Source of the DNA: Spirochaetaceae bacterium | GTDB taxonomy: Bacteria > Spirochaetota > Spirochaetia > Treponematales > Breznakiellaceae | Length of the DNA: 51,477 bases | Assembly: GCA_031276945.1 (NCBI GenBank) | Contig: JAISMB010000012.1 | Location: forward strand, 1 to 51,477 | Reading direction: 5' to 3' | Part shown: positions 1 to 51,477 of the stretch, in pieces | How the letters are laid out: every line of letters begins with the position of its first letter | Position numbering within the stretch: position 1 is the first letter of the stretch | Notes under the pieces: generated by a model | The model's database searches: none | Seen by the model: only the letters and a program-made list of their open reading frames with translations | Told to the model about the DNA's origin: nothing | Made by a program: the position numbers and the translations under genes

Positions 1-186
1 GATTTTAATTATGATACGGAAAAGGGCTTTAAGCCTTCAATCATCATTGATAAAGAAGGGAAGCAAGTTGTTTCGCTTAAAACCGGAACGCACAACATAG
101 CCGTAAAAGTTGTTGACAACGACGGACTTGAAAATATTGAGATAGTTAAACTAAAAATAAACGGAACGATGGAACAGCTTGACTGA
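1..186 (+). CDS. C-terminal fragment, possible site-specific DNA-methyltransferase
   Basis: An open frame enters from the left edge and ends at a TGA at 184-186, leaving the last 61 residues. The tail reads ...HNIAVKVVDNDGLENIEIVK... and ends in NGTMEQLD. This IAVKVVD-type C-terminus resembles the end of Mod-like adenine-specific DNA methyltransferases of type III or orphan systems. That identification rests on recall of the pattern; no catalytic motif lies inside the window. The following 105 bases hold a single relic repeat unit and then the next gene. The coding nature is fairly sure, the family assignment is not. Confidence 0.45.
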   Translation, partial: DFNYDTEKGFKPSIIIDKEGKQVVSLKTGTHNIAVKVVDNDGLENIEIVKLKINGTMEQLD

Positions 187-222
187 GCATTAAACAGTTT
201 TGAAAAGAAGAAAGGCGGAATA

Positions 223-267
223 TGCTTTGAGAGAGGACATCGGGGTTTTGAGTCTGACGACACCCCC
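223..267 (+). repeat. Relic copy of the 21-bp repeat that is expanded at 40.45-40.77 kb
   Basis: The stretch contains CTTTGAGAGAGGACATCGGG followed by TTTTGAGTCTGACGACACC. It closely matches one unit plus the right flank of the large array near 40.7 kb, which has CTTTGAGAGAGGAAATCGGG and TTTGAGTTTGACGACACC. A lone copy here suggests the repeat is dispersed and can either stay single or amplify. Confidence 0.6.
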
Positions 268-291
268 TAACAATAAGTTTTGGAGTTAAAG

Positions 292-1503
292 ATGAACAAT
301 GAACCAGTACCATCAAGTCGGTCCTCAAGCTTTTATACCTTAGTTGCCCTCTGTGCAGTAGGAGCAGAAAAACTTGTCTCGCATGAACTTAAAAAGCTCG
401 GTCTTACGGTGATCAGCACCGGATTTGGAGCAGTGCGCTTTACCGCGGACATAGCTGCTGCGTACCGGTCCTTGATGGCATTACGAGTTGCCGACCGGAT
501 ATTGCTTGAAACAGCACGCTTTCCGGCTGAAAACTTTGATGACCTCTTTGACGGCGTACAGGCAGTTCCGTGGGAAATGTATCTTGCACAAGACAGCGGG
601 CTTATGGTTACTAAAGTCAGAATAAAACAATCCCGCCTGCATTCTGAAACGAGCGTACAAGCTATCACACACAAGGCGGCTGCTGACAGGCTTTGTAAAA
701 AATACCGGCGCTCACGTCTTAATGAAGAAGGAAACAAGGCGCTGCTACGGCTCTATCTTGAAAAGAATCTTGTTACGGTCTTGCTGGACCTCTCAGGCGA
801 TCCCCTCTTTAAGCGCGGCTACCGGCTTGAAGGCGGCAACGCTCCCTTGCGTGAAACAACCGCAGCGGCGTTGATACTGCTTTCCGGTTGGCGTCGGAAA
901 TTCCCCTTATGCGACCCGCTGTGCGGTTCCGGTACTTTGATTATAGAGGCGGCGCTTTTTGCCTGGGATGCGGCGCCGGGACTTGGTCGGCGTTTTGCCT
1001 TGTCTGATCTGCTCATAGCTGATCCGGCTCTTGAAAAGAGCGTACGCGAGGATTTATTGCAAAAAGTTGATTTCTCCCGCACTATGCGGCTCTGTGCCAG
1101 TGATGCTGACGCCAGAGCTGTATCCCTCGCACAATCAAATCTAGTGCGTGCGTATCGTATTGCTCAGGGGCAGGCGCCGGAACCGGGTATACAAAAGCTT
1201 CCGTCTCTACCGTTTCTGCCGGTGTGTACGACTTGCCGGATGCAGGACGCTCTTCCTTCCCATAACGAGCGCGGTTTTATTATTACCAACCCCCCTTATG
1301 GAAAACGACTCGGAGAACGTGCAGATGCTGAAACAGGATACCGGAATATGGCAGCCTTAGCTCGTAATTTCTCCGGCTGGAAATTAGCTCTGATAAGCGA
1401 TCATCCGGGCTTTGAATCGTTTTTTGGGAGAACAGCGGATTCGTGCCGGGAAATTATCAACGGAGCATCACCGGTATATTTTTATCAATACGAACATTTA
1501 TAG
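292..1503 (+). CDS. THUMP-domain class I SAM-dependent RNA methyltransferase (RlmL/YpsC-like)
   Basis: The predicted protein has 403 residues and probably modifies guanine in 23S rRNA (m2G, as in RlmL-N/YpsC) in the cytoplasm. The N-terminal third is a THUMP-type RNA-binding region (KLVSHELKKLGL..., then a SRLHSETSVQ segment). The C-terminal half is a Rossmann methyltransferase: a DPLCGSGTLIIEAA motif near residue 210 binds SAM, and NPPYGKRLGE near residue 340 is the N6/N2 methylase motif IV. The start at 292 was chosen because GGAG lies 6 bases upstream; a TTG at 280 in the same frame has no ribosome site. Single gene, convergent with the next operon. The family is clear; the exact target base is inferred from relatives. 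Confidence 0.9.
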   Translation: MNNEPVPSSRSSSFYTLVALCAVGAEKLVSHELKKLGLTVISTGFGAVRFTADIAAAYRSLMALRVADRILLETARFPAENFDDLFDGVQAVPWEMYLAQDSGLMVTKVRIKQSRLHSETSVQAITHKAAADRLCKKYRRSRLNEEGNKALLRLYLEKNLVTVLLDLSGDPLFKRGYRLEGGNAPLRETTAAALILLSGWRRKFPLCDPLCGSGTLIIEAALFAWDAAPGLGRRFALSDLLIADPALEKSVREDLLQKVDFSRTMRLCASDADARAVSLAQSNLVRAYRIAQGQAPEPGIQKLPSLPFLPVCTTCRMQDALPSHNERGFIITNPPYGKRLGERADAETGYRNMAALARNFSGWKLALISDHPGFESFFGRTADSCREIINGASPVYFYQYEHL

Positions 1504-1590
1504 AGAAGCAGCTTGTGTCTCACCCGTTATAAAACGCCGCGCACCTCCTCTGCTCTCGCAGGGTTCTTTGCTGCCTAGTTTTTAAGGAGG

Positions 1591-1602
1591 AGGTCTGACC
1601 GC
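1591..1602. repeat. Dispersed palindromic motif AGGTCTGACC, 3' of a stop codon
   Basis: AGGTCTGACC is one copy of the odd-length palindrome AGGTC-T-GACCT that recurs across the window. This copy sits directly beside the stop codon of the minus-strand beta-barrel gene (stop at 1603-1605). Other single copies lie at about 3672, 12549, 12670, 13660, 13692, 16910, 23798, 27898, 31166, 35271, 46185, 47068, 47173, 47646, 47670 and 47773. Confidence 0.7.
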
Positions 1603-2775
1603 TTAAAACCGTATCCTCAATTTTGTGGTGAGCGAAAACCAGTTTCTGGTTAGTACCGGACCGAATTCACCCCGCTTCTCATTATGCAAGAAGAGATCTT
1701 CGTCTAAAAAGACTTTACCGGTCAGATTTAAGGTGCAACCTTGAAATAAATCATGCTCAAAAGAAAGACTGGGAACAGAAGAATTGTCGGACAAACCAGC
1801 AAGATAGGCAAAACTTGCGGCGGTGTAATCGTTGATATGATAATTTACCAGCGCATAAAGATAATGCCGGTTAGAAAAACCGGCGGGGTTTTCTGGACTT
1901 GAGGCGGTTGCCGAGAACTCATCGCTGAATAAATATTCTCCCAGTATATAAAGCTTGCCGTCTAAGAATGAATAATCAAAGCCGGCGCTTGCGGACAAGC
2001 CTTTTGCCGTGGGTTTTTTATGGTTATAGGTATACAGCAGATCCGCTACAAAACCGCATTCCCAATCAACTTTAGCTGCAAATCCCACGCGGTGAATGCC
2101 GAACGGCGCGCCGGTTAGAGGGCTTTCAAAGGCGTAAAGCCCTTGTATGCTGCCCCAATCCCCATGATTTTCAGCAGAAAAACCAAAACGAAAGCCTTCC
2201 CCGCCGGCATTCAAAGGATTGCGCGGAGCGGCAGCAAAGGCGCGGAGTTTTGCATCACCGGGATAGACGGTAAGGCAAGCGCCGAGTATTGCAGGCAGGC
2301 GTGCATCCGGAAAAAGCGGATTGCGATGACTGAGGAAATCAGACGGTCCAAAAACCTGTCCATACCCAAAAGCAAGACGGAAAAGACCGGCATCGAGATC
2401 CAGATAGTCGCTCTTGAGCCTGAAATACAGGCGTTCCAGCTCAATACCAGCTGCATAATTATCGCTTACGGTCAAGACAGTAGAGAGCAGCCCTGTTGCC
2501 GGTTTTGCCTGCGCAAGGAACTGCGCCGTTTCAACGCCGCTGCCTGAAACTGCCAAGACATTGAACGCCCCATAAAACGTGCCGTAATCACCCAGCGCTG
2601 TTTGAAACCGCAGATTAGCATACTCTTCAAGATTGTATACAAACGCAGGCGCTCCGCCTGCTCCAGCGCTCAAGCTCACGGTGGTGTCTGAGACACCGGA
2701 AACAAGAAAATCCCCGGCGCCTAAAGAATAGAGCGCAGCTATGAGCCCAAGCGCACAAAACAGGATCCTTTTCAT
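1603..2775 (-). CDS. Predicted outer-membrane beta-barrel protein, spirochete-type
   Basis: This 390-residue protein has a clear signal peptide (MKRILFCALGLIAALYSLGA) and then alternating polar and aromatic strands (for example DYLDLDAGLFRLAFGYGQVF, RHYLYALVNYHINDYTAASF). It ends LTTKLRIRF, with the terminal Phe typical of outer-membrane barrels. It is the last gene of a minus-strand operon with a LolA-like protein and an FtsX-type ABC exporter, and lies 22 bases after the LolA-like gene. GGAGCG lies upstream of the ATG. The role may be to receive or anchor cargo delivered by that system, which is inference from position. No named family is recognised. Confidence 0.7.
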   Translation of the reverse strand: MKRILFCALGLIAALYSLGAGDFLVSGVSDTTVSLSAGAGGAPAFVYNLEEYANLRFQTALGDYGTFYGAFNVLAVSGSGVETAQFLAQAKPATGLLSTVLTVSDNYAAGIELERLYFRLKSDYLDLDAGLFRLAFGYGQVFGPSDFLSHRNPLFPDARLPAILGACLTVYPGDAKLRAFAAAPRNPLNAGGEGFRFGFSAENHGDWGSIQGLYAFESPLTGAPFGIHRVGFAAKVDWECGFVADLLYTYNHKKPTAKGLSASAGFDYSFLDGKLYILGEYLFSDEFSATASSPENPAGFSNRHYLYALVNYHINDYTAASFAYLAGLSDNSSVPSLSFEHDLFQGCTLNLTGKVFLDEDLFLHNEKRGEFGPVLTRNWFSLTTKLRIRF

Positions 2776-2797
2776 AAAACGCTCCTCATTGCTTTGC

Positions 2798-3541
2798 TTA
2801 ACGTTCCAGATTTCTTTGACTGAATACGGAGTCTGCTATCGGCTCATCGAGCTTAACCGTGCGCATCACAAAACTGGTTTTACTGTTTTTTCTCAGTAAA
2901 TCACGCATCTCAGTCTCGACCGGAAAGCGTTTTGTACCGATAGTTGCGACTCGCAGGAGCGTATAGTCTTTGATTTTAGCGCCGGAGAGGGCAAAGAGTT
3001 CATAATGCAGACAGTCGCCGTTTGCCTTATCAATCCACAGTTTCTGTTTCTGGTAGCTTTCAGTGCGTTTCTTTGCGGTGAGATCAAGAATCCAGCAGTC
3101 TTTGCCATTCCACTGCCCTGAACCGGCAAGACTTGGCGTGTAACGGGCTGACAAAGTCTGGTTTTCTATCGCATCTTCATACGAGAGGTCGGAGCCCATC
3201 AGGGACTCTTTGAGCATGTGTCCTGAAATAAGCATGATTTCTTCGGTATCAGGCGAATAGACGTAGAGGCGTCCGCCCTTTTTCAGGTATTTCGTGCCTC
3301 TATCCTCAGGATTGGTAAATTCAATAAAACTGTCCGTGTTGCCGCGCGCCCACGCCCGCATTGTTTTTACGTAGCGGCGGTTTTGGTATTCAATAATCAT
3401 ATCCCCTTCATACTCAATGGTTTTATAGACCTCATTCGCATCAATGCGATTTAATAATGCTTCTGCCGACGGTGTTTGAGCGCTTAAAGCGACACCTCCC
3501 AGCACGATAAAAAGCAAGACACACGCCTTTTGTATTTTCAT
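2798..3541 (-). CDS. LolA-like outer membrane lipoprotein-sorting protein
   Basis: The 247-residue product has a signal peptide (MKIQKACVLLFIVLGGVALS) followed by a LolA/LolB-type fold: ALLNRIDANEVYKTIEYEGDM, the GTKYLKKGGRLYVYSPDTEEIM loop, and DLTAKKRTESYQKQKLWIDK. This matches the 'outer membrane lipoprotein-sorting protein' family that is often encoded next to FtsX/LolCDE-like ABC transporters. The frame stays open upstream into the repeat array, but the start at 3541 has GGGGAG 9 bases upstream and begins the signal peptide, so the longer form is rejected. It probably carries lipoproteins or lipids across the periplasm. Confidence 0.85.
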   Translation of the reverse strand: MKIQKACVLLFIVLGGVALSAQTPSAEALLNRIDANEVYKTIEYEGDMIIEYQNRRYVKTMRAWARGNTDSFIEFTNPEDRGTKYLKKGGRLYVYSPDTEEIMLISGHMLKESLMGSDLSYEDAIENQTLSARYTPSLAGSGQWNGKDCWILDLTAKKRTESYQKQKLWIDKANGDCLHYELFALSGAKIKDYTLLRVATIGTKRFPVETEMRDLLRKNSKTSFVMRTVKLDEPIADSVFSQRNLER

Positions 3542-3780
3542 CTTCAGTTTCTCCCCGTATACCACATACGTTTCCGTGTTAATGCCGTCCCCAATCCAAC
3601 GGACCGTTTCTGGACGGTCAAACTTAGTCCTCATGTCTCGATTATCTAGTGCCTCTTTCTCTTCTGCCTGCAAGGTCTGACCTTTGGACGGAGACTCCCG
3701 CATCTCTGGGCAGAGACTCCCGCATCTCTCAGCCGAGACTCCCGCATCTCTGGACGGAGACTCCCGCATATTTTGACGGC

Positions 3781-4300
3781 GAGGTCTGACCTACCCCGAC
3801 CGAGGTCTGACCTACCCCGACCGAGGTCTGACCTACCCCGACCGAGGTCTGACCTACCCCGACCGAGGTCTGACTTACCCTGACCGAGGTCTGACCTACC
3901 CCGACCAAGGTCTGACCTACCCAGACCAAGGTCTGACCTACCCCTGACCGAGGTCTGACTTACCCTGACCGAGGTCTGACCTACCCTGACCGAGGTCTGA
4001 CTTACCCCGACCGAGGTCTGACCTACCCAGCCCACGGTCTGACCTACCCCTGACCGAGGTCTGACTTACCCCGACCCAGGTCTGACCTACCCAGACCAAG
4101 GTCTGACTTACCCTGACCGAGGTCTGACCTACCCTGACCGAGGTCTGACCTACCCCGACCAAGGTCTGACCTACCCTGACCAAGGTCTGACCTACCCCGA
4201 CCGAGGTCTGACCTACCCTGACCGAGGTCTGACTTACCCTGACCGAGGTCTGACCTACCCCAACCGAGGTCTGACTTACCCCGACTAAAGTCTGACCTAC
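3781..4300. repeat. Tandem array of about 25 units, 21-bp period, core AGGTCTGACCTA
   Basis: Units of the type GAGGTCTGACCTACCCCGACC repeat head to tail with few substitutions (CCCCGACC, CCCTGACC, CCAGACC). Two units carry an extra base, which breaks every reading frame, so the open frames here are by-products. Each unit holds the palindrome AGGTC-T-GACCT, and neighbouring units also form CAGACC-GA-GGTCTG type dyads. The array starts exactly at the stop codon of the FtsX-like permease (4297-4299 lies inside the last unit) and separates it from the LolA-like gene of the same operon. Confidence 0.95.
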
Positions 4301-5568
4301 CTTCTCAAAGCTTCGACCGGTTCCACAAAGGCGCTTTTAAGACTAGGAAGCAGGGTAAAAAGCGAGGTAACAAGCACCCCTAGAAACCAACTGCGGAACA
4401 GGATAACAAAACTAAAATCAAGAAAGATCGCATTCGCCACAGACAGTTCGGTAAATTCACCGCTGAGCGCTGTCCAGCGCAAGGGGAAGAACTGCCCTAT
4501 GCCGGTGAGAAGCCCGCCGAGAATAACTCCCGCACTTGCACCCGCCATAGCGAGAAAAACCGACTCAAAGAAAAAGACCCGCACAATTTCTCCTTGTGTC
4601 ATGCCCAGACTTCCCATCATGCCAATCTCTTTTATGCGCTCGTGAATGATCATCGTAATGGTGTTGACGATGAGCAGGCACGCCACCACGAGGAAGATGA
4701 GGTAGAGCAGGTAGTAAATCGGCTGGTACATGTTCATCAGCACAATCCAGTACTGCTCCTGCCATGGGGTAACCAGATCGTCAGGACCAACAAGCTGCTC
4801 CAGTGCCGCCGCTATCTGCGTACTTTTTTGAGGCGAATCCGCATAAACCATGAGCTGCTGGGTGCTGTCATCCAGCACAAGAAGGCGCTGGAGGCGGCTG
4901 AAGTCAGTGATAATAGTTTCATTGTCAGCCTTGGCATAGTCAAAACGGAAGATACCGGTGATTGTAGGCGCCCAGAGTTTGTCGGAAAACTGCGCTGATA
5001 CCGTCTTGAGCGGGATACGGTCGCCGATTTTCAGCCCTGTTTTTTCCGCAAAGCGCACGCCAATAGCACACTCGTTGCTGTCCTGCGCCGGATAGCGCCC
5101 TGCCACAAGCCCGTCTGTTTTGTCAATAAGATTAAAATTATGCGCCGCCGTCTCATCGTGCATGTTCATGCCCCAGAGCATCGCGTGTTTAACGGTGCTT
5201 TCCTGCATGGTAGCATACGCGGCTATGCGGGGAAAGACCGCCTGCACGCCGGGGATTTGTTTTATCCGCTGCATAAGCGCGGCAAGACTTTTCCCTTCTG
5301 CGACCGGATACTGCACAGGGCTGTATTCACTTTCCGCCTCGTACTGGGCAGATACCACCCGTACATGTCCTAATTCAAAAACCTGCACCACTTCGTGCAT
5401 ACTCTTCAGCATCCCTGCGATGAGAGACGAATAAAACACAATAAAGAAGACCGCAATTCCCACCGCGGCACCGCAAAACATAGTCCTCCTGAGATTGCGG
5501 AATATATTCCTAAAAGCGATGGTGATGCTCATCTTCAAGGCGCCCTGTCTATACTTCTTGATACTCAT
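4297..5568 (-). CDS. FtsX/LolC-like ABC transporter permease
   Basis: This 423-residue membrane protein starts with the hallmark of MacB/LolCE permeases: MSITIAFRNIFRNLRRT then a transmembrane helix (AAVGIAVFFIVFYSSLI), a large periplasmic MacB-like domain, and three C-terminal helices beginning YLLYLIFLVVACLLIVNTI. The cytoplasmic coupling loop ERIKEIGMMGSLGMTQGEI is the characteristic FtsX signature. The start at 5568 is preceded by AAGGAAGAG; an in-frame ATG at 5616 is an alternative. It lies 7 to 55 bases after the second permease. With the ATPase and LolA-like protein it should form an envelope exporter for lipoproteins or lipids; the cargo is unknown. Confidence 0.88.
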   Translation of the reverse strand: MSIKKYRQGALKMSITIAFRNIFRNLRRTMFCGAAVGIAVFFIVFYSSLIAGMLKSMHEVVQVFELGHVRVVSAQYEAESEYSPVQYPVAEGKSLAALMQRIKQIPGVQAVFPRIAAYATMQESTVKHAMLWGMNMHDETAAHNFNLIDKTDGLVAGRYPAQDSNECAIGVRFAEKTGLKIGDRIPLKTVSAQFSDKLWAPTITGIFRFDYAKADNETIITDFSRLQRLLVLDDSTQQLMVYADSPQKSTQIAAALEQLVGPDDLVTPWQEQYWIVLMNMYQPIYYLLYLIFLVVACLLIVNTITMIIHERIKEIGMMGSLGMTQGEIVRVFFFESVFLAMAGASAGVILGGLLTGIGQFFPLRWTALSGEFTELSVANAIFLDFSFVILFRSWFLGVLVTSLFTLLPSLKSAFVEPVEALRR

Positions 5569-5622
5569 AAACTCTTCCTTTGATTTATCCTCTCGTGTCA
5601 GCCACTCTGACTGCATCCTGTT

Positions 5623-7359
5623 CTATTCAAAGCGCAGATTTTCGGTGATTGCCTTCTTTGTTGCCCGCCGCGCCGGAAAATATGCCATACACGATGAAAT
5701 AACCGTTGCCATGATACCGCTGCCGATAATGGTATCTATCTTCCACATTCCCCGAAAGTTCCCCGCAATCCGATAGCCGCTGTTTCCGCTCATCTGTTCT
5801 GTGAGTTCCGAAAAATCAATCCCATACTTGACCATAGGGATATTCAGAAGGCAGCCGACGATAATGCCGCAGAGAGAACCGATAATGCCAAGAAACCCCG
5901 CTTCGATAAGATAAGTAACGATAAGCTGCCCGCTGGTCATCCCCAGAGCCTGCATCATCCCTATTTCTTTGGTGCGCTCCAGTATGGCAAGAAGCATGGT
6001 ATTGGAAATACCGATGAAGGCAAGAAAAAAGAGGAGGATTGAGAGAATCTTCGTCATCCCTGCGTCCGCAGCTTCGTTTTTCAGAAAGTCCTGCATGTAG
6101 TCCGTCCAGAAAAAGACATCCAGCTCTCCGCTCAAAGTCTTGCCGCGTTGTGCTAAACCGTCCTCAAGAGCCTTCCTGATAGCAGCGGCGCTTTCTATCG
6201 GGCTGTTCATATCCGCAACGCCTAAAGTCTTGTCCCTGATTAAAAGTTCTGTTATATGCCCTTCGAGCATCATACCTGCCTCAGCCTGCAATACATCCAG
6301 CGGCATATAGCCAATATTGTAATTGTTAAAGGGATCGGGCGAGTTTATCGTCCCTACTACTTTGGCATCAATCACTTGGTTCACATGCCGAACCGCACCA
6401 GAAAAATCCGCCCGTATCATGGCGGCGAGGATTGCGCTGAGTTTTTCTTCGTCTGTTTCAACAAGAAGGTAGGCACCGGTGAGACTATCAAACTCATAGG
6501 CAGCACTGAGAAGCTGCTGTTCTTCCTCCTGCAAAGCGGGGAAGAGATCAATATCCCATTTAGTCTCAGAGAGCGCCTCAGGCGCCATCTTATAATCTAT
6601 CACCGCTGAAATCCGTACATCGTTGCAGCCAGTCGAATCAACAAGGCTCCAGAGCCTATCCCGCTCAGCTTTGGCAAGATCCCGCTTGAGGATCAAGCGC
6701 CCTTTTGCACGCTCCGCGGCATATTGTTTGGTTTCCCCAAATTGCCGCTTAATTTCCATAACTTTGTAACAAGAACGGATAAAATCCGCATCGGCACGGT
6801 TAAAGCTGCCGCTCTCAATCAAATCCTCCAGCTCTTGCACCGAAGGACGTGTTGGAATCCCAACTTTAAGCTTATCTGCGGTCATACCTCCCAGAATAAT
6901 ACCGAATTCACCCGTGGTAAGAGGGCGTCCTAAATCAACATAGTCCATGTAAGAGAGCGTCCGTGCTTCAGCAGCAGGGTCACCGGCATGTATCAGCAGC
7001 GGTGCAGAACCAGTCATTGAATAAAGAGTACCGGAAAAGACATACCGTGGCGCTGTATTATACCCGGCTTTATTGAGGACTTCTGCATAAGTTTCCCAAT
7101 CTGCAAAGTTTTCGTATGCCGGCAGTTCATCCTTCTTTTCAAAGTACAATTTAGTCTGCAACTTCGCCGCGCCTAATTCATAGTTGATGATATTCCGCCG
7201 TGACTCAAGAGCAATACCGCCTAGCCAACTGTCCATCCAAATATAGACGGTTACACTCACCATAATTGCGCTACAGGTGAGAATAGTCTTGACTTTATGG
7301 CGGGCAAGATTTCTCAAGGCGATGCTTTTTAAGGTCAGTGTCCCCACTAGCTCCTTCAT
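5623..7359 (-). CDS. FtsX/LolE-like ABC transporter permease, large periplasmic domain
   Basis: The 578-residue protein begins LKSIALRNLARHKVKTILTCSA and a transmembrane helix, followed by an unusually long periplasmic region of about 370 residues, then the motif ERTKEIGMMQALGMTSGQL between C-terminal helices. Together with the shorter permease it would make a heterodimeric LolCE-type exporter. It follows the ATPase gene without a gap (stop at 7361-7363), consistent with translational coupling, and GAGGAG lies 10 bases before the ATG. The enlarged periplasmic domain compared with LolC/E (about 400 residues) may reflect a different partner or cargo. Confidence 0.88.
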   Translation of the reverse strand: MKELVGTLTLKSIALRNLARHKVKTILTCSAIMVSVTVYIWMDSWLGGIALESRRNIINYELGAAKLQTKLYFEKKDELPAYENFADWETYAEVLNKAGYNTAPRYVFSGTLYSMTGSAPLLIHAGDPAAEARTLSYMDYVDLGRPLTTGEFGIILGGMTADKLKVGIPTRPSVQELEDLIESGSFNRADADFIRSCYKVMEIKRQFGETKQYAAERAKGRLILKRDLAKAERDRLWSLVDSTGCNDVRISAVIDYKMAPEALSETKWDIDLFPALQEEEQQLLSAAYEFDSLTGAYLLVETDEEKLSAILAAMIRADFSGAVRHVNQVIDAKVVGTINSPDPFNNYNIGYMPLDVLQAEAGMMLEGHITELLIRDKTLGVADMNSPIESAAAIRKALEDGLAQRGKTLSGELDVFFWTDYMQDFLKNEAADAGMTKILSILLFFLAFIGISNTMLLAILERTKEIGMMQALGMTSGQLIVTYLIEAGFLGIIGSLCGIIVGCLLNIPMVKYGIDFSELTEQMSGNSGYRIAGNFRGMWKIDTIIGSGIMATVISSCMAYFPARRATKKAITENLRFE

Positions 7360-7360
7360 T

Positions 7361-8044
7361 TTATTTTATCTCCTCATGTTCTATCTGCCCATCCCGGATA
7401 TGTACCACTCGCCGGGCATAATCCATAACCATTGTATCATGCGTAGAAAAGATAAAAGTTGTTTCCGCCTCTTTGTTCAGTCTTATCATCAGCTCAAGGA
7501 TCTCTTTTCCTGTTCTTGAATCAAGATTTGCAGTCGGCTCATCTGCTAATATGAGCGCTGGTTCTTTGACTAAAGCACGGGCAATCGCCACTCGCTGTTG
7601 TTGTCCGCCGGACATTTCCTTGGGGCGGCGCTTTGCCATATCCTCAAGCCCTACATCCATAAGTGCCGCCTCTGCCCGTTCCTGTGCCTCTTTTTTCGAG
7701 ACCCCTAATAAGGTCAGGGGAAATGACACATTTTCCACACAGGACAAGACCGGAATCAGATTGTATGCTTGAAAGATGAAGCCAATATGATGACGACGGA
7801 GGAGGGCTGCCTCTTTCTTTGAAAGCTTTGCGAGATCTGAACCGGCAACATTCATCGTCCCCGCAGTGATCGTATCAAGGCACCCTGCTAAATGTAAAAA
7901 AGTCGACTTACCACTCCCGGACGGTCCGGCTATTGCCGCGAAATCACCACGCTCAAAATCCAAGCTTACTCCTCGGAGGGCATGTACCACCATTCCATTT
8001 AACATATAATCTTTAATGATATTAGTTGCTTTTACAACTGCCAT
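7361..8044 (-). CDS. LolD/MacB-type ABC transporter ATP-binding protein
   Basis: At 227 residues it has the normal length of a LolD-like ATPase. Walker A is GPSGSGKST near residue 40, the signature is MSGGQQQRVAIARAL, Walker B is ALILADEPTANLD, and the H-loop is FSTHD. It powers the two FtsX-type permeases encoded immediately downstream. It is the first gene of the five-gene minus-strand operon; transcription probably starts at the TTGACA/TAGTAT promoter 60-90 bases upstream, which is covered by a perfect inverted repeat. Confidence 0.93.
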   Translation of the reverse strand: MAVVKATNIIKDYMLNGMVVHALRGVSLDFERGDFAAIAGPSGSGKSTFLHLAGCLDTITAGTMNVAGSDLAKLSKKEAALLRRHHIGFIFQAYNLIPVLSCVENVSFPLTLLGVSKKEAQERAEAALMDVGLEDMAKRRPKEMSGGQQQRVAIARALVKEPALILADEPTANLDSRTGKEILELMIRLNKEAETTFIFSTHDTMVMDYARRVVHIRDGQIEHEEIK

Positions 8045-8077
8045 ACTTTCCTGCTCCTCAACAGCTTTATACTGTTA

Positions 8078-8132
8078 TAGTATTGTTCTATGGTTATAGA
8101 ACAATACTAGTAAACTACTCCCGATTTGTCAA
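8078..8132 (-). promoter_or_regulatory. Promoter of the lol-like operon with a 13-bp-arm operator dyad
   Basis: On the minus strand TTGACA (8132-8127) and TAGTAT (8109-8104) are separated by exactly 17 bp. The -10 box and start region are covered by a perfect inverted repeat with arms TAGTATTGTTCTA (8078-8090) and its complement (8097-8109), spaced by 6 bp. The geometry is that of a TetR- or MarR-type repressor site blocking RNA polymerase. No such regulator is encoded next to it, so the protein would act in trans. Confidence 0.8.
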
Positions 8133-8216
8133 GAGAAATACAGAAAAGACATAAAAAGTACTAACGAGGAGGTGTTTTTCATTGCTTACTCATCTCGTTT
8201 TACTACAAAACAGCAG

Positions 8217-8978
8217 TTACTGAACTACCGGCACGATTTCTCCGGTAATAAATGCCTGTAGTTCTCCTGAATCACATTCAATCAGCAATTCTCCGCCTGA
8301 GCCTATACCCTGTATCTTCCCTTCTACCGTCGTAAACAACTCAGTGCCGCCGGCATGAAAACAGACCCGTTCTCCTTTCCGATAGAGACGTTTTTCAACC
8401 TGTTTCAGCCACTCGGTGCCGGAGGCAAACATTTCATCAAAAAACCGGTGCAAAATTGCTTCTAATAATACAAACCGTGCCTGCGGCGGCATATCCATAC
8501 CGCAGGCACAAGCTATACTCGTCGCCTTTTCCTGTAATACCGGATCGAATTCTTGCTGGCTATAATTCACTCCCATCCCAATAAAAACCGTAGAGCCATC
8601 ACTTTCAATGAGTATGCCGGCAACCTTTTTCTTATCAATCAAGCAGTCATTGGGCCATTTAATGCGCACCGTGCCGGAAAGAGCTGGGACAAAATCCTCT
8701 ATCGCTTGCGCTAATGCCAAACCAACACGCAGACTCAACGCAGCAGGAATAACCGGAACCTGTACAATCACCGTAAACAAAAGATTTGATGCAGTGGGCG
8801 ACAGCCATTTGCGACCGGCTCTTCTTCCTCTACCGGCGCTTTGTTCGTCCGCCACAATAACAGTACCGTTTGCCTGACCGCACTGCACGAGCTGCCGCGC
8901 TTTATCCATAGTACTTGTAATCCGACTGAAATGAAAAATCGGACCTCCGAAAGGATTATGTATTATCAGTGTTTTCAT
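8217..8978 (-). CDS. birA: Biotin--[acetyl-CoA-carboxylase] ligase, short form
   Basis: The 253-residue enzyme activates biotin with ATP and transfers it to the biotin carboxyl carrier lysine. Visible motifs are STMDKARQL (substrate loop), EQSAGRGRRAGRKW (the GRGRxGR biotinyl-AMP loop), IKWPNDCLID (catalytic KWPND) and VAGILIE, followed by a small C-terminal beta domain. The N-terminal winged helix of bifunctional BirA is absent, so it should not act as a repressor. The start is uncertain: 8978 fits the family, while the frame remains open upstream to 9038 with a hydrophobic stretch that is probably not translated. Confidence 0.9.
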   Translation of the reverse strand: MKTLIIHNPFGGPIFHFSRITSTMDKARQLVQCGQANGTVIVADEQSAGRGRRAGRKWLSPTASNLLFTVIVQVPVIPAALSLRVGLALAQAIEDFVPALSGTVRIKWPNDCLIDKKKVAGILIESDGSTVFIGMGVNYSQQEFDPVLQEKATSIACACGMDMPPQARFVLLEAILHRFFDEMFASGTEWLKQVEKRLYRKGERVCFHAGGTELFTTVEGKIQGIGSGGELLIECDSGELQAFITGEIVPVVQ

Positions 8979-9170
8979 AGTGGTAATCATTACCAAAAAT
9001 AGGAATAATACCAAGACAGCGAAAAGATTGGTTACCATGAGTGAACGTTAAAGGTATTGTGGGTAGTGAACGCCTCCGGTCATCCTATAGATACAGCCAA
9101 AGCAACCAATGTCTGTGAACAGCACATCAGACAGAAGCGCACAGGGAAAGGCATGAATGACTAAGCTTGC

Positions 9171-9968
9171 TCACTGAGCAGTATCAGTTTCCTCTTGTAC
9201 CGGAGTTTTCTTCTCTTTATTAAAGAACTTATAGAGTAAGAGCAATATTTTGTAATAGATAAAAGGAAATATCCTCAAAACATAAAAGAATCTTTGTGTT
9301 AAAAACCAAAGCCACTCAAGCCCATGATCAAAAAGAATATACGGTGGTCGCCGTTTGCGTTTTGCAAAAATATCATACAGATCACTACACCAGATGCGTA
9401 GCCCTGGACCGAGTTTATCACCATTCCGAGCTATCCAGCGCTCACCAGCGCGCACGCCTTTCCCCACCAAAAGAAGAGTCGGTGAAGCTTTTTTTATTGC
9501 TTGTATTATAGTTGGCTCATCACGTTTGCGGAAATAACCAGCATAGCGTCCTACAATGTGCAGATTGAGAAAGGTTTGACGGATATTTCTTTCTACTCTT
9601 TTCAGTACTGGCTTGCGCCCACCAAGGATATAAAGTGATAATTCCCGTTCATCAATCGCAATAAGCAGCTTGACAATAAAATCAAAGGGTATGTACCGTG
9701 CTGGCTTAATACCGGTTAGAAATTCTGCACCTTTTATCAGACTTGTTGATATAGGCAATACTAAGGAGGCATTCAACACAAACTCTTGATACTCCTTATT
9801 CCTTCTTGCACGAAGTAAATCCCATACAGAAAGGAGAACAATATTATGAGCTTCGCCGGTATCAATAAGCTGCCGAATAAGAGCCGGCATGTAAGACGGC
9901 TCTACATTGTAGAGCGGCACTTTAAGTACCGTAAGCTTTGTTTGTTGTTCCAGTTTTGTAGTTTCCAC
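9171..9968 (-). CDS. WecG/TagA/CpsF family glycosyltransferase
   Basis: The product (265 residues) belongs to the WecG/TagA family, which transfers ManNAc-type sugars to lipid-linked acceptors at the inner membrane. It shows the family order: substrate region with FLTGIKPARYIPFDFI, the LYILGGRKPVLKRVERNI motif (LLGG in relatives), VGRYAGYFRKRDE (usually GxxxGYF) and PTLLLVGKGVRAGERWIARN (LLVGLGxPKQExWI). It ends in a hydrophobic segment (FFYVLRIFPFIYYKILLLLY), probably membrane associated. No other cell-surface polysaccharide genes lie next to it, so the glycan is unknown. Confidence 0.85.
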   Translation of the reverse strand: METTKLEQQTKLTVLKVPLYNVEPSYMPALIRQLIDTGEAHNIVLLSVWDLLRARRNKEYQEFVLNASLVLPISTSLIKGAEFLTGIKPARYIPFDFIVKLLIAIDERELSLYILGGRKPVLKRVERNIRQTFLNLHIVGRYAGYFRKRDEPTIIQAIKKASPTLLLVGKGVRAGERWIARNGDKLGPGLRIWCSDLYDIFAKRKRRPPYILFDHGLEWLWFLTQRFFYVLRIFPFIYYKILLLLYKFFNKEKKTPVQEETDTAQ

Positions 9969-10123
9969 GACTTTCCAACCTTTTTAATTAAGATATTAAT
10001 TACTAATGAGCGGCAGTAATGCAAAAAGCTGTTGCTACGGAAAAAAAGGATAAGCTGTGTCTGTTACCGACAGTGCCGCTTCCCCAGCGTGATACCATAC
10101 TTTTTAAGATCACGGTACTCTAT

Positions 10124-10891
10124 TTAGATATTAATTCCTAACTTAGTTCTTTCTTCTATTTCTAATAGCACTACCCTGACTGTCGTAATTGCAGCAAGGG
10201 CAGCCGTTTCAGTACGTAATACGGTACTTCCCAAGACCACCGCGATAAAGCCGGCATCAGAGAACTGCGCCCGATCATCAGGGGAAAAGCCGCCTTCAGG
10301 ACCAACGGCGACAGCAAGCACAGGCGGAACGGGCGTCAGGCATTGATAAAAACTGAGCGGCTCAGGGAGGTCTTGGTGAAAGAGCAGTCCGACCGTGCGG
10401 TTATACGGGCTTGTCAATGCTTTCCAATACCTCAGTGCAGCATCTCGTGAAACAGGCTCCCGTACTTTTGTATCACTATGAGAGCCGCTTTGCTGCCTCG
10501 CCTCGGTGATAATACGATTCCAGCGTCTGCTTTTGTCAGCGCCTTCTTTCGGCACTGAATACTCAGAAAAGAAAGGCACGATCTCATGCACACCGGATTC
10601 AGTCGCTTGTCGGATAATGGTATCCATTTTAGTACCCTTCGGCATAGCCTGAAATAGCATAAGATACGGCATCTGATCCACAGGACGCTGATTCGGCACA
10701 TTCACGCAGCTTGCGCATATAAGGCAATCCTCTTTGATACTGCGCACCTGCAAGGAAAGTACCCTATCATCCGGCAAGAGCGCTGGGAAAATATCCCCTG
10801 GACCTAAGCGGCGTACCCGTGCAAGGTAATGGCTTTTGATCCGGTAAAACCCTTCATGGTCCTGTTCTGTCTTTAAGATGAACTGCTTCAT
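10124..10891 (-). CDS. rsmE: 16S rRNA (uracil-1498-N3)-methyltransferase RsmE
   Basis: This 255-residue SPOUT methyltransferase methylates U1498 of 16S rRNA. The N-terminal PUA-like part includes HYLARVRRLGPGD; the SPOUT part has KGTKMDTIIRQATESGVHEIVPF, VAVGPEGGFSPDDRAQF (the conserved GPEGGF loop) and VLGSTVLRTETAALAA (the LGxxILRxETA knot motif). The spacing to the downstream protease gene (7 bases on the minus strand) suggests the two are co-transcribed. Confidence 0.95.
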   Translation of the reverse strand: MKQFILKTEQDHEGFYRIKSHYLARVRRLGPGDIFPALLPDDRVLSLQVRSIKEDCLICASCVNVPNQRPVDQMPYLMLFQAMPKGTKMDTIIRQATESGVHEIVPFFSEYSVPKEGADKSRRWNRIITEARQQSGSHSDTKVREPVSRDAALRYWKALTSPYNRTVGLLFHQDLPEPLSFYQCLTPVPPVLAVAVGPEGGFSPDDRAQFSDAGFIAVVLGSTVLRTETAALAAITTVRVVLLEIEERTKLGINI

Positions 10892-10898
10892 ACCGGCA

Positions 10899-12359
10899 CT
10901 ATGATGCTATAGCAAGCTCGTCTTGTTCCGCTTCTTCTTGTAATTCATGTAATGTTTTGGCTGTCTTCATTAAGGTACTGTAGGTGCCGGCTTTAAGAAT
11001 ATTGACCGCTTCCTGTAGCTGTACATCGTATTCAAGATCATAGATCGGAGCAATGGCGGTACGATTCTGTTCATTGCGAATGAACCGCAGAAGCAGGGAT
11101 TGATCGAGCTTGTACTCCGCACTTAAACGCAGGGCTAATCTGTTTATTTCAGCCGGCGTTGCCTGAGGATTAGCCTCGACAAAAGAGCGTACTGTGTTTG
11201 CTTCAATAAGCTTAGAGAGGCTCTCTGCATCGGCATCGGTCCACTCAGGAAACAAGATTTCACGATCCGGCGGTATCCCAATTTTATCAATATTAACATC
11301 GCTGGGGGTGTAGTAGCGCGCAACCGTGATCTTAAAGCCGGCTTTATCAAGCGGAAAGACTTGCTGTACTGAGCCTTTACCGAAGGATTTCTCCCCGACA
11401 AGGTAAGCGCGATTCCTATCTTTGAGCGCACCGGCAACAATTTCCGAGGCAGAAGCCGAGCCTTGATTGATCAGCACAATGACCGGCATATCAGAGGGGA
11501 CGGTCGTTGAACGCCGTGCGGTAAAGGTAGCATTCTCTGAAGGGATGCGCGATTTTGTTGTAACCACTACGCCGCCGTCTAAGAAAAGATCGCAAATACC
11601 GATAGCGGAATTGAGCAGTCCGCCGTAGTTATTGCGCAAATCAAGAATCAGCGCCTTGTAATTCTGCGCCTTAAAGTCAGAGAGCGCCTCTTTTGCACGC
11701 TCGACCGTATGCGGGGTAAACGTCAGTAATTTTAAGTAGCCAATATCACCTATCAGTGCAGCCTTGGTTGTCGGAACTTCTATGATTGCCCGTGTCAAGG
11801 TAACCGGAAATTCAAGCTTCGCCCCTCGGCGTATCAGCAGAGTAACCTGCTCCCCCACTTTGCCGCGGAGTATTGCCAGTACTTCATCCATCGTCATGGT
11901 ATCAGTTGCCTGTCCGTTAATCTCAAGGATCAGGTCTCCGGGGTTTATCTGCGCCCGCCAGCCGGGTGTATCCTCAATAGGTGAGGCGACTTCCACATAC
12001 GGTGGCTTGCCGTCTGTGCCTGTCGTTGGTTTGGAGATATACAATCCCACGCCGCCGAATTCCCCTTCAGTCGTATCACTGAGGTCTGCCATATCCTTCT
12101 CAGTGAGATAACTTGAATGAACGTCTCCTAAGGCTTCAAACATACCCGTCATTGCACCTTCAAAGAGCGCTTTCGGTTCTACTTCATCAACATAGTGAGA
12201 CTGTATAAAAGAGAAGATCTCGCCCATAATCTGCGTGTATTGTCCACTTACCTGAGCGCGGTTCCCTTGTGCTTCAAGCGTCGTGGACACCGAAGCACAG
12301 CCTAATAAAACATATAAAGCACTCGTTATCAGCGACTGCATGATAATAGATTTACGCAT
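10899..12359 (-). CDS. S41 family C-terminal processing peptidase (Ctp-like), lipoprotein
   Basis: The 486-residue protein cleaves C-terminal regions of envelope proteins in the periplasm. It begins MRKSIIMQSLITSALYVLLG followed by Cys, a plausible lipobox. It then has a S41 helical part (GEIFSFIQSHYVDEVEP), a PDZ domain (GVGLYISKP... ILEINGQATDTMTMDEVL), and the catalytic core with LILDLRNNYGG, INQGSASASEIVAGAL (catalytic Ser) and YLVGEKSFGKGSVQ (catalytic Lys). A C-terminal extension of about 110 residues follows. The start at 12359 is preferred because it gives the signal peptide; a GTG at 12434 is possible. Family certain, lipid anchoring likely. Confidence 0.92.
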   Translation of the reverse strand: MRKSIIMQSLITSALYVLLGCASVSTTLEAQGNRAQVSGQYTQIMGEIFSFIQSHYVDEVEPKALFEGAMTGMFEALGDVHSSYLTEKDMADLSDTTEGEFGGVGLYISKPTTGTDGKPPYVEVASPIEDTPGWRAQINPGDLILEINGQATDTMTMDEVLAILRGKVGEQVTLLIRRGAKLEFPVTLTRAIIEVPTTKAALIGDIGYLKLLTFTPHTVERAKEALSDFKAQNYKALILDLRNNYGGLLNSAIGICDLFLDGGVVVTTKSRIPSENATFTARRSTTVPSDMPVIVLINQGSASASEIVAGALKDRNRAYLVGEKSFGKGSVQQVFPLDKAGFKITVARYYTPSDVNIDKIGIPPDREILFPEWTDADAESLSKLIEANTVRSFVEANPQATPAEINRLALRLSAEYKLDQSLLLRFIRNEQNRTAIAPIYDLEYDVQLQEAVNILKAGTYSTLMKTAKTLHELQEEAEQDELAIAS

Positions 12360-12434
12360 GGGAGTATTGTAGACCTGTTTTGAGCTTGGAGTCAATAAGA
12401 GCGGTCTACTTCCGCTCGCTTTTCCAAGGCGCAC

Positions 12435-12680
12435 CTTTTATCGCCCTGACCGCCGGTCCGGTGTGTCCGAGGCGATAAAGGTGAGACCATCGCAGAGCTG
12501 TTCTCTTTTCAATTGGTGAGACAGTTTACCAATAAGTCGAAGGCAGGATAGGTCAGACCTCGCTTTAGCCTGCGACACCAATAAAGAAAGGCGGCATTCG
12601 CGCCGCCCTTCTTCGTGCTTCTCAATGGTTCTTTATTTTATGCTACTTGTTCGATATTTCCTTATAATAAGTCAGACCTA
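12435..12680. other. Intergenic stretch with palindromic motif copies
   Basis: Besides motif copies at about 12549-12560 (AGGTCAGACCT) and 12670-12680, it holds a GC-rich hairpin-like GGCGGCATTCGCGCCGCC at about 12589-12606 that could end transcription of the DUF2325/flavodoxin unit or simply be structural. No gene was seen. Confidence 0.4.
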
Positions 12681-13010
12681 TCATTCAGTTTTCACTTCGC
12701 ACGCTCTCACGCTCTCATTACGCTCATTGTCGGTAGTAAGCGGCTGTAATATTTTGCGTAACGCATTACCAGAGCCGCAGTGAGACTGCACCAGCAGAAT
12801 ATCCTTTCGTAACGCATCCCTCTTTGCAATATTGACCATTTTATGCGAAACAGCATTAGTGAAGAGAATAATCAAATCAGGGTTGCCAATTAAACAATCT
12901 AAATTACCTTTGGGTTGGGTAAAGACTTTTGCTTTGCAGGCATATTCCTTACAGATTGTCTTGTAATGGCAGACCATACAGTCATTGCCGCCAATGATAA
13001 CAACATTCAT
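12681..13010 (-). CDS. DUF2325 domain protein
   Basis: A 109-residue protein of the DUF2325 family. It keeps the family order: MNVVIIGGNDCM at the N-terminus, YKTICKEYACKAKVFTQ, then PDLIILFTNAVSHKMVNIAK and a SHCGSGNALRKIL tail. It contains four Cys residues, two near the start (NDCMVCHYKTICKEYAC), which may bind metal or respond to redox. The start at 13010 has GGGG 6 bases upstream; an earlier in-frame start at 13022 is less well placed. The gene follows the flavodoxin gene closely, pointing to a joint redox-related role. The biochemical function of the family is not established. Confidence 0.8.
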   Translation of the reverse strand: MNVVIIGGNDCMVCHYKTICKEYACKAKVFTQPKGNLDCLIGNPDLIILFTNAVSHKMVNIAKRDALRKDILLVQSHCGSGNALRKILQPLTTDNERNESVRACEVKTE

Positions 13011-13028
13011 ATATAACCCCAAGAGCCT

Positions 13029-13454
13029 TTATCCGGCAAGCGCTTTGCCAAGCGCATTACATGCTTTACAGTCATTCGGGGTTGGTACTTCGTGTACAAT
13101 GAGACTCTCTGCAAGCAAGAATGCACCTGCTGCTTTGCTCCGTTCGTTCCAGTTCCGCATCCATTCACCATCACCCCAGCCGTACGAGCCGAACAGCACA
13201 ATCTTCTTGCCGTTAAGGTAAGGCTCACAAGAGGCGAACAAAGGCTCAAATTCACTTTCTTCCAGTGTCTCTGTCCCCATTGACGGGCAGCCAAAACCAA
13301 CCGCATCGTATTCATCAAGTTGTATTGCTGAAAACTCATCAACATTGAAAACTCTTACGTCTGCTCCGGCAGCACGAGCCCCTTTTTCGACTTCTCTTGC
13401 CATAACCTGTGTGTTGCCTGTTCCACTCCAATAAACAATCGCAACCTTACTCAT
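13029..13454 (-). CDS. Flavodoxin
   Basis: The 141-residue protein is a short-chain FMN flavodoxin. The FMN phosphate loop YWSGTGNTQVMA lies at residues 8-19, and the isoalloxazine contacts fall in GFGCPSMGTETLEE and FGSYGWGDGEWM. It carries low-potential electrons for anaerobic enzymes; in this window it is a candidate donor to the NifH-like reductase or to radical SAM proteins, though no linkage is shown. The first gene of a two-gene unit with the DUF2325 gene, preceded by an AT-rich regulatory region. Confidence 0.93.
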   Translation of the reverse strand: MSKVAIVYWSGTGNTQVMAREVEKGARAAGADVRVFNVDEFSAIQLDEYDAVGFGCPSMGTETLEESEFEPLFASCEPYLNGKKIVLFGSYGWGDGEWMRNWNERSKAAGAFLLAESLIVHEVPTPNDCKACNALGKALAG

Positions 13455-13502
13455 AATAGAACCTCCATACTCATAATGTAGTACCTCAATAATAATAAAA
13501 AA

Positions 13503-13582
13503 TGTGCGTTAATTAAACGCACAAATTGATTACTAATTCTAAATCCTTTCTATAAGTTAGATTTTACTAACAAGTTTGTCAA
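13503..13582 (-). promoter_or_regulatory. Candidate promoter and dyads upstream of the flavodoxin gene
   Basis: On the minus strand a TTGACA lies at 13582-13577; the -10 region about 17-20 bases further is weak (TAACTT/CTTATA). The TTGACA is flanked by TTACTAA and TTAGTAA half sites. Downstream lies a dyad with arms TGTGCGTT (13503-13510) and AACGCACA (13516-13523) around AATTA. One or both could bind a regulator. The box assignments are tentative. Confidence 0.45.
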
Positions 13583-13659
13583 GTATTTTTAGTAATAAAT
13601 GCTTGACAATATTTCTCTTTCTACTACTACATACTACTAAAAACACATAGCACCGAAGT

Positions 13660-13701
13660 AGGTCAGACCTCTGATTTAGCTTTATGCTGATAGGTCAGAC
13701 C
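13660..13701. repeat. Two copies of AGGTCAGACCT just 3' of metE
   Basis: Two perfect 11-bp palindromes AGGTC-A-GACCT occur about 31 bp apart, the nearer one within about 10 bases of the metE stop codon. They belong to the dispersed motif family described for the array at 3781-4300. Confidence 0.8.
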
Positions 13702-13707
13702 TCTACT

Positions 13708-15978
13708 TCAGTTTTCTGTATAGCAGTGCCGCACTGTTCGTGCCGCTTCAACCATGTTATGTAATGCTGGTCTCACTTCTTCCCACGTTCTGGTTTTAAG
13801 TCCGCAATCGGGATTGACCCACATTTTATCCCGCGCCAGTACCTTGAGCCGGCTCTTGATTTGTTCAATAAACTCTTCCTTGTCCGGAATACGCGGCGAA
13901 TGGATGTCGTACACCCCCGGTCCAATCTCATTGGCATAACCACGTTCTTGAAATACTGCAAGCAGCCGATTCCCACTCCGCGCTGTTTCTATGGTGATAA
14001 CGTCCGCATCCATCTTTTCAATAGTATGAATACTGTCAGAAAAATCGCTGTAGCACATATGCGTATGAATCTGTGTTTCTTTCTTTGCACCCGATACCGC
14101 AAGGCGGAACGCATCTACAGCCCAGTTCTCGTATGCGCCGATATGCTCCTTGCGTAAAGGATAACCTTCCTTAAATGCAGCCTCATCAACCTGCACAATA
14201 CGGATACCTGCCGTCTGCAAATCGTTGACCTCATCAAAGAGGCTCAGGGCAATCTGCCGTGCAACTGTGGAGCGGGGAATATCGTCTCGCACAAAGGACC
14301 AGTTGAGGATAGTAACCGGACCGGTAAGCATACCTTTCATGACTTTCGCCGTTTTTGACTGGGCATAGGTGAGCCATTTTACCGTCATAGGATAAGGACG
14401 TGATATATCACCGTAAATAAGGGGAGGTTTCACGCAGCGGCTGCCGTAACTCTGTACCCATGCGTTCTTCGTAAAGTGGAATCCTTTGAGCATTTCGCCA
14501 AAGTACTCAACCATATCGTTACGTTCGGGTTCTCCATGCACCAGTACGTCAAGACCTATCTCTTCCTGAAACGCAATACACTCATCAATAGAGCGCTTTA
14601 TCTCTGCCTCGTACTGTTCCTCTGTGATTCGTTTCGCCTTTACATCACGGCGTAGCGCACGCAACTGGGCAGTTTGCGGAAAGCTGCCTATTGTCGTGGT
14701 GGGAAGTTCAGGAAGCGCAAGCGCCTTTTTTTGTAGCGCGTTGCGCTCAGCAAAGGTGCCGACACGGGATACACCTGCGCCAAAAGACGCCATACGCTCG
14801 CTAACCTGTGCATCTGTTATCAGGGAAGAAGATTTCCGCGCTGCAATAAGCTCCTTGTTCGCACGCAGCCAGTCGATAACCTCAGGCAACTGAGGGTCGC
14901 TCAATGCCTTTGCTAGGTAGACAAGCTCGTGTACCTTTTCTTTTGCAAACGCAAGCCATTGCACAAGGGGACTATTGCCTTCTTTTTCAAGAGAATATGG
15001 GGTATGCAGGAGCGAACAGCTTGTCGAAATGACAATATGTTCCGGTGAAACAAAGTGTGCGATCTCTGCAAGCAGTGCAAGTGTTTTTTCCGCATCATTT
15101 ACCCAGATATTCCTGCCGTCAACAAGACCGGCGATGAGCGTTTTACCGGCAACTGCGGACAGACCTGCAATGTTCCGGGCGCCCTGTACAAAGTCAAGCC
15201 CAATTCCCCAGACAGGGATGCCGCCGAGTACGAAAGTCGCCTCGTTTGAATGTTCAAAGTACGTGGTAACAATGATGCGTAGCTTGCTGCTTACCGAAGT
15301 TAAGGCGGTGTACGCCTTCTTGAGCAGCTCAAGCTGTCGAGGGGATGGATCACGTGCAAAAATAGGCTCATCAAATTGGATAAGTGCATCCTCTGCATGA
15401 GCTGCAATAGCACGCACAACCTGCATGTATGCACTGATCACCGCATCAAAGTAATCGTACGGATCATCTGCACCGACTGTTTTTGAAAGTCCAAGAAAGG
15501 TAAGGGGACCTATGATGTTGATTTTTCCATCAATGCCCAGTGCGCGCGCTTCATCGTACTCACTCAGTATCTTTGAAGAGTCCGCTTTGAATACCAGACT
15601 ATTGTCAAGTTCAGGTATAATAAAGTGGTAGTTCGTATTAAACCACTTCGTCATACTCATTGCCCAGGATGCGCTATTCCCGCGCGCCATAGCAAAGTAG
15701 CGCTCATCCGCATCCGCTATGGAACGGAAACGCTGTGGTATTGCACCCAGCATAACGCACGTGTCAAGCATGGTATCGTAGTAGCTAAAATCGTTTACAC
15801 TGATAAAATCAATACCTGCTTCTTTTTGAAAAAGCCAGTGTGTCTTTCGCAAGAGCGCCGCTGTCTTTTTAAGTTCATCTATAGCAATATCCCCCGCCCA
15901 ATACGCCTCAAGCGCTTTTTTCAGTTCTCTATTTTCACCAATTCGAGGATACCCAGTGATGAGTGTTTTATATGCCAT
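13708..15978 (-). CDS. metE: Cobalamin-independent methionine synthase (5-methyltetrahydropteroyltriglutamate--homocysteine methyltransferase)
   Basis: At 756 residues it has the full length of MetE, a duplicated TIM barrel enzyme that methylates homocysteine from methyl-tetrahydrofolate without B12. The catalytic barrel shows LPTTTIGSFPQT, VLVHGEPERNDMVEYFGE, IQVDEAAFKEG, and the zinc ligands in HTHMCYSDF and WVNPDCGLKTR. AAGGAG precedes the ATG. It stands alone, about 20 kb from the metY/metNIQ operon, and gives the cell a second route to methionine besides the predicted methanethiol route. No SAM or B12 riboswitch is visible upstream. Confidence 0.97.
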   Translation of the reverse strand: MAYKTLITGYPRIGENRELKKALEAYWAGDIAIDELKKTAALLRKTHWLFQKEAGIDFISVNDFSYYDTMLDTCVMLGAIPQRFRSIADADERYFAMARGNSASWAMSMTKWFNTNYHFIIPELDNSLVFKADSSKILSEYDEARALGIDGKINIIGPLTFLGLSKTVGADDPYDYFDAVISAYMQVVRAIAAHAEDALIQFDEPIFARDPSPRQLELLKKAYTALTSVSSKLRIIVTTYFEHSNEATFVLGGIPVWGIGLDFVQGARNIAGLSAVAGKTLIAGLVDGRNIWVNDAEKTLALLAEIAHFVSPEHIVISTSCSLLHTPYSLEKEGNSPLVQWLAFAKEKVHELVYLAKALSDPQLPEVIDWLRANKELIAARKSSSLITDAQVSERMASFGAGVSRVGTFAERNALQKKALALPELPTTTIGSFPQTAQLRALRRDVKAKRITEEQYEAEIKRSIDECIAFQEEIGLDVLVHGEPERNDMVEYFGEMLKGFHFTKNAWVQSYGSRCVKPPLIYGDISRPYPMTVKWLTYAQSKTAKVMKGMLTGPVTILNWSFVRDDIPRSTVARQIALSLFDEVNDLQTAGIRIVQVDEAAFKEGYPLRKEHIGAYENWAVDAFRLAVSGAKKETQIHTHMCYSDFSDSIHTIEKMDADVITIETARSGNRLLAVFQERGYANEIGPGVYDIHSPRIPDKEEFIEQIKSRLKVLARDKMWVNPDCGLKTRTWEEVRPALHNMVEAARTVRHCYTEN

Positions 15979-16213
15979 TATAACTCCTTATATGCTTTCT
16001 TGTATGCAAGAAGCTGTTGTCTATTCTATGCAATCAAGCGGTTTTTATCAAGTCTGCATGCCTCAGGAGGGCAGACCTCAAGCCTAACTTTATAGGCAGA
16101 CTTCGACCTCACAACCTTAAAGAGGCTGCCTCTCTGAGAACTCACAAGGAATAGCATCCATGAATTTACTCTATCAGCAGCGGTCTTAGCGCATGGATAT
16201 AATCTCGTTTGGT

Positions 16214-16896
16214 GGTGATCTACAAAGTATGATGATGGAGAAAGAAGGGGTAAAGACAAAAGGGGCATAAAGAGATACTATGAAAGAATGCTAATAGAAA
16301 TAGAACTCAAATGCCCCCATTGCCATAGCTCCAACATAACCCGAAACGGAAAAAAGAGCAAGGGAAAGCAAAATTACCGGTGTAAAGACTGCGGACAACA
16401 ATTTATAAGCGACCATGAAAGAACCTATCAGGGATCTCTTTCCTAGGGGTAGTGGAGCTGGTCAAAATCATGCTTGTGCGGGGAATTGGCATACGGGACA
16501 TCAGCACCGTAAAAAAGAACACAGTCTGGCTTATATACGTGTATCATCGTGAAAGCGGGGAAATCGTGGCCTATGTGTGGGGGAAGCGGGATATGAAAAC
16601 CGCCAAAAAGTTGAGCAAGAAGATAAAATAGATGGGAATAAGCTACGAATGGATAGCAACGGATGAGTGGGACAGCTTTGTTGCGGCGTTTGCGGAGGAC
16701 AACCATAAGACGGGAAAAGAACACACGGTGGGGATAGAAGGGAATAATTGCCGGCTTAAGGCTCAGGGTAAGGCGGGTGTTTCGGAGGACCGGTTGTTTT
16801 CCAAGAAACTGTTCAATCCCTTGAGAGCGTTTGATATGGCTCTCTTTTACGTCAATTATGGCTTTGTTTGACAGCCATCATACTTTGTAGATCATC
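16214..16896 (+). mobile_element. Decayed IS1-family insertion sequence, about 680 bp
   Basis: Terminal inverted repeats begin GGTGATCTACAAAGTATGA on the left and read TCATACTTTGTAGATCATC at the right end, with one mismatch between the outer ends. Between them lie the IS1-type InsA zinc-ribbon start and InsB end, with internal sequence missing and in-frame stops. A shorter relative occurs at 46395-46644. No clear target duplication was identified. Confidence 0.85.
16288..16871 (+). pseudogene. IS1-family transposase remnant (InsA/InsB pieces)
   Basis: The first part (ATG at 16288, stop at 16444) encodes a zinc ribbon: KCPHCHSSNITRNG followed by YRCKDCGQQF. The same frame continues after the stop with VKIMLVRGIGIRDIS, then a fragment RESGEIVAYVWGKRDMKTA, a further stop near 16630, and finally WIATDEWDSF and NCRLKAQGKAG ... 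FSKKLFNPLRAFDMALFYVN, which is the typical IS1 InsB C-terminus. About 150 residues expected between InsA and the DDE core are missing, so the transposase cannot work. Its last codons abut the right inverted repeat. Confidence 0.88.
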
Positions 16897-16909
16897 TCCC
16901 ATTTTTGGT

Positions 16910-16921
16910 AGGTCAGACCTC
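16910..16921. repeat. AGGTCAGACCT palindrome at the jetD stop codon
   Basis: An 11-bp palindrome copy lies 6 bases 3' of the stop codon of the minus-strand jetD gene and between it and the IS1 right end. Confidence 0.8.
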
Positions 16922-16926
16922 GCTCC

Positions 16927-18240
16927 TCATTTTTGCGCAAGAGAAGCGGGAGAGAGCAGAGCTTCCTGTTCCAGTCGTATCCGGTGGGTGATCATGTACG
17001 CAAGACAGGGGAAACAGTCCCGTAGTTCTGCCTGCCCCTTGAGATTTTGGAGTTTTTCAAGATAGGAGGCTTTGACCGGAGCGGTAAAGGCGGCATAGCG
17101 GCGCAAGTCTTCTTCGTTCATGCGATAGGGAAGGACGCCGGGCGTGATTTCCCGACGCAGCCGAGCGAGCATGGAAAATCCGCCGTAGTCAATGTCTCCC
17201 CAGTGATACCAGAGGCACTGCGCCGGCAGAGCCGCGGCAAGGGCTTTGAAGAAAAGCCCTTTAGCTGGACTGAACTGTCCGCCGTGGTAGACGACCAGTT
17301 CGTGTTTATTTTTTTCTTGGTGCAGATAATCGACATAGTTCGCCTGATTCTCTATGGTAAGAATACGGCTTGTCTCAGGGGCAAGATGGATCGTCCCTCG
17401 GCGAAAATCTAGGGAATTGAAGGAGGCTCCGTTGACAAGAAGGGAGAAATCAAGCGAGCGCCGCTCGTCAGTGCCGCCCTGACTCAGATCAGGGGCAAAA
17501 CTAAGGGAGAGTGGTCCACGAAATTCAAAGCGCTGGGGGTAGCGGACGATGCCGGCGAAACGGAGCAATTCATCTTCGCCGGCAGTGCCATCCCAGTCGG
17601 TGTAGTATTTGAGAATATCAAGGATTCGTTTTTTTACACCGGTCTCAAATTTTTTTGAATCACCGAAACAGCGTAGTGAGAATACCCGTTCCAGCATTTC
17701 CGTTTCACCCAAAGAATCGATAAAGCACAAAGCCCGACACAGGTCCTGCCGTTCTTCCCGAGTGCCGGGCATACGGTTTCCCGGTCCGCCGCGCCCGACA
17801 ACACGACGGTCAGAGATTGCCTCGACACTTTCTGTGAGAAAACGCCGTATCCAGCCGGTTTTTACCGTTTCCAGTACCGTACCAATCTCACAGCAGACCT
17901 CGGCGGCGATATGATCTGCCGGCTGCCGGTTAAGAAACCTATATGCTTTGTCGAGGTTTTCAAGGTTGAGCCATAAGCGCGCAATAAAATGATCCTGTTC
18001 TCCTTGCATCCACGCATAAAAAACTAAAGCCTCTTCGTGCAAGGCAAAAACAGCCCGGTTTATCCGTTCCACTTGTTCCGCATTTTCAATATCATAGGCA
18101 GGATAATCCGATACGCCGCTATCGTATAGTTTGAGCATGATCCGCCGCGCTGGTTTTTCGCCCTTCTTAAAATGGCTTCCGGCTTCGTACTTATCCAGAA
18201 GGCGGGAGAGGATTTCTTTCTCGTGTTTATTGGCGGGCAT
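16927..18240 (-). CDS. jetD: Wadjet system protein JetD (Toprim-type nuclease subunit)
   Basis: The 437-residue protein is the JetD/MksG subunit that cleaves plasmid DNA once the SMC-like complex has extruded it. It has an N-terminal helical arm (LLDKYEAGSHFKKGEKPARR) and a C-terminal Toprim-like fold with VVYHGGQFSPAKG and the acidic WHYWGDIDYGGFSMLARLR (metal-binding DID). The start at 18240 has GAGGA 6 bases upstream and overlaps the jetC stop by 14 bases, which implies translational coupling. It is the last gene of the four-gene operon. The family call comes from the complete jetABCD context as well as the motif. Confidence 0.9.
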   Translation of the reverse strand: MPANKHEKEILSRLLDKYEAGSHFKKGEKPARRIMLKLYDSGVSDYPAYDIENAEQVERINRAVFALHEEALVFYAWMQGEQDHFIARLWLNLENLDKAYRFLNRQPADHIAAEVCCEIGTVLETVKTGWIRRFLTESVEAISDRRVVGRGGPGNRMPGTREERQDLCRALCFIDSLGETEMLERVFSLRCFGDSKKFETGVKKRILDILKYYTDWDGTAGEDELLRFAGIVRYPQRFEFRGPLSLSFAPDLSQGGTDERRSLDFSLLVNGASFNSLDFRRGTIHLAPETSRILTIENQANYVDYLHQEKNKHELVVYHGGQFSPAKGLFFKALAAALPAQCLWYHWGDIDYGGFSMLARLRREITPGVLPYRMNEEDLRRYAAFTAPVKASYLEKLQNLKGQAELRDCFPCLAYMITHRIRLEQEALLSPASLAQK

Positions 18241-21200
18241 TGACTTCCTCAAGGCTTTCTAGCGTGCGCGGATCAAAATCGCATACCATGGCTCGTTTCT
18301 CTTCCCTGATGACGCAGATATTCCTGTCCACGAAAAGTCCTATATCCGCAACCTTGTCAAAAGGCGCGGAGAGGACTACCTGAAAGTCAAACTTCCGCAA
18401 AAGCTGGATACTGCTGATGATCCGCTCGCTGTCCATCTTGGAAAAAGCTTCGTCAAAAATAATGATCCGGGCGGTGTTTGCGTTCTTGTCCCGTCCTATC
18501 CGGTAGAGCTGGGCGAAGGATGCAAGGACGGCAATGTAGAAGGGCGTTTGGGTTTCGCCGCCTGACTTCTTGCCGAAGGTCTTTGAAAGCCGCTGGGATT
18601 CACCTGAGGCGTTGATAACCTCAAGGTCGAAGGACAGGTAGGTGCGATAATCGGTGAAGGTCCTGACCCGCTTTTCATAATCGTCCCGATTTTCTCTGCG
18701 CTTGCCGCCGTCTCCCTCATTGGTGATAAGGGAAAAAATCCCACTGAGTTCTTCCTTATATTTGGTGTTGTACTGTCCTGAAAACAGGTTATAGCCTCCT
18801 TCGAGGAGCATGGGGTCGGTAATCATGTCGTAGTACCGTCGGTATTCAGGATTGGGGACGATCCTAAAACGGTACGTATCCTCTCCAAAGGGAATCATTT
18901 TCAGGGCGCTGTTGAGCTCATCTATCCGCCGTTTTGCATCAAATATGTTGCTCTGAAGGCGGCTTAAGAAATCTTCCTGAAATTGCTCATAGGCTTTGGT
19001 TCGGGCATCCTCTATTTTTGTCCGGTACTCAGGAAGCCTTATCTCGCTTAATTCACGCCATGCCTTGCTAAAGGCTTCGTTATCCGTAGCGGCGGTGTCA
19101 TAGCCCATTTTATATTTTTCATTGTATTGCCGCCTCAGTTCTCTGAGTTCGCCCCAAAACCCCTCCTTCGCATTTTTAGCTCTGGTAAGTATCCGAGGGA
19201 AAGCCTGCACTATGGCTGCCGGACTGCTCCGTTCCCGTAGTTCGCTTCGATACCGGGGATCTCCTGTGGTTTCTATCCATGCGTTCTCGTATTTTTGCGC
19301 CATAGCATTTTTCTTACCGGCAAGTTGCTCTTCGAGTTTCGGGATAGTCTCTTTTTCAATAACCCGCCGCTTTTCTGTCTTGGTACTGTGCTGGTCTCTC
19401 TGTTCTATAAGCCAATGCTCCTGCTCCTTTATCTCACGACGGATGGAAGCCAGCCGTTCCGTTAAAACTATGATGGCGCTTTGGTCAGTTTTAGCCAGTT
19501 TCTGTTCTAAGCCGGCGATTTCTGCTTCCAGCCGGGGTATGGTCTGAACTTTTTGCGCCGCACTCATAAACCGCGCCGGCTCATCGTCCCCCGGCAGGGG
19601 AATAGCATGCACCGGCTTAACGATACACTGCAATTCATCGAGGGCGGCAATTTTTGCTTCGAGCCGTTCCAGCTCTTGCTGGGCAGCTTCAAGACGTTTG
19701 AGGATCGCTTCTTTGCCGATGGCAGGTCGGGACCAGCGTTCGGGATCAATCGCCTGAAGTACAAAGCCCTGATAGAGCATCCCATCGCTGGTAAGGGCGG
19801 TCCTGAAACGGCGCAGTTCAGCGGCGGTTTCGCATTTCATCACCCGTCCCAGAGTATAGTCCAGAAAAAGCCGCACATGCGGATTCTCCGTGGTAAGTTC
19901 TTCTGCGAGGCTTTCCGGTTCCGCTTTGGGATTGAGCTTTTCAATTTTTTCGATGTCAACGATACCGGTTCTGTAAACGCGCCGTTCATGTTTAATGGCG
20001 TTGTATATCTGGAGGGCGGCGGGAAAATATTGCGGTGGGACAATCAAGTAAAATTTCTGCGTGCTTAGGTAAGCCTCTATGACATTGCGCCAGCGCGGAA
20101 GAGGAATCTCCGCCGCCTCCGCAAGGATAAGCACCGGGATAAGTTGTCCGGTTTCAAGCCGCAGCCGTTCCGCGACGATTTCTTTCAGGTCAAGAGCATC
20201 CTGCGGGAAAGGATATATACCTTTTTCCAGCGCACGTTTTTGTTCTCGTAGCTCGGTACACCGCCGCTTTAGCTCTATTCGTTTCTCATCACTATGGTCG
20301 AGCAGAACCCCCGCATTGGTACGAATACTGTCCGCTTTCTTTACCAAAGAACGGAACGCCTCTTCTCCCCAAGCTGTAACGGCATGGGGATCGGCGGAAT
20401 CGACCGGTTTCGGCGCGGCGGTAAAGCCACAAGCTTCGTCGCGTATGCTGCTTATACGCTGGGAGAAGACAGCATCGAATGTATCGGCAGTGATTCCGCC
20501 CTCCAAGGCTAAAGGCTCCACAGCGGAATTCCACGCTTCCAGCACTGCCACAAATTTTCGGGAGATAGCGTTGAATGTTTCTTTTATGAAGTCTCTCTCA
20601 GCTTTCCGTTCACGAATATCTTTTTCCAGACGGTCCACAAATTGGGCGGTCTCGTTATCCAGACGCTGCCTACGCAGTTCATGCTCCTCCTCCCGCAGAG
20701 CATCAAGCCGCTGGCTCCCCTCCGTGATGGCGGCGTTTGTCTTTTGTATCTCTGCGGCGAGCTTTTCATTCTGTTCCCGCTGGTTTTCAAGGGCGGCGAT
20801 TGTTATATCCCGTTCTGAACGGTCAATAAAGTAGGCGTACAGCGTTTCATGCTGGCGTTGGGTATCGTAGCATTCCCAGATGCGGTTAATCTCTTCAAGC
20901 TGTGTCAGCCGTTCCCGAAGCATCGCCTCTTCATCCTCAAGCTGGGTATAATTGCGGATATTATCCTGCATCTCCTCGATATTCACAGGCTCATGGGTAT
21001 CGCAGACAAACTCGGAGATAAATTTCTGTATATCCACATTGGGGTCGAAGGACACCGCTTTTTTGAGCAACTGACCGAACCGAGTCTGAAGCCCTCCGAG
21101 CTTACCGTAAAAGTCCTGCCTGAAAACCTGATTGGTGTCGGTCGTAAGACCGTTCTGCCCGTACTCCTCCCGTATAAAAGCGCGGACAGCGGCAATGTCT

Positions 21201-21634
21201 AGGGGTGTCTGGTTCACCGTAAAGGTATTATCCGGCAGGGGACCGTTAAAACGAAAAAACATCCGTTGCATATCATTTTCGGAATAGACGTCAAAACAAC
21301 AGCCGGCGGTAAAAAAGGCGTTTTTCGCATCATCAAAGAATTCCATGACGATGAAGCTGGTAAACCGTCCGCTCCGCAGGCTTTTGAAGCCCTCTTCATC
21401 ATCTCCCAATTCACCCAAGAGATAGCCCTTCAGGGTGCGGCTGCTCCTTCCGCTGGCGGCTTTGTTAAAAAACGTCCCCGAAGTATCCCCGAGGAGCAGA
21501 ATCTGCATGGCGTCTATGATGGTGGATTTGCCCGACGCGTTTCTCCCCGTAAGGAAATTTATCTTTTCAAATTCAATAATGGTATGGGTAAAGTAATGCC
21601 AATGTATGAGTAGAAGCTTTTTTATCAGTTTCAT
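18227..21634 (-). CDS. jetC: Wadjet system SMC-like ATPase JetC
   Basis: At 1135 residues this is the MukB/SMC-like motor of Wadjet. Walker A GRNASGKST lies at about residues 31-39, long coiled coils flank a hinge-like centre (about residues 450-560), the ABC signature region is KKSGGETQTPFY and Walker B is ARIIIFDEAFSKMD near the C-terminus. With JetA and JetB it would extrude DNA loops and sense small closed circles. It lies between jetB (8 bases away) and jetD (overlapping). All ATPase motifs are intact. Confidence 0.94.
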   Translation of the reverse strand: MKLIKKLLLIHWHYFTHTIIEFEKINFLTGRNASGKSTIIDAMQILLLGDTSGTFFNKAASGRSSRTLKGYLLGELGDDEEGFKSLRSGRFTSFIVMEFFDDAKNAFFTAGCCFDVYSENDMQRMFFRFNGPLPDNTFTVNQTPLDIAAVRAFIREEYGQNGLTTDTNQVFRQDFYGKLGGLQTRFGQLLKKAVSFDPNVDIQKFISEFVCDTHEPVNIEEMQDNIRNYTQLEDEEAMLRERLTQLEEINRIWECYDTQRQHETLYAYFIDRSERDITIAALENQREQNEKLAAEIQKTNAAITEGSQRLDALREEEHELRRQRLDNETAQFVDRLEKDIRERKAERDFIKETFNAISRKFVAVLEAWNSAVEPLALEGGITADTFDAVFSQRISSIRDEACGFTAAPKPVDSADPHAVTAWGEEAFRSLVKKADSIRTNAGVLLDHSDEKRIELKRRCTELREQKRALEKGIYPFPQDALDLKEIVAERLRLETGQLIPVLILAEAAEIPLPRWRNVIEAYLSTQKFYLIVPPQYFPAALQIYNAIKHERRVYRTGIVDIEKIEKLNPKAEPESLAEELTTENPHVRLFLDYTLGRVMKCETAAELRRFRTALTSDGMLYQGFVLQAIDPERWSRPAIGKEAILKRLEAAQQELERLEAKIAALDELQCIVKPVHAIPLPGDDEPARFMSAAQKVQTIPRLEAEIAGLEQKLAKTDQSAIIVLTERLASIRREIKEQEHWLIEQRDQHSTKTEKRRVIEKETIPKLEEQLAGKKNAMAQKYENAWIETTGDPRYRSELRERSSPAAIVQAFPRILTRAKNAKEGFWGELRELRRQYNEKYKMGYDTAATDNEAFSKAWRELSEIRLPEYRTKIEDARTKAYEQFQEDFLSRLQSNIFDAKRRIDELNSALKMIPFGEDTYRFRIVPNPEYRRYYDMITDPMLLEGGYNLFSGQYNTKYKEELSGIFSLITNEGDGGKRRENRDDYEKRVRTFTDYRTYLSFDLEVINASGESQRLSKTFGKKSGGETQTPFYIAVLASFAQLYRIGRDKNANTARIIIFDEAFSKMDSERIISSIQLLRKFDFQVVLSAPFDKVADIGLFVDRNICVIREEKRAMVCDFDPRTLESLEEVNARQ

Positions 21635-21642
21635 AGCTGCGC

Positions 21643-22284
21643 TTATCCTCCGGTTTCCTCGTCTGTTTGATTTTTCGCTCCACTTGTCTTCAATTCCTCC
21701 ACCTTCTTTTTCACCTCATTGATAGTACGATTGGAAATGATTGAAAGCACCGAGGGGAGAATAAGGAAATGGTTCCCGTCTCCGCTCCAGGGAGCGGTCT
21801 CCATTTTCTGTATAATATTAAAATGAGCCAGGGTACGCTGGGCTTCTATCCTATCTTTTTGCGTGGTCCGCTTTTTGTCCAGAACTTCGAGGGTATTCAT
21901 TTCTCCGATTACCTCCGAGGTGCTGGTTTTGACTATGTGAAACCTGCCGGCTTCTTCCCTGCCTTTCTCATAAATCAGCCGGCAGATATAAAGGAAGAGG
22001 GTGGTAAAACGGTTAAGCTGCAGGCGGTTATGGGCGTTCTTGTTGGAAAGGGATATGATGCCATAATGGTCGTCCTTTTCAAGACGCCAGTCTGAAAGTG
22101 CAAAGTACTCCTCAAAGAGGGGAAATAATCGGGACACGAGCTGGTAATCCCGGTTGGGCAGGGTCATGTGCTGGGAAGGCTGGTATTCGTGGCGCACCAG
22201 ATAGGTGTGGGAGAGCAGGTAATTTGCCATACGGCGAAAATCCTCTTTCTCGTTGCTACTGAGTTTCTCGAATTCTTCAAGCAT
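21643..22284 (-). CDS. jetB: Wadjet system protein JetB (KITE-like, DUF4194)
   Basis: The 213-residue protein matches the DUF4194/MksE-type KITE subunit that dimerises and bridges JetA and JetC. It has two winged-helix-like parts: FRRMANYLLSHTYLVRH ... YQLVSRLFPLFEEYFALSDW, and NRFTTLFLYICRLIYEKGREE. Its ATG overlaps the jetA stop codon by 8 bases. The lysine-rich end (EVKKKVEELKTSGAKNQTDEE) is probably disordered. Confidence 0.88.
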   Translation of the reverse strand: MLEEFEKLSSNEKEDFRRMANYLLSHTYLVRHEYQPSQHMTLPNRDYQLVSRLFPLFEEYFALSDWRLEKDDHYGIISLSNKNAHNRLQLNRFTTLFLYICRLIYEKGREEAGRFHIVKTSTSEVIGEMNTLEVLDKKRTTQKDRIEAQRTLAHFNIIQKMETAPWSGDGNHFLILPSVLSIISNRTINEVKKKVEELKTSGAKNQTDEETGG

Positions 22285-23719
22285 GACCTTTTCTCCCTTT
22301 TTTGCGGAACTCCATCTTGGGGATACGATAGCCGTTCCGTTCTATTCGTCCTCCGTGCAGACTTACCGTATAGCCTTCTAGTTCTCGGCAGCGGATAAGG
22401 GCAAAGATGAGCAGTATGAAATCGGTGTCATCCTCAACCGGAATCTCTTCGCTTGCAACGACAGCCTCTCCCGCCTTATCCAGAACGGCGGTGGAAAAAA
22501 GCCCTTCCACAAAGCGGCGTATCCTATCCAGAGAGTAAAGGTTTTTCAATTCCTCCTTAAGCCGCGCAAGCGCGTTGTCCGCAAAACTGCCCCGGTCGGC
22601 TATTTGAAGAACTTCCTTGTTCAGCCTACGGGTCTGGGAGTCTTTGCGAAAAACAGAGTCAGCATCCAGAAAATACTGGCGGTTAACGCTGATATTCACC
22701 TCAAGCAGAGCGCCAATCCGGTCCCGCGCTTCACCCGACGCCTTCCCATAAGCTTTGAGAATGTCTAGAACTTTGCCTTTGACGCTCTGATCCGCCGCCA
22801 TCATGTAGGTCATTTTATCAATAGAGTTTTTTACATAGGCATGGTAGCGCCGGTCTATCTCGTCCGTGGTCTTGTCCAGATTTTCATATACCTCCATTGT
22901 ATAATGGATGGCGGAAAGGATTTCCTCCTGCGCCTCTTCCTCGGTCTTGTATTTCCGCACCTCTTGAGCCCGTTCCCGCATTCCCGCAATAAGCCCTTCG
23001 TTCTCCAGAATGGCTGCGAGAATATCCTGTACCGGCGCCCGGTAGCGGTGAATGGAATCCATGGTTTTAATTGGATGATATATACGGTCAGCGAGGGGCT
23101 TGAATTGTTCAAAATGGCTCTCCAACAGTTCGTTCACGCTGCTTTGCACCGGTATTCGTTTCAGGTAGCCGCGGATGTTATGATAAAAAGTTTTCAGTTC
23201 AGAGGTGAGCTGTTCGGTATTCCGTCTGGCTGTGATGAGCGCGTTAAACATCTCCCATGGACCTTCCTGCACGGCTTGTTTGAGTGCCGAATATGTTGAG
23301 TAAACGAGGGAATTGTACTCGTGGACTCTCTCATCACGCAGCTCGTCCAAGAGCCGCATCACCCGGATAGCGTAATCGCGGGGCGTGATGATCTCGGTAA
23401 AGGTTCCGTCCATTTCCTCTTTGTCAATCCAACCGGTCTGTATGAACCGGTTTAGGATAAGTCGGGCTTTGCTCTGCGCGGTCAACCCACCTGCCCCCTG
23501 AGCCGTGTCAGGCATATCCTGACTTTTATCCTCCGCTTCGAGGATAAAGACCCGATCTTCAATAAGGGCAATGAGCGAGGCAATATAATCATCCACCCGT
23601 ATAACAAGACCGTTTTTAAGAAAATCATTGAGCAGCATAAGGGCGTCAAAATAAATCTCCCGGTTTCCCGATGAGAGGAGGGAAAAGAAATTACCCGGAA
23701 TAAGGCTGAACAGATTCAT
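22277..23719 (-). CDS. jetA: Wadjet system kleisin subunit JetA
   Basis: This protein (about 480 residues) begins MNLFSLIPGNFFSLLSSGNR, a typical JetA opening, followed by a winged-helix segment (LILNRFIQTGWIDKEE), a long helical middle and a C-terminal winged-helix end with DTDFILLIFALIRC. It is the kleisin that closes the JetC ring. The frame is open up to 23767; 23719 was chosen because family members start at this sequence, though neither start has a strong ribosome site. First gene of jetABCD on the minus strand. The family resembles DUF5716-type JetA proteins; the Wadjet subtype is left open. Confidence 0.88.
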   Translation of the reverse strand: MNLFSLIPGNFFSLLSSGNREIYFDALMLLNDFLKNGLVIRVDDYIASLIALIEDRVFILEAEDKSQDMPDTAQGAGGLTAQSKARLILNRFIQTGWIDKEEMDGTFTEIITPRDYAIRVMRLLDELRDERVHEYNSLVYSTYSALKQAVQEGPWEMFNALITARRNTEQLTSELKTFYHNIRGYLKRIPVQSSVNELLESHFEQFKPLADRIYHPIKTMDSIHRYRAPVQDILAAILENEGLIAGMRERAQEVRKYKTEEEAQEEILSAIHYTMEVYENLDKTTDEIDRRYHAYVKNSIDKMTYMMAADQSVKGKVLDILKAYGKASGEARDRIGALLEVNISVNRQYFLDADSVFRKDSQTRRLNKEVLQIADRGSFADNALARLKEELKNLYSLDRIRRFVEGLFSTAVLDKAGEAVVASEEIPVEDDTDFILLIFALIRCRELEGYTVSLHGGRIERNGYRIPKMEFRKKGRKGHA

Positions 23720-23795
23720 AGAAACCAAGTATACCATCCTTTCCCGATATTTACTAGGGAATGTCATTAAAAGGACAGACTTCTAATTTTGACGG

Positions 23796-23807
23796 CGAGG
23801 TCTGACC
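23796..23807. repeat. Dispersed motif GAGGTCTGACCTA upstream of jetA
   Basis: A copy of the AGGTC-T-GACCT palindrome lies between the wadjet operon and the IS5-type wreck, in the same sequence context (TTTGACGGCGAGGTCTGACCT) as the first unit of the 3781 array. Confidence 0.8.
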
Positions 23808-23812
23808 TAATG

Positions 23813-24243
23813 ATGGCGAAGGACAATCGACGGTTTATCAACGGCGGTATCGTGGATTATCAGAACCGGCGCTCCAGCGCCGACGCTTTTGCCGCTGGCG
23901 GGGATAGGGGTATGTGGAAAAGCATAGCACAGTCCCTGCGGACGGATGTATAGCGGTCGGAGGCAATCAAATGATAGGGCGTACAAAAGAGGGCTGAATA
24001 CCAAAATCCATCTTTCTACAGATTAATAAGGGAAAGCCAGTGCGTATCATCCTTTCAGTAGGGCAGGATGCGGATTGCGCCTCTGCGCTGCGCTTAACTG
24101 AGGGTTTGCCGATAGAGGGTATGACGTGAACCAGATAATGGACAACACCGCCTGTTCAAGAGGCATTGAATGAGTGATCCCGTCCAAGCGAAAGCGGACG
24201 AAGCAACGGTACTATGACAAAGAGCTGTATAAGGAGCGCTAAA
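23813..24243 (+). pseudogene. IS5-family transposase remnant
   Basis: Reading the plus strand across several frames gives pieces in the correct order for an IS5-type transposase: DNRRFINGGIV, IRTGAP, GMWKSIAQ, IGRTKEG, LNTKIHLSTD, GKPVRIILSVGQDADCASAL, and finally KRKRTKQRYYDKELYKER at the C-terminal DDE region. Stops and frameshifts separate nearly every piece, so it is dead. The fragment ends exactly where a 114-bp direct repeat begins. Confidence 0.75.
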
Positions 24244-24357
24244 GCATGTATTGCGGTGGCTCAGACAGTGCAGAGGTAGTGCTACTCGCTCTGATTCCTT
24301 TCCTGCCGCTCTCTATCTCAGATCTATCTTCCTCGCCTCTTTGAGGATACCCTTAGA
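24244..24357. repeat. Direct repeat copy A (about 114 bp)
   Basis: The stretch starts GCATGTATTGCGGTGGCTCA and ends in CGCCTCTTTGA plus a short tail. It recurs at 24825-24943 with only a few substitutions and a 4-base insertion. The two copies bracket the 21-bp tandem array and 280 bp of unassigned DNA. Confidence 0.9.
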
Positions 24358-24545
24358 ATGATTCAGTTCTGCCACAGAATGATTCAATTCTGCCATAGAA
24401 TGATTCAATTCTGCCATAGAATGATTCAGTTCTGCCACAGAATGATTCAATTCTGCCATAGAATGATTCAGTTCTGCCACAGAATGATTCAGTTCTGCCA
24501 TAGAATGATTCAGTTCTGCCACAGAATGATTCAGTTCTGTCATGG
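24355..24545. repeat. Tandem array of nine 21-bp units, core GAATGATTC
   Basis: Units of the form AGAATGATTCAGTTCTGCCA plus one base repeat nine times with alternations (CAC/CAT, CAGTT/CAATT). Each unit has the palindrome GAAT-G-ATTC and the wider dyad CAGAA-N8-TTCTG. Frames without stops exist on both strands (for example a minus-strand heptad AELNHSV), but none has a ribosome site, so the array is treated as non-coding. Its left edge joins direct repeat copy A. Confidence 0.93.
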
Positions 24546-24824
24546 AATGCAAGACTCGAGCTGCACGAGCTTAGAACTGTATTCGTATTCCTATGGAATT
24601 GAGCGTGCAATAAAAAGCAATCGTATCAGGCTGTCAGGTCTTATGCAGTAATTGATTAAAATCACGCCCGACCGTTGTGCCTATCAATGCTCAGGCTAGG
24701 GCTTCCGAAAACCAATGCACATCAACCGTTACGCCCCGTCCAATATTGGTCGGAAAAACAGAGGGGCGATAGTTCTGCTGCCGCACTGTAGGTTCAAACG
24801 ATAGGTAGGCACGATGGTATATGA
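24546..24824. other. Unassigned DNA between array and direct repeat copy B
   Basis: About 280 bases with no convincing gene, hairpin or recognised element. Some of it may be further decayed mobile DNA. Confidence 0.4.
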
Positions 24825-24943
24825 GCATGTATTGCGGTGGCTCAGACAGTGCAGAGGTAGTGCTACGTGCTCTGATTCCTTTCCTGCCTGCCGCTCTCTA
24901 TTTCAGAGCTATCTTCTTCGCCTCTTTGATGACACACCCTAGA
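24825..24943. repeat. Direct repeat copy B (about 119 bp)
   Basis: Second copy of the sequence at 24244-24357, same orientation. It ends about 50 bases before the TAXI receptor gene, so it forms the distal upstream region of that gene. Confidence 0.9.
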
Positions 24944-24994
24944 CAAAGTTGCATAAAATGTGTATAAATTTTCATAAATTCTAAGGAGGATTTT

Positions 24995-25948
24995 ATGAAA
25001 AACATTATCGTCGTATCAGTTATTATGATGGCAGTCAGTACCGCCGTTTTTGCAAAAGGCAGTACTCAGCAGCAGCAGCAAATCCGTATGGCAACAGGCG
25101 GCAATACCGGCACGTACTATGCTTACGGGTCTGCCGTCGGACAGATTCTGCAAGAGAAAATCAAAATTCCCATCACAATTCAATCAACCGGTGCATCAAA
25201 AGCAAATATTCAGCTTATTGCGGCTGGTGAAGTGGAACTTGCCATTGTACAAAACGATGTTATGGACTATGCTTACCGAGGTACTGAGCTTTTTACCGGC
25301 GAGCAGATACAGGCATTTTCATCTCTAGCCGCTCTCTATGCTGAAGTATGCCAAGTCGTTGCCGGTTCATCCGGTATTACCAGCATAGCCGAATTAAAAG
25401 GCAAAAGAGTTTCAGTCGGTGATGCCGGAAGCGGCGTTGAATTCAATGCAAAACAGATTTTGGCAGTCTACGGCATTACCTTTGCCGAGATTGATAAGCA
25501 GAATCTCAGCTTTGCCGCCTCAGCCGATGCGCTGCGTGATGGCAAAATAGACGCATTTTTCTGTACAGCCGGCGCTCCAACAACGGCTGTCGTTGATTTA
25601 GCTATTGGCAAAGATATTGTACTTTTGGAAATTGATGATGCCCATGCGGCGCAGCTTATGAAAGACTATCCTTTCTATACTAAGTATCCTATTCCAGCCG
25701 GCAGCTATCGCGGTGTAACCAAAGACGTACAGACTGTAGCGGTTAAGGCGACTTTTATCGTCAGTAACAAAGTCTCTGAAGAGACGGTTTACCTCTTGAC
25801 TAAAAACTTGATTGAAAGCCAGAAAGACATTCAAAACGCCCATGCTAAAGGCGCAGAATTATCAGCAGCTTATGCAGTCAGCGGTATATCAGTACCATTC
25901 CATGCAGGAGCGGCGCGCTATTTCAAAGAAATCGGAGCTATACAGTAG
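24995..25948 (+). CDS. TAXI-family TRAP transporter solute-binding protein
   Basis: This 317-residue periplasmic receptor has a signal peptide (MKNIIVVSVIMMAVSTAVFA) and the TAXI family pattern: IRMATGGNTGTYYAYGSAVG at the mature N-terminus, TGASKANIQLIAAGEVELAIVQND, and GSGVEFNAKQIL. Such proteins capture small organic acids or amino acids such as glutamate for sodium-driven TRAP import. AAGGAGG precedes the ATG. The DUF1850 gene follows by 40 bases, but the fused TRAP permease that normally completes this set is not in the window. Confidence 0.93.
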   Translation: MKNIIVVSVIMMAVSTAVFAKGSTQQQQQIRMATGGNTGTYYAYGSAVGQILQEKIKIPITIQSTGASKANIQLIAAGEVELAIVQNDVMDYAYRGTELFTGEQIQAFSSLAALYAEVCQVVAGSSGITSIAELKGKRVSVGDAGSGVEFNAKQILAVYGITFAEIDKQNLSFAASADALRDGKIDAFFCTAGAPTTAVVDLAIGKDIVLLEIDDAHAAQLMKDYPFYTKYPIPAGSYRGVTKDVQTVAVKATFIVSNKVSEETVYLLTKNLIESQKDIQNAHAKGAELSAAYAVSGISVPFHAGAARYFKEIGAIQ

Positions 25949-25988
25949 CCTTTGGTAAAAGTGAAAACGGTGGTTTAGCGAGAGGGAT

Positions 25989-26567
25989 ATGCACTATCAA
26001 AAGTTCCCGCTGAAATGGTGGTATGGACTTGCTTTTAATCTTTCCCTCGTCGCGCTGACCTTAGCTGTCATGCTGGTTATTCAGCGCTCTCCGGTAGAGC
26101 TTGTTATTATTGATGCGGCTACCGGTCGTTTATACGGTCGGTGGTCAGTTAAAAACGGCAGCGAATTTGCCGTTGAATTTGTCCATTCAGTCAATCAGAG
26201 CCCTGTTAAAGACACCTTCATGGTGTCTGGCACGACCATTCGTCCGGTGTCAACAAGATTCAAGTCTTTTGGTGCTGGTATGCAGACAGAACTTGAACCG
26301 GGGCAGCGTTTGACCCGCGACGGCGATGCCATGGTTATCACCGGTTTTACTCAATCATTCCGGAAATTGCGCTATATTGTCGGTACTGTTTCTGATCATA
26401 GTCTGTTTATCAACGGCGCAGAGATAAGTCTGCGGGATTTGTGCGGCAAAAATGCCCATCTGGTGATTCGGCTCTACCGCACCGTATTAGGGTTGAGCCC
26501 GGCGAGCCTCTTGCACGAGGTCCAAGCGGCTCACGCATTGGCGTTACAAGGGACAATGCCTTTTTAA
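25989..26567 (+). CDS. DUF1850 domain membrane protein of a TAXI-TRAP locus
   Basis: The 192-residue protein has one N-terminal membrane helix (WWYGLAFNLSLVALTLAVML) and an exterior DUF1850 domain: GSEFAVEFVHSVNQSPVKDTF, FKSFGAGMQTELEPGQRLTR, and SLFINGAEISLRDL. DUF1850 proteins are regularly encoded between TAXI receptors and TRAP permeases, as here. Function is unknown; a structural or substrate-handover role is plausible. A hairpin that looks like a terminator follows 30 bases after the stop. Confidence 0.85.
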   Translation: MHYQKFPLKWWYGLAFNLSLVALTLAVMLVIQRSPVELVIIDAATGRLYGRWSVKNGSEFAVEFVHSVNQSPVKDTFMVSGTTIRPVSTRFKSFGAGMQTELEPGQRLTRDGDAMVITGFTQSFRKLRYIVGTVSDHSLFINGAEISLRDLCGKNAHLVIRLYRTVLGLSPASLLHEVQAAHALALQGTMPF

Positions 26568-26598
26568 GCGTATGCTTCTTGTGCCGGCAGGTGATAGT

Positions 26599-26625
26599 AC
26601 CGCCCGCACAGGGCGGGTTATTTAT
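26599..26625 (+). terminator. Hairpin CCGCCC-GCACA-GGGCGG followed by a T-rich stretch
   Basis: A GC-rich stem CCGCCC/GGGCGG with a 5-base loop is followed by TTATTTATAT. It lies between the DUF1850 stop and the small membrane protein gene, so it would end or attenuate the TAXI transcript before that gene. Confidence 0.65.
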
Positions 26626-26643
26626 ATCTTACGGAGACACATT

Positions 26644-26853
26644 ATGATTGCTATCATTTCAGTACTTTCACTCTTTGTCGTTGCGCCGACAGTGGTTTTT
26701 TCGTTTATTTATCATCTTGAAAAGAATAAAAACGAAATAAGAAAACTCCAGATTCAGAAAGAAATATTAGCATTAGAACTAGAAAAAGAAAAACTGCAGC
26801 TGCTCAAGCTAGAAGCAGAAAGCAAACAATACGACCGTTTAATTAACGGATAA
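26644..26853 (+). CDS. Small single-pass membrane protein with C-terminal coiled coil (paralog 1)
   Basis: A 69-residue protein: N-terminal membrane helix (IAIISVLSLFVVAPTVVFSFIYHL) then a charged heptad-type helix (ILALELEKEKLQLLKLEAE) and the tail SKQYDRLING. Two paralogs lie at 46727-46957 and 47223-47540 with the same order and the same tail (KKYDRIINN, KRYDCIHN). ACGGAG precedes the ATG at 26644; earlier in-frame starts are ignored because the hydrophobic N-terminus starts here. The layout recalls PspB, but no family can be named. Confidence 0.75.
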   Translation: MIAIISVLSLFVVAPTVVFSFIYHLEKNKNEIRKLQIQKEILALELEKEKLQLLKLEAESKQYDRLING

Positions 26854-26902
26854 AATCCAGAGAGCCTGTCGTCTCAGGGCGCGTGTTCTTGAGCCGGTAC
26901 TT

Positions 26903-27289
26903 TTACCTCTGTGCTGCCGTCAATTCAAGATAGGCTAATTCAGCCAAGCCAAAATCAGCATTTCTGCTGAAATCCTGAGCATACTCATCGTAGAGCATAT
27001 CTTCGTACATTTTGCCGGCAAAGCTTTCATCAATAAATCCAGATTTTTGAATGGTACTCCGCATACTATTCAGCAGATTTTTAATTAGAAACGTCTCTAA
27101 AGCCTCGCATTGCTCATAGAGCTTATCCGTTTTATCAATCACCGGCTTTTTTGCGCCATCTGATGCGGCACTGTTTTTCTCAAGTAATGCTGAGAAGGTC
27201 GTTCCGGTCTGTGCCGCTTTTTCTAATGCCGGAGCCGGCGTAAAGCGCCCTGCATCGAGGTAGAGCGCGCTTATGGTTTCAAGTTTCAT
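26903..27289 (-). CDS. Flagellar rod-binding protein, FlgJ N-terminal-domain type
   Basis: The 128-residue protein carries the rod-binding FlgJ domain: LYEQCEALETFLIKNLLNSMRST, followed by SGFIDESFAGKMYEDMLYDEYAQDFS and FGLAELAYLEL. It lacks the peptidoglycan hydrolase domain of enterobacterial FlgJ, as is usual in spirochetes, and should help assemble the rod of the periplasmic flagellum. It is not surrounded by flagellar genes here; a TnpB remnant ends 5 bases before its start codon, so its promoter region has been altered by insertion. Confidence 0.85.
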   Translation of the reverse strand: MKLETISALYLDAGRFTPAPALEKAAQTGTTFSALLEKNSAASDGAKKPVIDKTDKLYEQCEALETFLIKNLLNSMRSTIQKSGFIDESFAGKMYEDMLYDEYAQDFSRNADFGLAELAYLELTAAQR

Positions 27290-27293
27290 ACGT

Positions 27294-27867
27294 TCATTGT
27301 CGGCATAAAAAGCAGGTTTTTGAAAATCTGCTGGTTGAGCTACCCACCGCTTTTAGCGAAGGGCTTCTTGTTTCACAGACCAAACTGAGACTGACAGAGC
27401 AAGCCCTGCTGCTAATAAGTGCGGTTTCAGCCTTGCCCGCAAGAATATTTAATCCTTCTTGTAGTATATGCGCCGCTTTCCTTTCTCTGTCTTCAGAGTA
27501 TCTGCATCCGCACGTATACCTCCTGTCCTTCAGCGTGAATTTGTTCTCACGTCCGCACTCAGGACAGCTCCCTGTTGAGGCGAACCATTTATCCACTATG
27601 ACCGTTTGAGACAATTTTCCTCTGTCTCTCATTATTTCGCCCATAATCGAATGCTGTATCCGGCTTCTCTCCCCTTTCATCTTTGACGATTTCCATCCAG
27701 CGATATTCTCGTCCTGTACCGCTATCACATCGTTCTCTTTTCCTATCTTTGCTACGAACTTATTCTTTTCATCCCGTTTCTTATTGCCTACCTTTTCGTA
27801 TTCTTTATCGAGTATCTTCCGCCGTCTTTCATGGTTCCTCGTCCGCTTCTTCCTCTTCGCTTATGCT
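27294..27867 (-). pseudogene. TnpB (IS200/IS605 OrfB) 3' remnant
   Basis: The minus strand encodes the C-terminal part of a TnpB RNA-guided nuclease: KILDKEYEKVGNKKRDEKN, VIAVQDENIAGWK (RuvC-like), then the zinc ribbon CPECGREN...YTCGCRYSEDRE (Cys4) and a final RuvC Asp region. A stop lies just upstream of the first recognisable residues (about 27868) and the N-terminal 200 residues are missing. The 5' edge meets a GTCTGACCTAT motif near 27898. The 3' end at about 27342-27385 has a hairpin and GGGCTTCTTGTTTCACAGA, shared with the remnant at 35071-35260. Confidence 0.85.
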
Positions 27868-27929
27868 CTGTTTATCTTCTTTGCGAGGGCGTGTGTCGTC
27901 TGACCTATGGGGCGGAGGATAATGCCGTC

Positions 27930-28820
27930 TTACACCTTCACGCGCATCTTTTTTCCGAGAATACCGGTGGGCTTTACTGAAAGAATAATGATGAGAATCG
28001 CAAAAGAAATGGCATCAGCGTATTGTGATGAAATAAAACCCTTGGTCAGCGTTTCTGCAATACCGAGAATGAAGCCTCCCAGCATAGCGCCCGGCACTGA
28101 GCCTATACCGCCGAGTACCGCAGCAACAAAAGCTTTGAGACCGGGCATAGTACCCATAGTCGGCGATATTTGCGGGTAGGCGCAGGCAAAAAGAATACCG
28201 CCGGCTGCCGCAAGAATAGAACCGAGGGCAAAAGTAAAGGAAATAGTGCCGTTCACCGAAATACCCATGAGACTTGCAGCCTGCATATCGTATGATACCG
28301 CGCGCATTGCCTTACCGCGTTTGGTGTAGTTGATAATATAGTTAAGCATGAGCATGAGGAGCGCCGACAGGACAATAACAATAATCTGAATATTTGAAAT
28401 TGATATCGCCCCGATTACCAGCGTATTGACCGGCGGACGGGGAAATTGGCGCGGGTTAGGTCCTACAAAAGGCAGTACCCGTGCGCCGTTTTGTAGAATG
28501 AGTGAAATCGCAATAGCTGTAATCAGTGAATTGAGCCGCGGGGCAGTGCGCAGAGGACGGTAGGCAAAGCGTTCAATAAGAACTCCCAGTACTCCGCAGA
28601 CCAGAAACGAAGCTAAAAATGCTATGACTAACGAAGCCGGCGATACTCCCAGCAGCGAGAGTAAAAAATAGCCGGTGTAGGCGCCCACCATCAGTATATC
28701 ACCGTGTGCAAAATTGATGAGCATGACAATACCATAAACCATGGTATAACCGAGCGCAATCAGTGCATAAATACTGCCGAGGGATATTCCATTGATGAAT
28801 TGCTGTAGAAACATTGCCAT
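27930..28820 (-). CDS. livH: Branched-chain amino acid ABC transporter permease LivH
   Basis: This 296-residue inner-membrane permease begins LQQFINGISLGSIYALIALG and contains GYTMVYGIVMLINFAHGD, the typical LivH opening, plus EEA-like GISVNGTISFTFALGSILAA in the coupling region and about eight hydrophobic helices. It forms the membrane channel with LivM for leucine, isoleucine and valine or related amino acids. It follows livJ by about 108 bases on the minus strand. LivM, LivG and LivF, which should follow, are absent; a TnpB remnant lies directly downstream. Confidence 0.93.
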   Translation of the reverse strand: MAMFLQQFINGISLGSIYALIALGYTMVYGIVMLINFAHGDILMVGAYTGYFLLSLLGVSPASLVIAFLASFLVCGVLGVLIERFAYRPLRTAPRLNSLITAIAISLILQNGARVLPFVGPNPRQFPRPPVNTLVIGAISISNIQIIVIVLSALLMLMLNYIINYTKRGKAMRAVSYDMQAASLMGISVNGTISFTFALGSILAAAGGILFACAYPQISPTMGTMPGLKAFVAAVLGGIGSVPGAMLGGFILGIAETLTKGFISSQYADAISFAILIIILSVKPTGILGKKMRVKV

Positions 28821-28928
28821 AAAATACTGCTGATGAGTGAGAGAGGACAGACAAGGGCGAGGATACGCCTTGTTCTTTTCTGTCCATCCTCCCTCATTGC
28901 TTTCCTTTTTTGTTTTTTTCAGGGAGCT

Positions 28929-30071
28929 TTAGGGATTAACCGTCGTTTTATATACAGTGGTTAAGGCGCCGTTACTGCCCTTGACAACTTCCATCATAAC
29001 AGCAGATTTAATCGGGTTCCGCCGTGAATCAAAGGTCAGATTGCCGGTAACATAGCTGCCATTCGTTTTAAGGAGCGCATCTCTTACCGCCGTCGGCTCG
29101 GTTGAGCCGGCTCTTATGATAGCATCTTTGATCATATACAAAGAGTCATACCCCAGAGCGGCAAAAGAAACCGGCACAGAATGGTACTTTGCCTGATAAG
29201 CAGTAACAAAATTGAGTACTTTAGGATCGGTCGAGTCCGAAGCATAGTGATCGGAATAAAAACCATTCAGCACTTCATCGCCGGCGTTTTCAGTGATACC
29301 GCCCCAGCCGTCAGCGCCGACTATAGGGGTATTGATGCCTTGTGCGCGTAATTGTTTAGCAATGAGAGAAACGGTGGCATAATAATCCGGCAAATATACC
29401 ACATCAGGATTGGTGTTTTTTATTTTGGTCAGTTGCGCATTAAAATCAACATCGCCGGTCAGGTAGGATTCGGAGGCAACAACAGTGCCGCCGGCATTCC
29501 GGAAAGCTGCGACAAAGTTTTCCATAAGACCGACGGAATAATCATTACCGTTATCATACAGGACCGCTGCCCGCCGTGCCTTGAGGTTTGTTGCAGCAAA
29601 AGCGCCGCCGACTGTGCCTTGGAACGGATCGATAAAGCAGGCGCGAAACACATAATCACCGGCATCGGTAATTGACTCCATAGTTGCAGCCGGCGCTAAA
29701 AGCACTATCTTCTGTGCCTGAGCCAGAGAACTAATTGCTGCGGTACAGCCTGAGGTGAGGCTTCCAATAATGATCTTAGCGCCGTTTTGCGTTGTCAGCT
29801 TTTTATACGCATTAACCGTTTTTTCGGCGTTTCCCTCATCATCTTCGGAGATCAGCACAAGCTTTTTACCATCAATACCGCCGGCTGCATTGATTTCCTC
29901 AATAGCCAAGGCAATGCCGTTGCGCGCTTCTACCCCATAGACAGCTACAGGACCGGATAAGGGAAAAATACCGCCAATAGTAATAGTAGACGCTGTATCG
30001 CTACTGCCGCGGGCTGTTGCCAGCGTTCCCAGACAAACAAAAACACAGAGCATTAAAAATAATTTTTTCAT
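28929..30071 (-). CDS. livJ: Branched-chain amino acid ABC transporter substrate-binding protein
   Basis: A 380-residue periplasmic binding protein of the LivJ/LivK (Peripla_BP_6) type. The signal peptide is MKKLFLMLCVFVCLGTLATA, and the mature part shows ITIGGIFPLSGPVAVYGVEA, INAAGGIDGKKLVLISEDDE and IIIGSLTSGCTAAIS. The start at 30071 has GGAGGA 6 bases upstream, which fixes it over an in-frame start at 30086. Substrate is inferred only from the family, which also binds aromatic acids, amides and peptides. Confidence 0.93.
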   Translation of the reverse strand: MKKLFLMLCVFVCLGTLATARGSSDTASTITIGGIFPLSGPVAVYGVEARNGIALAIEEINAAGGIDGKKLVLISEDDEGNAEKTVNAYKKLTTQNGAKIIIGSLTSGCTAAISSLAQAQKIVLLAPAATMESITDAGDYVFRACFIDPFQGTVGGAFAATNLKARRAAVLYDNGNDYSVGLMENFVAAFRNAGGTVVASESYLTGDVDFNAQLTKIKNTNPDVVYLPDYYATVSLIAKQLRAQGINTPIVGADGWGGITENAGDEVLNGFYSDHYASDSTDPKVLNFVTAYQAKYHSVPVSFAALGYDSLYMIKDAIIRAGSTEPTAVRDALLKTNGSYVTGNLTFDSRRNPIKSAVMMEVVKGSNGALTTVYKTTVNP

Positions 30072-30171
30072 AGAGTTCCTCCTCAACCAGAAAAATTAAA
30101 TCGTATAAAACGACCATTCTTTAATACCATTTTCTTTGAAAAGAATCAAGTTGGAAAGGCAGGTAAAAAGT

Positions 30172-30207
30172 AAAACGGGATAGAATCTCAAGACTCTATC
30201 CCGTTTT
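30172..30207 (-). terminator. Perfect 13-bp hairpin terminator
   Basis: Arms AAAACGGGATAGA (30172-30184) and its exact complement (30195-30207) enclose a 10-base loop. The A/T tracts on both sides make it work in either direction; it lies 23 bases after the stop of the minus-strand TM2 gene and just upstream of livJ. Confidence 0.88.
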
Positions 30208-30229
30208 ATCGTATTATCACTTATACAAT

Positions 30230-30715
30230 TTAGAAATCTTCAAGCGGCGCTTGACTATCCCTTATTTCAGGAATGACATAAACCAAAGTGCCGGTTTCAC
30301 GCACTCGTAGTTCAGCAAAACCTTTAGCCACCATGGCATCCAATGCTTTTCTCGCTTCTTCTAATGAAATATTGCCGGCTAAAGCAAGATCAGTCAGTGT
30401 AATTATACCGTTATTCCTCTTTGCTTCAAGGAGAATTGAATGTTCTACCGTATTTTTTGTCTGTTGCGATGCCATACCCTGCTGATACTGATACATCACA
30501 TCAACTTTTTCTAAACCGCGCAGCAAATTTGCATTTGCAGTACGCACTTGTGATGGCAGGGTAAAGAGATCATAAAGAGAACCGATACCAACTAAGCCAC
30601 CGGTCAGCATCCACACAATTCCACTCGGTATTTTCCCTAGATACAACCGGTGAAAACCCAAAGTACCAAATCCTGAGATAAACCAAAGCAAGTACGCTAT
30701 ACCAACACTATACAT
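30230..30715 (-). CDS. TM2-domain membrane protein with winged-helix-like C-terminus
   Basis: The 161-residue protein has two N-terminal hydrophobic helices with the TM2 pattern (YLLWFISGFGTLGFHRLYLGK, then GIVWMLTGGLVGIGSLYDL), where the GxHRFYLG-like turn is the family hallmark. After about residue 80 a soluble segment EHSILLEAKRNNGIITLTDLAL ... LEEARKALDAMVAKGFAELR resembles a small winged-helix module. GGAGGG lies 8 bases before the ATG at 30715; the frame is open further upstream but without a ribosome site. Function unknown. Confidence 0.85.
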   Translation of the reverse strand: MYSVGIAYLLWFISGFGTLGFHRLYLGKIPSGIVWMLTGGLVGIGSLYDLFTLPSQVRTANANLLRGLEKVDVMYQYQQGMASQQTKNTVEHSILLEAKRNNGIITLTDLALAGNISLEEARKALDAMVAKGFAELRVRETGTLVYVIPEIRDSQAPLEDF

Positions 30716-30808
30716 AGTTTTCCCCCTCCTAATATCTAAAAACACCGATACTAGACACTCTATAGTACAGTATAGCAAACAAAGGAAAGTTTTCCAAGAG
30801 GAAAGCAT

Positions 30809-31322
30809 AAAAACTTTTTACCGCTGCTAGCGCCGTACCGGCTCTCAAGCCCGCTGATTACCACGGTTATACGGACTGCCCTCAAAGCAGAGCCATCACA
30901 AGACCAGTCTGAGGTCTGTCCTCTGTCCTCCAAGCTGTCCTTAGTTGTTACCAGTGAGACAAGTCCTGCCGCAACTGTATTTTGATCAATGAACTTAGGA
31001 GTGTTTTCAAAAGGAGAAGGAGAGGGAGATAGATCTAACAGAGAGAGCAGCGAGAACGGAATCGGTGCGTTGACCATAACGTTAGAGATGGTTTAACACA
31101 GGGGTCGAGGTATCCGAGCGCAAGGGCGGTTTGTCTCTGTGCGCGTTCATCTCTAACTTAGAGGGCGAGGTCTGACTTACCCTGCCTCCGATGTCTGTCT
31201 GTGAGAAAAGAGAAGCCCGATAATAATAGACTTACCCACTTGAAAAGAGTAACTTAAAGAACAGTAAGGAGAAAAATGAAAACGACTCAAGGCTGCACAG
31301 GCGGAGGAAAAAGCGTAGTCTT
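30809..31322. other. Intergenic region with repeats, no gene seen
   Basis: It contains motif relatives at about 30910 (GAGGTCTGTCCTC) and 31166 (GAGGTCTGACTTACCC), and two pieces of the GTTAGAGAT...CTAAC dyad family (about 31079-31096 and 31149-31162) that is amplified at 35334-35455. A reading frame on the minus strand (30760-31077) has no ribosome site or recognisable content. Confidence 0.5.
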
Positions 31323-32279
31323 ATGAACACTGAACTTTCGGGTATACTTGCTTTTGGCGCGGGGCTTCTTTCGTTCCTGTCCCCCTGTGTGCTGCCGCTT
31401 ATTCCTTCATGGCTCTGTCTCATAGGCGGTATAAGCATTGACCGCGGTGCTTTCAGCGCGGAGCACGAGAGCCGGCTTGCAAAAAACCGACTGCTTATCG
31501 CTACCCTTGTCTTTGTCTTGGGCTTTAGTACCGTTTTTACGGTAATGAGCCTGATCGTATCCCGTGCGTTTTTACTGCTCAGCAGCAAACAGACCATTAT
31601 TAACGGCATCGCCGGCGCTTGTATCGTGCTGATGGGGCTGCATATTTTGTTCGATCTTTTTGCGTTTCTCAACTATGAAAAGCGCGCCCATTTGAGCAGC
31701 CGCCCGCAGACTCTGCTCGGCTGTTTTATAACCGGCGCTGCCTTTGCGACCGGCTGGACGCCGTGCATAGGACCTCTTCTCAGCAGCATTCTCTTTCTTG
31801 CCGCACAGGAAGGGGAAGGTGCACGCGCGCTGCTCTACCTTGCCTCTTATTCGCTGGGGCTGGGGCTGCCGTTTATCCTTGCCGCGCTTTTTATTCAGAC
31901 TTTTCTCAAAAGACTCTCCGCTCTTATGCGCATATTGCCGCTTATTCAGAAGCTCAGCGGTGTTTTCTTAATCCTGCTGGGTATAGGGGTTATGTCAGGC
32001 TCTTTCCGTTCTTTCAGTGCCCGAATTATCCGGTACAGCGGCAACTTAGTGCAGATACTTTCCACCGAGAGCTTAGTTCTGCGGATTATTCCTGCCTGTT
32101 TATACCTGCTCTGCGCCGGTATTCCCTTAATCCGCCTGCTGCGCAAGAGAAAAATATTTTCCCTGAGCGCCGCTTTGGTCTGCTCAGGTTTCATCGCGCT
32201 TTTTGTGCTGCAAATAACCGGTCTGCTCAATACTGCTGGTATGATTGCCGAACTGGTGCTATTTTTGCAGAGTTTTTAA
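31323..32279 (+). CDS. CcdA/DsbD-type cytochrome c biogenesis membrane protein
   Basis: This 318-residue polytopic protein is of the CcdA/DsbD transmembrane type, moving reducing power across the membrane to periplasmic thiols. The first helix holds the redox Cys in GLLSFLSPCVLPLIPSW and the fourth holds the partner in FATGWTPCIGPLLSS; these two PxC-type motifs define the family. Six to eight helices follow. A C-terminal extension of about 80 residues has two more helices. It may serve periplasmic disulfide repair, since no cytochrome c genes lie nearby. Confidence 0.92.
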   Translation: MNTELSGILAFGAGLLSFLSPCVLPLIPSWLCLIGGISIDRGAFSAEHESRLAKNRLLIATLVFVLGFSTVFTVMSLIVSRAFLLLSSKQTIINGIAGACIVLMGLHILFDLFAFLNYEKRAHLSSRPQTLLGCFITGAAFATGWTPCIGPLLSSILFLAAQEGEGARALLYLASYSLGLGLPFILAALFIQTFLKRLSALMRILPLIQKLSGVFLILLGIGVMSGSFRSFSARIIRYSGNLVQILSTESLVLRIIPACLYLLCAGIPLIRLLRKRKIFSLSAALVCSGFIALFVLQITGLLNTAGMIAELVLFLQSF

Positions 32280-32347
32280 CTGTACTTGTCATTTATACAG
32301 TATAATTTATAGTATAAACAGAGTAGTATTTTTTAAGGAGTTGAGCA

Positions 32348-33256
32348 ATGAAAACAATTTTCAGAGCCTTTGTATTGAGCATACTGATTTTCTCAAGCTG
32401 CGCCTCAAACTCACCGGCGCAGGATACGCCGATAGGTCAGGAACTTCCTGCTGAGGCAGATGAGAAGGCAGAACCTGAGGAGAAGACAGCTGAACCTGAA
32501 GCTGAGACGGCTGAACCTGAGGAAAAGCCGGCACCAGAGCCGCAGGCTCTTGCTGTGCAGGAGGTGCCTGAGCCGACCATTCCGCCCAGTACTGCACTAA
32601 ACCCGACGCTCCCAGAACCTGAGCGCAACCTTCAACAGGAAACAGAGTCGCCTTTTGTGGTAGAACCTGAGCCTCTTTTTATAGAGCCTGAACCGGCTCC
32701 TCGGTGGTCTCAGGCTGAGAGAGAAAGCTTATTGCAGAAGGTCAAAACGGAACTTGAGAAGTTTCCCTCTCCGGTGCAGGCTGAGATTGAGCGTGTCTTT
32801 ACCGAATTGACCGGTCAGACGTTTTCCGCTTTTATGGAACAGGTTCGCACCTTTGAAGCGGACCCTGACAATGCCGATCCTGAACTCTTGGACGCTATTG
32901 CTACCGGCAGAACGGAATTAGTGCGGACCGTGAATACCATAGTTGAGCGGCGATCAGAGCAGGCAAAGAAAGCGGAGCCTTTTTTCTGGAACGATGATGA
33001 TAAAAAGAATTTTGCCAATGCAGCTGAAACCCTCGTGAATGGGATCGAGGCATTGTCTACACAGGAGTATAACCGGCTCGCTTATTTTTTTAATGATGCG
33101 ACGAATGGCAAAAGGCTCATTACGCTTATAAATGAGCTTGATGCTTTTAGTAAAGCGGTAAGGGACAACCCTCAGGCGGTAGGCACTGACACAACAACAG
33201 CGATTATTGACGGGCTTGATCTTCTCGTAAGAGTAATGAATAAACTGTCCGATTAA
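32348..33256 (+). CDS. Acidic Pro/Glu-rich lipoprotein of unknown function
   Basis: A 302-residue product with a lipoprotein signal (MKTIFRAFVLSILIFSSCAS). The mature N-terminal 100 residues are low complexity, rich in Glu, Pro and Ala with EPEEKTAEPE-like repeats, and would act as a tether. The C-terminal half is helical (LEKFPSPVQAEIERVFTELTG ... FANAAETLVNGIEALS). AAGGAG precedes the ATG. It lies 16 bases before the HtrA-like lipoprotein gene, so the two probably act together in the envelope. No known family recognised. Confidence 0.8.
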   Translation: MKTIFRAFVLSILIFSSCASNSPAQDTPIGQELPAEADEKAEPEEKTAEPEAETAEPEEKPAPEPQALAVQEVPEPTIPPSTALNPTLPEPERNLQQETESPFVVEPEPLFIEPEPAPRWSQAERESLLQKVKTELEKFPSPVQAEIERVFTELTGQTFSAFMEQVRTFEADPDNADPELLDAIATGRTELVRTVNTIVERRSEQAKKAEPFFWNDDDKKNFANAAETLVNGIEALSTQEYNRLAYFFNDATNGKRLITLINELDAFSKAVRDNPQAVGTDTTTAIIDGLDLLVRVMNKLSD

Positions 33257-33272
33257 CAAAAAAGGTTGCAGA

Positions 33273-35075
33273 ATGCGGATAATAAAACAACCATGTCTTT
33301 TTGTTCTGACTGCAAGCTTGAGCATATCCTGTGTATCCTTATCCACGCAGGAAGAGCGGCTTTCGTCAATACGATCAACGATTGAAATACGTCTTTCAAA
33401 TATAGAACGTGAGGTACAAACAGATCCGGCTCATGCCATACATTTGATCGAAGCTTATCAAGTGCTTTACGGTATGACGCCGGAGACGAGCGCTTACCGG
33501 GAATTGGCTACTGAACACTTAGTAGCGTTACAAGAAGCCGCGCTGAAAGAAAGCAGGTGGGATGATGCGGCTTCCCTCGCCCGTTCCCTTGCAGTGCTGG
33601 GTATTAGTGTTAATGAGACCGGACAGGAACGGGAAATACTGCTCAATGAAGCTGTGCAGAACCTTGAATACGGTAATAATCTGCTCGCCTTTTTATCAGC
33701 GGTACGCGCCGATAGTATAAGCCCTCTTGATGCAAAGGAAGCCCTTCCCTTTTTAGAACGCTCGTATGCAATCCGTCAGAGGCGGAGCGCGGCTTTTTTC
33801 TTAACTATTATTGATAATGAAGAGGACGAAAGTATTGTTATAGCGGATGAGGTGCGTTCTTTTGCCGGCGGACAGGATACGGCAAGCGATATGATTAAAG
33901 GAGTCGCAACGGTACTCGTTGATCGCGGCTACCGTATTGAAAAAGGATGGGGCATGGCGGATATGATCATTGGTTCGGCATTTTTTGTGGATAGTTCCGG
34001 GCTGATGATTACCAATTACCATGTTATTGCAAGCGAAGTAGACCCCGAATATGAAGGCTATTCCAGAGCCTTCATACGCACCGGCACCGCAGGCAGCAAC
34101 CGTATTCCGGTTAAGGTCATAGGATGGGATAAAGCTTTGGACTTGGCGCTTATTAAAGCAGAGATAACGCCGGACTATGTTTTTTCTATCATTGATCGCG
34201 CCGTTCCCCTTATTGGAGAGAGTATTTACGCCATAGGCTCGCCAGCCGGTCTTGAAAAGACCGTTACGCAGGGCATTGTATCGGCATTGGGGCGCAGATT
34301 TTTATCTATCGGTGATTGTATACAGATCGATGCGGCGGTAAATCACGGTAATTCAGGCGGTCCTGTGGTTGATACGGAAGGACGGCTGGTGGGTATAGTC
34401 TTTGCCGGTGCAGAACAATTTCAAGGGCTTAACTTTGCGGTCCCGGCAGAACGGCTTGCCGCTGCACTGCCGGCTCTCATTGCCGGAGGCAAGGCGGAAC
34501 GCCCGTGGCTCGGCTTAACCTTGAGTGAAACGGCGCAGGGGACTGAAGTTATTTATGTTGCACCGTTTACGCCGGCGTCTGAACAAAGGCTACCGGAAGG
34601 AATGGCTCTTAGTATGATTAACGGTCAAAGCGTAGATGCACCACACGGAATGCGTATTCCGGCATGGCAAGACCTGCTTTTTCCCACAAGACCCGGCGAG
34701 CTGGTGTCCATAACACTGGTAGACGGCACGACCCGTATACTCCAGTCGGTTGTCCGCAACGATGTGCCGCTTGCAGAGGCTGCACAAAAAGATAGGCGGG
34801 AACGAGTGGTTGCACCGCTTTTTGGTCTTATTCTTGGTCCTTCAGTTGAGGGGTATACCTCCTCGTCATTGTATTTAGTAAAAAAAGTCATTCGCGGCTC
34901 TGCTGCCGATGATGCCGGTCTATCGGTTGATGATCCTGTTTCTATTCGACGCTTGCAGATTGTGGAAGATGAAGGCTATGCACTCTTGAGACTTCAAGTA
35001 CGGAAACGCCGGGCAGGCTTCTTTGAGATGCCTCTTACCCTGCTTGCAGCACTCGATTCGCCTAATACACTGTGA
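33273..35075 (+). CDS. HtrA-like S1C serine protease, probable lipoprotein
   Basis: The 600-residue protein has a lipoprotein-like signal (LTASLSISCVSLS) and a helical N-terminal domain of about 200 residues, then a trypsin-like domain with the catalytic triad: His in ITNYHVI (about residue 249), Asp in KALDLALIK (about 290) and Ser in HGNSGGPVV (about 360). A PDZ-like region follows (WLGLTLSETAQGTEVIY). It would degrade or refold envelope proteins. The long N-terminal helical part is unlike classical DegP. The stop codon lies inside a 22-bp perfect inverted repeat. Confidence 0.88.
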   Translation: MRIIKQPCLFVLTASLSISCVSLSTQEERLSSIRSTIEIRLSNIEREVQTDPAHAIHLIEAYQVLYGMTPETSAYRELATEHLVALQEAALKESRWDDAASLARSLAVLGISVNETGQEREILLNEAVQNLEYGNNLLAFLSAVRADSISPLDAKEALPFLERSYAIRQRRSAAFFLTIIDNEEDESIVIADEVRSFAGGQDTASDMIKGVATVLVDRGYRIEKGWGMADMIIGSAFFVDSSGLMITNYHVIASEVDPEYEGYSRAFIRTGTAGSNRIPVKVIGWDKALDLALIKAEITPDYVFSIIDRAVPLIGESIYAIGSPAGLEKTVTQGIVSALGRRFLSIGDCIQIDAAVNHGNSGGPVVDTEGRLVGIVFAGAEQFQGLNFAVPAERLAAALPALIAGGKAERPWLGLTLSETAQGTEVIYVAPFTPASEQRLPEGMALSMINGQSVDAPHGMRIPAWQDLLFPTRPGELVSITLVDGTTRILQSVVRNDVPLAEAAQKDRRERVVAPLFGLILGPSVEGYTSSSLYLVKKVIRGSAADDAGLSVDDPVSIRRLQIVEDEGYALLRLQVRKRRAGFFEMPLTLLAALDSPNTL

Positions 35076-35118
35076 AACAAGAAGCCCACCGCTCAAGCGG
35101 TGGGCTTCTTGTTTCACA
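35071..35118. terminator. Perfect 22-bp inverted repeat overlapping the protease stop codon
   Basis: Arms at 35071-35092 and 35097-35118 are exact complements around a TCAA loop; the core is GAAGCCCACCGC/GCGGTGGGCTTC. The left arm includes the TGA stop of the HtrA-like gene. The right arm continues into sequence shared with the 3' end of the TnpB remnant at 27.35 kb, so the hairpin is of IS200/IS605 right-end origin and now probably terminates the protease transcript. Confidence 0.8.
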
Positions 35119-35260
35119 GACAAAACGTAGACCGGCAGAGCAAGCCCTGCCAATACGTGCGGTTTCAGCATCCGCACGTATGCCTCCTGTCCTCCAGCCT
35201 GAGTTTGTTTTTACTCCCGCACTCAGGACAGCTCCCTGTTGAGGCGAACCTTCTCTCTAC
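35081..35260 (-). mobile_element. Internally deleted IS200/IS605 (TnpB) right-end remnant
   Basis: The sequence matches the TnpB remnant at 27342-27590 in order: GGGCTTCTTGTTTCACAGA, AGAGCAAGCCCTGC, GTGCGGTTTCAG, CATCCGCACGTAT, GCCTCCTGTCC and CACTCAGGACAGCTCCCTGT. About 60 bp present in the longer copy between GTTTCAG and CATCCGC are deleted. No coding capacity is left. Confidence 0.8.
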
Positions 35261-35333
35261 CCCTGCCTTTGAGGTCTGACCCATCATAGTGCAGAGACCA
35301 TCTCACGCCACCCCACGGTCAGACTTCACAAGC

Positions 35334-35455
35334 GCTAACGCGTGGGTTAGACTGTCTCTAACGTGTATGTTAGAGGTACTCTAACGCATAAGTTAGAGAT
35401 AGTCTAATGCATAGGTTAGAGATAGTCTAACGCATAGGTTAGAGATAGTCTAACG
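35334..35455. repeat. Five-unit array of nested dyads, 23-bp period
   Basis: Units like TCTAACGCATAGGTTAGAGATAG plus variants repeat with a 23-bp period. Each unit is itself an inverted repeat, for example CTCTAAC-GCATAA-GTTAGAG. Single pieces of the same dyad occur at about 31079 and 31149. The array lies about 80 bp upstream of the dyad and promoter of the sulfur operon. Confidence 0.85.
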
Positions 35456-35530
35456 TAATGCCCACCGTTGGACAAAGCCGTATACGTTGGTTTTGCTCAG
35501 AGCGCCTGTGAGCGGTGCCGCATACCAGTA

Positions 35531-35596
35531 TATTCCTATAATCCTTATATCTTTTATAGGAATAACGCTTGACAAAAGAATATAAATAACTATAAT
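35531..35596 (+). promoter_or_regulatory. Consensus promoter of the sulfur/MAR-like operon with an upstream dyad
   Basis: TTGACA (35569-35574) and TATAAT (35591-35596) are both perfect, with a 16-bp spacer. Just upstream a dyad has 11-bp perfect arms TATTCCTATAA (35531-35541) and TTATAGGAATA (35554-35564), 12 bp apart, ending 4 bp before the -35 box. Downstream of the -10 box a related half site CGTAGGAAA follows. An upstream dyad next to a strong promoter could bind an activator or a sulfur-status repressor. Confidence 0.85.
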
Positions 35597-35649
35597 TATT
35601 TTTTACCTAGTATTCGTAGGAAATTAGCCGTATGAGGAGGTTAAAAAAG

Positions 35650-35688
35650 ATGAAATCTTGTAGCTGTCAATCGGATGACTGTTGTTGA
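35650..35688 (+). CDS. 12-residue Cys-rich leader peptide upstream of the sulfur operon
   Basis: An ATG at 35650 with a strong ribosome site (GAGGAGG, 9 bases upstream) opens a 13-codon frame reading MKSCSCQSDDCC then TGA. Four of twelve residues are Cys, with a Cys-Cys pair immediately before the stop. It lies 54 bases after the -10 box and 39 bases before the first structural gene. The arrangement fits a cysteine-sensing uORF: ribosomes slow at the Cys codons when charged tRNA-Cys is low, changing access to the downstream start. No classic terminator hairpin follows, so translational control is more likely than transcription attenuation. Confidence 0.7.
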   Translation: MKSCSCQSDDCC

Positions 35689-35727
35689 AGAACGCACTGT
35701 ATAGATTTTTTATGGAGGAATTTTACA

Positions 35728-36555
35728 ATGAAAAAGATGCTCTTAGTAGCATTACTAATTATAAACTCCGTGCTTGCGTTTACAAGCGCACGGAGGGATA
35801 GTACGTATACTTTATGGAATACGCTTGAACGATGGAAATCCGATTACCAGTGGGTTGATTTGAGCTTTGAGCTCAGTCCTGATACACCCCATTGGTATGG
35901 ATTTAATCCGCTTGAAATAAAGCCGCTCTACACTTTTGAAAATACCGGCGGTGTTTTTCTTGCCTATCAATACACCTTATCCGGGCAGTACGGCACCCAT
36001 ACCGATTTCCCCGGTCATTTTGATCCTGATGGACGGCTTACCCATGAATACACTGTGCAGGACTTAGTGTATCCTTTGGTAGTTATTGATAGATCTGCGG
36101 CGGTTGCGCTTAATGCGGATTATGTCCTCACCAAACAGGATGTCTTAGACTGGGAAGCACAGTACGGACAGATACCGTCAGGATCATTTGTTGCATTCCG
36201 TAGTGATTGGTCAAAACGGACAGCGCTTGAATATGAAAACAAAGATGATAATGGCAATTCCCATTATCCGGGCTGGGATATTGAAGCGCTTAACTATCTT
36301 ATCGAAGTACGTAATGTTGCTGTGATAGGGCATGAGACACCGGATACCGATTCTGCACTTACCGGTGCAACGGTCGGCTTTATTGGTGAAGACTATGTTC
36401 TTGATCACGACAGATTAAACGTAGAACTGTTGAAGAATCTCGACCGCGTACCGCCGGTTGGAGCAATCGTTTTTGTTACCTTCCCCAAACTGAAAAATGG
36501 AACGGGGTTTACCAGTCGGGTTTTTGCTATAAGCCCGCACATACAAGAGGAGTAG
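35728..36555 (+). CDS. Secreted cyclase-family (kynurenine formamidase-like) metal hydrolase
   Basis: The 275-residue protein has a signal peptide (MKKMLLVALLIINSVLAFTS) and the cyclase-family core: WVDLSFELSPDTPHW near the N-terminus and the metal-binding GTHTDFPGHF (HxD...H pattern) near residue 92, followed by HETPDTD at about 210. Family members hydrolyse amides or lactones with Zn or Mn. It is the first gene after the Cys leader, 3 bases before metY. A role in releasing a sulfur-containing substrate in the periplasm is inference from position; no substrate is known. Confidence 0.82.
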   Translation: MKKMLLVALLIINSVLAFTSARRDSTYTLWNTLERWKSDYQWVDLSFELSPDTPHWYGFNPLEIKPLYTFENTGGVFLAYQYTLSGQYGTHTDFPGHFDPDGRLTHEYTVQDLVYPLVVIDRSAAVALNADYVLTKQDVLDWEAQYGQIPSGSFVAFRSDWSKRTALEYENKDDNGNSHYPGWDIEALNYLIEVRNVAVIGHETPDTDSALTGATVGFIGEDYVLDHDRLNVELLKNLDRVPPVGAIVFVTFPKLKNGTGFTSRVFAISPHIQEE

Positions 36556-36558
36556 TTT

Positions 36559-37890
36559 ATGTCTCATTATCATTTTGATACGCTTAAAATCAGAGCCGCC
36601 TATGATCCGTCTTTACATAATCAGGCAGTTTCACCGCCGATTTATCAAACAACGGCTTATGAATTTCAGGATACTAAAAAAGCCGCTGCGCTTTTTGCAT
36701 TTACTGAGCCGGGATTTTTATACACACGGGTCAATAACCCCACCGTAGATATTCTGGAACGCCGGATTGCGGAGCTTGACGGCGGCAGCGCTGCGCTTGC
36801 GCTTGCCTCCGGCATGGCGGCAATTTCCTATACGATTTTAACTTTAGCAGAGGGCGGCGGCAGAATACTGGCGAGTCCTTACCTGTACGGCGGAAGCACC
36901 GATGCTTTTCAGCGGCTTTTTCCTCGTTTTGGTATCCATTTTGACCAGTCCGCTGCTGTTATTGATAATCCGGCGGAATTGGAAAAAGAGATCAAGCCGG
37001 ATACTAAGGCTATCTTTGTTGAATCAATCGGTAATCCAACCGGTGCTATTGCCGATTTGGAAACTTTAGCCGCAATTGCCCACCGGCACGGTATCCCGCT
37101 CGTCGTGGATAATACCTTTGCAACTCCGTACCTTCTTAATCCCATACAGTACGGCGCTGATATTGTCGTTTACTCGGCGACAAAAGCGCTCAATGGGCAT
37201 GGCAATCTGATTGCCGGTTTGATAGTAGAAGCCGGCAAATTTGCTTGGGGTAACGGTAAATTTCCTCAACTGCAAGAACCTGAGTACCTTCTGCGCGATC
37301 GCAGTACCGGTAGAAAGCGCAGTTTTTTAGAAGTGACTCCCCAAGCTCCCTTTGTAACCCGGATACGTTTAACCTACCTTAACTATTTCGGCGCCGCTCT
37401 GGGACCCTTTGATGCCTATCTAACCCTGCTTGGCGTTGAAACGCTCTCCGAACGGCTGCAAAAACAGGTTGAAAATGCCAAAAAAGTAGTTGCCTATTTG
37501 GAAAAGAACGAACACGTGGCGTGGATACAGTATTCTGGATTGCCGTCAAGCCGGTATTACCAGCAGGGCAAAAAGTATTTTCCGAAAGGGCTGCCCGGTA
37601 TTTTTTCCTTCGGCTTCAAAGGAACTATAGCGGAGAGTGAAGCTTTCCTCGATGCGATACAGTTGTGGAGCTACCATGTCAATGTCGGAGATGCCCGGTC
37701 ATTGATTGTCAATTCCCCCAAAACAACGCACAGTGAATTGACCGAGGAAGAACAGAGAAAGGTTGCTATAGAGCCTAATTTGATCCGTCTCTCTCTTGGT
37801 TTGGAAGACCCGGAAGATTTGATAGCCGATCTGGATCAGGCTTTCGCCACCGTCTTCGGCGCAGCCGCGCAAAAAGAGCGGCAATCTTAG
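36559..37890 (+). CDS. metY: O-acetylhomoserine sulfhydrylase (MetY)
   Basis: This 443-residue PLP enzyme of the Cys/Met metabolism family joins O-acetylhomoserine with sulfide to give homocysteine, or with methanethiol to give methionine directly. The PLP lysine is K209 in YSATKALNGHG; Asp184 (VVDNTFATP) contacts the pyridine, and Y55-R57 (LYTRVNN) bind phosphate. The length (430-445) and the NGHG motif favour MetY over cystathionine enzymes. Placed between the hydrolase and the methionine importer and upstream of the nitrogenase-like genes, it is the likely acceptor for methanethiol. Confidence 0.93.
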   Translation: MSHYHFDTLKIRAAYDPSLHNQAVSPPIYQTTAYEFQDTKKAAALFAFTEPGFLYTRVNNPTVDILERRIAELDGGSAALALASGMAAISYTILTLAEGGGRILASPYLYGGSTDAFQRLFPRFGIHFDQSAAVIDNPAELEKEIKPDTKAIFVESIGNPTGAIADLETLAAIAHRHGIPLVVDNTFATPYLLNPIQYGADIVVYSATKALNGHGNLIAGLIVEAGKFAWGNGKFPQLQEPEYLLRDRSTGRKRSFLEVTPQAPFVTRIRLTYLNYFGAALGPFDAYLTLLGVETLSERLQKQVENAKKVVAYLEKNEHVAWIQYSGLPSSRYYQQGKKYFPKGLPGIFSFGFKGTIAESEAFLDAIQLWSYHVNVGDARSLIVNSPKTTHSELTEEEQRKVAIEPNLIRLSLGLEDPEDLIADLDQAFATVFGAAAQKERQS

Positions 37891-37911
37891 AAAGATTATT
37901 GAAAAATTACT

Positions 37912-38700
37912 ATGGCTGAAACATTTATACGGATAGAAGGTTTGCGCAAAACCTTTCAAAGCCGTGGAAAAAACTTTGCCGTTCTGAACGGGATCAATCT
38001 GGCAATCGAAAAAGGTGATATTTTTGGCATTGTGGGCTTCAGCGGTGCAGGGAAGACAACCCTTATCCGCTGTATCAACCGGCTGGAAACACCCGATACC
38101 GGCACTATCACCATAGGCGGCAAAGAAGTTACCGGTCTTTCGCTTCATGAGCTTGAAGCTTACAGGCAGAAGATCGGTATCATCTTCCAGCAGTTTAACC
38201 TCTTGGATTCCCGTACCGTTTTCGGCAATGTCTCCTTCCCGCTGGAAGTTGCCGGAGAAAAACGCCCCGCGCTCAAAAAGCGGGTCATGGAGATACTGGA
38301 GCTTGTGGGGCTGTCGGCAAAGTCTGATTTCTATCCCGGACAGCTAAGCGGCGGGCAGAAGCAGCGGGTCGGCATTGCCCGTGCATTGGCGAATAAGCCG
38401 GATATTTTGTTGAGTGATGAGGCGACCTCGGCTTTAGACCCGCTGACCTCTCTTTCCATTCTGGATCTGCTTGTGGATATTAACAAAAAGCTGGGGCTTA
38501 CCATTGTCCTCATCACCCATGAGCTGGATGTGATCCGGTATGCGTGTAGTCAGGTGGCGGTGCTGGAAGAAGGGCAGATAGCGGAAGCCGGCAGCGTAAA
38601 AAGTATATTTATGAATCCGAAGAGTGAGACAGCAAGACTGTTTATGAAGATAAACAGGGATTTTTCAACACATGACTTACAGGATGGCAGCGGTATATGA
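37912..38700 (+). CDS. metN: Methionine ABC transporter ATP-binding protein
   Basis: The 262-residue ATPase has Walker A GFSGAGKTTL, signature LSGGQKQRVGIARAL, Walker B ILLSDEATSALDP and H-loop LITHELDV. The family-typical N-terminus (IRIEGLRKTF) and DEATSALDP wording match MetN. The C-terminal ACT-like sensor domain of E. coli MetN (about 340 residues) is missing, so trans-inhibition by methionine may be lost. Its end overlaps metI by 4 bases (ATGA). Confidence 0.92.
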   Translation: MAETFIRIEGLRKTFQSRGKNFAVLNGINLAIEKGDIFGIVGFSGAGKTTLIRCINRLETPDTGTITIGGKEVTGLSLHELEAYRQKIGIIFQQFNLLDSRTVFGNVSFPLEVAGEKRPALKKRVMEILELVGLSAKSDFYPGQLSGGQKQRVGIARALANKPDILLSDEATSALDPLTSLSILDLLVDINKKLGLTIVLITHELDVIRYACSQVAVLEEGQIAEAGSVKSIFMNPKSETARLFMKINRDFSTHDLQDGSGI

Positions 38701-39410
38701 ACAGCGGCGGAATAACAAAAATGCTCATCACGCTAAAAAGCGCTTTTAGCGCCGGCACGTGGGGAATTGTTGCCCCTTCCATCAGCCAAACGCTGTATAT
38801 GGTGCTGCTCACCACCGTGCTGACCGGTTTATGCGGTCTTATGCTGGGGATAGCTTTGATCCTTACCGATAAGGACGGGCTTTACCCGCTGCCGGTTTTT
38901 AATGCGGTGCTGGGAGGGCTTATCAACATCCTCCGCTCCATGCCGTCCATGATCATCATTATTCTGACCCTGCCTCTTTCGCGGCTGATCATCGGCATAT
39001 CCTACGGACCGAAGGCGTGTATTATTGCCCTTGCGGTAAGCTGTATCCCCCTCTTCGCCCGGCTGGTTGAAAGTAGCATAGTGGAGGTGGCGCAGGGTAA
39101 GGTGGAGGCGGCAAAAGCGATGGGCGCACGGAACAGAGATATTATTTTCAAGATCATGCTGCCTGAGGCGCTGCCGTCTCTGGTGCGCAACTTCACCATC
39201 GCCATCATAGCGATCATATCAACGACCGCCTTAGCCGGTTCTTTTGGCGCCGGCGGGCTGGGGGACGTGGCTGTCCGCTTCGGGTACAACCGCTTTCGGG
39301 CGGATATTCTCATCGCAGCCGTACTGGTACTGATCGTCTTGGTTAATGCGGTGCAGTTTGTGGGCGAGGGCATCGCCAAATATATCTTAAAGAAACGCCA
39401 CTTACTCTAA
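38697..39410 (+). CDS. metI: Methionine ABC transporter permease
   Basis: The 237-residue permease has five to six helices and the coupling motif EAAKAMGARNRDIIFKIMLPEALPSL, characteristic of MetI. It starts in the ATGA overlap with metN. With metN and metQ it imports methionine or, in this operon, possibly related thioethers or sulfoxides. Confidence 0.94.
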   Translation: MNSGGITKMLITLKSAFSAGTWGIVAPSISQTLYMVLLTTVLTGLCGLMLGIALILTDKDGLYPLPVFNAVLGGLINILRSMPSMIIIILTLPLSRLIIGISYGPKACIIALAVSCIPLFARLVESSIVEVAQGKVEAAKAMGARNRDIIFKIMLPEALPSLVRNFTIAIIAIISTTALAGSFGAGGLGDVAVRFGYNRFRADILIAAVLVLIVLVNAVQFVGEGIAKYILKKRHLL

Positions 39411-39502
39411 GCGGCGCAAGAATCTATAAAAATCTATCAGCCGTTGGCTGAGGAGAGCGTCTTCCTGTGTGAAGGCGCTGCTCAAACAAAAAGGAGTATG
39501 GT

Positions 39503-40360
39503 ATGAACAGGGTATTTGGGGTTTTTCTGGTTGCAGCATTTATGCTTATTGCTCTTGCTGGTTGCCAGAAAACCAAACAAGAGGGCACCGCTGCCCCGGC
39601 GCAGACAAGCACTCAGGCTGAAGCGGCAACGCCTGCTGCACGGATAGGGCTGACTGTGGTTGCGGATTTAGTGCCGCATACGGAGCTGCTGGAATTCGTC
39701 AAGCCCCAATTGGCAACGCAGGGCATTGATCTAACGGTTATTTCGTACGGCGATGTTACCAATGGCAATGCCCAGACATCGGCGGGAGAATTCGATGCGA
39801 ATTTCTTTCAGCATGAACCTTACTTACAATCGGTCGTAAAAGAGATGGGCTACGATCTGGTCAACGCCGGGAACATTCACGTTGAACCTATAGGGGCGTA
39901 TTCTGAAAAATTTCGGACAAAGGAGGAGCTGCCTGATACGGCAACGATAGCTATACCGAATGATGCGACCAATGAGTTTCGGGCTTTGACTATACTGGCG
40001 GAAAATGGTTTTCTCAGACTAAAGGAGAACACGGATATTTATGCCACGACCGCTTTGGATGTGGCAGAGTATCTCAAGCCAATTACGCTGGTTGAAATGG
40101 ACTCCGCGGCTATTTTGCGGGTTCGGGATCAGTTTGACGCCTATATTACCAATACCAATAAGGTGCTGGAGGCGGGCATTGATACGCAAACGGTTCTCTT
40201 CAGAGAAGGCAGAGATTCGCCGTATGCGAACATACTGGTTGTAAAGCCGAGCCGTCTCAATGATCCGGCGATTAAGGCGCTCTACCACGCGTTGACCAGT
40301 GAAGAGGTGCGCCAGTTTATTACAGAACGCTACAAGGGTGCGGTTATCCCCGCATTCTAG
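39503..40360 (+). CDS. metQ: Methionine-binding lipoprotein MetQ
   Basis: A 285-residue NlpA/MetQ-type lipoprotein with lipobox LALAGC (ALAGCQKT). The mature domain has VTNGNAQTSAGEFDANFFQHEPYLQ, PIGAYSEKFRTKEELPD and IAIPNDATNEFRALTILAENG, all typical MetQ segments. AAGGAG lies before the ATG. An alanine/threonine-rich linker of about 25 residues follows the lipobox. It is the last gene before the 21-bp array and the nitrogenase-like genes. Confidence 0.94.
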   Translation: MNRVFGVFLVAAFMLIALAGCQKTKQEGTAAPAQTSTQAEAATPAARIGLTVVADLVPHTELLEFVKPQLATQGIDLTVISYGDVTNGNAQTSAGEFDANFFQHEPYLQSVVKEMGYDLVNAGNIHVEPIGAYSEKFRTKEELPDTATIAIPNDATNEFRALTILAENGFLRLKENTDIYATTALDVAEYLKPITLVEMDSAAILRVRDQFDAYITNTNKVLEAGIDTQTVLFREGRDSPYANILVVKPSRLNDPAIKALYHALTSEEVRQFITERYKGAVIPAF

Positions 40361-40448
40361 GGTGTATCGTCAAGAGCAAGGAAATAAAGTAAGATAAAAA
40401 GTGGAACTATAGTGTCTTTGAGCGGGGTTAATTCTGCTCAAAGAGTAA

Positions 40449-40770
40449 TTATTGGGTCTTTGAGAGAGGAGATCGGGTCTCTGAGAATGCTTATTGGGTC
40501 TTTGAGAGAGGAAATCGGGTCTCTGAGAATGCTTATTGGGTCTTTGAGAGAGGAAATCGGGTCTCTGAGAGTGCTTATTGGGTCTTTGAGAGAGGAAATC
40601 GGGTCTCTGAGAATGCTTATTGGGTCTTTGAGAGAGGAAATCGGGTTTCTGAGAATGCTTATTGGGTCTTTGAGAGAGGAGATCGGGTCTCTGAGAATGC
40701 TTATTGGGTCTTTGAGAGAGGAAATCGGGTTTCTGAGAATGCTTATTGAGTCTTTGAGTTTGACGACACC
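40449..40770. repeat. Tandem array of about 15 units, 21-bp period (42-bp higher order)
   Basis: Units GGGTCTTTGAGAGAGGAGAT plus C alternate with GGGTCTCTGAGAATGCTTAT plus T, giving a 42-bp super-repeat. One unit holds the odd palindrome TCTC-T-GAGA. The plus strand is open and would encode heptads (IGSLREE, IGSLRML) of a coiled coil, and the minus strand is open too (SQRPNKH, SQRPDFL), but neither has a convincing ribosome site. The array lies between metQ and the MAR-like genes, inside what would be one transcript. Confidence 0.92.
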
Positions 40771-40801
40771 TCCGAGGAGCGAGACAGACCTTGAATGGAA
40801 C

Positions 40802-40853
40802 GGTCAGCATGCCTGACCACAGAGTATCAGCGCGGCTGACCTGATATGGTCAG
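40802..40853 (+). promoter_or_regulatory. Four GGTCAG/CTGACC segments able to form alternative hairpins upstream of the D-like gene
   Basis: GGTCAG (40802-40807) and CTGACC (40813-40818) form one hairpin; CTGACC (40836-40841) and GGTCAG (40848-40853) form a second. Segments can also pair crosswise (1 with 3, 2 with 4). This is an attenuator-like layout, or a double operator. No poly-T follows, so the mechanism is open. Confidence 0.5.
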
Positions 40854-40939
40854 TACGCCTTTGAAGCGGCAACCGCCGACATGGTGAAACAGGTGCCGCA
40901 CCGGGCGCCGCTTACAAAAACTAATGAAGAAGGATAATT

Positions 40940-42406
40940 ATGAGTGAAATCAATTTACGATCTTCGAGCGTGCCAGTGAGAGAAACACGGCTCGGATCAA
41001 TAACTGGCTATGCCGGCACTGCCTCTAATTTGGTGGACTGCGCCCGTCAAGGCTGTCTCAAGGAAAAAAAACGTTCCTTCAGCCAATGTCTGGGCTGCTC
41101 TACCTCAAATGCCGCCTGCACCCTCGTCCTGATACAGGATGCAGCAGTGATAAGCCACGGTCCGGTCGGCTGCTCCGGTTGCCTGCATGAATTCGCCTTT
41201 ACCTACCGGGTCAACGGTGTACATCGGGCGGTCTTTGAGCCGACTCCCCGCCGGATATTCACGACCGATTTGGGGGAAAAGGATACGGTTTACGGCGGCG
41301 GCGAAAAATTGGCGCAGACAATCCGCACCGTCTTCAAGCGGGTCAAACCCAACGCCATCTTTATCATCACCACCTGCGCCTCCGGCATCATAGGCGACGA
41401 TGTGCAGGGAGTGGCGGATGAACTTGAAGAGGAAATAGGCATTCCGGTCGCGGCTGTTTTCTGCGAAGGGTTTCGGTCAAAGATTTGGACAAGCGGCTTT
41501 GATGCCGGCTATCATGCCATCGCCCGCAAACTGATTAAAAAGCCGGTAAAAAAGCAGCAGGATTTGGTCAATGTGATAAACTTTTGGGGAGCGGATTTTA
41601 TCGGCGGCTGGTTCAAAGAGCTGGGCTTGCGGGCAAATTACCTGACCCCCTTTGCCACAGTCGCCCAGATTGCCTCCTCTTCTGAAGCTGCCTGTACCAT
41701 GCAGGTTTGTGCAACGCTCGGTTCTTACCTCGGCGCCGCCTTAGAGCAGGGATTCGGCGTGCCGGAAATCAAAGTATCGCCTCCTTATGGCATAGCGCAG
41801 ACTGAACGGTGGTTTCAGGAACTGGGCAGACTAACCGGTCGAGAAGAAGAAGTTGCAACCTTCCTGAGCAAAGAGCGGGAACGATGGCTGCCGGCAATAG
41901 AAGAGCTGCGATCAAAGCTTGCCGGCAAGACCGCCTATGTTACAGCAGGCGCTTCACATGGGCATTCTTTGCTGGCAGTGCTGAAGGAGCTGGGAATGAA
42001 GCCGGTCGGAGCTGCGATCTTCCACCACGATCCTCTCTACGACAACGGCGCGGTAACCGCTGATACCTTGCAAAATGTGGTCAATGATTATGGGGATATT
42101 CCCCGGTACACGGTCTGTAACAAGCAGGAATTTGAGCTGGTCAATGTTTTGCACAAAGCCCGCCCCGATATTCTGCTTGCCCGGCATGGCGGCATGACCC
42201 TTTGGGGAGCGAAATTCGGCATCCCCTCCCTTTTGATAGGCGATGAACATTTCGGCATGGGCTATCAGGGACTGGTACAATACGGCAAGCGGATCTTGGA
42301 AACCATGGAAAACGATGAGTTCGTTAAGAATTTTGCGAAACACGCGGTTAATCCGTACACGGAATGGTGGCTTGCGCAAGAGCCGTATACCTTTCTGGAA
42401 GCATAG
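40940..42406 (+). CDS. marD: Nitrogenase-like component 1 D subunit, probable methylthio-alkane reductase MarD
   Basis: The 488-residue protein is a NifD-family subunit. Candidate P-cluster-type Cys: C50/C53/C60 region, C78 (GPVGCSG, like NifD Cys88) and C146 (TTCASGIIGDD, like Cys154). C257 in MQVCATLGSYLG aligns without gaps over the following helix with the NifD cofactor ligand Cys275 (VHCYRSMNYI), and H437 (GDEHFGMGYQG) lies near the expected second ligand. So both cluster sites seem kept, unlike BchN-type proteins. Its neighbours metY and metNIQ and the NifB-like gene point to methylthio-alkane reductase (sulfur salvage) rather than N2 fixation. AGAAGGA precedes the ATG. Group IV function is by context. 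Confidence 0.82.
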   Translation: MSEINLRSSSVPVRETRLGSITGYAGTASNLVDCARQGCLKEKKRSFSQCLGCSTSNAACTLVLIQDAAVISHGPVGCSGCLHEFAFTYRVNGVHRAVFEPTPRRIFTTDLGEKDTVYGGGEKLAQTIRTVFKRVKPNAIFIITTCASGIIGDDVQGVADELEEEIGIPVAAVFCEGFRSKIWTSGFDAGYHAIARKLIKKPVKKQQDLVNVINFWGADFIGGWFKELGLRANYLTPFATVAQIASSSEAACTMQVCATLGSYLGAALEQGFGVPEIKVSPPYGIAQTERWFQELGRLTGREEEVATFLSKERERWLPAIEELRSKLAGKTAYVTAGASHGHSLLAVLKELGMKPVGAAIFHHDPLYDNGAVTADTLQNVVNDYGDIPRYTVCNKQEFELVNVLHKARPDILLARHGGMTLWGAKFGIPSLLIGDEHFGMGYQGLVQYGKRILETMENDEFVKNFAKHAVNPYTEWWLAQEPYTFLEA

Positions 42407-42420
42407 GAGGGGGCGTACCG

Positions 42421-43743
42421 GTGATAGAACAAGAACGTTTTATGTGTGCGATTGGGGCAATGCAGACGGTCGTGGCGATTAAGCGCGCGCTGCCTATTCT
42501 CCATTCAGGTCCCGGTTGCGGGACCATGGTAGCCGGCTTTTTTGAACGGTCGACCGGTTATTCAGGCGGCAGTACCGCCCCCTGTACCAACTTCTCTGAA
42601 ACGGATGTGGTATTCGGCGCTGAGGCAAAACTGGAAAAGATAATCCGCAATTCGTACCAGATACTGAAGAGCGATATACAGGTCGTTTTAACCGGCTGCA
42701 CGGCGGCTATTGTCGGCGATGACAGTACACGGGTAACTAAGCTCTTTGCCGCCGAAGGAAAACCCATTGTCTTTGTCGATACTCCCGGTTTCAAGGGGAC
42801 TAATTACGAAGCCCATAGTACGGTTGTCAATGCGATTATTGATCAGTTTGTCAGTCGGTTCAGTGCCGATACCGTAAAAGAGCCGCGGCTGGTCAACCTC
42901 TTTGCCTCAATTCCCTATCAGGATCCTTTTTGGAAGGGTAATTTAGAAGAGTACAAACGGCTTATTGAAGGGATAGGGCTGAAAGTCAATATCCTTTTTG
43001 GTCCCTCGGCAGGGGGTGTTGCAGAATGGAAGACAATTCCACAGGCGAACTTTAATATCCTGATTTCCCCATGGTTCGGACTGCCGATTGTCGAGCATTT
43101 GCAAGAAAAATACGATCAGCCTTTCTATCAATTTCCGGCTGTCCCCATTGGCGGTAATGAAACGACTCGGTTCTTACGGGAATTGACAGCTTATGCGAAT
43201 GAAAACGGAGCCGCCCTTTCTCTTGCGGATGCGGAATCTTTTATTGCCGCGGAAGAAGGGGCATTCTATGAAGAGATTGATAATCTCGCGACATTTCTAT
43301 TGGAATTTCGGTATGGACTGCCGGCTTTTGTGCATATTCTGCATGATGCCGGTTATGTTTTGGGCATGGCGCGCTTTCTCTTACATGAGACCGGCATTGT
43401 ACCGAAAGAACAGTTCATTACTGATAAAACGCCGGAACAGTACCACGAAGCGATTAGCCGGCAGATAGCCGGTATTTCTGCCAAGAGGAATATTCCGCTC
43501 TATTTCCAACCTGACGCCGGTCTCGCTCAGGAACAGATCCGTGCGACAGAGCATGAGGGGCGCGGCTTAATAATCGGCAGCGGGTGGGATAAGGAACTTG
43601 CTCAGAAAAAGCACTACGATTTTTTATCCGCGGCACTGCCGTCTCCCTATCGACTGGTGATGAACACAGGGTATGCCGGTTACCGCGGAGGGCTACGCCT
43701 CATCGAGGATATTTATAACAACGCATTAGCGACGTACCGGTAA
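42421..43743 (+). CDS. marK: Nitrogenase-like component 1 K subunit, probable MarK
   Basis: The 440-residue protein is the partner beta-type subunit. Three Cys fit P-cluster ligands: C9 (RFMCAIGAM), C33 (HSGPGCGTM) and C93 (TGCTAAIVGDD), as in NifK. The long N-terminal extension of NifK is absent, as in group IV enzymes. GTG at 42421 was chosen as start since GGAGGGGG lies 8 bases upstream; a longer in-frame start at 42364 lies inside marD. Fifteen bases separate it from marD, so subunits should be made in equal amounts. Confidence 0.82.
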   Translation: MIEQERFMCAIGAMQTVVAIKRALPILHSGPGCGTMVAGFFERSTGYSGGSTAPCTNFSETDVVFGAEAKLEKIIRNSYQILKSDIQVVLTGCTAAIVGDDSTRVTKLFAAEGKPIVFVDTPGFKGTNYEAHSTVVNAIIDQFVSRFSADTVKEPRLVNLFASIPYQDPFWKGNLEEYKRLIEGIGLKVNILFGPSAGGVAEWKTIPQANFNILISPWFGLPIVEHLQEKYDQPFYQFPAVPIGGNETTRFLRELTAYANENGAALSLADAESFIAAEEGAFYEEIDNLATFLLEFRYGLPAFVHILHDAGYVLGMARFLLHETGIVPKEQFITDKTPEQYHEAISRQIAGISAKRNIPLYFQPDAGLAQEQIRATEHEGRGLIIGSGWDKELAQKKHYDFLSAALPSPYRLVMNTGYAGYRGGLRLIEDIYNNALATYR

Positions 43744-43759
43744 AAGGAGTATGAATACT

Positions 43760-44617
43760 ATGAACACGCAGCTACGGCATATTGCCCAGAGACATCCCTG
43801 TTTTTCCCATCAAGCGTCTATGAACCGCGGACGTATACACCTGCCGGTCAGTCCGGTTTGCAATATACAGTGCCGGTTCTGTCGACGCGCCTTTAATAAA
43901 ATAGAAAACCGTCCAGCAGTCGCCTCCGGTCTGCTTGAACCAAAAGATGCAGTCTCTTACGTAAGAGGCGCGCTTGAACTCTGTCCGGAAATTACCGTTG
44001 TCGGTATCGCCGGTCCGGGCGATCCTTTGGCAAGCCCTCATGCCCTGCAAACATTCCAGCTTATTTATCAAAATTTTCCGGAGATGATTAACTGCCTGAG
44101 TACCAACGGCTTATTGCTTGAGGACTATGCGCTCGATCTTTTTCATGCGGGCGTTCAAACGGTAACCGTCACGGTCAACGCGGTTGATCCGGCGATCTTA
44201 GCACATATCTGTGCCTCTATCATCGTGGAAGGAAAGCGGTATGAAGGGTACGAAGGAGCTGCACAGTTGATCGCAGCGCAAAAGCGGGGCATAGCAAAAG
44301 CGGCGGCATTGGGAATGCTCATTAAAATAAATACGGTCTTGATTCCGCCTTTGAACGGCGATCATATAGCAGATATTGCCCGGACTGTCAAAGCTTTAGG
44401 CGCCGGTATCATCAACATTATTCCGCTGATACCGCAGTACGAATTCAGTGATTTTCAGTCGCCGGATTGTATTGACCTCACGCTTGCGCGAGAGGCGGCG
44501 GAAGAATTCTTGCCGGTCTTCCGGCATTGTCAGCATTGCCGTGCCGATGCCTGCGGTATTCTGGGTAAAACAGACCTGTTTTTACCCCAGATAGAACAGA
44601 GCTTTTCCCATGGTTAA
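43760..44617 (+). CDS. marB: NifB-like radical SAM cofactor-assembly protein, probable MarB
   Basis: The 285-residue protein has the NifB radical SAM core: N-terminal HPCFSHQA, the cluster motif C34-NIQ-C38-RF-C41, the SAM-binding GIAGPGDPLA, NCLSTNGLLL, TVTVNAVDP and the C-terminal HCQHCRADACGILG. It lacks the fused NifX domain. NifB makes the Fe8S9C core, so the D/K enzyme probably carries a NifB-co-derived cofactor. The second ATG (43760) is preferred; the first at 43751 lies only 1 base from GGAG. Confidence 0.87.
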   Translation: MNTQLRHIAQRHPCFSHQASMNRGRIHLPVSPVCNIQCRFCRRAFNKIENRPAVASGLLEPKDAVSYVRGALELCPEITVVGIAGPGDPLASPHALQTFQLIYQNFPEMINCLSTNGLLLEDYALDLFHAGVQTVTVTVNAVDPAILAHICASIIVEGKRYEGYEGAAQLIAAQKRGIAKAAALGMLIKINTVLIPPLNGDHIADIARTVKALGAGIINIIPLIPQYEFSDFQSPDCIDLTLAREAAEEFLPVFRHCQHCRADACGILGKTDLFLPQIEQSFSHG

Positions 44618-44758
44618 GCGTAACCGGCTCGTTCTCAGGTCTGTCTGTCCGCTCACGGGAAAGGCGCAGGTCTTTTGTCTTCGGTTAGAGCAGAGACGCT
44701 GGTTCAAAAGCGGGTATCCGGCAGGTGCAAGAGAAAGTTTTAGTATAAGGAGGGTTGT

Positions 44759-45115
44759 ATGTCATGGAGAATAGCTCTGGCAAGTATTGATAATCTACTG
44801 GTAACGGAGCATTTTGGACGGTCAAAATGGTTTTATATACGGGATTTAGAACCGGACGGTACCAGTAAAACGGTTGAAAGGCGGCTCTTCCAGCCACTCT
44901 GTGCTGCGTGTGCCGATCATAATCCTGCCGGATTGAATTTGGATGCTCTGCGGGATTGTCAGGCGGTGCTGACCGTCAAAGCCGGTCCCGCGGTTCATCA
45001 ACAGTTAGAAGCAGCGGGTATTAGTGTCTTTGAAGGACCGGCGGTTATTGATGAGGCGCTTAAAAAATTAGCGGCGTATTATGTACAGATAAGGAGAAAA
45101 CAATGGGGAAACTAA
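44759..45115 (+). CDS. NifX/NafY-type dinitrogenase cofactor-binding domain protein
   Basis: This 118-residue protein matches the dinitrogenase iron-molybdenum cofactor (NifX) domain: [21 protein letters not shown] (family EHFGRA motif), then CAACADHN and [25 protein letters not shown]. NifX-type proteins hold and pass on NifB-co. A CAAC pair near residue 49 is unusual and could bind metal. AGGAGGG precedes the ATG, and the end overlaps the NifH-like gene by 13 bases. Published MAR operons are usually described as marBHDK, so this is an extra part. Confidence 0.82.
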
Positions 45116-45978
45116 AACAGATTGCTGTTTACGGCAAGGGCGGTATTGGGAAATCAACCACAACGTCCAATTTAAGTGCGGCGCTTTCAAAGCTCGGCTA
45201 CAAAGTCATGCAATTCGGCTGCGATCCCAAAAGCGACTCAACCAATACCTTGCGCGACGGGACCTATATTCCCACCGTGCTCGATTCCTTACGGGAAAAG
45301 AATACGATTAACGCCCGTGATGTTATTTTTACGGGATTTAACGGCGTTTATTGCGTGGAAGCCGGCGGTCCTGCGCCGGGTGTTGGCTGTGCCGGCAGGG
45401 GCATCATTACCGCGGTGGAACTGTTTAAGCAGCAGCGCATCTTTGAAGAACTGGAACTTGATTTTGTTATTTACGATGTTTTGGGCGATGTTGTCTGTGG
45501 CGGCTTTGCCGTGCCGATCCGAGAAGGCATTGCAGAACAGGTATTTACCGTATCCTCTGCTGATTTCATGGCGCTCTATGCAGCAAATAATCTCTTCAAG
45601 GGCATACAAAAATACTCAAATTCCGGCGGAGCGCTGCTCGGCGGTATCATTGCCAATTCTATTAACCGTCCGTATGCGCAAGAGATCGTCAATGATTTTG
45701 CCAGTAAAACCAAGACACGGGTTGTCGAATACATTCCGCGTTCGGTAACGGTCAGTCAATGCGAACTGCACGGCAAGACGACCATCGAAGCAGCCTTTGA
45801 TTCTGCCCAAGCAAAGATTTATCTCAGTCTTGCAGAAAAAATCGCCGCGCACACAGAATCACAGGTCCCTGCCCCGCTTGGTATTCAGGAATTACGGGAT
45901 TGGGCAGGCAAATGGGGGCAGTATTTATTGGCTCTTGAGACCGGCTCTATCCGGGAAGAACTGGCAACCAATATTTAA
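45103..45978 (+). CDS. marH: NifH-like reductase, probable MarH
   Basis: The 291-residue ATPase is the electron donor to the D/K complex. Motifs: P-loop GKGGIGKST (residues 11-19), and the two Cys that bind the bridging 4Fe-4S cluster of the dimer, C96 ([11 protein letters not shown]) and C132 ([13 protein letters not shown]). The wording GVGCAGRG and length match NifH/BchL rather than ParA. Overlap with the NifX-like gene suggests coupled translation. No terminator was seen downstream. Confidence 0.88.
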
Positions 45979-46146
45979 GCGATATCCCGGAGGCGAGATA
46001 GTGGACAATGGTAAGTGAGCAGTTTTACCTTAACACCACAAGGACGAGCCACTGAGAAGCAGGAGAGGACAGACCTCAGAAAAAAAGTACAAAAAATATT
46101 GCCGACATTGAATCAAAATGCAGAGTCAGTTCCCTATATAGGTATT

Positions 46147-46394
46147 ATGTCTAGTCATAATTTGCCCCGCGGCTCACAGACCGAGGTCTGACCTATCACG
46201 TTACTTCGGAAGTCAACCGGAAAGCTTTTGACTTAGATACGGATGATATGAATAAACGCTTCCTCATTGTGATCGAAGAGGCAAAGACGACCGAAGGTTT
46301 CAAGTTTAAGCTGTGGAACTCTTGTATCATGGGTAATCATTTCCACTTTCTCATCACGCCTGAAAAAGGGGAAAGTCTGTCTGAGATATTGGGT
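46147..46394 (+). pseudogene. Frameshifted and truncated REP-associated tyrosine transposase (RAYT)
   Basis: After a start ATG and MSSHNLPRG one base has been lost near 46172 compared with the copy at 51320, shifting the frame; the proper frame then reads LTYHVTSEVNRKAFDL ... CIMGNHFHFLITPEKG, which holds the HxH metal motif of Y1/HUH transposases. At LSEILGG it is cut by an IS1-derived element (46395). The 5' coding DNA contains CAGACC-GA-GGTCTG and AGGTCTGACCT (46177-46194), the dispersed motif itself. Confidence 0.88.
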
Positions 46395-46644
46395 GGTGAT
46401 CCACAAAGTATGAAGAAAAAGAGGTAAAGGCAACAGGAGGCATAAAGAAATACTATGAAGCATACAAATAACAATAGAACTCAAATGCCCCCATTGCCAT
46501 AGCTCCGCCATAACCCGAAACGGGAAAAAGAGCAAGAAAAAGCAAAATTACCGTTGTAAAGACTGTGGACGTCAGTTTATAAGCAACCATGAAAGAACCT
46601 AAATTATGGCTTTGTTTGAGGCTCATCATACTTTGTGGATCACC
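46395..46644 (+). mobile_element. MITE-like internally deleted IS1 derivative, 250 bp
   Basis: Perfect 19-bp terminal inverted repeats GGTGATCCACAAAGTATGA bracket the 5' zinc-ribbon coding part (KCPHCHSSAITRNG-like, YRCKDCGRQF) joined directly to the last bases of the transposase gene. It matches the larger element at 16214-16896 with the middle missing. It has inserted into the RAYT gene. Confidence 0.85.
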
Positions 46645-46726
46645 GCTCTAATTTTTAAGAAAAGATGTTTCAAAAGATTGCCCGGCGGGTGTATAGAGAC
46701 AGGGCGTGGCAAGCGCCGCTTTGTAT

Positions 46727-46957
46727 TTACGAATTATTGATTATGCGGTCGTATTTTTTATTTTCTTCTTCCAAGAGTCTGATTTGGGCTTTTTGTTTTT
46801 CTATTTCCAATGCCAAAAGTTCTTTTTGATCTTTTAGTTTTCCTTTTTCAGTTACAAGTTTTACGATTTTATAAATGGAAAACATCACGACCGCCGGCAC
46901 TCCTATGAGGACTGAGAGAATGCTTATAGCACCGAGTAGTATCGTACCGAAATCCAT
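46727..46957 (-). CDS. Small single-pass membrane protein with coiled coil (paralog 2)
   Basis: A 76-residue protein: membrane helix (LLGAISILSVLIGVPAVVMF), then KIVKLVTEKGKLKDQKELLA, a coiled coil (LEIEKQKAQIRLLEEENK) and tail KYDRIINNS. GGAG lies 9 bases before the ATG, and a TTGACA-18-TAGGCT promoter about 60-90 bases further upstream. It is the first copy of a tandem duplication. Same design as 26644-26853. Function unknown. Confidence 0.78.
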   Translation of the reverse strand: MDFGTILLGAISILSVLIGVPAVVMFSIYKIVKLVTEKGKLKDQKELLALEIEKQKAQIRLLEEENKKYDRIINNS

Positions 46958-47041
46958 ATTTACCTGCTCCTTTGCAAAATCAACGCCTTGCCCTATCAGC
47001 CTAACACGGGTTTTTAATACCTGTCAACTCGCACCATCGCG

Positions 47042-47184
47042 ATCGCGGTCTAACCCATCCTGCCACCGAGGTCTGACCCTTGCTTCTCAATGGCTCGTGA
47101 TTAGTGGTACGTGGCTGCTCTCTGTGTTGTTAAAGGAAAATTGCTCATGAGCCACTGTCCACTATCCCGCCTTCGAGGTCTGAC
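47042..47184. repeat. Cluster of three palindromic-motif copies (unit 1)
   Basis: Copies at about 47044 (GGTCTAACCCATCC), 47068 (GAGGTCTGACCC) and 47173 (GAGGTCTGACCTATCC). The duplicated unit has the matching cluster at about 47646, 47670 and 47773. Confidence 0.75.
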
Positions 47185-47222
47185 CTATCCTGCAAGCTGC
47201 GTTCTGAAAGACAGGCACTGGC

Positions 47223-47540
47223 TTAGAAAGCGGCGCTGCTTTCTGAAGGCTTGTTGTGTATGCAGTCATATCTTTTATGTTCTTCTTCCAAGATTTTGAG
47301 CTGGATTTTTTGTTTTTCTATTTCCAATGCGAGAAGTTCTTTTTGGTCTTTTAGTTTCCCTCGTTCTATCACGAGCTTTATGATTTTATAAACGGAAAAG
47401 AAAACGAGCGCCGGCACCCCTATAAAGAGCGCCACACCTCCTATAAACAGCACCGGAATGTTTTGAGAACCGAAAAGTAAGATACTTAAATCCCTCGCCC
47501 AAACGCAGAGCGCATGGAGCGCTCTGCCCAGTGAATCCAT
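47223..47540 (-). CDS. Small membrane protein with coiled coil (paralog 3, N-terminal extension)
   Basis: A 105-residue paralog. It has about 30 extra N-terminal residues (MDSLGRALHALCVWARD...) before the helix LFIGGVALFIGVPALVFFSV, then KIIKLVIERGKLKDQKELLA, LEIEKQKIQLKILEEEHK and a diverged tail RYDCIHNKPSESS. The central block is nearly identical to paralog 2. Start 47540 is 7 bases after GGAG; an ATG at 47546 is only 1 base from it. The promoter TTGACC-18-TACACT is the duplicate of that of paralog 2. Confidence 0.75.
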   Translation of the reverse strand: MDSLGRALHALCVWARDLSILLFGSQNIPVLFIGGVALFIGVPALVFFSVYKIIKLVIERGKLKDQKELLALEIEKQKIQLKILEEEHKRYDCIHNKPSESSAAF

Positions 47541-47794
47541 TATCATGCTCCTTTGCAAAACCGCTGCCTTGCACGATCAGTGTAGCACAGGCTTTTAATA
47601 CCGGTCAACACGCACGTTTAGGCTTATGCGCCCCGCACTTTGAAGAGAAGTCTGACCCATCCTGTTTGCGAGGTCTGACCCTTGCTTCTTAGTAGTTCAT
47701 GATTAGTGGCAATAGTCCTTGTGTTGTTAAGAGGAAACCGTTTATTAGCCACTGTCCCCTATCCCGCCTTCGAGGTCTGACCCATCTATACGCC

Positions 47795-49453
47795 TCAGAC
47801 TTTGAAGAGCGCAAGAAACTTGTCTATCTCCGCCCGTACCCGCTTGAGAAAGCTTGTATCACTTACCGGAGGGCGGCGTCCTTCGGCAGCAGCACATTCA
47901 GGAAAATGGGCAAAAAGGTAGTCGCACTCGTCAAGCACGCACTCAAGATTATCCGCGGGGATAGAACCGCTCAACATGGCGCGCAGGAGCATAAGCCGCG
48001 CAGCTTCGGCATCAACAAAGCGTTCAAGCGCCTGAGTGCGGGACACGCCTGCTGTGGCGGACGCATGGGGGCAGGGAGAGTCGGCATCTAAAACCGTGAG
48101 CGCATCGGTGTAAGAGAGGGTAGGCAGTCCAAGCGGCAAACCATGGCTCTTTATATCAAAGAGGCGCGGATGACCGGAAAACTCCTGTTCAAAGAGGTCG
48201 CGGTAGCCTTTTAAGACCGGATCGGTACGCACCGGAGCGCCGTCTTTCGCCCATGCGCTACAGGAGCCGCTACGGAATGAAGGCTGTGCGTGTAAGATGC
48301 TGGTCAGTCGGGTTTGCACAGCCAGCTTTTCACGGTGTGAAGGCGTTGAGCGTGCGTGATAGGCATCAAGCGTAAAAGAAAAATCCAACCCCGCACAAAT
48401 CACCGGTCCCCGTGAAAGCCGCAGCGCTAGAGCTGTTGCGGTCAGCCCCACAGAACCCAGTGGCATAACCGTTTCCGGCAGAAGCTGCGCGCTCTTGAGC
48501 CGGTCGAAAAACCGCAGCGGCGTCCAGACAGTCGCAAACAAAAATACAGGACCGCCTAAAACACGGGCGGTAGCCGGCAAAGCAGAAAGGTCCATGGCAA
48601 GCGGAACCTGCCAATCCTTTGAACCTAGAAAATCACGCAGGTTCCACTGCTGGCTTTCCAGAGCAACCACCAGATCAGGCTTGATATGCCGTTCATGCAG
48701 CGCCGGTAAACAGGTATCAACGGCTACAATACAAAAGGGACGCTGTGCCGGATTGTAAAGCCGCGGTCCAAAAAAACGCGCAGCCCTATCCAGCAGCGCA
48801 TCAAGCGAAGGACCGGCGCCCAGCGCCAGCACCGGAGCGGCAGCAAAAGAAAGGGAGGCAAGCGGCGGAGTGCGGCAGAGCAGGGAAAGGTTGCGCAGGG
48901 TATTGTACATATACCGCCTGCCAAGCTTGACGAGAGTCAGAGCGTTGCCCCACTCAAGGCTGATGTTCCGCCTGAGAGCTTCGAGGAGCTGCTCGTACTG
49001 TTCGGCGTATAAAGCATAACCGGCGGAAAATTTGATGAGCGTTACCCGCCTGAACTGCCGGCTCCCCCAGCGCTGCTGCACCGCCTCAGACAAGGCAAGC
49101 GGATCCGCGGTATGTATGAGACAGACTTTGGCATTATGCGCTGCCAAAGCGCGTATACTTTCACTTTGAAGAGAAACTGTATGGAGCGCTTCATCTATTT
49201 CAACACAGATAATCGCGGAGCTAACCGGTAATCGGCTGCATAAGGTCGCAAGCCCATACCCCAAAAGCGGCGATGGGCAGAAATAGAGCGTCCTTTCCTG
49301 CACCGGCACCGAAAGCGCCAAGCGTTCGCCTGAGCCAATCGGATCGACCGTTGAAAGAAGATGTCTATTGTGGTAAGTAAGAGAAAAACCGTGCCGGCAT
49401 TGAACGAGGAGAGGACATTGAGCAGGGAAGGGGGAATCAGGTTGATTATTCAA
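47795..49453 (-). CDS. Maf/MptE-like (DUF115) motility-associated protein
   Basis: The 552-residue protein has the DUF115/MptE-like fold used by motility-associated factors that glycosylate flagellins. Key segments are LALGAGPSLDALLDRA (nucleotide-sugar-binding GAGPSL), FCIVAVDTCLPALHERHIKPDLVVALESQ and MPLGSVGLTATALALRLSRGPVICAGLDFSFT. In spirochetes homologs often lie with flagellar or cell-surface genes; here it lies 60 bases after the PpiD-like gene on the same strand. Substrate unknown; glycosyltransferase activity is inferred from family. Confidence 0.83.
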   Translation of the reverse strand: MNNQPDSPFPAQCPLLVQCRHGFSLTYHNRHLLSTVDPIGSGERLALSVPVQERTLYFCPSPLLGYGLATLCSRLPVSSAIICVEIDEALHTVSLQSESIRALAAHNAKVCLIHTADPLALSEAVQQRWGSRQFRRVTLIKFSAGYALYAEQYEQLLEALRRNISLEWGNALTLVKLGRRYMYNTLRNLSLLCRTPPLASLSFAAAPVLALGAGPSLDALLDRAARFFGPRLYNPAQRPFCIVAVDTCLPALHERHIKPDLVVALESQQWNLRDFLGSKDWQVPLAMDLSALPATARVLGGPVFLFATVWTPLRFFDRLKSAQLLPETVMPLGSVGLTATALALRLSRGPVICAGLDFSFTLDAYHARSTPSHREKLAVQTRLTSILHAQPSFRSGSCSAWAKDGAPVRTDPVLKGYRDLFEQEFSGHPRLFDIKSHGLPLGLPTLSYTDALTVLDADSPCPHASATAGVSRTQALERFVDAEAARLMLLRAMLSGSIPADNLECVLDECDYLFAHFPECAAAEGRRPPVSDTSFLKRVRAEIDKFLALFKV

Positions 49454-49513
49454 AGTATACCACGAAAAACAGGCGCGACAGCGGTAGACATACCCCTGCC
49501 GCCATTCACTCCG

Positions 49514-51052
49514 TTAATTAGTCGGCATAAAGTAGCGCGAATAGGTTTCCCAGAACTTATCCTCAAGCTTTCCGTTGTACAAAAAATAGTTCTGGATAGT
49601 TTGATTAGTACTGGAGGGAATCCAGTAGCCGGCATAGGCGGTTTCAAGATACTGCACTGCCTCATCCGATTCAACCTTTTCTTCGAGCGGGTACAAAACC
49701 ACCACATTACTGCCTATAACAATCGGCTCTGAGGGAGTGCCGGGCGCGGTTTTAATAAAAGCAGTCTGCCAAAAGTTTTCGTTATACGCCGCCTCTGAAA
49801 GCTCCGCTACATCGAAACTGCTGAGCGGCGTGAAAAGATCAACAGAGCCATAGTTAAGCGGCAGGGGACCGAAGCTCTTTTTTTCAAGCCCCTGTTCAGC
49901 CACAATATCCGCAAAGCTGCGCTCTTCACTGACTGCATTGACCACCTGCTGCGCCTGCTGTAAAAAGTAGTCTTCAATTTGTCCGCGCTGCTCGGTTAAG
50001 AGATAAGAGCGTACTTTATTGATGGTAGTGGCGTCAGTGGTATCCGCGCTATAAACGGCTTCTTCTATCCGAAAGAAGATCCACTGAGAATCCACCGTGA
50101 TAAGGTCAGTCAAACTACCCTGCTCCAGAGCAAAGAGCGCCGCCTGTTCAGCTTCTGGAATTTCGGCGCTAAGCTCGTAGACCATTTTCAAGCCCATATC
50201 ACCGCCCTGTTCAGCATAGGCATCAGTGGAATGGTTGCGGGCGGCATCCGCAAAGGTTTCTGTGCCGGAGCGGATTGAATCGAGTACCTGTTGAGCCTCC
50301 CGCTGGCTGGAAGTAATGGTAATTTTTGAGAGGTGAATGGAGCGGAACTGGTCGGCATTACGAGTGATATAAGCGACTACTTCCTTTTCAGGATAGTTAA
50401 TGAGCGGGAAAAACACGCACTCAAAGCTGCGCACCGTCGATGCCATGGTTTTGAAAAACGGCGCTTCCTGTGAGGCGACGCGTAAACCGCTTATGTCTTC
50501 CCGATATAATTCTTCAATCAGACTATCCCGCACCTGACGCCACAGGGCGATGCGGTCGATACTGCTCATCTGACGGTATTTTGCGGTTGAGAAGCGCCCG
50601 TTTTCTTGAAACTGCGGCAGGAGGGCAACCTCACGATCCACAACCGAGTCGGGTATTTTATAGCCGGCGCTCTTCATTTCATCGAGTATGCCGGTATGCA
50701 CCACTGTTTGATTAAAAGCCTGCTGCCATGTCTGATAGTCGATTAGAAAAGAATTATTGGTATTTGCTGATTGCTGATAATACCGCGCAAGGCTTTCCCG
50801 TATTTGAGAGAAATAATTACCCGCTACATAGTTCAGGGGTATTTTATTGTAAGAGCCGAAATTCAAGGTCATACTCTGCCCTCCTCCGGCTTCCGGTACC
50901 AGAGCGGGAACAAGCACAAACGCGATAATAACAATGATCAAAACGATGAGTGTTCCAATAAAGACAAAAGGATTAGTCTTAAAACGTTTAACAAAGTCTC
51001 CGCTCAGGGAATCTTCTTTTGCAACCGGCGGTTTTTGTTCTTTAACCATCAT
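49514..51052 (-). CDS. PpiD/SurA-like membrane-anchored peptidyl-prolyl isomerase
   Basis: This 512-residue protein has a short cytoplasmic N-terminus, one membrane helix (FVFIGTLIVLIIVIIAFVLV), a SurA_N/PpiD-type helical chaperone region (LIDYQTWQQAFNQTVVHTGI), a parvulin-type domain (IHLSKITITSSQREAQQVLDS ... GGDMGLKMVYELSAEIPEAE) and a C-terminal extension. It would fold outer-membrane proteins leaving the Sec machinery. GGAGGAG lies 8 bases before the ATG at 51052. The parvulin domain may be weakly active; active-site residues were not checked one by one. Confidence 0.88.
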   Translation of the reverse strand: MMVKEQKPPVAKEDSLSGDFVKRFKTNPFVFIGTLIVLIIVIIAFVLVPALVPEAGGGQSMTLNFGSYNKIPLNYVAGNYFSQIRESLARYYQQSANTNNSFLIDYQTWQQAFNQTVVHTGILDEMKSAGYKIPDSVVDREVALLPQFQENGRFSTAKYRQMSSIDRIALWRQVRDSLIEELYREDISGLRVASQEAPFFKTMASTVRSFECVFFPLINYPEKEVVAYITRNADQFRSIHLSKITITSSQREAQQVLDSIRSGTETFADAARNHSTDAYAEQGGDMGLKMVYELSAEIPEAEQAALFALEQGSLTDLITVDSQWIFFRIEEAVYSADTTDATTINKVRSYLLTEQRGQIEDYFLQQAQQVVNAVSEERSFADIVAEQGLEKKSFGPLPLNYGSVDLFTPLSSFDVAELSEAAYNENFWQTAFIKTAPGTPSEPIVIGSNVVVLYPLEEKVESDEAVQYLETAYAGYWIPSSTNQTIQNYFLYNGKLEDKFWETYSRYFMPTN

Positions 51053-51085
51053 GAATCGTTCTCCTCCGTGGAGTGGCGGTGTCAA

Positions 51086-51319
51086 AAACGGCTTGTTCCT
51101 GACATCTTTATAGTAAGGTAGTAGTTTTCAACTATGGTGTAACGTAGCATTCCCTTAGAAAAAAGTCAATAAGAAGAGAACCGTATGCAAGCAGGCGCTC
51201 TCCAGTGCAGCCTCTTGAAAGGCAAGATAGATAGGACAGACCTCGCCGTCAAAAATAAATAAAAAATATTGTGCTCTCATTGAATCAAAAAGCAGAGTCA
51301 GCTCCCTTATATAAGTATT
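51086..51319. other. Intergenic region upstream of the RAYT gene
   Basis: It contains AGGACAGACCTCGCCGTCAAAA (a reverse-type motif copy near 51236) and a stretch GCTCTCATTGAATCAAAAAG that matches the region upstream of the RAYT pseudogene at about 46100. No other gene seen. Confidence 0.5.
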
Positions 51320-51477
51320 ATGGCAGCGCATAATTTTCCTCGTGGGCTTACAGACCAAGGTCTGACTTATCATGTTACTTCAAAAGTAAACAGAGACGCT
51401 TTTGAATTAGAGCCGGATGAGATGAAAGAACTCTTTCTCACCGTGATTGCAGAAGCAAAAACCTCCAAAGGTTTCAA
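51320..51477 (+). CDS. REP-associated tyrosine transposase (RAYT), N-terminal part
   Basis: The ATG at 51320 opens a frame running off the window: MAAHNFPRGLTDQGLTYHVT then SKVNRDAFELEPDEMKELFL. It is the intact version of the pseudogene at 46147 (YHVTS start of Y1 transposases). Codons for TDQGLTY contain CAGACC-AA-GGTCTG (51351-51364) followed by ACTTAT, so the dispersed palindromic motif is part of the coding sequence. The 200 bases upstream match those of the other copy. RAYTs mobilise or bind REP-type palindromes as single strands. Confidence 0.85.
   Translation, partial: MAAHNFPRGLTDQGLTYHVTSKVNRDAFELEPDEMKELFLTVIAEAKTSKGF

Follow-up and report, generated by a model that had tools for sequence, protein, structure and literature searches.

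A cysteine-codon-containing leader frame, probably translated and maintained, precedes a methylthio-alkane reductase-type operon in a spirochete lineage

We find that a short upstream frame (uORF) of 12 codons, four of them for cysteine, precedes a methylthio-alkane reductase (MAR)-type operon in a 51,477-nt stretch of Spirochaetaceae DNA (the window), and that this frame is probably translated and maintained, as judged from its sequence and from related genomes. Its role can be assigned more tentatively. The reading we prefer is that of a translated leader uORF, maintained by selection within a small lineage, whose most likely effect would be to tune the MAR/methionine-salvage operon to cysteine supply; cysteine sensing by the uORF is plausible, yet unproven.

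The 39-nt frame at window positions 35650-35688 (ATGAAATCTTGTAGCTGTCAATCGGATGACTGTTGTTGA) reads directly as MKSCSCQSDDCC followed by a stop codon. Its ATG lies nine bases beyond the AGGAGG, and its stop is 39 nt ahead of the ATG of the first operon gene at 35728, so that an apparently translatable frame with its own ribosome site sits between promoter and operon (Table 1). The first-pass annotation had described this arrangement, a ribosome site and a 12-residue peptide with four Cys between a consensus promoter and the operon, and its coordinates are exact. All four Cys codons are TGT. In 13 genes of the window, 1.24% of codons are for Cys, and against this background at least four Cys in 11 codons has a binomial p ~7e-6. 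Among Markov-resampled leaders, an SD-preceded frame of 9-20 codons occurred in 0.5%, and one that also carried at least four Cys in 0.003%. These chance figures are optimistic because the frame was chosen by visual inspection of 51 kb of sequence, and the comparative evidence weighs more.

Table 1. Features of the leader and operon, with the orthologous uORFs of two relatives (G003, G021).
Feature	Position	Strand	Basis or remark
Inverted repeat ATTCCTATAATCCTTATATCTTTTATAGGAAT, operator-like	35532..35563	+	directly upstream of -35
Promoter TTGACA-16-TATAAT, sigma-70-type	35569..35596	+	12/12 hexamer positions; conserved in G003, G021
Short dyad CCTAGTATTCGTAGG near predicted transcription start	35606..35620	+	leader alignment
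uORF ribosome site AGGAGG	35635..35640	+	invariant in 3/3 leaders
12-codon uORF MKSCSCQSDDCC	35650..35688	+	read directly; orthologues in G003, G021
Ribosome site of first operon gene, TGGAGGAATT	35713..35722	+	GGAGGAATT invariant in 3/3 leaders
Cyclase-family protein PF04199, first operon gene	35728..36555	+	Pfam 3.8e-36
O-acetylhomoserine sulfhydrylase-like PLP enzyme	36559..37890	+	TIGR01326 4.4e-145, slightly below cut-off
MetN, MetI, MetQ-like methionine transporter genes	37912..40360	+	TIGR02314, PF03180 for MetN, MetQ
MarD-like subunit	40940..42406	+	9fmg chain A, E 2.2e-128
MarK-like subunit	42364..43743	+	9d9u/9fmg chain C, E 2.5e-114
NifB-like radical SAM, NifX-like, NifH-like genes	43751..45978	+	TIGR01290, PF02579, TIGR01287
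G003 uORF MIKFCICQLEYY	L094:411-449		AGGAGGTTATC before ATG
G021 uORF MQSWTCQSECYQKS	L077:11731-11775		AGGAGGTTATCATA before ATG

The sequence of the downstream genes supports well the assignment to the MAR type, and thereby the earlier description of the operon as MAR-like. The MarD- and MarK-like proteins match PDB 9FMG, the MarDK2H2 methylthio-alkane reductase (PMC12552129), far above the next-best nitrogenases (3e-34 and 2e-14), so the term MAR-like is well founded. As listed, the MarK-like ORF overlaps the MarD-like one; relatives align from MarK-like residue 15-20, and the true start is therefore probably downstream. MetI was assigned from position and conservation. MAR-type operons with 58-87% MarK identity (L094-L173) are spread over Clostridia, Synergistaceae, Coriobacteriales, Elusimicrobiota, Fibrobacteria, Acetobacterium and others, and their gene order varies. 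No Cys at all is found in the first two proteins of the operon (35728-37890; 275 and 443 aa), compared with 1.24% nearby, possibly a form of sulfur sparing. Short tandem repeats are found upstream of the operon (35335-35460, TAACGCATAGGTTAGAGATAGTC-like) and between metQ and marD (40400-40820, one frame reading IGSLREE...), and similar repeat spacers lie ahead of marD in another genome, G001. Two similar stretches (46030-46440 and 51240-51477) look like the beginning of a transposase-like gene, and the first of them is apparently truncated.

Searches of 200 genomes of the family, with the first operon gene and the MarK-like protein as queries, recovered the operon in full synteny in G003 and in rearranged form in G021. 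The leader is present in both, and these were the only two other genomes searched that hold an orthologous leader; a leader DNA search of 394 genomes of the order likewise gave whole-leader matches solely in this pair. The first-pass annotation had proposed conservation of the short frame as a check on its cysteine-sensing interpretation, and the frame is conserved: in both relatives the ribosome site, the start and the reading frame are retained, the length stays at 12-14 codons, and no fewer than two Cys codons remain. The G003 start codon lies exactly one codon upstream, in frame, the sole internal length change among the uORFs is exactly three bases, and identity is 67-69% within the uORF versus 42-58% in the spacer that follows it. 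Cys codons number four of 12 in the window copy, and two of 12 and two of 14 in the relatives, with aligned Cys columns of C/C/W, C/C/C, C/Y/C and C/Y/Y (in the order G000, the genome of the window, then G003 and G021); one Cys and the Gln after it are invariant. The interpretation thus keeps its conserved frame and its MAR-like operon, but loses the Cys-Cys-stop end that it had expected to be shared, since the three uORFs end in CC-stop (window), YY-stop and CYQKS-stop and the run of Cys before the stop is not shared. Such a run has been described for actinobacterial leaders, although we know of no requirement for it.

Fourfold-site differences are 0.44-0.46 for both pairs. In a neutral simulation at that divergence, a selection test with three sequences, a simple model and a uORF aligned by hand, an SD-preceded frame of 9-20 codons survived in 1-1.5% of cases, and in about 8-10% when the SD was held; survival together with two or more Cys occurred in 0.1-1.4%. 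At about half the divergence the corresponding values were 3-5% (SD free), 13-17% (SD held) and 0.7-6% (at least two Cys), weaker but unchanged in direction. Because the frame is retained where neutrality would keep roughly 1-10%, the uORF is probably translated and kept; G021 retains it despite having its cyclase gene cut to a 38-codon remnant. Most non-Cys codons change amino acid, and the data therefore favour a kept translated frame over a kept peptide. The G021 remnant (L077:11806-11922) joins the first cyclase residues in frame to the C-terminal part, and a full-length relative (73%) is encoded elsewhere in that genome.

Among 132 gene leaders in related loci, an SD-preceded frame of such length was present in the window and G003 leaders only, the G021 leader being outside this set because it precedes the gene remnant. 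When 390 gene leaders from 80 MAR loci across many phyla were scanned for SD-uORFs carrying two or more Cys, nothing emerged beyond the two orthologous leaders and a single, unconvincing frame ahead of a nifB-like gene. In a pattern search of four genus genomes (67-82% complete) for SD-uORFs ending in Cys-Cys-stop, the sole additional hit in the window's own genome was out of frame. Most MAR operons, those of nearer relatives included, are without such a uORF, as are more distant ones, among them that of G141 (single contig, 3.86 Mb).

In the cysteine-sensing reading that we prefer, scarce Cys-tRNA would slow or stall ribosomes on the uORF Cys codons, and stalling would raise operon expression without a conserved hairpin switch. 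This might proceed through a ribosome held near the 5' end, which would protect the mRNA or exclude Rho, or through altered reinitiation at the next gene, 30-39 nt further on. The direction, from scarce Cys to more expression, is drawn by analogy with mycobacteria, and transcription itself would be set, as a further layer, by a DNA-binding protein acting at the operator-like repeats. The Cys enrichment of the window copy, the orthologous uORFs, the MAR-type sulfur operon behind them and hairpin-free actinobacterial precedents all favour cysteine sensing. Against it stand the small number of leaders (three) and the drop from four Cys to two in both relatives, where two Cys have a chance of about 1% per frame and inheritance explains them too. 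In addition, the pathway of the operon makes methionine, yet the uORF has no Met run.

We found no terminator-like site from the predicted start up to the cyclase gene; the leader fold equals that of shuffles (z 0.13), with no RNA structure beyond chance, and Rfam searches at gathering and permissive thresholds gave nothing credible in the leader. A classical transcription attenuator is not supported, as no terminator/antiterminator hairpins were found. A translation attenuator acting by SD release is likewise unsupported, as a stall at the last uORF codons affects the computed opening energy of the next ribosome site inconsistently across the three leaders: the energy falls in G000, rises in G003 and changes little in G021. 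Any Cys-tRNA sensing must therefore be structure-free. Together with the unconserved Cys-Cys-stop end, this makes cysteine sensing plausible rather than shown. The most specific form of the proposal, a hairpin-free Cys-sensing uORF in a spirochete that tunes a MAR operon and evolves fast while keeping its start, its frame and a couple of Cys codons, is possible but doubtful.

An alternative that we also regard as doubtful, if quite possible, is that the uORF loads ribosomes near the mRNA 5' end regardless of its codons, and so acts by translation enhancement, mRNA protection or coupling, with the Cys codons irrelevant. The pattern of conservation fits this well, in that the ribosome site, start and frame are what is conserved, most other codons change amino acid and Cys positions are lost. 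It accounts less readily for the Cys enrichment of the window copy and for the finding that each of the three leaders has two or more Cys, an outcome kept in just 0.1-6% of simulations, depending on the assumptions.

No part of the leader is better conserved than the promoter-operator block. The ATTCCTATAATCCTTATATCTTTTATAGGAAT repeat is conserved in G021 and, in its right half, in G003; of the dyad CCTAGTATTCGTAGG, which may serve as an operator or form a weak 5' hairpin, CCTAGTATT is invariant and TAGG is retained in 3/3 leaders. A similar element directly precedes the -35 of the MAR operon in G141 (L081 near 11000; G141:C1 about 888000), where 0/300 shuffles score as high and the uORF is absent. 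The occurrence of this element without a uORF suggests that a protein regulator probably controls these MAR operons more widely, the uORF being probably a lineage-specific addition to that control. An exact search of five genomes for the operator, spacing and TTGACA returned this operon and one G002 site only, and one-mismatch matches were barely above control, so that no regulon can be drawn. Rrf2-type regulators are found in all three genomes. Two tandem genes of this family (G000:C139:21427-22241, a pair also present in G003, C197) are candidates for sulfur or iron-sulfur regulators; a tie between Rrf2 regulators and the operator-like site was looked for and none was found.

The conserved block, its counterpart in the uORF-less G141 and the Rrf2-type regulators would all suit an account in which a DNA-binding regulator at the promoter repeats controls the operon and the uORF is incidental and functionless. 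We consider this unlikely: under neutrality, two diverged relatives would hardly be expected to retain SD, start and frame, and among the 132 leaders such a frame is confined to orthologous ones. Control by a regulator and control by the uORF are not mutually exclusive. A small thiol- or metal-binding peptide acting in trans, to which the CxC and CC motifs of the window copy might point, is very improbable and was rejected, as the ligand pattern is not conserved and the two Cys of each relative are differently arranged.

Should the Cys codons prove functional, spirochetes and MAR operons would each gain their first reported cysteine-codon leader, within the literature searched, in which we found no description of a Cys leader for MAR. 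Such a leader would link a nitrogenase-like sulfur-salvage enzyme to translation speed, and offer a compact case of a stalled ribosome regulating without a hairpin. Should they be irrelevant, the uORF would be an ordinary translated leader and the operon would be under transcriptional control.

Compared with the MarDKH system (9FMG, PMC12552129), to which the MarD- and MarK-like proteins are closest over nearly their full length, the operon described here adds a cyclase-family gene, MetNIQ and a NifX-like gene. Cys-codon leaders are known from more than one group: the uORFC-8-2 motif before Rhodobacterales cysS (PMC8632094) also places a Cys-codon uORF ahead of a cysteine-related gene, which widens the actinobacterial-only precedent cited by the first-pass annotation. 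That motif has tandem Cys codons, conserved stems and a terminator-like U run, whereas no such stems or U run were found in the present leader. Candidate Cys leader peptides have been described for actinobacterial cys and cbs operons by Seliverstov et al. (2005; PMC1262725), whose mycobacterial cys leaders carry runs of Cys close to the stop and lack conserved hairpins. The window copy shares the Cys codons near the stop and the lack of a conserved hairpin or terminator; here, however, the Cys run is not conserved among relatives and the operon is MAR rather than cys. Mycobacterial polycysteine sORFs, reported to be cysteine-responsive (Canestrari et al. 2020, doi 10.1111/mmi.14498, as relayed in PMC9094748 and PMC13236596), are similar in being short Cys-rich frames before a sulfur operon for which sensing by ribosome speed was proposed. 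As relayed there, these sORFs are leaderless and constitute a set conserved across the phylogeny, in contrast to the strong SD, single lineage and two to four Cys seen here. Together, these two reports make the precedent for such Cys leaders a real one.
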